This document shows, piece by piece, positions 1 to 39,740 of a DNA stretch of 39,740 bases; within the stretch, counting starts at the first letter, position 1; each line of letters begins with the position of its first letter. Source of the DNA: Rubripirellula sp. (GTDB lineage: Bacteria > Planctomycetota > Planctomycetia > Pirellulales > Pirellulaceae); the NCBI GenBank assembly GCA_012270065.1, contig JAAXJB010000011.1, positions 1 through 39,740 on the forward strand, written 5' to 3'. Both the position numbers and the translations under genes were made by a program. The notes below the pieces were generated by a model. That model saw nothing but the letters and a program-made list of their open reading frames with translations, did no database searches and was not told where the DNA came from.

Positions 1-2519
1 CCGGGCGGGCCGTCAAGTCCGGCGCCTACCTGGAATTGCCAGATTCGAGTGGCGATGCCGCGGCCCGTGAGTGGATTGTCATCTGCTGCAATCCACTCAG
101 CGAGTGCAAGTCGCCGTTGCTGTTCTGGAGATTCCGGGGATAGTTCCAGGTTGGTGAACGCTGAAATGGCGTTCGCTGTTACCCGTTCCCGCTTGGCATC
201 GGGTTCACCGCGATAAAGCCGGTGTGTGGGACCGGGTTGTGAAAAACTGCCTGCGTAAACACGTTGCGTCTTTTTCAACTTTTCAAGACGCTGGCTGGTA
301 TCGGCAAGACTTGCCAGCCACTGTTCCGCCAATTTCTTTTGCTCTGTGGGCAGATCGGCCAGATGGTAGCGATCCAACGCGTTGGGCTGCGTCTGGTTTT
401 TTAGCAATCGGTCTGCGGAACTTGCCAAAAGATGCCATTCTCCTTTTTCGTTTGCCGCTTCAATCCGGTAGTCGATCGGAAGTCTGTCCGTGTACTTGCC
501 GGTTCGATCCCTTCCCCAAATCACGTGGTCGATGAGTCTCGGTTTCGGGAATTCAACCTGGACCCAGCCATTGTTTCGCTGTTTTACAATCCAGCTTTTG
601 GCATTCCCGTATTCGCCATCGTTGATTTGTTTGAGATTGTGGAGAGGATGCTCAAAATCACCTGAGGAAGAGACCTTTGCACCTGCTTTTGCTAACGCGA
701 TGTTCTCGCCATTGGAAAAGATCTCCAGTTCATCAATGCAGCCTTCAGCACCACTTGATGCCCGAATGGTAAACCGCACGGATTTCGCCAGTCTGGGATG
801 AAAGTAATCCTCATTCAGTTGTGCATTAACTGCCTTGCGTTGGCGTGGTGGTTTTGCCTCTTTCTGTCGGGATTCAGTGGGATTCGCTGGTTGCAGAAAA
901 ATGTCATCAGCGGTGATGTAGGCTTCCGATCCGGTGCCGATGATTGCAATGGTGTCGTTGGGACTCAGCGTGTGAACACCGCTGTCAAAAAATCCACTCC
1001 ACTGCGTTTTGTTTTCGACGGGCCCGGATTCACCCACTGACAATTGCTGGTTCACGATGGCCAGTTCAGCGGTTTTGTTTCCAGATTGAATGACATATCT
1101 GGTCTTGGTGCTGTGGTTTGTATGTCCTGCGCCCCAACTCAGCCAGATTCGATAATCGCCTGCTACTCGTGGCTTGTAGGTCACCAGCGTTTCGCCCTCA
1201 ATGTTCTTCCACCAACGATACGTTTTACCACCAAAATCCTGTTTGGTCCGATTTGGTTTGGTAGCAAGCGCTCCTGTGCCTTGAGGCCCCTTGACGGGTT
1301 CTTCGAGGAGAATTCCCGCTGTCACTGAAATGCTCTCGTAGGGTTTCAGTTTCTTCAACAGAGTCGTTTTCTGCTCTTCAAGTTCCGCAATCTCGGACTG
1401 CGTTTGAGGTGACAGTGGGAGCGTGCGTTCGGCGTGATTGACGCCAGCGAACACCGCCTGCAAAGCGTAGTAATCTCGCTGGGTGATTGGGTCGAATTTG
1501 TGATTGTGGCAACGGGCGCATCCAGTGGTCAGGCCCAAAAAAGCCGTTCCCGTTGTATTGATCATGTCGTCGAGTTCGTTCATCCGCTGCTGCAGGCGAA
1601 GCTTTGGGTCTTGACCTTTCACCAGATCGTATGGTCCTGCCACCAGGAAACTGGTTGCCACGCCAGCGTCCAGTGAATCCCCTGCAATTTGCTCTCGCAC
1701 AAACTGGTTGTACGGTTTGTCATCGTTGAGTGCTTGGATTACCCAATCGCGGTATTGCCATGCATTGGGACGCTCACGGTTCGTTTCGAAACCATGGGTT
1801 TCGCCAAATCGAACCAGGTCCAGCCAGTAGCTACCCCAGCGTTCTCCATATTGCGGGCTGGCAAGAACCTGTTCAACAAGATCTTGCCATGCCGTGGCGC
1901 TTTGGTTCTGGACGAACTCTGTCACCTGATCAGGTTCTGGGGGAATTCCCAACATGACGAGGTACAGTCGGCGTATGAGTTTGCGCCGGTTTGCTTGTTT
2001 CGAATGTTGCAGACCGTTTGTTTTCAGCGTGTCAGCAATGAGCTGGTCAATGCTCGTGTTCTCTGTGGGACGCAGGGGCAAGAATGACCAGTGCTTCAGC
2101 TCTGTTTCAGTCTTGGCCGGTCCGTAATGCTCGGGTGTCTTTGCACCTTCTTGAATCCAGATTTCCAACTTGGCAATGTCTTGTTTTGTCAACGTTCCAT
2201 CGGGCGGCATTTCCAGTCCGGGTAGCTCATGGCGAACCAGTTTCAGCAGATAGCTGGACTTTGGCTCGCCCGGCACTACCGCCGGTTCTCCGGAATTGCC
2301 GCCTGAAAGCAGAGTTGCAAGCCGGTCAACGCGAAATTCACTTTCCTGCTCATCGGTACCGTGGCAATCAATGCAGTTGGCCCGGAAGATGGGTTCGATA
2401 TCTGTGGCAAAATCGACCGGCGTCGACTCCTTGCCATGCGCAATGGCAAAATTCAATAACAGAATGCACGCACAATGCGAGAATCGAATCTTCTGGGTTA
2501 ATCGGTCGCGGATCCCCAT
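1..2519 (-). CDS. PSCyt1/DUF1549/DUF1553 secreted protein, C-terminus cut by window edge
   Basis: Read on the minus strand, the frame is open from an ATG at 2519 to the window edge (839 codons, no stop). AGGA lies about 5 bases before the ATG. After a hydrophobic export segment (about residues 12-28) comes a PSCyt1 haem-binding motif, CIDCH at residues 49-53. A DUF1549 region follows (YGERWGSYWLDLVRFGETHG, then CARCHNHKFDPI). An inserted middle section contains a beta-rich segment resembling a carbohydrate-binding domain and then a discoidin (F5/8 type C)-like segment ending near GWVQVEFPKP. The start of DUF1553 (RLALAEWIAADDNPLTGR) is reached just before the edge. Such proteins are abundant in Planctomycetes and usually pair with a DUF1501 gene; they are thought to act outside the cytoplasm on polysaccharides, but no reaction is established. 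The partner, if present, lies left of the window. Confidence 0.9.
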   Translation of the reverse strand, partial: MGIRDRLTQKIRFSHCACILLLNFAIAHGKESTPVDFATDIEPIFRANCIDCHGTDEQESEFRVDRLATLLSGGNSGEPAVVPGEPKSSYLLKLVRHELPGLEMPPDGTLTKQDIAKLEIWIQEGAKTPEHYGPAKTETELKHWSFLPLRPTENTSIDQLIADTLKTNGLQHSKQANRRKLIRRLYLVMLGIPPEPDQVTEFVQNQSATAWQDLVEQVLASPQYGERWGSYWLDLVRFGETHGFETNRERPNAWQYRDWVIQALNDDKPYNQFVREQIAGDSLDAGVATSFLVAGPYDLVKGQDPKLRLQQRMNELDDMINTTGTAFLGLTTGCARCHNHKFDPITQRDYYALQAVFAGVNHAERTLPLSPQTQSEIAELEEQKTTLLKKLKPYESISVTAGILLEEPVKGPQGTGALATKPNRTKQDFGGKTYRWWKNIEGETLVTYKPRVAGDYRIWLSWGAGHTNHSTKTRYVIQSGNKTAELAIVNQQLSVGESGPVENKTQWSGFFDSGVHTLSPNDTIAIIGTGSEAYITADDIFLQPANPTESRQKEAKPPRQRKAVNAQLNEDYFHPRLAKSVRFTIRASSGAEGCIDELEIFSNGENIALAKAGAKVSSSGDFEHPLHNLKQINDGEYGNAKSWIVKQRNNGWVQVEFPKPRLIDHVIWGRDRTGKYTDRLPIDYRIEAANEKGEWHLLASSADRLLKNQTQPNALDRYHLADLPTEQKKLAEQWLASLADTSQRLEKLKKTQRVYAGSFSQPGPTHRLYRGEPDAKRERVTANAISAFTNLELSPESPEQQRRLALAEWIAADDNPLTGRGIATRIWQFQVGAGLDGPP

Positions 2520-3052
2520 GATGTTCCTGTTTGAATGTTTGAAACAGTTTTACTCTGCCGTCAACGAAATTGTCACGCAGATGACGACGGAAGTATTTTG
2601 GCTACATTCCCTGGCTGCGGTTGAAACTGCTTCTTCTCATTACCGTCTTCAATTCATCGTCATGACGTTGAGTTTCCAGCTTTCAAATTGCAGAAGGCGG
2701 ACAGCAGTCCGCAATTCGCCATTTTGCAATTCGCCGGGTTGCCGGCGCTCTCTGCGATTATATTCCAAGCTGCCACCGGTGGGGGCCTTGTGTGCGTACA
2801 TGCACCGTGTCGTTTGTATTGGATTCATTGCATTGCTTGAGGATCTGCCGGAATCTGTACCGGGGTAGCAGAATGAGGATTCGACGGACAGAATAACACT
2901 TGTGGTTTCCAACTGGCATTTCGCTCACTGGCATTGGGGACATTACCCCCGGCGAGGCCGGATTTCCGCCAACTGGCCGCAGTTTGGCAGAATCGGGATT
3001 TTAAGTCAGGCAGCCAGTTTGTTCATTGATTAGGGCTGGGAGGGGTGCAGAT
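2520..3052. other. Divergent intergenic region, 533 bp
   Basis: This region lies between the DUF1549 gene (leftward) and the DUF1499 gene (rightward) and should hold promoters for both. I see no convincing reading frame. It contains a short hairpin, GCGGAC-AGCA-GTCCGC, at 2697-2712, and a 10-base direct repeat GCAATTCGCC at 2711-2720 and 2726-2735. No clear -35/-10 pair was found. Confidence 0.5.
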
Positions 3053-3541
3053 TTGGAATCGTTGTCATCGAAGCGGTCGAAACGGCCAGCAATCTACATC
3101 AGTCTTGCCATCACGGCGGTAATCATGGTCAGTGTTTTTTCGCGGATCGATAATTGGAAGCGTGATTTGACCACAAATCATGCCCGGCTCACTGACGACG
3201 CTGCGGACGAGCAGTTGCGTCCACCCCTTGTTCGTGGAATGCCTGCTGAGGTTGCAGGCCGAATCGCCGCCTGGGTTGAATCACAGGCGCGGTGGAGTTT
3301 GGTCAACCAGAAGACCTTGGATGAGGGTCTGGAAATGAACTTGATTCGTGTTACACCCATCATGCGTTTTACCGATGACATCACGGTGATTCTTCGAAAC
3401 GAGAAAGAGGGAACTCGAGTGAAAGCCACGAGTCAATCACGGGTCGGGAAAGGTGACCTCGGGCAGAATCCTCGTAACCTGAAAGAGTTGGTAAATTTCC
3501 TGTTGCAGTCCGGTCAAATCGTCGACCCGAACGCGCGCTGA
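3053..3541 (+). CDS. DUF1499 family protein, membrane-anchored
   Basis: A 162-residue protein starting at TTG 3053, chosen because GGGAGG at 3038-3043 sits 9 bases upstream. The frame is open back to another TTG at 3026, which has no ribosome binding site. One membrane segment (about residues 12-28, AIYISLAITAVIMVSVF) follows a basic stretch, giving an N-in anchor with the rest exported. The C-terminal half has the DUF1499 pattern: a strand with MRFTDDITVILR and then SRVGKGDLGQNPRNLKEL, close to the family's usual R(V/I)GxxDLGxNxxR ending. DUF1499 has no firmly established biochemical role. The next gene begins 35 bases downstream on the same strand, so the two are probably co-transcribed. 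There is no other clue to function. Confidence 0.8.
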   Translation: MESLSSKRSKRPAIYISLAITAVIMVSVFSRIDNWKRDLTTNHARLTDDAADEQLRPPLVRGMPAEVAGRIAAWVESQARWSLVNQKTLDEGLEMNLIRVTPIMRFTDDITVILRNEKEGTRVKATSQSRVGKGDLGQNPRNLKELVNFLLQSGQIVDPNAR

Positions 3542-3576
3542 GCTTGCATCCAAATTGCGGAATGAATGGTAGAGAA

Positions 3577-4974
3577 ATGAATACAAGTGCGAATCGTGAT
3601 ATTCAAGTCGCTTCGGTGGCAGTGCATTATCTGCCAGTCAAGATGCGCATGCCGCTGAAATTCGGTGCCGAGTCCGTTGAATCGGTGACTTGCATTCGTG
3701 TAGCGATCACGGTTTCTGGTGCAGAGGGGCGAACCGCAACAGGTTGGGGAGAAACTCCCTTGTCAGTGACCTGGGCCTGGCCGAGTGCAAAACTCAGCTA
3801 TCAGGAAAGGTATGACGCGATGGTCGAGTTTTGCACCATGCTTGCCAAGGCCTGGGTCGAATCCAGCGAGACGGGGCATCCCGTTGAAATCGGGCATGCG
3901 TTCATTGAGAGCATATTGCCGGATTTGTTAAACCGGTTCAACGAGGATCGCACAGAACCGCTTCCGCACCTCGCTGCATTGATCTCGGCGAGCGCTTTTG
4001 ATTTGGCAACGCATGATGCGTACGGCATGCTCCATGACATCGATATCTATGAAACTTACAACTCGAACTACATGTCCAAGGACTTGTCCCATTTTCTGAC
4101 CTCGGACAATCAAGCAATTGACTTTGCAGGGAAGTATCCGTGTGATTTTCTAGTCGATCAAGCTCCGGATCATCTTCCCGTTTGGCATCTTGTGGGAGGA
4201 CTGGACCCGCTGGAAGAATCGGATCGTCAAGGCAACGAACCAGATGATGCGTATCCCGTTACGCTGCGTGAGTGGATTCAGCGTGATGGATTGACCTGTT
4301 TGAAAATCAAACTTCGTGGAACTGATGCTGAATGGGACTACGATCGCTTGACACGTATCGGCGACATGGCGAACGAGTTAGGTGTGACCTCGCTGTCAGC
4401 TGATTTCAATTGCACGGTGACGGACCCCGCCTATGTCAATTCCATTCTTGATCGTCTCAAACAGGAACGGCCCGACATTCTTGATGCCATCCTGTACGTT
4501 GAACAACCGTTTCCGTATGACCTCGAAAATAATCAGATTGATGTGACAAGCGTTTCAGAACGGAAGCCTCTGTTCCTGGATGAGAGTGCACACGATTGGA
4601 AATTTGTGCAACTTGGACGGAAGTTAGGTTGGACGGGAGTTGCTTTGAAAACCTGCAAGACCCAGACCGGTGCTTTGCTGAGCCTTTGCTGGGCGAAGGC
4701 ACATGGAATGCCTTTGATGGTGCAGGATTTGACCAATCCGATGTTGGCCCAGATTCCTCATGTGCGACTGGCAGCCCATGCTGGGACGATCATGGGGGTT
4801 GAATCCAATGGAATGCAGTTCTATCCCGCAGCGTCACTGCCGGAAGAGAGTGTGCACCCGGGGATTTATCGTCGCTGCCACGGAATGCTGGATCTGTCCA
4901 CGATCAGCGGCCCAGGGTTCGGATACCGTGTGTCAGAAGTTGACCGCAATTTGCCAGAGGCAGAGAGCATCTGA
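3577..4974 (+). CDS. Enolase-superfamily (mandelate racemase/muconate lactonizing-like) enzyme
   Basis: A protein of about 465 residues. The start is uncertain: ATG 3577 (weak GGTAGAG just upstream), ATG 3562 and TTG 3544 are all in frame. The barrel has the superfamily's catalytic pattern in order: LKIKL (lysines 243 and 245 counted from 3577), SADFNC (Asp 276, Asn 278), YVEQPF (Glu 309), FLDES (Asp 335, Glu 336) and ALKTCKTQTG (Lys 358 or 361). These would bind Mg2+ and abstract the proton alpha to a carboxylate. The N-terminal capping domain contains GWGETPLSVTW. It is longer than typical members (350-400), with extra sequence around residues 160-225 between cap and barrel. The substrate cannot be told from sequence; a sugar-acid dehydratase or racemase/epimerase is possible. 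Its neighbours give no pathway. Confidence 0.82.
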   Translation: MNTSANRDIQVASVAVHYLPVKMRMPLKFGAESVESVTCIRVAITVSGAEGRTATGWGETPLSVTWAWPSAKLSYQERYDAMVEFCTMLAKAWVESSETGHPVEIGHAFIESILPDLLNRFNEDRTEPLPHLAALISASAFDLATHDAYGMLHDIDIYETYNSNYMSKDLSHFLTSDNQAIDFAGKYPCDFLVDQAPDHLPVWHLVGGLDPLEESDRQGNEPDDAYPVTLREWIQRDGLTCLKIKLRGTDAEWDYDRLTRIGDMANELGVTSLSADFNCTVTDPAYVNSILDRLKQERPDILDAILYVEQPFPYDLENNQIDVTSVSERKPLFLDESAHDWKFVQLGRKLGWTGVALKTCKTQTGALLSLCWAKAHGMPLMVQDLTNPMLAQIPHVRLAAHAGTIMGVESNGMQFYPAASLPEESVHPGIYRRCHGMLDLSTISGPGFGYRVSEVDRNLPEAESI

Positions 4975-5169
4975 ACGCGATGCATTTCCAAGAGCGGTTT
5001 TCATGGTCGTAGTCCTGGAATGGGAATGCTATGAACCATGTCGCTTCTTAAGCGATATCGCTTCTTATGCATCCCTGGGCGTGGGCTGCGTGATCTACTG
5101 CTTCTCGTTCTCTTTATCTGCGGTTTTTCGATGTGCGGTTTCTCGGTTTGCTATTTCTTGGTGATTCCG
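4975..5169. other. Convergent intergenic region with palindrome and direct repeat
   Basis: This is the 195 bp between the ends of two convergent genes. It contains a perfect 14-bp palindrome AAGCGATATCGCTT at 5050-5063, nested in a direct repeat TCGCTTCTTA at 5041-5050 and 5058-5067 (17-base period). TCGCTT-CTT-AAGCGA at 5041-5055 can also fold into a small hairpin. No T-tract follows on either strand, so a classic intrinsic terminator is not shown. Confidence 0.45.
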
Positions 5170-6801
5170 TCATCCGTTCGTGGCGTGGTTGTTTTGGCCG
5201 GGGCGGGCCAAGGCATGGTCGACATGTGCAAAGGTGTCTGGTGATGCTGCATGGCAGGCACGACGATAATCATCCGGCAGCGGTTCCTGAAGCAATTCCC
5301 CAGAGTCCAGAAAGTCGTAAAGCTCACCGTAGTGTTTGGTTTCGGTAGGAGAGGTACGGTGAAGCACATGCCAGGGGCGCAGTTCCTCGGGACTTTGAAG
5401 GCCAATGGCGCCAAGCATTTCTGACAGACTCTGGATTGTTTCTTTGTGGTAGTTTTCGACACGATCACTTTTTTGGCTGGGTACCAGTCCTTTCATCAAG
5501 GCAGGGTTGGTCGTTGCGACCCCCACAGGGCAGTGATTGCTGTTGCATTTGAGCGCCTGAATGCAACCCAGCGCCAGCATCATGCTACGGGCGGAATAAC
5601 AAGCATCTGCACCCAGTGCCAGTCGTTTCAACAGGTCGAACCCGGAAGTCACCTTGCCACTGGCGATCACAGAGATGCGGTCACGCAGGCCATAACCGAC
5701 CAGTGCGTTGTGAACGAATATCAAGCCTTCCACCAGCGGGGCGCCGATGTGGTTTGAGAATTCCAGAGGAGCTGCACCCGTTCCGCCTTCACCACCATCG
5801 ACCACGATGAAATCGGGAGTCAGTTCTGTTTCCACCATGGCTTTGCAAACCGCCAGAAATTCCCGGCGTTTGCCGACGCAGAGTTTGAATCCCACAGGTT
5901 TGCCGTGACTGAGTCTTCGGAGTTTTGCGATGAAGTCGAGCAAACCTCTGGGGGAATCGAATACCCGGTGCCCCGGTGGTGAATTCACATCCGCGCCCAT
6001 CGGCACATGTCGGATTTCTGCGATCTCTGGTGTCAGCTTTGCCGCTGGTAGAATTCCACCGTGTCCCGGTTTTGCTCCCTGTGACAATTTGAGTTCGATC
6101 ATCTTCACCTGATCTGAATTCGCTTTGGCTTCGAACAGTTCGTCAGAAAAGTTGCCATCTTCTGTTCTGCATCCGAAATACCCGGTTCCGATTTGCCAGA
6201 TCAAATCAGCACCTCCCTGGTAGTGGTACGGGCTGATTCCACCTTCGCCGGTGTTGTGAGCGAAATTTCCCTTCTTGGCTCCGCCACTCAAAGCCAGAAT
6301 TGCATTTTTGCTCAGTGCTCCATAGCTCATCGCTGAGATGTTCAGAAGACTGGCAGAATAAGGCTGTGTGCAGTCAGGACCGCCGATGGTCACACGCATG
6401 TCTTCGGGAGCATTGTGAACAGGGGCCATGGAATGGTTGACCCATTCGTATCCCACTTCGTACACGTCTTCCTTCGTTCCAAACGGAACCGTGTCACGTA
6501 CATCTTTGGCACGTTGGTAAACCAGCGAACGTGTGTCTCGGTCGAACGGTACGCCATCGGTGTCACTCTCGACGAAGTACTGATAGATCTCGGGACGGAT
6601 CAATTCGAACAGAAATCGAAAATGACCGAGGACAGGAAAATTTCTGAGAATTGAGTGATCCCGCTGCAGCATGTCATACCAGCCCAGAATCAGGATCGGT
6701 GCCAGTATCAGCCACATCCACGCCACAAGTGGAACATAAAGTTGGCCCAACGTTAGCGTTAGAACCGAACACACGCTGAAATAGACGAAGAGTTGACGCA
6801 T
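5170..6801 (-). CDS. FMN-binding glutamate-synthase-family protein (GltB2-like), membrane-anchored
   Basis: A 543-residue protein from ATG 6801, with AGGGAG 7-9 bases upstream. Two hydrophobic segments (about residues 7-23 and 25-41) anchor the N-terminus. The rest matches the FMN/Fe-S barrel of glutamate synthase: SAMSYGALS, NTGEGGISPYH, QGAKPGHGGILPAAK, VDGGEGGTGAAP, ASGKVTSGFDLLKRLALGAD, and a C-x5-C-x4-C cluster motif (Cys 413, 419, 424) running into CPVGVATTNP, as in the [3Fe-4S] centre of GltB. It lacks the N-terminal amidotransferase and the C-terminal beta-helix of true GltB. Stand-alone proteins of this class are common in bacteria, often called glutamate synthase-related, and their physiological reaction is uncertain. 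No neighbouring gltD is present, so assimilation of ammonia by this protein alone is not supported. Confidence 0.88.
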   Translation of the reverse strand: MRQLFVYFSVCSVLTLTLGQLYVPLVAWMWLILAPILILGWYDMLQRDHSILRNFPVLGHFRFLFELIRPEIYQYFVESDTDGVPFDRDTRSLVYQRAKDVRDTVPFGTKEDVYEVGYEWVNHSMAPVHNAPEDMRVTIGGPDCTQPYSASLLNISAMSYGALSKNAILALSGGAKKGNFAHNTGEGGISPYHYQGGADLIWQIGTGYFGCRTEDGNFSDELFEAKANSDQVKMIELKLSQGAKPGHGGILPAAKLTPEIAEIRHVPMGADVNSPPGHRVFDSPRGLLDFIAKLRRLSHGKPVGFKLCVGKRREFLAVCKAMVETELTPDFIVVDGGEGGTGAAPLEFSNHIGAPLVEGLIFVHNALVGYGLRDRISVIASGKVTSGFDLLKRLALGADACYSARSMMLALGCIQALKCNSNHCPVGVATTNPALMKGLVPSQKSDRVENYHKETIQSLSEMLGAIGLQSPEELRPWHVLHRTSPTETKHYGELYDFLDSGELLQEPLPDDYRRACHAASPDTFAHVDHALARPGQNNHATNG

Positions 6802-7226
6802 GTAGCTACTCCCTGAAGCATGCAGAACTTCACTGTTTCTTCCAGATTTTTTCTGCTCCCTAGCCTAACAGGATCCACGGCGTGAGGGTGAGACTGCTGT
6901 TGGAAACCCCATGGAAGCGGAGGACCTGAGGTGGGAACAGCCGATCCAGAACGTGGGATGAAAGCACAGCAAGGCAGCCCTTCGCCAGTAACACCTGAAA
7001 CCAGTAACACCTGAAACCAGTAACACCTGAAACCAATGATCGTATGAAGTTGATGCGTGATCGTGTTGGTCAATCAGGTGAAGGAGCCAGAGGTTTCTGG
7101 GTTTGTGTGGTGTAACCAGAATGAAGACTCAAATTCTGGCTGACTGACCACGGGGAGATCCTGACCTCATGATGCGTGACCGGTTGCTGCATCACTTTGG
7201 TGATGAAGTGCCGTTATCACAATCGT
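6802..7226. other. Intergenic region, 425 bp, between two minus-strand genes
   Basis: No convincing gene. It holds the upstream region of the glutamate-synthase-like gene, a triple 16-bp tandem repeat (6985-7032, listed separately), and a small hairpin CATCAC-TTTG-GTGATG at 7190-7205. The hairpin lies about 22 bases after the radC-like stop codon. It has no T-tract on the minus strand, so it is at best a weak 3'-end structure. Confidence 0.45.
6985..7032. repeat. Tandem repeat, 16 bp x 3, intergenic
   Basis: Three exact head-to-tail copies of CCAGTAACACCTGAAA at 6985-7000, 7001-7016 and 7017-7032, followed by a diverged CCAATG. It lies in non-coding DNA upstream of the glutamate-synthase-like gene. 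Confidence 0.95.
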
Positions 7227-8231
7227 TTACTGGGCGCTGATCAGTTGCAGATTCGGGTTTTTGTCAAAGGCTTCCTGATCCAGGTTGGTTTCACGAATGC
7301 TGATGCAGTATTGGGATGCCACAACCACATGATCCAGCACGGAGATCCCAAGTATCTTTCCTGCTTCGGTCAGTTGGTGCGTGACCATGATGTCTTCGCG
7401 GCTCGGAGATGGATCACCGCTGGGGTGGTTATGAACCAGAATGACTGCAGAGGCGGCATCACGAATCGCCGCGCGAAAAACTTCGCGAGGATGAACCAGA
7501 CTTGCGTCAAGCGTTCCTATTGTGATGCGATGTTTGTTGATCGGTTTGTGTTTTGTATCAAGCGTGACAAGATGGAATTCCTCCTGCACTGCTTCGTATG
7601 CCAGCCTGGCGAATTGCTCACTGCAATAATCGATTGCCGCTCTTGTGCTGTTGATGGAACGCTGGCGTATTTTGGGGACACGTTCGACACGCGAAACACG
7701 CCGCCCAAGTTCGATCCCGGCCATGATTTTAGCGTAATTGTTTCTGGTCGCTGCGGGACTGATTGCTTTCAGTTCGGTGTGACTGCAGTGGCTCAGTTCG
7801 GGCAATCTTGCTGTAAAGCGATTTGCGATTCGCTGGCCGCCAGTGACTGCGGATTCTCCGGCGACGCCTGTGTGCATCAAGATGGCAAGCAGATCAGCAT
7901 TGGAAAGTTCACATGGCCCGTTGCGCAGCAATCTTTCACGAGGTCGTTCCTCTTCTGCGGTGTGCTTGATTTGCAGTCCTTCGAGCCTCCGGTCAATCCA
8001 GCGCAGAACAAGCGTTTTTCTTGGGGCGGTGTCTGACCACCGATACAAGACCTGCTTTTTTTTCAAAACCCGACGCAATAGCCCATCGTCTGCCAACTGA
8101 TGGATGGTGCGAGTGATGTACCCCGGCGATGTCTCTGAACACTGCGTCTTGGCATCTGTCGTTGAAAAATCATTCAAGCGAATGAGAGATTTGACCAGAT
8201 TCTCAAGTCTCTTGCGTCGATCGTGCTTCAT
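7227..8231 (-). CDS. radC: Winged-helix domain fused to RadC-like JAB domain protein
   Basis: A 334-residue protein from ATG 8231 (GGGGGC about 9 bases upstream); the frame is open to 8453 but that extension looks non-coding. Residues 1-68 look like a winged helix: a basic helix, then GYITRTIHQLADDGLLRRV and a KKKQVLYRW wing. From about residue 97 it matches RadC (RPRERLLRNGPCELSNADLLAILMHTG begins the usual N-terminus) and ends in the JAB metalloprotease-fold domain with HNHPSGDPSPSRED (His 267, His 269, Asp 280 as zinc ligands) and an upstream Glu near residue 216. The helix-hairpin-helix, normally GIG-containing, reads SPAATRNN here and has lost its glycines. RadC is usually about 225 residues; its role in repair is doubtful, and the fold suggests a metal-dependent hydrolase. 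The added winged helix suggests DNA binding, possibly as a regulator. The A8 run at 8056-8063 lies in the wing. Confidence 0.82.
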   Translation of the reverse strand: MKHDRRKRLENLVKSLIRLNDFSTTDAKTQCSETSPGYITRTIHQLADDGLLRRVLKKKQVLYRWSDTAPRKTLVLRWIDRRLEGLQIKHTAEEERPRERLLRNGPCELSNADLLAILMHTGVAGESAVTGGQRIANRFTARLPELSHCSHTELKAISPAATRNNYAKIMAGIELGRRVSRVERVPKIRQRSINSTRAAIDYCSEQFARLAYEAVQEEFHLVTLDTKHKPINKHRITIGTLDASLVHPREVFRAAIRDAASAVILVHNHPSGDPSPSREDIMVTHQLTEAGKILGISVLDHVVVASQYCISIRETNLDQEAFDKNPNLQLISAQ

Positions 8232-8520
8232 GTTATCTGCCCCCAAAGTCTGTTGAATGAAAAGACAGAGGAGTGCGCCGGAAAACCGTGACTCGTCCAT
8301 CCACCAGCTACATTCCGATGCACAAGTGAAGAAAAACACCGATGTGCATTCAAAGAACGCAGAACAAGGGGCTGCGGCGAAAGTATAGCCGCGCCGGCAT
8401 GCAGCGAGCATCGATAAAAATGGTTTTTTCACAAACCGGTCTTTTGCAAGCAAATCACGGTGTATGAAAAGACGAAAAGGCTTGCGCTTCTGAGCCGAAA
8501 CGACAAATTGAAAGCCGAGG

Positions 8521-9372
8521 CTATACCGGTGTGGTGACCGGAATCAGGCTGTTGAGAGCCTGGCTGATTTCGATTTCCTGTCGTTCACGACCCAGAAAGA
8601 AACTCACATGCGAGTACCCGCATCGCTGCAAAAGTTGCATGGCTGTTTCGTAGCCATCAGCGACTCGTTCGGCCACATGAGCATCTGCTCCCAAGGTGAT
8701 TGGAATATCACGCAATCGCATCTCCGCGAGCATTGCCGGGAAAGGATTCATTTCCGAGATGGTTTTGTTGACGCCAGAAGTATTGAGTTCCATCGCCACC
8801 CCGGTAGCGGCAATGCGGTCGAGCGCTGGACGGATATCGTCCAGCATTCGTTCGGAATCCCATGCTTCGCTTGTGAAGTTTTTGATCAGGTCCGGGTGTG
8901 CAATGGAATCAAAGAGCCCGGTTTCGGCTGATTTGGCAAGCAGTCGAAAGTAGGTTTTTTGAACTTCATGCAGATCGTCACTCCAGTACTTTTGACGAAA
9001 TTCCGGGATCTGTGGGTGGACAGACCCGAGGACGAAATGAAAGTCCGCAGAAGCAAGCTGTTTTTCGAGGAAGGTTTCGTATCCTTCGAAATAATCGGCT
9101 TCCAGACCCAGCCTGACGTCCACTCGCCCCTGCCATTGGTCTCGGGTTTTAGCTACCAGATCAACGTATTCGTCAAACTGGTCCTCAGCCATTCTCACTG
9201 CAGCAGAAAATCCATCAGGCATCGGGTTGTGGCATGTCACCATCAGTCCCCGAAGACCACGCTTTTCGGCCATCGCAGCATATTCCGAAGGTTCTCCGTA
9301 AGCATGTTTGCACAATGTTGTGTGCGAGTGAGATTCGAAGAGAATGGGGGAGGTCACGCCGATGTACTCCAT
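8521..9372 (-). CDS. PHP-domain phosphoesterase, histidinol-phosphatase (HisJ/HisK)-like
   Basis: A 283-residue protein from ATG 9372; an in-frame TTG at 9402 is also possible and neither has a clear ribosome binding site. The ATG places the first metal motif at residues 15-23, as in relatives. PHP motifs are seen in order: ESHSHTTLCKHA (His 15, 17, 23), TCHNP, GLEADYFEG, GSVHPQ, AHPDL and GADAHV. Together they supply the His/Asp/Glu ligands of a trinuclear metal site. The family includes histidinol-phosphatase (last-but-one step of histidine synthesis), but many PHP proteins act on other phosphoesters, and no other his gene is in the window. It lies 289 bp upstream of the radC-like gene on the same strand, with no sign of tight coupling. 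Confidence 0.82.
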   Translation of the reverse strand: MEYIGVTSPILFESHSHTTLCKHAYGEPSEYAAMAEKRGLRGLMVTCHNPMPDGFSAAVRMAEDQFDEYVDLVAKTRDQWQGRVDVRLGLEADYFEGYETFLEKQLASADFHFVLGSVHPQIPEFRQKYWSDDLHEVQKTYFRLLAKSAETGLFDSIAHPDLIKNFTSEAWDSERMLDDIRPALDRIAATGVAMELNTSGVNKTISEMNPFPAMLAEMRLRDIPITLGADAHVAERVADGYETAMQLLQRCGYSHVSFFLGRERQEIEISQALNSLIPVTTPV

Positions 9373-9713
9373 CGTGATGCGGGTGTATGAGTTTGATGTC
9401 AACGTGAATCCGACTCTTTGCCATCGGAAACCGTTAGACTCACTGCAATCGGTAATGGGTTACAGTAGCAGTTCGCACCAATTTGGCGAGGGTGGCAAGC
9501 GTTTTTAATTGACGATGCTTCGTGGCTGATCAGTTACGTGAATTCTGCTGATGACACCAGAATACGCCTCGATGGAGCCGATTGCCTCGCGTGGTGAATC
9601 ACCCTGACGCGAGTAAAATGACGGTTCAGTGTGACAATGCGAGTTCCATCAGGCAGGAGTATTGATTGGTGGATAGCGCGGAACAGTTCAGGTTTCCATT
9701 GCAGGAAGTTCAA
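9373..9713. other. Divergent intergenic region, 341 bp
   Basis: This region lies between the PHP gene (leftward) and the sulfatase (rightward) and should carry both promoters. No ORF with a recognisable product, no strong hairpin and no clear -35/-10 pair were seen. Confidence 0.4.
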
Positions 9714-11384
9714 ATGAAATTCAACATCGGATTTGCTCTGACGCTGTCAGTCTTGGTCCCAGTCTTGCTCGGGGGCCACGGGGAGAATGTGTCTTTTTTC
9801 GCCTCGGCCAACGAGCCGCTGCACGGTGATTCCCCTGAAGTGCATCTGCACGGTGCTTCCTCTGAAGTGCATCTGCAAACTGGTTCTCCTGAAGTATCGA
9901 AGGTTGGTGCACAAGCGGTTCTTGCCGCCAGGCCCCTTCAGGAAACGTCAGAAAATCAGCCGCAAACTGATAGCGTTTCAAGCCATGGCAAGCGGCCTCC
10001 GAATGTACTCTTCATTGCGGTGGATGATCTTGCCTGCTCACTTGGCTGTTACGGAGATCTTCTGGCCAAAACCCCCAACATCGATCGACTCGCTTCCAGT
10101 GGTGTCTGTTTTCAGCGAGCGTACAATCAGCTGCCGCTGTGCAATCCTACGCGTGCTTCTGTCATGACAGGGATGCGTCCTGATCAAATCAAGGTCTATG
10201 ATCTGGACCGGCACTTCCGTGATGAAATTCCGAATGTCGTCACGTTGCCTCAAGCCTTTCAGAATGCCGGTTATTTCGCTGCTCGCGTCGGGAAGATATA
10301 TCACTACAACGTCCCAGCTTCCATCGGGACCGATGGCTTTGATGACCCTCCTTCCTGGATGCAGACGGTCAATCCGATCGGGCGCGACAAGGCAGAAGAA
10401 GATCTGATCTTCAACGCCGAGCCCCACCGCAAAATAAGTGCGGCCTTGAGTTGGCTTCCAGCAGATGGAAGTGATCAGGAACAAACCGACGGGATGATTG
10501 CTACCGAGGCCATTCGTCTGCTGAAGTCAAAGCAGGCAGAACCGTTTTTTCTGGCCGTGGGATTCTTTCGCCCTCATACACCCTATGTTGCGCCGAAAAA
10601 GTACTTTGACCTTTATCCCATCGATGAGTTGAGGTTGCCGTACGCACCTGCAGACGACCGGGGGGATATTCCAACAGCTGCCTTTGCTCACAACTGCCCT
10701 ATCCCAAATTACAATCTTCCGGAGCCAACATTGCTGCGTGCGACACAGGCGTATTACGCGTGTGTTTCGTTCATTGATGCTCAGGTGGGGCGATTACTTG
10801 ACGCGTTGGATGAGCTTGACCTGGCTGACAACACGATCGTTGTTTTCTGGAGTGATCACGGATATCACCTCGGAGAACATAACGGCATCTGGCAGAAGCG
10901 GACCCTTTTTGAACAGGGGGCCAGATCCCCCTTGATCATTCGCTCACCCGGGCAAGCCGGTAATGGCACGCCGAGTCCCAGAGTGGTTGAGTTTGTTGAC
11001 ATCTATCCAACGCTCACCGAGCTTGCAGGAATCGAGGGTCCTGCAACGCTCGCTGGTAAAAGTCTGCAGAAGCTGCTTCATGATCCGATTGCGCCCTGGG
11101 ATGCTTACGCGGTCACGCAGATCCTCCGCCCGGCAGACAATCGCCTGCCCGAGCCCGTGATGGGGTGCAGCATTCGTACAGAAAGGTGGCGTTACACTGA
11201 GTGGGCTGAAGGGGCTTCTGGGAAAGAGCTTTACGATCATCAAACTGACCCGATGGAGTTCAATAATCTTGCGATTGAGCCCGATGAAAACGCCCGTCAG
11301 GTGATCGAGCGACTGAAACCCCTGTTGCGAAAACATGCGTCAGGGGCGGTGCCACAGACTCCTTTCAATCCAGCACGCCTGTGA
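9714..11384 (+). CDS. Secreted sulfatase, iduronate-2-sulfatase-like
   Basis: A 556-residue protein from ATG 9714, chosen over an in-frame TTG at 9666 because GGAAG lies 7 bases upstream and a signal peptide follows at once ([15 protein letters not shown]). The type I sulfatase signature is complete: [12 protein letters not shown] with metal-binding Asp 104 and 105, and CNPTR at Cys 143, the cysteine converted to formylglycine. [11 protein letters not shown] and the preceding [17 protein letters not shown] match the iduronate-2-sulfatase subgroup. Its probable role is removal of sulfate esters from marine polysaccharides outside the cytoplasm; the exact sugar is unknown. Between the signal peptide and the catalytic domain lies a linker (residues 37-63) made of three 9-residue repeats. 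No maturase gene (FGE or anSME) is in the window. Confidence 0.93.
9822..9902 (+). repeat. In-frame 27-bp tandem repeat x 3 in sulfatase linker
   Basis: Three head-to-tail 27-bp units at 9822-9848, 9849-9875 and 9876-9902 encode [18 protein letters not shown] and QTGSPEVSK. The first two are nearly identical; the third has diverged. They sit between the signal peptide and the sulfatase fold and keep the reading frame. Confidence 0.92.
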
Positions 11385-11446
11385 TAGGAAGCTTCCGGAT
11401 TTGCTACCAGCTGACAGTCATCGCGAGTGGTGGCAAGCCGTTTGCC

Positions 11447-13267
11447 TCATGACATGGAAGCCGCATTGCGATTCAAGCGTCTTCGGTCGCTTTCCTTGAG
11501 AACGATCTTGCGCAGGCGAATGTTTTCCGGCGTAACTTCAACCAGTTCGTCTTCCTCGATGTATTCCAACGCCGCTTCCAGCGATAATTCACGTGGGGGT
11601 TTCAGGATGACATTTTCATCACTGCCAGCAGCCCGGATGTTGGTCAGTTTCTTTTCGCGGCATGGATTGACGGTCATGTCATTTTCACGTGCATTTTCGC
11701 CCACCAGCATACCTTCATAGACTTCAACACCGGGCGGGACGAGGAGTTCGCTTCGATCCTGCAAGCCAAACATCGCGAAGGGCATCGTCTTTCCGCTGAC
11801 CATGGAAATCAGGACACCATTGGCACGTTTGGGAACCTCTCCTTCGACCGGTCGGTAACTCTCAAAGCGATGGTGAATGATTGCTGTGCCCCGAGTAGCA
11901 TTGAGCAGTTTGGTTCGCAATCCAATCAATCCACGGGAAGGAACAAGGAACTTCAGCAAACTGTATTCCCCCCGCTGGGACATTTCCTCCAGTTGTCCGC
12001 GTCGCAAGCCAACCAGTTCCATGACAGGACCCATCGTGTCAGTCGGTACCTCGATCCGCAATGTTTCGAATGGTTCGTGTTTCTTGCCATCGATGGTCTT
12101 GAAAATGACTCGTGGTTTTCCAACGCTCAGTTCATAGCCCTCGCGTCGCATGGTTTCGATCAGAACAGCCAGGTGCAGAACACCGCGTCCCTTCACTGCA
12201 TAAGCTTCTGCTCCCTCCACCATTTCCACCCTGAGAGCGACGTTTCGCTCCAACTCTTTTTCAAGGCGTGCCTTGAGTTGCCGAGTGGTGACGTACTTTC
12301 CCTCGCGGCCTACCATGGGAGACGAGTTGACGCTGAAAACCATTTCGAGGGTCGGTTCGTCGACTTTCAGACGCGGCATCGCATTGTTGGCGTCAACCGC
12401 GGCGATCGTGTCTCCGATCTCGACGTCGGTGATCCCCTCGATTGCGACAATGTCACCCGCTGTGGCGGACTCGGCTGCCGCACGCCCAAGGTTGTCAAAG
12501 ACAAACAAGCCGCCGACTTTTTGCTTCTTCACACCGTCCTTGTGATGCAGGTCAATGGTCTGGCCCAGTTCAACCGTCCCTGATTCAATTCTTCCCACGG
12601 CGATCCGTCCCACGTACTCGCTCCAGTCGAGTGTCGTGACCATCATCTGCAAGGGGGCCTTTTCGTCAACTTCGGGGCCCGGCAATGCATCAACAAGAAG
12701 ATCCAGCAGGGGACGCATGTCGTTGTTGGGGCTGGATGGATCGGTGGTCGCGTAACCGTCTTTCGCGCTCGTGTACACGTAGGCGGCATTGTCGAGCTGT
12801 TCGTCACCACCGAGTTCGGCAAGCAGTTCAAGACCTTCGTCGAGGGCTTCGGTGGGGCGGCCGTCGGGGCGATCAACCTTGTTCACCACGACAATCGGGC
12901 GTACACCGGCCTGCAACGCTTTTTCAAGAACAAACCGCGTTTGCGGCATTGGCCCTTCTGCTGCGTCCACCAGTAACAGGCAGCCGTCTGCCATTTTGAC
13001 GACTCGCTCAACCTCTCCCCCAAAATCTGCGTGGCCGGGTGTGTCAATCAGGTTGATTTTCACACCGCGGTAAGGGATCGCAATGTTCTTGGAAAGAATC
13101 GTGATTCCCCGCTCACGCTCCAGATCGTTTGAATCAAGAATCCGTTCGCCCTTGAGCTCCGCATCACGGAACTGACCGCTCTGACGGAGAAGGCAGTCTA
13201 CAAGTGTGGTCTTTCCATGATCCACATGGGCGATGATCACGACGTTTCGAATGTCTTGGCGACGCAA
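11447..13267 (-). CDS. typA: Ribosome-associated translational GTPase TypA/BipA
   Basis: A 606-residue protein of normal family length, starting at TTG 13267 with AGGAC 8 bases upstream. GTPase motifs are complete: AHVDHGKTT (G1, residues 13-21), ERERGITI (G2), [15 protein letters not shown] (G3) and [11 protein letters not shown] (G4). The EF-Tu-like domain II, the two EF-G-like domains ([17 protein letters not shown], then [18 protein letters not shown]) and the TypA C-terminal domain ([19 protein letters not shown]) follow. TypA binds the ribosome like EF-G and supports 50S assembly and growth under stress or cold. Its end converges on the sulfatase end, 62 bases away. It may be read together with the lipoprotein gene 451 bp upstream, but the gap argues for its own promoter. 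Confidence 0.97.
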
Positions 13268-13718
13268 AGAATCAAGTCCTGAAGTTTGAAAGTGCTCGTG
13301 CCGGGGAGCATGGGTTGGTGATGAATGGTTCGGGAAGGCAAACCGGAGTGTTTTTAATTCGGCAGCTGTGCGGAAGTTTGCCTGAGCATTTGCTGGTTGA
13401 GCAGTAGTTGGTTGTGGGGGTGAGAGTTTTGCGCGCCCGAGGGGGCGGCCAGTGTCTCCTGGAAGTCATTGAATTGATCGAGACACGTGGTGTCTCAGGT
13501 TTTCGCTTGTAAATCGGCGGTCGTTGCGTTTGAGGCGGCTCGAAGTTTCATGTCCCGTTGCTCTCTGGAACCATTGCGGAACCATTGGTCTCGGGAACAG
13601 GAACCGCATCAATCCATCCCCGGGTGTCTCCTCATGGACTGATTTCACGGATGATGAATCAGAGATTGCCGGAGTGCGCTTTTGGTTTCAGCCAAGACGG
13701 TGCAAAGGAGGCTGGACT
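13268..13718. other. Intergenic region, 451 bp, with perfect hairpin
   Basis: This is the upstream region of typA and the downstream region of the lipoprotein gene (both minus strand). No gene is recognised. It contains a perfect 7-bp inverted repeat GAGACAC-GTG-GTGTCTC at 13480-13496, with an extra GTGTCTC at 13452-13458, and an 11-bp tandem duplication (13567-13588). No T-tract follows the hairpin on the minus strand, so an operator or RNA structure is as likely as a terminator. Confidence 0.5.
13567..13588. repeat. Tandem repeat, 11 bp x 2, intergenic
   Basis: Two adjacent copies, GGAACCATTGC and GGAACCATTGG, differ only in the last base. Non-coding. Confidence 0.85.
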
Positions 13719-14273
13719 TCAATGGGCATGATGGGTGTAGACCCCGCTGATGTCTCCGTTGGTCGTCGAAATCGTAAGCGTAGCCTTGGCAGAGTCTCCC
13801 ATGTTCTCCAAACCTGTGGCAAGTGCATCGCTCGTAATTTCGTAAACGGTACCGGTATCAGTCTCTGCCTTTTGCAACTGGTAGTCGCTGGTTTCGCCTG
13901 CGGACTCAATCGTCAGCTTCACGCTGGAGACTGTGTCTGGTTCTGCTGCATCAGAAACATGCACCGTGAGCTTGGATGTTCTGTTAGAGAACAGAACTTC
14001 AACTTCTTTCTCTTCCGAAAGTTGGATTAGGTGGCCTCCGCGAATGCCGTGCGGGGGATGCTTGTGGCCTTCGAGGGCACCAGATTGGTCAGCAGCGTCG
14101 TGGTCGTGGTCGTGGTCGTGCTGACCGGTGGTGACATCATCTTCACCAGCGGCAGGACTTGACGTCGATGAATTCACAGGTGACGAGCTCGGGCCGCAGC
14201 CCGTCAGTGTCATGGCCGCATAGGTCAAACAGACTGCCAAAGTGATCAGTGAGGTGAAACTTGAGGGATTCAT
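13719..14273 (-). CDS. His-rich lipoprotein, probable metal-binding
   Basis: A 184-residue protein from ATG 14273. An N-terminal hydrophobic segment ends in a lipobox LTGC with Cys 26, so it should be a membrane-attached lipoprotein. A low-complexity linker follows with four His-Asp pairs (residues 52-59), then GHKHPPHGIRGGHLIQLSE, a His-rich motif like those of planctomycete proteins found near metal efflux systems, then a beta-rich domain. The protein ends in HHAH. I infer metal binding (Cu, Zn or Ni) outside the cytoplasm; this rests on histidine content and is not proven. The His-Asp run is encoded by four 6-bp units. The gene is divergent from nqrA and shares a 559-bp upstream region with it, including a Crp/Fnr-type operator. 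Confidence 0.72.
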   Translation of the reverse strand: MNPSSFTSLITLAVCLTYAAMTLTGCGPSSSPVNSSTSSPAAGEDDVTTGQHDHDHDHDAADQSGALEGHKHPPHGIRGGHLIQLSEEKEVEVLFSNRTSKLTVHVSDAAEPDTVSSVKLTIESAGETSDYQLQKAETDTGTVYEITSDALATGLENMGDSAKATLTISTTNGDISGVYTHHAH

Positions 14274-14832
14274 GAAGCTTGCGGGGATTTGGTAAGGGTT
14301 GGGAATCTGGCTCGATGATTGATCGCGTCAACATTTTTGCGGGCGTGACGAAACGCCTCACCACCGTTCGGAATCTGAATTTCCCGCTAACGCGTGGGCT
14401 GTCATTTGATACGGAAAAGACGATTTGCCACAGCCCAAATCGTCCGCCCTTCTTCTCCATTAACGGCCGGTTTCCCTGCGTTACGGGTTTGCGAGCGGCA
14501 ATTTGGTCATGGCAAGACGAGTGCCGTTGCCAATTCTTTGGGCTTGTGGCATATTTGCGAGCGCAAAAGTCCGCCCCCGGTGTTGCCCACATGGTCCCCC
14601 CTCCGGTTCGTACCGACGTGGCCATGTGGCTCCAGCCGAGGCATGCTTTTCCATGCTCGAGCCAGCAGGACCTTCTGCCTGCTCGTGACTCTCTTTCCGT
14701 CGCCGGATGGGAGTGTGCTGGGTCAACATTGTGAAAAATATCACAATGTCCCGTCGCGGGCATGGTGGCAGCGGTGTTTGCCAGAAATGAAGTCATTCTG
14801 TCCTACACAGTCATTTGAGTACGTTCATAGCG
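14274..14832. other. Divergent regulatory region upstream of nqrA, 559 bp
   Basis: This region lies between the His-rich lipoprotein (leftward) and nqrA (rightward). Reading frames exist on both strands but resemble nothing known and have no ribosome binding site. It holds the perfect inverted repeat at 14726-14749 (listed separately) and a possible AGCAGG/CCTGCT hairpin near 14662-14683. A weak promoter candidate is TTGCCA at 14778-14783 with TCCTAC 17 bases later; this is tentative. Confidence 0.5.
14726..14749. promoter_or_regulatory. Crp/Fnr-type operator (perfect inverted repeat) upstream of nqrA
   Basis: A perfect 9-bp inverted repeat, ACATTGTGA and TCACAATGT, is separated by AAAATA. 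The core is TGTGA-N6-TCACA, identical to the Crp consensus half-sites. Its centre is about 95 bases before the nqrA ATG and about 465 bases from the lipoprotein start. A Crp/Fnr-family regulator is the simplest candidate; the protein that binds here and the sign of control are unknown. Confidence 0.6.
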
Positions 14833-16179
14833 ATGACAAAAATCAGACAGGGTTTAGACCTGCCGATACTCGGCAGTCCCGAGCAACATATTGATCAGGC
14901 ATCGGCGGTCAGCCGAGTCGCTCTCTTGGGTGACGATTATGTTGGCATGAAGCCGACGATGCTGGTGGCACCCGGTGACAAAGTGTCGGTCGGGCAGCCT
15001 CTATTCGAGGACAAGAAAAATCCCGGCGTGCTGTACACATCTCCTGCCGCTGGCACGGTTGCAGCCGTCAACCGTGGGGCGAAACGAAAATTCGAGTCAG
15101 TCGAGATTGATGTCGACGGAGACGAGAGCGTTCATTTCGAGGGTGCAGCAGGGCGCGACCCAATGGACTTGGGCCGAGAGGCACTCACGGAGCAGCTGCG
15201 ACTCAGTGGGCTCTGGCCATCTTTGCGGACGCGCCCTTATGGCAAAGTGCCCATGCTTGGCAGCCAGCCGAGCTCGATCTTTGTCCAGGCGGTTGATACC
15301 AATCCTCTGGCTGCCGACCCAGCCATTGCCATGGCAGATCGTAAAGAGCAGTTCGCACTCGGTCTGCAAGCTCTGACTCAACTGGTGGACGGCAAAGTAT
15401 TCGTCTGCAAAGGCGATGGTGCAGAGATCCCTGGTGAGGGTATCAATGGCGTGGAATTGGCCACTTTCAGCGGTCCACACCCGGCAGGACTGGTTGGAAC
15501 CCATATCCACTTCCTAGATCCTGTTGGTCCCAACAAGACCGTGTGGTACATCGGTTATCAGGATGTGTGTGCGATTGGCACTTTTCTCCAGACTGGCAAA
15601 CTTGACACCCGCCGGGTCATCTCGCTCGGGGGCCCAGTGGTCACGCAACCGCGCCTGCTGGAAACACGGTTGGGTGCCTGTGTCGACGAATTGATCGCGG
15701 GCCAGTACGACGACACGATCAAAATACGGCCTATCTCAGGCTCGGTCCTCTGTGGACACACTGCGGTGAGCCCGCATCAATATTTGGGTCGATACCACAC
15801 TCAGGTATCAGTACTGGAAGAGGGTGACGAACGGGAGTTCCTTGGTTGGCAGAAACCGGGTCTGGACAAGTATTCGACGACTCGAGTTTTTGCTTCGGCC
15901 GGGCTTCCCAACAAGAAATTTGCTTTCACGACCAGTACGCACGGCAGCGAGCGGGCCATGGTTCCATTGGGAACTTACGAGAAGGTCATGCCGTTGGACA
16001 TTCTGCCAACGCAACTGCTGCGATCACTGATCTACCGGGACACTGACGAAGCACAGCAACTTGGTGTTCTGGAACTGGAAGAAGAAGATTTGGCCCTGTG
16101 CACTTTTGTGTGCCCGGGCAAGTACGAGTACGGCTCTCTGCTCCGTGCCAGTCTGGAAACGATTGAGCGAGAAGGCTGA
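14833..16179 (+). CDS. nqrA: Na+-translocating NADH:quinone reductase subunit A
   Basis: A 448-residue protein from ATG 14833 (an in-frame TTG at 14815 would add six residues); the family begins with a motif like [10 protein letters not shown], which follows this ATG directly. Conserved segments include [39 protein letters not shown], and [20 protein letters not shown]. NqrA is the cytoplasmic subunit that helps form the quinone site and carries no covalent cofactor. First gene of the nqrABCDEF operon; nqrB starts 36 bases after it. No strong Shine-Dalgarno is seen. Confidence 0.96.
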
Positions 16180-16215
16180 TCCCGAACCTCTGGTCGGATT
16201 GACAGGAATTTTGAG

Positions 16216-17508
16216 ATGAAAGCACTGCGTAACGTCCTCGATAAAGTCCATCCCCTGTTTGCCAAGGGCGGGATTTTGGAAGTGGCGTATCCCATGTACG
16301 AGGCGTTGGACACGTTTCTGTACACCCCGGGCGAGGTCGCTTCCGGGAAGACCCATGTTCGAGACGGGATCGACCTCAAGCGGATGATGATCACCGTCGT
16401 CTTGGCCCTCGTGCCGGTGACCCTGTTCGGCATGTGGAATGTCGGTTACCAGGCGAACTCAGCCATTGAGAAGATGGAGGCTGCGGGGATCGAACACGTT
16501 GGTGACTGGCATTACACCATCTACAACGCGATCGGGTTCGCCAACGATCCCAGCAATATCACTGCCAATATCGTGCTGGGGGCGATTTTCTTCATTCCGA
16601 TCTACGGCGTCTGCATGTTTGTCGGCGGACACATTGAACTTGTTTTCAGCGTGTTGCGCGGTCATGAGATCAACGAGGGTTTTCTGGTCACCGGATTGCT
16701 GTTTCCGCTGACTCTTCCAGCGTCGATCCCCTTGTGGCAGGTCGCTCTGGGGATTGCGTTCGGTGTGATCGTGGCCAAGGAGGTCTTCGGTGGCACGGGG
16801 CGGAACTTCCTGAATGTTGCTCTGACCAGTCGCGCTTTCCTCTACTTCGCTTACGCCGGGCAAATCAGTGGCGACAAGGTGTGGACCGCGGTTGACGGTT
16901 TCAGCGGTGCTACAGCGTTGGGCCAGATGGCAAACGCCCAGCCTCAGGAAGGCGTTGTGAATCCCGCCATCGACTCGCTGAGTTCGGTCAGCTACCTGTG
17001 GGGGCAGGAATCCATCACTTGGATGAGTACTTTTCTTGGAACGATTCAGGGCTGTGTCGGCGAGACCAGCGCCCTGCTGTGCATTGTCGGTGCGGGCATT
17101 CTGATCGCTACCGGGATCGGGTCCTGGAAAATCATGGCGGCAGTGATCGCCGGTGTCATCGGGACAACGCTGTTGATGAACGGTGTGACGATGATTTCAC
17201 CCGAGGCTCTCGATGCCAACCCAATGTTGGGCGTGCCGTTTTACTGGCACCTGACGATCGGAGGTTTGGCCTTCGGACTCGTGTTCATGGCTACCGACCC
17301 CGTCAGTGCTTCCATGACCGACAAGGGCAAATGGTTCTATGGGGCGCTCATTGGATTCATGACCGTGCTGATCCGTGTCGTGAACCCCGCATTCCCGGAA
17401 GGGATCATGTTGGCGATCCTATTCGGCAATGTGTTCGCTCCGCTCATCGATTACTACGTAGTACAGGCTAACGTGTCCAGTAGGAAGAAACGCTATGCAA
17501 CAACGTGA
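16216..17508 (+). CDS. nqrB: Na+-NQR subunit B (covalent FMN, membrane)
   Basis: A 430-residue polytopic protein, slightly longer than typical NqrB (about 412), starting at ATG 16216 with AGGA 8 bases before. It has the expected multiple membrane helices and the flavinylation motif DGFSGATAL, with Thr 233 as the residue that receives FMN from ApbE. Other family segments are FGGTGRNFLNVALTSRAFLYF and, near the end, FMATDPVSASMTDKGKWFYG. NqrB carries the Na+ and quinone-linked electron path. Some extra length lies in the loop around residues 78-115. Its end overlaps nqrC by 14 bases, implying translational coupling. Confidence 0.97.
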   Translation: MKALRNVLDKVHPLFAKGGILEVAYPMYEALDTFLYTPGEVASGKTHVRDGIDLKRMMITVVLALVPVTLFGMWNVGYQANSAIEKMEAAGIEHVGDWHYTIYNAIGFANDPSNITANIVLGAIFFIPIYGVCMFVGGHIELVFSVLRGHEINEGFLVTGLLFPLTLPASIPLWQVALGIAFGVIVAKEVFGGTGRNFLNVALTSRAFLYFAYAGQISGDKVWTAVDGFSGATALGQMANAQPQEGVVNPAIDSLSSVSYLWGQESITWMSTFLGTIQGCVGETSALLCIVGAGILIATGIGSWKIMAAVIAGVIGTTLLMNGVTMISPEALDANPMLGVPFYWHLTIGGLAFGLVFMATDPVSASMTDKGKWFYGALIGFMTVLIRVVNPAFPEGIMLAILFGNVFAPLIDYYVVQANVSSRKKRYATT

Positions 17509-18331
17509 TTCATTGGGATATACATTAGGTGTCGCTGCGGTGCTGTGTGTGGTTTGCTCACTCGCAGTGAGTACTGCCGCCGTGTCGCTGCGTGGACGTC
17601 AGGAAGCGAATGTCAAACTGGATCAGCAGAAGAACATTCTGGATGCAACCGGATTGGCGATTGGCGAGTACGGTGTGCAGGCGAACGAGTTGTCTGCCAG
17701 CGAGATCGACAAGCTTAACGCGTATGTGAGTGCGAAACTGGTTGACTTGCAGACTGGAGAGTACGTCGGTGATGACGCCCAACTTGAGAAGTACAACCTC
17801 GTCGAAGAAGCAGCCAACCCCGATACCAGTGTTCCAATCGAGAATCCGGTATTCAATCCTGGCGAACCACGACGCCCGAAGGTGATGAAGGTCTATTTCG
17901 TCAAGAAACCCGGGACCGACAAAATCCTGCAGGTGGTTTTGCCAGTTTATGGGAAGGGCTTGTGGGGCACGCTTTATGGTTACCTGGCTTTGAAGAGTGA
18001 CCTCGAAACGATTCAGGGACTGACTTTCTACCAGCACAAGGAAACCCCGGGGCTTGGCGGCGAAGTTGACAATCCCCGTTGGAAAGCAATGTGGGATGGA
18101 CGCAAACTTTACGATCCAAGTGGTCAGCCCGCAGCGATGGTATTCAAGGGGCCTGCACCCAAAACCGATGAGTACGCCGTCGACGGACTTTCGGGGGCGA
18201 CCATCACAAGCCGTGGAGTGACCAATCTGATCAGATACTGGGCGAGTGACGATGGTTATGGCACCTATCTGTCCAAGCTTGGTAAAGAGATGAACGAAGG
18301 AACATCCTCCTCAAACGAGGGAGAAGAGTAA
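17495..18331 (+). CDS. nqrC: Na+-NQR subunit C (covalent FMN, periplasmic)
   Basis: A 278-residue protein starting at ATG 17495 inside the end of nqrB, with AGGAAG 8 bases upstream. One N-terminal membrane helix (about residues 10-30) leads to a periplasmic FMN-binding domain. The family segment [16 protein letters not shown] is present, and the flavinylation site is [10 protein letters not shown] with Thr 236. ApbE attaches FMN here through a phosphoester bond, and electrons pass from NqrC FMN to NqrB. The stop overlaps the nqrD start (TAATG, one base). Confidence 0.96.
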
Positions 18332-18954
18332 TGGCTAAGAAAACGACCGACGTCCTGGTCGACCCGCTGATCAATAACAATCCCATTGCCTTGCAGATCC
18401 TCGGTATCTGCTCTGCACTCGCTGTGACGACCAAGATGGAAACGTCCTTGGTGATGAGCTTTGCGGTGATTGCCGTGACTGCCTTCAGCAATCTTGCCGT
18501 CAGTGCGATTCGGCACTTCATCCCCAGCAGTATCCGAATCATCGTACAGATGACGGTCATTGCCTCGCTGGTGATCGTCGTGGACCAGATCCTGAAGGCC
18601 TACATGTACGACATCAGCAAACAACTGTCAGTGTTTGTTGGTCTGATCATCACGAACTGCATCGTGATGGGACGTGCCGAAGGCTTTGCGATGAAAAACG
18701 GCCCTGGGGTCAGCTTTCTGGACGGGATCGGAAACGGCATGGGTTACGGATTAGTACTCATGTTCGTTGCGTTCTTCCGCGAACTTTTCGGAAGCGGTTC
18801 ACTTTTCGGAGTCGAACTTCTGCCATTGGATCGCAACGGTGGTTGGTACAACCCCAACAACCTGATGTTATTACCACCCAGTGCTTTCTTCCTGATCGGG
18901 TTTCTGATTTGGGCCATTCGAGCGTACAAGCCAGATCAGATCGAGGAGGCGTGA
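18331..18954 (+). CDS. nqrD: Na+-NQR subunit D (membrane)
   Basis: A 207-residue protein of normal length with about six membrane helices, starting at ATG 18331 and overlapping the nqrC stop by one base. Two conserved cysteines are present in the usual symmetric helices: Cys 27 in [11 protein letters not shown] and Cys 110 in [16 protein letters not shown]. With the pair in NqrE they hold the intramembrane iron centre between NqrF and NqrC, whose assembly requires NqrM in characterised bacteria. Confidence 0.97.
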
Positions 18955-18961
18955 GAAAACC

Positions 18962-19594
18962 ATGCATTACTTCAATATCTTCATCACAGCAGTTTTCATT
19001 GAAAACCTCGCTCTCGCATTCTTTCTCGGGATGTGTACCTTTCTGGCGATCAGCAAGAACGTCAAAACGGCCGTGGGTCTGGGTTTTGCGGTGATTGTGA
19101 TCGAGGCAATCACGATACCAGTCAACCAGTTGATCTACTCGTTGTTGCTCAAAAAGGGCGCGTTGACTTGGGCTAACTCGTTTGTTCCCACTTCAACGGT
19201 TGATTTCTCGACCGTTGATCTGTCGTTCCTGGGATTCATCAGTTTCATCGGGGTGATCGCCGCGATGGTTCAGATTCTCGAGATGACGCTCGATAAGTTC
19301 TTTCCTCCGCTGTACAACGCTCTGGGTATTTTCCTGCCGTTGATCACTGTGAATTGCGCGATTCTGGGCGGATCATTGTTCATGCAGGAGAAGAACTACA
19401 ACTTTGCAGAGTCGGTTGTGTACGGCCTCGGTTGTGGTGTGGGTTGGGCCTTGGCGATCGCGGCCCTCGCCGGAATCCGCGAAAAGCTGAAATACAGTGA
19501 CGTGCCACCGCCGCTCCGCGGTTTAGGAATTACGTTCATCACAGTGGGCTTGATGGCTTTGGCGTTCATGTCCTTCGGTGGTATCCAGTTGTAA
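18962..19594 (+). CDS. nqrE: Na+-NQR subunit E (membrane)
   Basis: A 210-residue, roughly six-helix protein homologous to NqrD in an inverted arrangement. The start ATG 18962 follows a GGAGG inside the end of nqrD, 7 bases after the nqrD stop. Conserved cysteines are Cys 25 in [14 protein letters not shown] and Cys 132 in [15 protein letters not shown], the other two ligands of the membrane iron centre. There are 60 bases between its stop and nqrF. Confidence 0.97.
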
Positions 19595-19631
19595 GTTGAA
19601 AAACGTTTCAGGTTCTTCGTTTTAGAAATCG

Positions 19632-19645
19632 AACTCTCGTAAGAG
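19632..19645 (+). other. Small hairpin just upstream of nqrF
   Basis: A short inverted repeat, ACTCT-CGTA-AGAGT, is followed by CTTTT, ending 9 bases before the nqrF ATG. It could be a weak attenuator, an mRNA-processing or translation-control element, or chance; the stem is only 5 bp. Confidence 0.3.
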
Positions 19646-19654
19646 TCTTTTGAG

Positions 19655-20881
19655 ATGGAATTTTTTGATATTGTTCTCGGTGTCGGAATGTTCACCGCGG
19701 TTGTGGTTGCTCTGGTGTTGGTGATTCTGGCTGCAAAGAGCCAGTTGGTCGCATCAGGCCCTGTGAAAATCGTCATCAACGAGCAAAAAACAGTCGAAGT
19801 ACCAGCCGGCGGCAAGCTGCTCGGTGCCCTGGCAGACGCGGGCGTGTTCGTCAGTAGTGCCTGCGGAGGCGGCGGTACCTGTGCCCAGTGCAAGGTCAAG
19901 GTAAGCGATGGCGGGGGAGAAATTCTCGCCACGGAGAAGGACCACATCAACAAGAAAGAGGCAGCTGAGGGTGAGAGGCTTAGCTGTCAGGTCGCCGTCA
20001 AGAACGACATGACGGTGGAAGTGCCGGCGGAAGCCTTCGACACAAAGAAGTGGACTTGCAAGGTTCGAAGCAACCACAACGTGGCCACTTTCATCAAGGA
20101 ATTCGTTCTTGAGCTTCCTGAAGGTGAGGATGTCGATTTCCGGGCCGGTGGCTATATCCAAATCGAATGCCCCCCACACGAGATCGCCTACAAGGACTTC
20201 GACATCGAAGAGGAGTATCGGGAAGACTGGGACAAATTCGACATCTGGAGATTTGTATCGAAGGTCGATGAGCCTGTGGTGCGTGCCTACTCAATGGCTA
20301 ATTATCCCGGTGAAAAAGGCATCATCATGCTGAATATCCGGGTTGCGAGTCCGCCACCAAGGCTGCCAGACGTTCCGCCAGGAAAGATGAGTAGCTGGAT
20401 CTTCAGTTTGAAACCAGGTGACGAGGCGACCATCAGTGGTCCGTACGGTGAGTTCTTCATCAAGGATAGCGAGGCCGAGATGGTGTACATCGGTGGTGGT
20501 GCCGGCATGGCTCCGCTGCGAAGTCACATCTTTGAACTCTTCAAACGCCAGAAAACCAGCCGCAAGGTCTCTTACTGGTACGGCGGACGTAGTTTGCGAG
20601 AGCTGTTCTACATTGACCACTTCCGGGATATCGAAAAAGAGTTCCCCAACTTCAAGTTCAATATAGCGCTTTCGGAACCACAGCCCGAGGACAACTGGGA
20701 TGGGTATGTCGGGTTCATCCATCAGGTGCTGCTTGACAATTACCTGTCGACGCATCCGGCACCAGAGGACAATGAGTATTACATCTGTGGACCGCCGATG
20801 ATGAATGCTGCTGTGTTCAAAATGTTGGACGATCTGGGCGTTGAGCCCGAGAACATCGCCTACGATGATTTCGGCGGCTGA
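19655..20881 (+). CDS. nqrF: Na+-NQR subunit F (NADH-oxidising, 2Fe-2S and FAD)
   Basis: A 408-residue protein from ATG 19655. One N-terminal membrane helix (about residues 6-27) is followed by a ferredoxin domain with ligands Cys 70, 76, 79 and 111 ([14 protein letters not shown], then LSCQV). The FAD motif RAYSMAN is at residues 210-216, the NAD(P)H-binding [12 protein letters not shown] follows near 280-291, and the C-terminal [10 protein letters not shown] starts at 378. It oxidises NADH in the cytoplasm and delivers electrons to the NqrD/E iron centre. Last structural gene of the operon; 279 bases separate it from the ApbE-NqrM gene. Confidence 0.97.
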
Positions 20882-20948
20882 TCTCGCCGAATCGCTTTCG
20901 TGAATCGGTGGAGTGCAACGTACGGTTGACCCGTGTTCGGCCCTTCGT

Positions 20949-20960
20949 CAGTGATCACTG
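20949..20960. other. Perfect 12-bp palindrome between nqrF and apbE
   Basis: CAGTGATCACTG is its own reverse complement. It lies 68 bases after the nqrF stop and upstream of the candidate apbE-nqrM promoter. It could be a protein binding site; there is no independent support. Confidence 0.3.
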
Positions 20961-21080
20961 CTCTGGTTTGCCTGGCAGTCATGTTGTGTCGTCATTGAGC
21001 GATTCCGCGTTCTTATCGTGATTCGGCGCGGGTATCGTGACAACTGCTGGCCTGTTGAATGGCAACCACGGATGGTCTGA

Positions 21081-21108
21081 TTGCGAATCTGCACCATGGT
21101 TCTATACT
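21081..21108 (+). promoter_or_regulatory. Candidate sigma-70-type promoter for apbE-nqrM
   Basis: TTGCGA at 21081-21086 and TATACT at 21103-21108 are separated by 16 bases, about 50 bases before the first ATG. This suggests the apbE-nqrM/propeller unit may have its own promoter besides read-through from nqrF. Confidence 0.4.
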
Positions 21109-21149
21109 GACGGCAGGCTGAATTTCGAGCCTCAACTGACTTACTCGCC

Positions 21150-21191
21150 TGTGGTGTCCCATGAAGAGTCTGTGGTGTTCCATGAAGAGTC
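21150..21191 (+). repeat. 21-bp tandem duplication covering the apbE-nqrM start
   Basis: Two adjacent 21-bp copies (21150-21170 and 21171-21191) differ at one base. Each contains an ATG followed by AAGAGTC. The duplication creates two in-frame start codons, 21161 and 21182, with the same immediate upstream sequence. Confidence 0.93.
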
Positions 21192-22516
21192 GACTTTTGG
21201 CCAGCCTGTTCGTTATCGCTTGCTTGTGCATCCAGTCAGCAGGTTCATCGCCGCTTTACGCGCAGATGTCTGAATTCGGTGGTCCCACCATGGGGACCAG
21301 TTACAGCGTCAAAATCTTTGAAATGCCATCAGGGTTGGAGGAAGACGCGCCGTTTCTTGTTGATCAGATGTTGCGTCAGGTGAATGACCAGATGTCCACG
21401 TATCTCGAGAACTCCGAGATCAGTCGATTCAATCGTTCCGATTCAACAGAATGGTTTCCTGTCAGTCGAGAGCTTGCGGAGGTAGTTTCCTACTCCCAGA
21501 CGGTTTCGCAGAAGACTGGTGGGGCTTTTGACATCACGGTAGGGCCGCTGGTCAACGCCTGGAATTTTGGCCCGGACCGGGGAGTAAGAACTGTTCCCGA
21601 TGCAGAGCTTCTTGCGGAGATTGTTGAATCGACAGGGTACGACAAATTGGCTGTTCGGCTTGAACCGCCCGCGTTGAAAAAAACAGTGCCAGAATTGGAA
21701 ATCGATCTGTCAGCCGTTGCCAAAGGATACGCAGTCGACCGCGTTGTCGCGTTGTTGAATGAACGCGGTGCGAAAGACGTGTTCGTTGAAATTGGCGGGG
21801 AAGTTTCGGTCAGCGGAAGCAAAGCGGGACAGTGGTGGAAGGTGGGAATCCAGATGCCCGATGCAGCCACCAATTCTGTGCTCATCGCACACTCTTTGAA
21901 TGTTGGTGGGGGAAATGACCGTTCCATGGCGACTTCTGGGGACTACCGTAATTTTTTTGAGGTCGATGGAAAACGCTATTCCCACACAATCGATCCAAGG
22001 ACCGGGATGCCCATCGAACATGCTCTGGCGTCTGTTACCGTTGTCGCCGAGACTTGCATGGCTGCTGATGCATGGGCGACAGCACTGAATGTGTTGGGAC
22101 CCTCTCAGGCATTGCAGATTGCTCAGGCAGAGAAGATGGACGTGCTGTTAGTCGCACGTGATGATTCCCAGGCTTCGGGTTATCAACTTTCAGCGAATGG
22201 ACGACCCCAGCAATACCGGGCGGCTGGTGAGGCGGGGGGGGGGGCGGGTGAGCAGGAAGTCGCTGATGAGGGTAACGGACGGTTCACCATGTTCGTCGTT
22301 ACCGCTGTCGCCTTCGCGGTGCTTTTGTTTGCGATGTCGGTTGGCGTCCTGTTTGGACAACGGTCCATCAGCGGTTCGTGCGGTGGGGTCAACGGTACAA
22401 AAAACGAAGATGGAAGTGTGAGCTGCTCTTTGTGCAGCAGTCCAAGTGATGCCTGTCGTGAATTACGTGATCGAATGAAGAACAAGCCTGACAACGATAT
22501 GGTGGATGTCTCATGA
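21161..22516 (+). CDS. apbE: ApbE flavin transferase fused to NqrM (Na+-NQR maturation fusion)
   Basis: A 451-residue protein from ATG 21161 (or ATG 21182, seven codons later). A short export signal contains FVIAC, a possible lipobox. ApbE motifs follow: GGPTMGTSYSV, YLENSEISRFN, TGGAFDITVGPLVNAWNFG, IDLSAVAKGYAVD, and HTIDPRTGMPI with AADAWATAL near the Mg2+ site. ApbE moves FMN from FAD onto threonine in SGAT sites such as those of NqrB and NqrC. After residue 350 a Gly/Ala/Glu linker leads to a membrane helix (about 376-399) and a cysteine domain (SISGSCGGV; Cys 407, 422, 425, 432) that matches NqrM (formerly DUF539), needed for the NqrD/E iron centre. Predicted topology puts ApbE outside and the cysteines inside. 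The linker is encoded by an 11-G run. The stop overlaps the next start (ATGA). Confidence 0.9.
   Translation: MKSLWCSMKSRLLASLFVIACLCIQSAGSSPLYAQMSEFGGPTMGTSYSVKIFEMPSGLEEDAPFLVDQMLRQVNDQMSTYLENSEISRFNRSDSTEWFPVSRELAEVVSYSQTVSQKTGGAFDITVGPLVNAWNFGPDRGVRTVPDAELLAEIVESTGYDKLAVRLEPPALKKTVPELEIDLSAVAKGYAVDRVVALLNERGAKDVFVEIGGEVSVSGSKAGQWWKVGIQMPDAATNSVLIAHSLNVGGGNDRSMATSGDYRNFFEVDGKRYSHTIDPRTGMPIEHALASVTVVAETCMAADAWATALNVLGPSQALQIAQAEKMDVLLVARDDSQASGYQLSANGRPQQYRAAGEAGGGAGEQEVADEGNGRFTMFVVTAVAFAVLLFAMSVGVLFGQRSISGSCGGVNGTKNEDGSVSCSLCSSPSDACRELRDRMKNKPDNDMVDVS
22234..22244 (+). other. G11 homopolymer at the ApbE/NqrM junction
   Basis: Eleven consecutive G residues encode part of the linker (AGGGAG). 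In frame they join ApbE to NqrM. Reading one extra G (or a -1 slip) brings TGA at 22249-22251 into frame and ends the protein just after ApbE. Losing one G enters a frame open to 22421 that no longer encodes NqrM. Confidence 0.95.
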
Positions 22517-24282
22517 CCACATCGGATCCATCAGAGCCGGAGTCGGCCAGACAGAATTCCGGAGATGAAACTGCCGGGGTTGATGAAATCGCGAATCAGG
22601 AACCCGGGGTGACGGAGGCCAATTCCGCCGATGACAAATCACGCAATCGTCTGGGGCGGGCAGCAGTCGCGACTTTGATTGGCCTCGTTCTGGTTGGCTT
22701 GTTGCAGTGGAATGCATCGGAAACTGATCATCAGTTTTCAAACATGGCGACTGTGCTTCTGGTTTTCCTGATCGGAGGCTACGTCCTCTTTCAGATTCAC
22801 TGTCTCACTCGAGTGCGGTGGAACAGTTTTGTGGTGCCCGGTGCCTGTCTGCTTGTGATTGCCGGATTCATCGGCATGTGGGAATTTGAAGGATTCAGCG
22901 GCGAACTGGTGCCACAGTTTTCGTTCCGCTTTGGGAACACTCGCCCGGCGATGCAGAGTGTTGAGTCCGACGCGGGTCCTGAAAGTGATCGCGGTGGTGT
23001 CCCCGGTAATGAAGAGAAAGACTCGTCGGTGGCGCTGGCGTCATACGGCGGCTTTCTCGGCGATGAACGCACCGCGGTGATTGCTGAGCGGCATTTCGAC
23101 GTCCCCGCGTCGGTCGATGAGGTCAAAGTTCTTTGGCGTCAGGGACTGGGCGAGGGCTGGGCTGCGTTCGCCGTCTCAGGTGACAAAGCCGTGACCTTGG
23201 AACAACGTGACGAGGAGGAATGTCTGACTTGTTACCGGTTGGGTGATGGTGCGCTGCTGTGGATGATCAAGCACCAGACGCGCCACGAGAACCTGATGGG
23301 TGGTGTCGGGCCGCGTAGCACGCCGACAATTGTCGGGAACCGGGTATTTGCACAGGGGGCAACAGGAGTCCTTTGGTGCGTTGACCTCCCCACGGGGGAA
23401 CTGGTTTGGAGCATCGATCTGGTGGAGCAAGCTGGTTGGAGTCAGGCTGAGTCGGAGGCGATGATCAGTTGGGGCAGGGCGGCATCGCCGTTGATCATTG
23501 ATGATGGGATCTGCGTTGTGCCGTTCGGCGGTCCGGAGCAAAACCGTGAATCCGGACGCAGTCTCATTGCTTTGGATGTCAATTCGGGAAAGGTCCTCTG
23601 GACCGCTGGGGAGGACCAGATCAGTTACGCGTCACCAGTCCTGCTGGATTTAGGTGGTAAGCGACAGATTGTATCTGTGAACGAAAGCACGATTACCGGG
23701 CACGACATTGATGACGGAAGTGTGCTCTGGAAAACCAGCTGGCCGGGACAATCCAACGGTGGTGCCAATTGTGCTTCTGTGGTCCCCGTGGGAGACAGTC
23801 GTTTTCTGATTGGGAAAGGCTACGGTGGGGGCAGTGCGTTGTACGAAGTCAAACAGTCCGACGGTCAGTGGATTGTCGACGCGATCTGGAAATCAAATCG
23901 GGTCTTGAAAACCAAGTTCACGCACGCCGCTGTGAAAGGGGAGGTGGCGTTTGGGATCAGCAATGGAGCTCTTGAAGCCGTCCGACTTGAAGATGGGGAA
24001 CGGCAGTGGATCCAGAGTCGCCGGTCCCGTCTTGGTCAGGGGCAGATCGTCGTGGTTGATGATGTGATCGTCGGTCAGGCCGAAAACGGAGAAGTGGTGC
24101 TGGTTGCGGCAGATTCCGAAGATTACCGCGAGCTTCTTCGCATGCCTGCTCTGAATACCAAAACGTGGAACGTACCCAGCATTGCGGGTAGGCATTTGCT
24201 GGTGCGTAACGATCGCGAAGTGATCTGTTTTCTGTTGCCCGGTCTTGATCGCGAATCAGCCGTTGATACCGACCGGCAATGA
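22513..24282 (+). CDS. Membrane-anchored PQQ-type beta-propeller protein (BamB-like)
   Basis: A 589-residue protein starting at ATG 22513, overlapping the ApbE-NqrM stop by four bases (ATGA), so translation is coupled. A polar, acidic N-terminus (about 1-45) is followed by three membrane segments (about 49-67, 78-98, 106-124) and then a propeller from about residue 200. Repeated PQQ-like blades are visible: DGALLWMIK, TGVLWCVDLPTGELVWSI, LIALDVNSGKVLWTAG, GHDIDDGSVLWKTSWPG and LEAVRLEDGERQWIQ. Such propellers mediate protein contacts (as in BamB) or bind PQQ; I see no catalytic set proving a dehydrogenase. Its coupling to the Na+-NQR maturation gene suggests, but does not show, a role in assembly of or interaction with that complex. 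Confidence 0.8.
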   Translation: MTTSDPSEPESARQNSGDETAGVDEIANQEPGVTEANSADDKSRNRLGRAAVATLIGLVLVGLLQWNASETDHQFSNMATVLLVFLIGGYVLFQIHCLTRVRWNSFVVPGACLLVIAGFIGMWEFEGFSGELVPQFSFRFGNTRPAMQSVESDAGPESDRGGVPGNEEKDSSVALASYGGFLGDERTAVIAERHFDVPASVDEVKVLWRQGLGEGWAAFAVSGDKAVTLEQRDEEECLTCYRLGDGALLWMIKHQTRHENLMGGVGPRSTPTIVGNRVFAQGATGVLWCVDLPTGELVWSIDLVEQAGWSQAESEAMISWGRAASPLIIDDGICVVPFGGPEQNRESGRSLIALDVNSGKVLWTAGEDQISYASPVLLDLGGKRQIVSVNESTITGHDIDDGSVLWKTSWPGQSNGGANCASVVPVGDSRFLIGKGYGGGSALYEVKQSDGQWIVDAIWKSNRVLKTKFTHAAVKGEVAFGISNGALEAVRLEDGERQWIQSRRSRLGQGQIVVVDDVIVGQAENGEVVLVAADSEDYRELLRMPALNTKTWNVPSIAGRHLLVRNDREVICFLLPGLDRESAVDTDRQ

Positions 24283-24323
24283 GCCACCTTTGCGCAGTAG
24301 CAAATGGCGTCCAGAAGATCGGG

Positions 24324-24349
24324 ATTCACAGTCGGCATTTACAGTCGGC
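24324..24349. repeat. Tandem repeat, 13 bp x 2, in convergent gap
   Basis: ATTCACAGTCGGC at 24324-24336 and ATTTACAGTCGGC at 24337-24349, one mismatch. It lies in the 82-bp gap between the converging propeller and oxidoreductase genes. Confidence 0.88.
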
Positions 24350-24364
24350 GAATATTGACAGTCC

Positions 24365-25408
24365 CTACGCCAGTTTGACGCGTTGGCCGGTTTTCGCACT
24401 CTCATAGATTGCTTCAATCACCTCAACGCTGCGGCGACCTTCGTGGCCATCAATTCGCGAGGGGCGATCTTCAATGATGGAAGAAATGAATTCTTCGAAA
24501 ACCATGGTGTGCCCATGATGACTGATGGCTGATGGGTCCGCCGCTCCACCGCCGCTGTCGGTCTGACCGGCCATTTCCTGACGGATCTTTTCATCCTCGG
24601 GTGTTTCTTCAGCGAACTGCCAGTCTTTGATGTCCTCTTCTTCGAGTACTGCGGATCCCATGTTCCCGCTGATCTCAATCCGCTTCAGCGCGCCCGGGTA
24701 AGACGTCGTGGTGGCTTCAATCACTCCCAGAGCCCCGGACTTGAACTTGAGGTTGGCGACAGCAACATCTTCTACTTCGATGCGTTCGTGCGTCATCGTA
24801 GCGGTCATGGCACTGATTTCTTCCACGGGACCCATGAGCCAGACCAGCAGATCGACCGAGTGAATCGCCTGATTCATCAAAGCGCCGCCGCCATCAAGTG
24901 CCCAAGTTCCTCTCCAGGCACCGCTGTCATAATATTCCTGGCTTCGGTACCACTTCACGTAGGCGTCGCCCATGGTGATTTTACCGAAACGATCTGCCTC
25001 AACTGCCTTTTTCATGAGTTTGCTGGATTCATGAAAGCGACTTTGGAACGTGACGGTCAAGCGAACACCGGCCTTGTCACATGCTGCGATGATCTTGTCA
25101 CACCGTTCAGTCGTGATTTCGAGTGGCTTTTCAACGATCACATGTTTGCCTGCTTCAGCAGCCGCGACAGCAGGATCGAGGTGTACCCCACTTGGCGTAC
25201 AGATTGAAACTGCCTTGACGTTCGGATCTGCAAGCATTGCTTCGAGGGTTGAGTAAGCCCGGCAACCCTGTTTTTCACCAAATTCGCTGGCCAGATCGGG
25301 GTTGCGGTCCACGCAGGCGACAAGTTCAGCGCCTTCCGTATCTGCAATTGCCTTGGCATGAAAGTTGGCGATCATGCCACAACCCACGATTCCGATACCG
25401 ACGCTCAT
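24365..25408 (-). CDS. Gfo/Idh/MocA-family NAD(P)-dependent oxidoreductase
   Basis: A 347-residue protein from ATG 25408, chosen because AGGG lies just upstream and the Rossmann motif follows at once; the frame is open 17 codons further. The nucleotide-binding motif is GIVGCGMIANFHAKAI, and the family's catalytic EKP is at residues 93-95 (VIVEKPLEIT). The C-terminal domain has GGALMNQAIHSVDLLVWLMG, with the His expected at the active site. These enzymes oxidise or reduce sugars, inositols or related alcohols; the substrate is not predictable here. No signal peptide, so cytoplasmic. Divergent from mfd, with 198 bp between. Confidence 0.9.
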   Translation of the reverse strand: MSVGIGIVGCGMIANFHAKAIADTEGAELVACVDRNPDLASEFGEKQGCRAYSTLEAMLADPNVKAVSICTPSGVHLDPAVAAAEAGKHVIVEKPLEITTERCDKIIAACDKAGVRLTVTFQSRFHESSKLMKKAVEADRFGKITMGDAYVKWYRSQEYYDSGAWRGTWALDGGGALMNQAIHSVDLLVWLMGPVEEISAMTATMTHERIEVEDVAVANLKFKSGALGVIEATTTSYPGALKRIEISGNMGSAVLEEEDIKDWQFAEETPEDEKIRQEMAGQTDSGGGAADPSAISHHGHTMVFEEFISSIIEDRPSRIDGHEGRRSVEVIEAIYESAKTGQRVKLA

Positions 25409-25590
25409 TTGTTTTCCCTGATGAAGACAGTGTTCCAGTAACTTGCGACAGAATGACACCAGAGTTTAGGGGGCGGGTTGGTCCATCACAACCAGACAGC
25501 TTGCCGGCACATCCGGTTTGCAGGCTGCGATAATGTTCTGCCCGGGCGACGCGGCGTGGCCGGAGATCCGCCGGTGTTCCCACAGCCTCA

Positions 25591-25598
25591 AGGAGAGG
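25591..25598 (+). promoter_or_regulatory. Strong ribosome binding site upstream of mfd
   Basis: AGGAGAGG lies 8 bases before TTG 25607, which is in frame with mfd. The frame from that TTG meets TGA at 25634-25636 after nine codons. The only strong Shine-Dalgarno near mfd therefore points to a start that is now cut off, or to a short leader peptide. Confidence 0.55.
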
Positions 25599-25606
25599 TT
25601 ACTTTC

Positions 25607-28600
25607 TTGTCTGCTCACCCCGTAATGGTCGTTTGACTTTTGGCAAGTAACGCAACGACAAACGTTAAAAAGCTTGACACCGTGCCTCGTCTGATGGATG
25701 AGGCCGCCGGGCTTGGTACGCGCCTGCGTCGGCATACAGCGGGCCAAACACTCGCTTTTTCAGGTGTTTGGGGCAGCATGCGAGGTGTGTTTGCCGCGGC
25801 GATCGCAAGGCACGCGTCCAATATTCTGATGTTATTGCCGGAAGCAGCTGATGCTGATGTGGTTGCCGGAGACGCGATCGCGTTCGGTTTGGAAAATGCA
25901 ATTTCGCTCCCACTGTCGGCTGGTGAGGCATCAGCATCCTCGATTCGGGACGATGATTACGCCGATCGGCTGCAGGTGTTGCAGCGGCTTGTGACACGGA
26001 ATGATGATTCGGATTTTCCGCTGCTGGTCACCGCATACATCGGTGGCGCTGTTCAGTTGGTGCCAACACCGGAAACTCTTGAAGCGTCAACGAGAAGACT
26101 TGCCGTCGGAGATTTGGTCGATCCGGAAACCATTCGTCGTTGGCTCGCTGAGTCGGGGTTTGCGGCGACGACGGCTGTTCAATTGCCAGGCGAGTTTGCT
26201 GCCCGCGGTGGGCTTTTGGACGTCTATTCTGCCGATCAATCACAGCCGCTTCGAATCGAGTGGTTTGGTGATGAAATCGAGTCGATACGTCGCTTTGATC
26301 CCGGAAGCCAAAGGAGCATTGAGTCGTTGCAGTAGGTCGAAATTGCTTCGGTTGGGATCGATAATTCATCCGTTTACGACTTCGAGGATCCGCTAGCAGA
26401 CGAAGATTCATCAGGGGATGCCAATCCGCTCGTTGGGAATGCGGCTGTAGAAGGCGAGAATTCCCGGCGCGCTGACCAACATGATGTTGACGGCAGATTG
26501 AGCAAATCGGGATTGGGTGCGATCACGGACTATCTGCCAGCAGACACGTTGGTTGTTGTGGTGGACCCGCAGGAATGTGAACGTTCTGCGGAAGCGTTGA
26601 TCAAGCGTAGTGGCGAAGAAGCAAACTTGATGTCTTATTGCGATCTGATCGAGTCTCTCTCGCAATTTCGCATGGTCACCGGCACGACTCTGGCCAGCGG
26701 CGACCAGAAAGATATTGTTGACCTGCAGTCGACGTCGGCGGAAGGTTTTGCCCTGTCTCTTGATGAAACGCGGACGCGTCTCGATAGTGTTGCCAAGGAT
26801 GATGAGATCGTCCTTGTGGGAGACACACCTGCCGATGGTGAGCGTTTAACAGAGCTGTTGCATGACACGGACGCAGCCCGGCAGGGTCGACTTCATCTTG
26901 TCGTGGCGGAATTGAGTGGAGGGTGTCGCCTGACGACTGCCGGCATTCTTGTGCTGACGGGGGCAGAACTTTTTCAGCGGAGTCCCGTTCGACGCGGAAG
27001 GTCGAGAGCACGCGGGAAGCCGATCAGCAGCTTGATGCAACTCGACCCCGGCGATCTCGTGGTACACCTGTCGCATGGAATCGGTCTGTATCGCGGTTTG
27101 AAGCATATCGAAAAACATGGACAGCATCTGGAACATCTGACCATCGAGTTTGATGGTGGCACGAAGATTTACGTGCCCGCCTCGCGGATCGGACTCGTCC
27201 AACGCTATGTCGGTGGTACCAAAACAACACCACGTCTTGCGAAAATTGGCGGCCAGTCGTGGTCGCGGCAAAAGAAGGCAGCCGAATCGGCGGTGACTGA
27301 CATGGCCGTTGAGTTGCTGGAAATGCAGGCGGAAAGAACTGCCAGGCGGGGGCTTGTGTTTGACCCCGATAATGCATGGCAACGACAGTTTGATGCAAGT
27401 TTTCCCTACGTGGAGACACCCGATCAGGTCAAAGCAATTGCTGTCAGCAAAGAGGACATGGAATCCGGAAGTCCGATGGACAGGCTCATCTGTGGTGATG
27501 TCGGATTTGGAAAAACCGAAGTTGCCATGCGAGCCGCCTTCAAGGCAGTGGTCAGCGGTTATCAGGTTGCAGTGCTTGTACCTACCACCGTGCTTGCTGA
27601 GCAGCACTACAACAATTTCAAGAACCGGATGGCGGAGTTCCCTGTGGAAATCAGGAAGCTGAGCCGATTTTGTACAGCTGCCGAACAACGGGAAACTGTC
27701 AAGGATATTCGCAAGGGTGATGTCGACATCGTTGTGGGAACCCATCGTATCGCCAGTAAAGACGTTGCGTTCAATCGCCTTGGCCTCGTTGTCGTGGATG
27801 AAGAACAGCGATTTGGGGTGGCCGTCAAAGAGCGACTGAAAACACTGCATAGCAATGTTGACGTCATGACTCTTTCAGCAACCCCGATTCCGCGAACACT
27901 GCACATGGCTTTGGTGGGGGTTCGTGATATCAGCAATCTCGAAACTCCACCGGCAGAACGGCGGGCAGTGGAGACCAAAGTTGTGCGCTGGGACGAAAAC
28001 CTGATTCGTCGTGCCGCCATCAGAGAGCTGAACCGGGGCGGTCAGATGTTCTTCGTGCACAACCGGATCGGGGATATGCATGCCGTGGCAGATCGACTGA
28101 AAAGGATTGTTCCGGAGTTGCGCGTTGGCATTGGGCATGGTCAGATGGGAGAGGGCGAACTCGAAAAGGTCATGGTCGATTTCATCGAGCATCGATTTGA
28201 TCTGCTGCTGGCAACAACGATTGTGGAAAGTGGTTTGGATATCCCGAATGCAAACACCATTTTCATCGACGATGCCGATCACTATGGGCTGAGTGACTTG
28301 CACCAATTGCGTGGTCGAGTTGGTCGTTACAAGCATCAGGCTTACTGCTATCTGATGGTAGCGCAGCACAAGCATCTCTCTCCCGAGGCGACCAAACGTT
28401 TGCGGGCCATCGAAGAGTTCAGTCAGATGGGATCGGGTTTTGCGATCTCCATGCGGGATCTGGAAATCAGGGGTGCAGGGAATCTCTTGGGCAGCCAGCA
28501 GAGTGGGCACATTGCCGCGGTTGGCTATGAAATGTATTGCCAGCTGCTCGAGGACGCAGTTCGGCAGGTTCAGAATCTTGCCCCCAAGCTTTCTGCTGAT

Positions 28601-29029
28601 GTTGATATTGATTTACCGGTGGAAGCATATTTGCCAGAGGATTATGCGCCAGACTTGCGACACAAAATCGACCTGTACCGCCGGATGGCAAAGATCGACG
28701 ATGCAGGACAGATCCAGGAAATCCGTGAGGAGTTACGCGATCGGTTTGGCCCTTTGCCAGCCGCAACAAGTCGAATGCTCGAATTGGCAGAATTGAGACT
28801 CGACGCCGCGGCATGGCAGATCTCGGCGATCACATCCGATGCGAGATTCATCATCCTCCATTACAGCAATCGAAGGCAGATGGAGCGACTTGTGCAGACC
28901 AGTTCCATTGCAATCCGAATTGTTGACAGGACACGGGCCTACATCCCAACCAAAGGTTACGACATGCAGGTCGACGCGGTTGGCACAAGTTGGTTGCAGC
29001 TTGCCAGAGCCGCGCTGCACATTGGTTAG
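25607..29029 (+). pseudogene. mfd: Transcription-repair coupling factor Mfd, interrupted by in-frame stop(s)
   Basis: One reading frame encodes an essentially full-length Mfd (about 1130 residues) but is broken by TAG at 26333-26335, within ...SIESLQ-stop-VEIASVGI. Homology continues in the same frame on both sides, so this is a base substitution, not a frameshift. The part before the stop carries the UvrB-like domain (GAWG-like SGVWGSMRG, GGLLDVYSADQSQPLRIEWFG). The part after it is intact: RNA polymerase-interaction region (GDLVVHLSHGIGLYRGLKHI), Walker A GDVGFGKTE, DEEQRFG, SATPIPRTLHMAL, VESGLDIPNANT, QLRGRVGR. A possible second stop is TGA 25634-25636, if translation begins at TTG 25607; otherwise TTG 25640 avoids it but has no ribosome binding site. 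The truncated C-terminal part could be made from an internal start such as TTG 26498, but no good ribosome site is seen there. Confidence 0.85.
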
Positions 29030-29048
29030 ACGCTGCACATTGGTTAGG
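29013..29048 (+). repeat. 18-bp tandem duplication of the mfd stop region
   Basis: CGCTGCACATTGGTTAGA at 29013-29030 is repeated as CGCTGCACATTGGTTAGG at 29031-29048. Each copy encodes LHIG and a TAG in the mfd frame, so the gene has two in-frame stops one repeat apart. A third partial copy (CGTTGCAC) follows. Confidence 0.95.
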
Positions 29049-29067
29049 CGTTGCACCGGTCTGGCCT

Positions 29068-30270
29068 TCAGGCTACCTGTTCAATGAACCGGGCGACAAT
29101 GTGGTCGGCGATTGCCAATGAGGCCGTTGCCGCAGGGGAAGGTGCATTGAGTACATGAATGGCGTGCTCACTCGTTTCAAACATGAAGTCATCGACGAGG
29201 TTACCGGATGGGTCGACTGTCTGGGCACGCACGCCAGCCCGCCCCGGGATCAGGTTGTCAGATTGCAGACGCGGAATCAACCTCTGAAGTGCGGTGACGA
29301 ATGCCTGCTTGCTTAGCGAACGATGCATTTCGCCAAGCCCCATTCGCCAGTGTTTCGCTGCAAGTTTTCGGAAGCCTCGGTACCCCAGGGTCTCGCCCAG
29401 ATCACTCAGGCTGATGTCCCGCCAGCGATATCCCTTGCGTGCCAATGCGAGCACCGCGTTTGGACCGCACTCCACGCCACCATCAATCATGCGAGTGAAA
29501 TGCACTCCGAGAAATGGAAATGAGGGATCGGGTACGGGATAAATCAGATTGCGACAAAGGAATTCACTGTCAGGAGCCAACTCATAGTATTCTCCGCGAA
29601 AAGGAATCACTTTGAACGCTGTCTGTACACCTGCCATTCTGCAGACACGGTCCGATTGCAATCCTGCGCAATTGATCAATCTTCCCGCATGAAATTTCTG
29701 GCCAGTGGTGCTGGTTAATTCGAGGCTGTCCTTGAGATGTTTGATTCCACGCAGTTCAAAGTCCAATTCGATGGATACCCCGTCGGTGCGCAGGATTTGA
29801 GCGATCTTGTGGCAGACGGAACGATAATTGACGATTCCGGTTTCCGGGACGTGCAAGGCGGCGATGCCGGCTGCTGCAGGCTCAAGTTCTCTGAGTTGAT
29901 CACTATCAATACGCTCGCATTGCACTCCATTCAGTTTTGCACGTTCGGCAATGTTTTCGAGACGGCTCAGTTCCGGCTCACTTGTGGCTACGACGATCTT
30001 GCCGCAACGGTCCCATGCCACGGCATGTTCACTGCAGAAATCTTCCATCTGCTGTTTACCGTTCCGGCAGCATGTCGCCTTCAGTGAGCCCGGCTTGTAA
30101 TAGATGCCGGAATGGAGAACTCCGGAGTTGTGTCCGGATTGGTGTTCGCCGACGTCGTTTTCGGCTTCAATCAACTTGATTTGAATGTCGGGGTGTCTTT
30201 TTCGCAGCTTGAAAGCAGTAGCCAAACCAACGATTCCGCCTCCAACGATCGTGATATCTGGTCGACTCAT
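29068..30270 (-). CDS. lhgO: L-2-hydroxyglutarate oxidase
   Basis: A 400-residue FAD-dependent oxidoreductase of the DAO/GlpO fold, from ATG 30270 with GAGG about 10 bases upstream. The dinucleotide-binding motif is ITIVGGGIVGLATAFKL near the N-terminus. LhgO-typical segments follow: GVLHSGIYYKPGSLKA, VPETGIVNYRSVC, RLINCAGLQSDRV, VIPFRGEYYEL, LIYPVPDPSFPFLGVHFTR and GPNAVLA. It oxidises L-2-hydroxyglutarate to 2-oxoglutarate, passing electrons to the membrane quinone pool in characterised bacteria. Length and motifs are normal. It converges on mfd with only 38 bases between the ends and no clear terminator. Confidence 0.93.
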   Translation of the reverse strand: MSRPDITIVGGGIVGLATAFKLRKRHPDIQIKLIEAENDVGEHQSGHNSGVLHSGIYYKPGSLKATCCRNGKQQMEDFCSEHAVAWDRCGKIVVATSEPELSRLENIAERAKLNGVQCERIDSDQLRELEPAAAGIAALHVPETGIVNYRSVCHKIAQILRTDGVSIELDFELRGIKHLKDSLELTSTTGQKFHAGRLINCAGLQSDRVCRMAGVQTAFKVIPFRGEYYELAPDSEFLCRNLIYPVPDPSFPFLGVHFTRMIDGGVECGPNAVLALARKGYRWRDISLSDLGETLGYRGFRKLAAKHWRMGLGEMHRSLSKQAFVTALQRLIPRLQSDNLIPGRAGVRAQTVDPSGNLVDDFMFETSEHAIHVLNAPSPAATASLAIADHIVARFIEQVA

Positions 30271-30575
30271 GGGGGGCTTGCCTCGGAAAGTTACGCGGGG
30301 CGCGCGGAAGTCGCCGCTGGTTTGCTCTCTGGATTGTAGGTGAGCGATTCAGGATTCTGTAGATAAGAGATGTCACGACTGGCAGGCATTCTTGGCGGCT
30401 GTTCAAGGTCGCAAATCCGTCATGACCGTCAATACCCGTACCATGTGTACAGCACATTCGCACGCAAGTGCGTAAAGTTATCCCCTGTAAGTTTGTAAAT
30501 GCTCATTTTTCGCCGTATGGTTCCGCAGATACCGACAGTTTTCACGTCGGTCGTACTCATCTTTGCGTGTGGGGC

Positions 30576-31829
30576 ATGATGTCGCAGGGAATGGTTGGAA
30601 TATCGCTGGACGAACTGTGCCTGGGCACAGTTTGCAAATACCCCGTGGAAGACCGGCGGGGCATGCTGCTCCTGGGTGCCAACGCAAGCATCACATCGGA
30701 TGTGGTTCGAAATCTTCGTGATCGCGAAATCCTGCAAATCAGGATCGATGTCCGTGATGTAGACGCCATTTGCGTGGATGATGCCGAGCCGATCGCATTG
30801 AATCCAGAGAATGAACGCAAGGAACGCATCGCAAAGGCGACTCCTGTCAAAGATCTTCTGATTGATTGCCATGATCAGGGGCTCAGTGAGGCACGTTCGC
30901 AGCAACTTGACGAAGTCATGGTCCTCGCCAAGGCGCATTTTGAGGTGTTGCGAGAGCAGCTCAATGAGAACGTGGTTCTCAGCACTGACGGCTTCGTCGA
31001 GGTCGCCAACAACTATGCCCGCTCAATGATTGAGGATCACGACCAGACGGTGGGAGAGGTCGGTGCGGCGACGGTTTCGACTGATGTTGATGACCGTTCC
31101 ATTCGTATGGCTGTGCTCGGAATGGCTGTTGCGACCGAAATGGGTTTGACCGGACATCAGGTGCTTGAGTTGGGCTTGACCGCCCTGCTTCATGACATCG
31201 GCTTTCACCTCATGGAGGATTCCATGAGCAAGCCCGTTGAACTGATGAACGAAGAGGAGTTGTGGGAGTACCGGAAACATCCGATCGTTTCAGTGTCCTG
31301 CGTTTCGGAGGTTCCACAAATATCCGAAGGAATTCAGATTGCGATGTAACAGGTCAATGAACAATTTGACGGTAGCGGTTATCCACGTGGCTTGATGTCA
31401 CATCGCATTCACAACTATGCCCGAATTTTGAATGTGGTTGATTCGTATCTGCAATTGATTTCACCGACCAATGATCGTCGCGGAATCATTCCGCATGATG
31501 CCTTGGGTTTGTTACTGCACCAGGCGAGTCGTGGCCTGTTTGATCCCCGGGTGATCAAGGCATTTCTATACATTGAGAGTCTCTATCCGCTGGGAAGCAT
31601 CGTCGAGTTGGCATCCGGCGAATTGGCCCGCGTCATTCGCCGGCCGCAAACGGGGTACGCGGAACCCGTATTGCAGAGCACAGATGGGCATCGCATTGAT
31701 CTGGCTCATGGAAAAGAAACGGTCCTGAGGCCAGTTTGTGATCCGGGGATTGATCAGATCCGTCTGGCTCCGGATGTTCTGGAAAACATCGAGTGGCATC
31801 CGTCGCATCCCGCCATGAAGGTCGGTTGA
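30576..31829 (+). pseudogene. HD-GYP-type phosphohydrolase-like gene interrupted by in-frame stop
   Basis: A single frame of 417 codons (start uncertain: ATG 30576, 30579 or 30591; open back to 30468) is broken by TAA at 31347-31349. The N-terminal part contains a domain with LGTVCKYPVEDRRGMLLLGA, then a helical HD region (LTALLHDIGFHLMED, HPIVSVSCVSEVPQISEGIQ). The part after the stop resumes exactly where the GYP segment belongs: QVNEQFDGSGYPRGL, then NYARILNVVDSYLQLIS and a C-terminal extension. HD-GYP proteins degrade cyclic di-GMP. Several expected metal ligands look replaced here (Lys after HDIG, His-His-Glu before DGSGYP), so activity was doubtful even before the stop. Relatives in Planctomycetes have the same degenerate pattern, as far as I recall. 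If truncated, the product lacks the GYP half. Confidence 0.78.
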
Positions 31830-32115
31830 TTCTCACAGACGTTCCAGCATCGGTTCCTCGCGCGTTGTCCATCACGAGTTTTTTCAGATTTGATTTCCCG
31901 ACTGCTCAGGTCTTTGTCTGAGCTTCGCATCGTCGGAACTTCGTCTGTCACCATTTCGCTGCTGTGAGCATCGGTGCGGATCTGGTTTTGGCCTCATGAT
32001 CATGCGCAATCACGCATCGCCGGGCGTGTAGGATTTCCTCTGATTGTAGATTAAGCTACTGCGAACGGGATTTCCCTTCCATGGATGCTTTTAATTACAA
32101 GAGGATCAAAGCGGT
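31830..32115. other. Intergenic region, 286 bp
   Basis: Between the HD-GYP-like gene and a sulfatase. It holds a 6-bp hairpin GCTCAG-N8-CTGAGC at 31904-31923 without a T-tract. No gene and no clear promoter were recognised. Confidence 0.4.
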
Positions 32116-33633
32116 ATGAATCATTGTTTTCTGGTGATCACCAAGATTAATTCTGCTGTTGGATTTGCTTCACGTTTGCACCTGGTTCTGCCAGCTTTTG
32201 TTTTTGTCGTCGGGTTGGTTCATTGCGGTGACAATGCTGCCGCGGAACGGCGGCCCAATATCATCTACATCATGACCGATGATCTTGGTTACGGAGATCT
32301 GGGGTGCTACGGCCAGAAAATCGTCAAGACACCAAATCTGGACAGGATGGCTGCCGAAGGAATGCGGTTCACCGATCATTATTCAGGACACACTGTCTGT
32401 CGTCCTTCGCGGTTGGTGCTTTGGACCGGACAACATGTGGGGCACACCGGATTGACGGGGAATCGCCCACGATCTCTGACAGGGATGGAACTCACCGTGG
32501 CACAGAGGCTGAAACAGTCAGGTTACGCCACCGGTGGAGTCGGGAAGTGGGCTTTGGGAAATGTGGAGGAGGCAAGCGAAGTCAACAACGCTGGTCATCC
32601 CAACAACAATGGATTTGACTACTGGTTTGGATACCTGAATCAGGGAAACGCTCATAACTTTTATCCACCGTTTCTGTGGGAGAACAAGAAACAGGTGAAA
32701 TTGCCGGGCAATGTGCTCGGCGATTTCCCCAATGGTCGGGGACGTGTGTCGTCATTGAAGACCACGTATTCACATGACCGAATGACTGAAGCCGCTTTGA
32801 GGTTCATTCGCGAGCATCGTCAGGTGCCGTTTCTGCTTCATGTCCATTGGACGATTCCTCACGCCAATAACGAGGCAGGGCGAGTTCATGGAGATGGCAT
32901 GGAGGTTCCCGATTATGGACAGTACTCGAATGAGAACTGGCCTGATCCAGAAAAGGGGTTCGCAGCAATGGTGACTCGTATGGATGCCGATGTTGGTCGC
33001 ATATTCAATTTGCTGGATGAACTGGGACTTGACGATGATACGGCGGTGTTTTTCACGTCGGATAATGGACCTCACCAGGAAGGAGGTCACAAACACGAGT
33101 TTTTTGATTCCAATGGCCCGCTGACGGGGTTCAAGCGATCGATGCACGACGGCGGGATTCGTGTTCCGTTGATTGTGCGGTGGCCGGGCAAAGTCAAAGC
33201 TGGCAGCGTGTCTGATCACCCTTCTGCGTTTTGGGATTTCATGCCGACCGCTTGTGAAATTGCACAGGTACCCGAACCTGTTGGGATTGCTGCTGACCCG
33301 CAACGTGGGTGTGATGGAATTTCCTATCTCCCCACACTGGTTGGAAAGAAAGATGGGCAAGCTGAGCATCCATATCTGTACTGGGCAAGTCAGGAAGGAG
33401 CCACATCCGTCGGGATGCGGATGGGAAAGTGGAAACTCGTCAACTACCGCGTTCCACGCAACAGGCGTTCGCCGGCCAAGTCGGAAAAACAGGGAATTGG
33501 TAGCGGTAACGAGGACGATTGGCGGCTTTATGATTTGAATCTCGACATTGGCGAGAAAACGGATCTGGCGAATGCACATCCCGATGTCGTGCAGAAAATG
33601 TTGAGTTTGCTGAAATCAGATGGCCTGTTGTAG
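32116..33633 (+). CDS. Secreted arylsulfatase-like sulfatase
   Basis: A 505-residue protein from ATG 32116, with GAGG about 11 bases upstream. An N-terminal signal peptide (LHLVLPAFVFVVGLVHC) is followed by the type I sulfatase core: YIMTDDLGYGDLGCYG (Asp 55 and 56 bind metal) and CRPSR with Cys 95, the formylglycine precursor. Further motifs are GGVGKWALGN and FFTSDNGPHQEGGHKHEFFD. It resembles arylsulfatase A / N-acetylgalactosamine-6-sulfatase-type enzymes, and its probable targets are sulfated glycans outside the cytoplasm. First of a run of four same-strand genes; 132 bases separate it from the acyltransferase gene. Confidence 0.93.
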   Translation: MNHCFLVITKINSAVGFASRLHLVLPAFVFVVGLVHCGDNAAAERRPNIIYIMTDDLGYGDLGCYGQKIVKTPNLDRMAAEGMRFTDHYSGHTVCRPSRLVLWTGQHVGHTGLTGNRPRSLTGMELTVAQRLKQSGYATGGVGKWALGNVEEASEVNNAGHPNNNGFDYWFGYLNQGNAHNFYPPFLWENKKQVKLPGNVLGDFPNGRGRVSSLKTTYSHDRMTEAALRFIREHRQVPFLLHVHWTIPHANNEAGRVHGDGMEVPDYGQYSNENWPDPEKGFAAMVTRMDADVGRIFNLLDELGLDDDTAVFFTSDNGPHQEGGHKHEFFDSNGPLTGFKRSMHDGGIRVPLIVRWPGKVKAGSVSDHPSAFWDFMPTACEIAQVPEPVGIAADPQRGCDGISYLPTLVGKKDGQAEHPYLYWASQEGATSVGMRMGKWKLVNYRVPRNRRSPAKSEKQGIGSGNEDDWRLYDLNLDIGEKTDLANAHPDVVQKMLSLLKSDGLL

Positions 33634-33765
33634 ACAGCCGGGGGAACAGCGACACTACTTACCGGTGGGTTGAACTGAACCCGATTCGCATTGACCCGTT
33701 TGTGAGGTAACTGGCGGGGGAAGTGCTTTCAGTGTTGTTCAAATTCGGAGTCCTGTTCATACAAC

Positions 33766-34560
33766 ATGTCTGATGTACTGGTGCCAGCAGTTCCAGTGTG
33801 GTTTCAAAACGGATTCCACCGTTTCCTGCGTCCATTTCTCAAGCGGCACTTCCAGGCGGTTGCTGTGGAGAGTGAGTCACGTGAACGTTTGGCGTTTGCA
33901 GCGGATGAACCCCTGATCATTTACGGCAACCATCCATCCTGGTGGGATCAGTTGATTGACCACTTTATCAATCGTAGTCTGTTTCCTGATCTTCAGTTTT
34001 ACGCGACAATTGACGCGGATGCGCTTGAGCAGTATTCGGTTTTTGGGAAACTGGGTGTGTATGGCGTTCGAATGAACACGACCAGTGGAGCGGCGGGGTT
34101 TCTGAAGCAGACAACTGCTATCCTGAAGAGTGGGCATTCAGCGGTTTGGATCACGCCGGAGGGGCGTTTTGCTGATGTGCGTGATCATGATGCAGAACTG
34201 ATGCCAGGTCTTGCACACATCTGTAAAAAAATGGACGTGGGCAAAGTTGTGCCGCTGGCATTGGAGTACCCGTTCTGGGAGGAAAGACTGCCGCTATGCC
34301 TGGCGATGTTCGGGAAACCTGTGAGTATCGCGGAAAATCAGGGAAGATCGAAGCAGGAGTGGCGAGATCGGTTGTCGGCAGAACTTCGAGAAACGCAACA
34401 GCAGTTGTCGCAGCTTGTGATCGGTCGTTCATCTGAACCATTTGATGATCTCCTCAAGGGGAAAACCGGCGCCGGGATGTTCTACGATTCGTTCCGCCGG
34501 ACGCGTTCATTGTTTTCGCGGAAGAAGTTTCGTCATCAACATGGAGAGCAATTCGAATGA
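33766..34560 (+). CDS. PlsC-like acyltransferase
   Basis: A 264-residue protein with the glycerolipid acyltransferase signature: HPSWWD (His 56 and Asp 61, the HxxxxD catalytic pair) and PEGRFAD at 131-137, the usual phosphate-binding motif. It lacks an obvious long membrane helix. It would transfer an acyl group to a hydroxyl of a lipid or lipid-linked sugar. Its last bases overlap the glycosyltransferase start (ATGA), so the two are probably made together. Such an acyltransferase/glycosyltransferase pair resembles the late steps of acyl-glycosyl carotenoid or glycolipid synthesis (CrtO/CrtQ-type); no carotenoid gene is in the window, so this remains a hypothesis. A plain lysophosphatidate acyltransferase is the alternative. 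Confidence 0.82.
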   Translation: MSDVLVPAVPVWFQNGFHRFLRPFLKRHFQAVAVESESRERLAFAADEPLIIYGNHPSWWDQLIDHFINRSLFPDLQFYATIDADALEQYSVFGKLGVYGVRMNTTSGAAGFLKQTTAILKSGHSAVWITPEGRFADVRDHDAELMPGLAHICKKMDVGKVVPLALEYPFWEERLPLCLAMFGKPVSIAENQGRSKQEWRDRLSAELRETQQQLSQLVIGRSSEPFDDLLKGKTGAGMFYDSFRRTRSLFSRKKFRHQHGEQFE

Positions 34561-35753
34561 TGCTCGGCTTGGCAATTGCGTGTTTGTTGATCTCCTGTCT
34601 GCCCGCCTTGATGGTTGTGAAAAACCTGCCGATCTTCATGTTTCCAGGTCGAGCGGAAAACACTGGAGCGGAAAACACTGGAGCGGAAAACACTGGAGCG
34701 GGGGAAAAACAGCTTCAGTCGGAAGCTGAAACGGAAAGCCGCGAAATGGGCGTGTCAGTCCTGATACCGGCACGTGATGAGCAGGATGGAATTGCAGCAA
34801 GTGTGAATGCGGCTCTGGAAAATCAGGGAGTGGATTTGGAGGTGCTGGTGTTGGACGATCATTCGATGGACAGAACGCCGGAGATTGTGCAGCAGATTGC
34901 GGCGCAGGACTCGCGGGTCCGATATCTGCAGGGAGACAAACTGCCATCAGGATGGAACGGAAAGCAGTTCGGATGCAAGCAGTTGGCTGCAGCTGCCCAT
35001 TACCCGCTGCTGGTTTTTATCGACGCCGATGTGCGACTGAAACCCGATGCTTTGCAGCGTCTGGTGACATGTTATGAGTCGCTCGACGTGGGGTTGCTGA
35101 GTGCATTTCCCCGTCAGGAAACGGAAACGATTCTTGAGAAGTGGATCATACCACTGATGCATTTCGTGTTGCTTGGTTTTTGCCCCTTGGAAAGGATGCG
35201 ATCCGATGCCAGTCCAGCATTGGCAGCTGGATGTGGTCAGTTGTTCCTGACATCAAAAAAAGCTTACGAGACTGCAGGTACCCATGAGCAGATTCGTGGA
35301 TCTCGACATGACGGTGTCAAGCTTCCGCGGGCTTATCGTCATGCGGGTTTGATGACAGATGTGTATGACGGCAGCGAATTGGCCATTTGTAGAATGTATC
35401 ACTCGGCGAGTGAAGTTGTTCGCGGTGTGCTGAAGAATGCAACCGAAGGATTGGCTAGCCCAAGGTTGATTTTACCGTTCACGGTTTTGTTACTCGGTGG
35501 AAGCGTGTTCCCCGTGGGGCTCTGCGGATTGGCGATCTATTACGGGGATTACCCGGCCGCTGCTGTCGCAGGGTTGGCGACCCTGGTTGGGCATGTACCT
35601 CGCGTCCTTGCTGCGTTACGCCTCCGGCAATCCTGGGCAGGGGTAATCTGCCATGTGCCCGCGACTACACTGTTCATTCTGTTGCAGTGGGTCGCGTTCA
35701 TCAATCAGCTCACGGGCCGTCAGGTCGCATGGCGCGGTCGTGTTTCGAGTTGA
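34557..35753 (+). CDS. Membrane family-2 glycosyltransferase (CrtQ/HpnB-like)
   Basis: A 398-residue protein from ATG 34557, overlapping the acyltransferase stop by four bases. An N-terminal membrane helix (about 3-23) is followed by a GT-A domain: VSVLIPARDEQDGI, LDDHSMDRT (DDHS 100-103), and the metal-binding DAD at 156-158 (VFIDADVRLKPDAL). GSRHDGVKLPRAYRHAG is a later acceptor/catalytic region. Two or more C-terminal membrane helices end the protein. This architecture matches glycosyltransferases acting on carotenoid acids or hopanoids. Residues 33-47 are a triple AENTG repeat between the anchor and the catalytic domain. The gene ends 86 bases before the next sulfatase. Confidence 0.85.
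   Translation: MMLGLAIACLLISCLPALMVVKNLPIFMFPGRAENTGAENTGAENTGAGEKQLQSEAETESREMGVSVLIPARDEQDGIAASVNAALENQGVDLEVLVLDDHSMDRTPEIVQQIAAQDSRVRYLQGDKLPSGWNGKQFGCKQLAAAAHYPLLVFIDADVRLKPDALQRLVTCYESLDVGLLSAFPRQETETILEKWIIPLMHFVLLGFCPLERMRSDASPALAAGCGQLFLTSKKAYETAGTHEQIRGSRHDGVKLPRAYRHAGLMTDVYDGSELAICRMYHSASEVVRGVLKNATEGLASPRLILPFTVLLLGGSVFPVGLCGLAIYYGDYPAAAVAGLATLVGHVPRVLAALRLRQSWAGVICHVPATTLFILLQWVAFINQLTGRQVAWRGRVSS
34651..34695 (+). repeat. In-frame 15-bp tandem repeat x 3 in glycosyltransferase
   Basis: Three exact copies of GAGCGGAAAACACTG at 34651-34665, 34666-34680 and 34681-34695, followed by a diverged GAGCG. They encode three copies of AENTG in the linker after the N-terminal membrane helix. 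Confidence 0.97.
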
Positions 35754-35839
35754 GCGCGATCCAATGGTGTAAGCTGGCAGCCGTGTGGGTTGTTCAACTC
35801 GCTTGTGATTTTCAGCCTCAGATTGATGGGAAGGTTTTC

Positions 35840-37288
35840 ATGCGACTGCCAGCTTGGATATTTTCTATCCTGATTCCATTCAGTGCCATTCAAGCCGAAC
35901 GTCCGAGTTTCATCGTGGTGCTTGCCGACGATTTAGGGTTCGGAGACCTCGGATGTTATGGAAATGACTCAATCCGCACGCCCAGAATCGATCAATTTGC
36001 TACCGAGGGCCTGAGGCTGACCAGTTGTTATTCAGCACATCCCAACTGTTCGCCGTCACGGGCTGGTTTGATGACGGGAAGAACACCATTTCGGCTCGGT
36101 ATCTACAACTGGATTCCCATGTTCTCGCCAATGCATGTCCAGCGGAGTGAAGTCACCGTAGCGACTTTACTCAAACGGGCCGGATACGACACATGCCATG
36201 TCGGAAAGTGGCATTTGAATGGTCAGTTCAATTTGCCGGGGCAGCCACAGCCGGATGACCATGGTTTTGAACACTGGTTTTCTACACAAAACAATGCGCT
36301 TCCAAATCATCGAAACCCTGTGAACTTTGTTCGCAATGGCAAAGAAACAGGGCCTCTTTCAGGTTACTCTGCCGAACTTGTTGCCGATGAAGCCATTCGT
36401 TGGCTACGCGCTCGTCCAGATCCGAAACAAAACCCGTTTTTTCTTTTTGTGTGTTTCCACGAGCCTCATGAACCCATCGCTTCGGCCGAAGAATTTCAAA
36501 AGCTGTACCCCCATCCGGACCCAGCTTACGCTGCCCATCATGGAAATATCTCCCAGTTGGACGCAAGCTTTGGAAAGCTTCTCGATACCGTTGATCAGCT
36601 AGGTTTGGGTGAGGACACCGTTGTGTTTTTCACGAGTGATAACGGTCCCGCCATCACGGCGATGCATCCTCATGGGTCGGCTGGACCATTGCGTGATAAG
36701 AAAGGAACCGTTCATGATGGGGGGATTCGTGTTCCGGGGATCATCCGATGGCCCGCAGAAATAGTCGCTGGAAGCAAAAGCGATGTGCCGGTGAGTGGTC
36801 TCGATTTGCTACCGACCCTCTGTGAGCTTGCTCGAACTCCGTTGCCTGAAGGACGCCAGCTTGATGGGGTGAGCTTCGCACCCATGCTGAAAGGTAACAC
36901 GTTCAGAAGAACCAGGCCTCTTTACTGGCAGTTCAACCGGGCAAAGGGAGCAGCCAAAGTCGCTTTGCGGGACGGGCGGTGGAAGCTGTTAGCGACATTG
37001 ACGCAGCCAGGTCCAAAAACGGGCGCTGATCTGACAAAGCAGGAAATGCTGGCAATCAAAACTGCGGAATTGAAGGAGTTCGAATTGTACGATCTCAACG
37101 CTGATATTCAGGAATCGAAGGATCTCAGTGAAAAAGAGCCTGAGGTGCTCAATCGCCTGCGTCATGAAATGCAAGCAATTTACTCCAGCGTCCAGCAGGA
37201 AGGTCCCATCTGGCCTGATTGGCAGTGGAGGCGTTACGAGTCTGAACGGATCATCTGGCCTGATTATTGGCTTAATCGCAGGAAATGA
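35840..37288 (+). CDS. Secreted arylsulfatase-like sulfatase
   Basis: A 482-residue protein from ATG 35840, with GGAAGG 5 bases upstream; the frame is open to 35687 but that part overlaps the glycosyltransferase gene and lacks a signal peptide. From this ATG a short signal peptide (about residues 3-19) precedes VVLADDLGFGDLGCYG (Asp 30 and 31) and CSPSR with Cys 70, the formylglycine site. CHVGKWHLNG, FFTSDNGPAI and KKGTVHDGGIRVPGI are further sulfatase motifs. It resembles arylsulfatase A or N-acetylgalactosamine-6-sulfatase more than the iduronate-2-sulfatase-like enzyme at 9714. The substrate is unknown, most likely a sulfated polysaccharide. Confidence 0.93.
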   Translation: MRLPAWIFSILIPFSAIQAERPSFIVVLADDLGFGDLGCYGNDSIRTPRIDQFATEGLRLTSCYSAHPNCSPSRAGLMTGRTPFRLGIYNWIPMFSPMHVQRSEVTVATLLKRAGYDTCHVGKWHLNGQFNLPGQPQPDDHGFEHWFSTQNNALPNHRNPVNFVRNGKETGPLSGYSAELVADEAIRWLRARPDPKQNPFFLFVCFHEPHEPIASAEEFQKLYPHPDPAYAAHHGNISQLDASFGKLLDTVDQLGLGEDTVVFFTSDNGPAITAMHPHGSAGPLRDKKGTVHDGGIRVPGIIRWPAEIVAGSKSDVPVSGLDLLPTLCELARTPLPEGRQLDGVSFAPMLKGNTFRRTRPLYWQFNRAKGAAKVALRDGRWKLLATLTQPGPKTGADLTKQEMLAIKTAELKEFELYDLNADIQESKDLSEKEPEVLNRLRHEMQAIYSSVQQEGPIWPDWQWRRYESERIIWPDYWLNRRK

Positions 37289-37504
37289 GCTTTCTGCTGG
37301 GATTGTTGACCGGAAAATCCTGTGACATGTAACGGATCATGATCTGAAAGTGGACCGATTGCGTTCCTCAAATTCGACTGGTTCGGGGTGGGCTCGTAAG
37401 CTAGACTCTGGCCCGTCAAACAGTTCGGCGGCGGCATTTGCCGTCGAACATCAAGGATGTTTGGCTGCCAGACACGAAGCCTCGTCAAGGATGACGAACT
37501 GACA

Positions 37505-39499
37505 ATGAACAATTTTGGTCGCGTTCTTAAACTTGCAGCCCGCCGGCGCTTTGCACTGGTCGGCATTCTTTGCACGTCTTTGGTCATTGCGGTTTTATGG
37601 GGAGCGAACATAGGTACGCTCTACCCTCTTGTGGAGGTCGTGTTCAAGGGAGACAGCCTTCCCAGCTATGTTGAATCGCGTGTCAATCAATCAGAAGCAG
37701 AAGTTGCCGAACTCGATCACGAGATCAGTCTGGTCGAACAGTCGCTTCAGCAAGCCGCTGGCGAGGAAAAAACAGCTTTGCAAATCCAGATGCAAAGTTT
37801 GGAGACACGTCGCAATGTCACCAGTGAGAGTGGAGCCTGGTTTGCCAGAGTCAAGCCCTGGGTTGATGCTTATGCGCCTGATGGACCCTACGCAACTCTG
37901 ATACTGGTTGTCGCCGTTTTGGTGGGTGGGACGGCATTGAAGCTGGTGGCGCTGATGATCAACATGCTGCTGGTTCAGTACGTAGCAGAGCGGACTGCGT
38001 TTGATCTGCGATCGACTTTTTTCCGGAAATCACTTTCGTTGGATCTTGATGCGTTTGGTGAGAATGGTTCGGCCGAACTGACATCGCGTTTGACCAACGA
38101 TGTTTCTCATGTATCTACAGGATTGTCCGTCCTGCTGGGCCGAATGGTACGCGAACCATTGAAAATGGTTGTTTGTCTCGGCGGAGCGATGTTCATTTGC
38201 TGGCGGTTGCTGCTGCTGGTGATGATTGTCACGCCGGTGGTTGCCTTGGTCATGACCTATTTGAGCAGAGCCATCAGGCGCGCTAGCCGCCGTGCGATGG
38301 AAGAAATGAGCCAGTTGTACGGAATGCTGAGTGACGCGTTTTCGGGGATCCGAGTGGTCAAGGCATTCAACACCCAGGCGTATGAGAGAGCAAAATTCAG
38401 ACGAGGCACACATGCCTTCTATCTAAAATCGATGAAGATTCATTTCTACAACATGCTGGCTCGCAGCAGCAGTGAGATGCTGGGAATGGCGACGGTGGGA
38501 ATGGCGATTTTGGCGGGAGGGTATCTGGTGGTGAACCAGGAAACCCATCTGCTGGGTCTGCGAATGAGTCAGGTGCCACTGAATGTCGGTGAAGTGCTGA
38601 TGTTTTTTGGTTTTCTCATCGGGGCTTCCGACCCCGCACGCAAGCTGACGGACGTCTGGAGTGGATTGCAACGTGGCGTAGCGGCGACCACGCGACTCTA
38701 TGCGGTGATTGATCAGAAAGTCCGCGTTCAGGAACCATCGGATCCCAAAAGCGTTCCCAGACCTCATCGCGACATCACGTTTCAGGATGTCTGTTACCAC
38801 TATTCATCAGGTCCGAAAGTTCTTGATGGCATGAATTTTAAAATCGCTCACGGCGAAACGATTGCGGTCGTCGGTCCCAATGGAAGTGGAAAAAGTACCC
38901 TGGTCAGCCTGTTGTGCCGTTTTGATGATCCCCAGTCCGGCATGATTCTGGTCGATGATGTTCCGCTCATGGAAATGCGAACGCGAGATGTGAGGCGAAG
39001 GATTGCACTGGTCACGCAGCGGACCGCGCTGTTCGAGGATACGATCGAAAACAATATTCGCTACGGTACACCCGGTGCAGATTCGCACGCTGTGGTTCGC
39101 GCCGCCAAGATGGCATTTGCTGATGACTTCATTCGCACCAAAACCCCCAATGGCTATCAGACGCGATTGGGTTCAGGGGGAGTTCAGTTGTCAGGTGGCC
39201 AAATGCAGAGGATCGCACTCGCACGTGCGTTCCTTCGTGATCCGGATATTCTGATTCTGGACGAGGCTACCAGCCAGATTGACATGGAGAGCGAACTGCT
39301 GATTCACAAGGCACTCAAGAAGTTTCTTGTCAATCGTACCGGTTTGATGATTACCCACCGGGCAAGCTCGCTGGTGATGGCTGATCGTACCATTGTCGTT
39401 GAGGCGGGGCAGGTTGCTGATCAGGGAACACATGAAGAGCTGCAGCAGCGGAATGATTTCTACCGGAACCTTTGCGGTGATCAAAGGCTTTCTGCCTGA
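37505..39499 (+). CDS. ABC exporter, MsbA/lipid-type half-transporter
   Basis: A 664-residue protein from ATG 37505 (ATG 37457 would add 16 residues; AAGG lies 12 bases before 37505). One half-transporter: a six-helix membrane domain fused to an ATPase. Between helices 1 and 2 there is an unusually long extracytoplasmic stretch (about residues 50-130), rich in Glu/Gln and probably coiled coil. ATPase motifs are complete: Walker A GPNGSGKST (457-465), Q-loop VTQRTAL, signature LSGGQMQR (562-569), Walker B ILILDEAT (about 582-589) and the H-loop His 618 in ITHRAS. It should work as a homodimer exporting a lipid or other hydrophobic molecule, or a drug. The nearby acyl/glycosyltransferase pair makes a glycolipid cargo conceivable. 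Confidence 0.92.
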   Translation: MNNFGRVLKLAARRRFALVGILCTSLVIAVLWGANIGTLYPLVEVVFKGDSLPSYVESRVNQSEAEVAELDHEISLVEQSLQQAAGEEKTALQIQMQSLETRRNVTSESGAWFARVKPWVDAYAPDGPYATLILVVAVLVGGTALKLVALMINMLLVQYVAERTAFDLRSTFFRKSLSLDLDAFGENGSAELTSRLTNDVSHVSTGLSVLLGRMVREPLKMVVCLGGAMFICWRLLLLVMIVTPVVALVMTYLSRAIRRASRRAMEEMSQLYGMLSDAFSGIRVVKAFNTQAYERAKFRRGTHAFYLKSMKIHFYNMLARSSSEMLGMATVGMAILAGGYLVVNQETHLLGLRMSQVPLNVGEVLMFFGFLIGASDPARKLTDVWSGLQRGVAATTRLYAVIDQKVRVQEPSDPKSVPRPHRDITFQDVCYHYSSGPKVLDGMNFKIAHGETIAVVGPNGSGKSTLVSLLCRFDDPQSGMILVDDVPLMEMRTRDVRRRIALVTQRTALFEDTIENNIRYGTPGADSHAVVRAAKMAFADDFIRTKTPNGYQTRLGSGGVQLSGGQMQRIALARAFLRDPDILILDEATSQIDMESELLIHKALKKFLVNRTGLMITHRASSLVMADRTIVVEAGQVADQGTHEELQQRNDFYRNLCGDQRLSA

Positions 39500-39563
39500 T
39501 TGTGCTTCAGGCGACCTGCAGTTGTTTCTGCTGCTCAATGGAAAAAGCATTCCACCATTGCGC

Positions 39564-39599
39564 AAAAAAACTCAGCCCGTCCTGGCGGCAGGGCTGAGT
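39564..39599 (-). terminator. Intrinsic terminator for a minus-strand unit right of the window
   Basis: Read on the minus strand: a perfect 9-bp stem (ACTCAGCCC at 39591-39599 read in reverse, GGGCTGAGT at 39570-39578) with a 12-base loop, followed by seven T residues (39570-39564). This is a textbook Rho-independent terminator. No minus-strand gene ends near it inside the window, so it implies one just beyond the edge; on the plus strand it may also limit read-through from the ABC exporter. Confidence 0.8.
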
Positions 39600-39702
39600 G
39601 GTTGAGCTTTCCCGTGGGGTGACGTCGAACACGGATCAAGAGGAGTTCGACGATTGGCTGGGCGGCGTGAACCGCGATCCGAGGGAATCACCCCCGTTTC
39701 CG

Positions 39703-39740
39703 CAGGCCAAGGTCACTCCTGTTTTTACAGGCCAAGGTCA
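39703..39740. repeat. 25-bp-period direct repeat at window edge
   Basis: CAGGCCAAGGTCA occurs at 39703-39715 and again at 39728-39740, ending exactly at the window boundary. The spacer bases (CTCCTGTTTTTA) are similar to those before the first copy (CCCCGTTTCCG), suggesting a degenerate repeat unit that may continue. Confidence 0.7.

Follow-up and report, generated by a model that had tools for sequence, protein, structure and literature searches.

An ApbE-NqrM gene behind nqrABCDEF

The stretch of DNA analysed here, referred to as the window, comprises 39,740 nucleotides from Rubripirellula sp. (assembly GCA_012270065.1, contig JAAXJB010000011.1). It contains a single open frame at 21161-22516 on the forward strand, whose 451 aa product consists of an ApbE domain, a short linker, a membrane helix and a four-cysteine NqrM tail. 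The original prediction, made from the letters and their translations, held that ApbE and NqrM are joined in one polypeptide next to nqrABCDEF. The joining was confirmed by the single frame together with a Pfam ApbE match and independent NqrM profiles, and the position by NCBIfam models that scored above their cut-offs for nqrABCDEF at 14815-20881. The features of the locus are as follows.

14815-16179, forward strand: nqrA (NCBIfam)
16216-17508, forward strand: nqrB (NCBIfam), with the motif DGFSGAT at residues 227-233
17495-18331, forward strand: nqrC (NCBIfam), with the motif DGLSGAT at residues 230-236
18331-18954, forward strand: nqrD (NCBIfam), with Cys27 and Cys110
18962-19594, forward strand: nqrE (NCBIfam), with Cys25 and Cys132
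19655-20881, forward strand: nqrF (NCBIfam)
21161-22516, forward strand: ApbE-NqrM fusion gene, 451 aa, also fused in relatives
21185, forward strand: alternative start, the second possible ATG of the fusion gene
21266-22195, forward strand: ApbE domain, residues 36-345 (Pfam, phmmer to 6nxi/6nxj, Foldseek)
22196-22276, forward strand: variable linker, residues 346-372 (high pN against the six closest relatives)
22234-22244, forward strand: run of 11 G within the linker
22277-22354, forward strand: predicted membrane helix of the NqrM part, residues 373-398 (AlphaFold model, hydropathy, charge)
22355-22513, forward strand: NqrM tail, predicted to be cytoplasmic, residues 399-451, with Cys407, Cys422, Cys425 and Cys432 (profiles, alignments)

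The SGAT-containing motifs of NqrB and NqrC are presumably the flavin acceptors, and we take Cys27 and Cys110 of NqrD with Cys25 and Cys132 of NqrE to be the likely [2Fe-2S] ligands. Both kinds of target of the fusion protein are thus encoded next door. A promoter-like site upstream of the fusion gene, at 21081-21108, was no stronger than sites in shuffled sequences. The next gene downstream (22513-24282, forward strand) encodes a PQQ-type beta-propeller protein and shares a 4-base overlap with the end of the fusion gene, which suggests translational coupling. Farther along, an mfd-like gene (25640-29029, forward strand) is broken by an in-frame stop at 26333-26335 into one piece with a UvrB_inter domain and a second with CarD/TRCF RID, DEAD, helicase and TRCF domains; it may be a real pseudogene or reflect a sequencing error.

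Because a run of 11 G lies within the linker, a sequencing or assembly error that joined two separate frames is a fair suspicion. Against it, full-length matches to the fusion throughout the genus are free of stops, and the linkers of fused relatives have no comparable glycine run and still keep the frame intact. These relatives come from separate assemblies, including the one-contig genomes G003 and G032, and show the same fusion in a single frame. We therefore rejected the frameshift explanation, which is so improbable as to be negligible. ApbE and NqrM are genuinely joined, an arrangement that a group of aquatic bacteria has conserved.

Identity, constraint and topology of the two halves

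The ApbE half matches the Pfam ApbE family (PF02424) over residues 44-328 with 296 bits (E 3.5e-88), against a curated cut-off of 25.6, and scores 280 bits with NCBIfam, below the equivalog cut-off of 498. In the AlphaFold model of the fusion (mean pLDDT 86.2), the ApbE fold is modelled with confidence and residues 373-398 form a helix; the best Foldseek matches of this model are known ApbEs, including that of V. cholerae (6nxi) at 39% identity. By phmmer to 6nxi/6nxj and by Foldseek, His275 aligns with His257 of V. cholerae ApbE, the residue replaced by Gly in the 6nxj mutant, and it is invariant across 51 aligned fused proteins. As judged from alignments and model, this half has an ApbE fold with the catalytic histidine in place, and flavin transferase activity is predicted for it from the known family.

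Assignment of the tail drew on more than the curated model. Pfam NqrM (PF04400) matches the window protein at residues 396-440 with 18.6 bits (E 0.0017), under the curated cut-off of 22, and the NCBIfam scan named no family for the tail. An independent profile was built from 12 NqrMs at loci outside Planctomycetota (alignment A5; Halomonas, Neptuniibacter, Woeseiaceae, an Opitutales, an Acidobacterium and others). It scored 70.4 bits on the window protein over residues 375-440 and 76.3 bits on residues 371-451 alone, compared with a best score of 40.5 among 2000 shuffles in which the helix was preserved and the tail residues were shuffled. Comparison of 17 same-genus tails with the 12 outside NqrMs by hhalign gave a probability of 99.8% (E 4e-29). 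In alignment A2, all 28 planctomycete tails (22 fused, 6 separate) match PF04400 at E of 0.01 or below, the best at 3.8e-7, and four of four fused relatives scanned singly (L009, L013, L020, L030) lie above the Pfam cut-off. When five of the 12 outside NqrMs were scanned with Pfam, three gammaproteobacterial proteins scored 48-58 bits, the Opitutales protein scored 17.6 and one Woeseiaceae protein matched no family, so the Pfam model also misses NqrM in accepted places. Residues 370-451, the segment assigned to NqrM beforehand, thus match the family by profile, with their own Pfam score below the cut-off.

The tail also has the shape of NqrM, in which GSCGG and four cysteines come after a single membrane helix. 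Cys407, Cys422, Cys425 and Cys432, and the SGSCGG motif at residues 404-409, lie exactly where they had been placed, and the four cysteines are invariant in the 51 aligned fused proteins. Their spacing is 14-2-6 in 51 of the 52 fused hits obtained from these 51 rows and 15-2-6 in the other one. On these sequence grounds we regard the tail as homologous to NqrM. Its block pLDDT of 42-76 in the AlphaFold model leaves it poorly defined, and a metal site could not be read from that model; a search of solved structures with NqrM gave no significant sequence match (best E 0.23). Scanned whole at E up to 1, the protein shows ApbE and NqrM as its only Pfam matches, and an RseC-type domain (PF04246) is absent.

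Cysteine spacing in NqrM differs widely between groups, with 14-2-6, 11-2-6, 11-2-2, 7-2-5 and 5-2-13 all found (rows of alignment A4; L128, L132, L138, L121, L123, L052). In nearly all NqrMs a CxxC pair comes after the GSCGG cysteine; L139 has CxC there, and the separate NqrM of genome G030 (L024, 2560-2763, forward strand) has no fourth cysteine.

Comparison of the window with the six relatives closest to it (L003-L008) separates the parts of the chain by substitution pattern. Values of pN are 0.14-0.17 for ApbE, 0.04-0.07 for the helix and 0.04-0.08 for the tail, and reach 0.35-0.47 for the linker (bin 346-374); pS is 0.61-0.95 across all four, near saturation. These values indicate purifying selection on helix and tail and drift in the linker, whose length ranges from 11 to 42 residues. 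They bear on the idea that the tail is a worn NqrM serving as a mere membrane anchor, with NqrM function supplied from elsewhere. Such decay would agree with the low Pfam score, but the genome has no second NqrM match, the four cysteines are invariant and few regions are as conserved as the tail, and we consider this very improbable.

The fast-evolving linker could also mean that the full chain is not the working form, either because it is cut there or because translation also begins internally and yields a separate NqrM. An ATG directly precedes the helix in seven of seven sequences (the window and its six closest relatives), with AGGG about 16-20 bases upstream of it in most of them. This purine stretch is, however, farther upstream than usual, and no ATG precedes the helix in other fused relatives such as the Stieleria group (L073-L078). 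An internal start was rejected as a general feature, since other fused relatives lack that ATG, and as an account of the window protein we judge cleavage or internal initiation unlikely.

The original prediction also placed the ApbE domain outside and the cysteines inside, on a membrane-tethered chain. The tether is supported by the helix at 373-398 in the AlphaFold model and by hydropathy. An N-terminal hydrophobic stretch is present in 49 of 51 fused proteins. In 50 of 51, the 25 residues that follow the helix contain more Lys and Arg than the 15 that precede it, with one equal, a comparison in which the unequal windows favour an excess after the helix. ApbE is typically anchored in the periplasm, according to PMC12052999, and together with the charge bias this implies that the NqrM part starts outside and carries its cysteines inside; the proposed orientation therefore stands as a prediction. 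By simple rules, the N-terminus of the window protein combines a hydrophobic stretch with a lipobox-like VIAC, and the protein may thus be held in the membrane twice.

Distribution and origin of the fusion

The comparison covered 80 genomes, that of the window and those of 79 relatives; these are the best 80 of 360 relatives, so that the tally leans toward close kin. Within this best 80 of 360, NqrM was found in 39 genomes with one match apiece. It is fused to ApbE in 24 of the 39, where the fusion is the sole NqrM match in each, and separate in 14. Eighteen of the 24 belong to the window's genus and six to other genera; the 18 include the window and G010, which was counted as fused on a frame that begins at a contig edge with the end of ApbE visible. 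In G015, an ApbE of the fusion type is cut by a contig end, and a separate NqrM of another type lies on a short contig. That contig (contig 151, L157; 4.7 kb) carries the end of nqrF, an apbE and a separate nqrM resembling the Woeseiaceae type, and is perhaps contamination or a product of transfer.

In the same best 80 of 360, NqrF scored above its cut-off in 39 genomes; NqrF and NqrM occur together in 38 and both are missing from 40. The two exceptions are G038, with NqrF only and a contig that stops inside apbE, and G010, with NqrM only in a genome that is 66% complete. NqrM thus occurs with Na+-NQR only, the two exceptions falling at assembly gaps. This co-occurrence and the adjacent nqrABCDEF both support the proposed tie of the fusion to Na+-NQR.

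A wider set of 141 loci included 138 with an NqrM match (69 fused, 65 separate, three without ApbE on the locus and one other). Once identical ApbEs, two short fragments of ApbE and loci lacking a usable ApbE upstream had been removed, 111 non-redundant rows were left, 51 fused and 60 separate. All 51 fused rows are from Planctomycetota, and the 60 separate rows include 10 from other named phyla and one without a phylum. The fusion is fixed in the window's genus at every readable locus and is also common in other parts of Planctomycetota. Among 392 genomes drawn evenly from the phylum, 57 contain NqrM and eight of these have it fused, with 27 matches judged by their open frame alone (195 aa or less).

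Outside the phylum, NqrM was found in 46 of 274 genomes from the class of the Halomonas genome, 15 of 240 from the phylum of the Opitutales genome and 18 of 199 from the phylum of the Acidobacteria genome. None of these 79 NqrM genomes has a fusion, as called from open-frame length, frames beyond those of G692 and G925 being 147 aa or shorter. The 389 aa frame in G692 was rejected as an off-frame overlap, and the 212 aa frame in G925 has no ApbE hit within 2.4 kb. Within the phylum, a 456 aa candidate in G104 was likewise an off-frame overlap. In this sampling the fusion is confined to one phylum.

The ApbE tree requires at least six changes of fusion state, or four when well-supported branches alone are counted; with no root to the tree and weak support for 42 of its 108 inner branches, gains are indistinguishable from losses. 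A single in-frame stop codon parts the two frames in 12 of the 60 separate rows, so fusion can arise easily. Lipobox-like N-termini are found in 8 of 51 fused ApbEs and 28 of 60 separate ones, a lower frequency to which relatedness may contribute (Fisher p 0.0005, and 0.004 in Planctomycetota alone, kinship ignored), and tree-based pairs were too few to show an effect of trading the lipobox for the helix.

These patterns are what would be expected if loss of a stop codon had joined two neighbours into a chain that two independent activities merely share, gaining co-translation and an extra anchor and no coupling. The one-stop intervals, the four to six or more changes of state, the linker that varies in length and drifts in sequence, and the rarer lipobox, as if the helix had taken over anchoring, all agree with it. 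Against it, the fusion has been retained wherever the locus is readable in the genus, as well as in other clades, and both halves act on the same complex. We regard such an origin without coupling as a serious possibility, if not quite an even one. A stop-codon loss that was harmless or supplied an anchor fits the sequence data about as well as coupling does.

In Blastopirellula-type loci (L029, L114, L038), where nqrM is separate, the second codon past the in-frame stop of apbE is GTG, and no ATG occurs early in nqrM; these loci are the nearest to an unfused intermediate. The complete Pirellulaceae genome G027 has nqrF, a fusion-type apbE and a standalone nqrM at three unlinked sites (L158, L154, L155), and this nqrM has a longer N-terminal part. 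The occurrence of fused and separate states within one family provides natural matched pairs.

Proposed function and known systems

We propose that the chain is very probably one bifunctional, membrane-spanning maturation factor for Na+-NQR. Its ApbE domain would be exported and, with FAD as donor, would attach FMN to the threonine of the SGAT motifs in NqrB and NqrC at the outer face. A short flexible linker would join it to the single NqrM helix, which would span the membrane, and the four-cysteine tail in the cytoplasm would help to place the [2Fe-2S] centre between NqrD and NqrE. The architecture and its conservation, the sole NqrM match in the genome, the constraint on both halves and the co-occurrence with NQR are observed, and the two activities are assigned by analogy with known families. 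One molecule may then serve both faces of the same nascent complex and coordinate both steps, the coupling of FMN attachment to iron-centre assembly that the original prediction supposed.

A stronger version of this proposal is that a half-built Na+-NQR is gripped from both faces and that FMN loading outside is timed to iron or cluster delivery inside. We advance it tentatively and think it somewhat doubtful. Two independent activities on one chain would look identical in sequence. Of the 39 genomes with NqrM in the best 80 of 360, 14 manage well with ApbE and NqrM apart, and the fusion is therefore not needed. If such coupling were true, separate ApbE and NqrM in other bacteria would meet on the same intermediate, and the fusion would be a natural record of their contact and of an N-out, C-in orientation of NqrM.

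The fusion bears on how the [2Fe-2S] centre of NqrD and NqrE is inserted. With an extracytoplasmic enzyme joined to it, NqrM reveals its likely orientation in the membrane. The fusion also suggests that the two proteins may come together on the pump in species that keep them separate, and it offers one stable chain for structural work.

In Vibrio, according to PMC12174285 and PMC6209661, ApbE flavinylates NqrB and NqrC, NqrM is needed for the iron centre, and the two are encoded by separate genes after nqr. The Rubripirellula locus resembles this system in having the same two domains directly after the nqr structural genes, with the same proposed targets, and differs in carrying them on one chain instead of two proteins. 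Tail spacing also differs, being 14-2-6 in the Rubripirellula fusion and 11-2-6 at the Halomonas and Neptuniibacter loci.

The nearest precedent found is RnfF of the sister complex Rnf, for which a similar pairing of ApbE with a cysteine domain is described. In PMC11729352, R. capsulatus RnfF is partly homologous to RseC at its N-terminus and to ApbE at its C-terminus, and the cytoplasmic cysteines of RseC (CX2CX5C) can hold an Fe-S cluster. RnfF has, in contrast to the ApbE-NqrM fusion, a different cysteine domain and the opposite order. A separate rseC is reported upstream of rnfF in R. capsulatus in PMC9124969, which leaves this precedent unsettled. RseC matches occur in 134 of 229 genomes of the gammaproteobacterial class that includes the Halomonas genome, with one frame longer than 400 aa (G545); no RseC-ApbE fusion was found in those 229 genomes, G545 having no ApbE by tblastn in 3.2 kb.

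A description of an ApbE-NqrM fusion was not found in the open-licence literature; domain-architecture databases may list the pair. The accessible text of a 2025 ApbE review (PMC12052999) mentions neither NqrM nor a planctomycete, and the only fusion it describes is of ApbE to its own substrate, the ApbE domain joined to fumarate reductase in trypanosomatids. As in that case, ApbE of Rubripirellula is naturally joined to another functional protein; whereas the trypanosomatid domain is joined to its own substrate, that of Rubripirellula is joined to a second maturation factor across the membrane. Both domains were already known, and what is new relative to the literature found is their presence on one chain.
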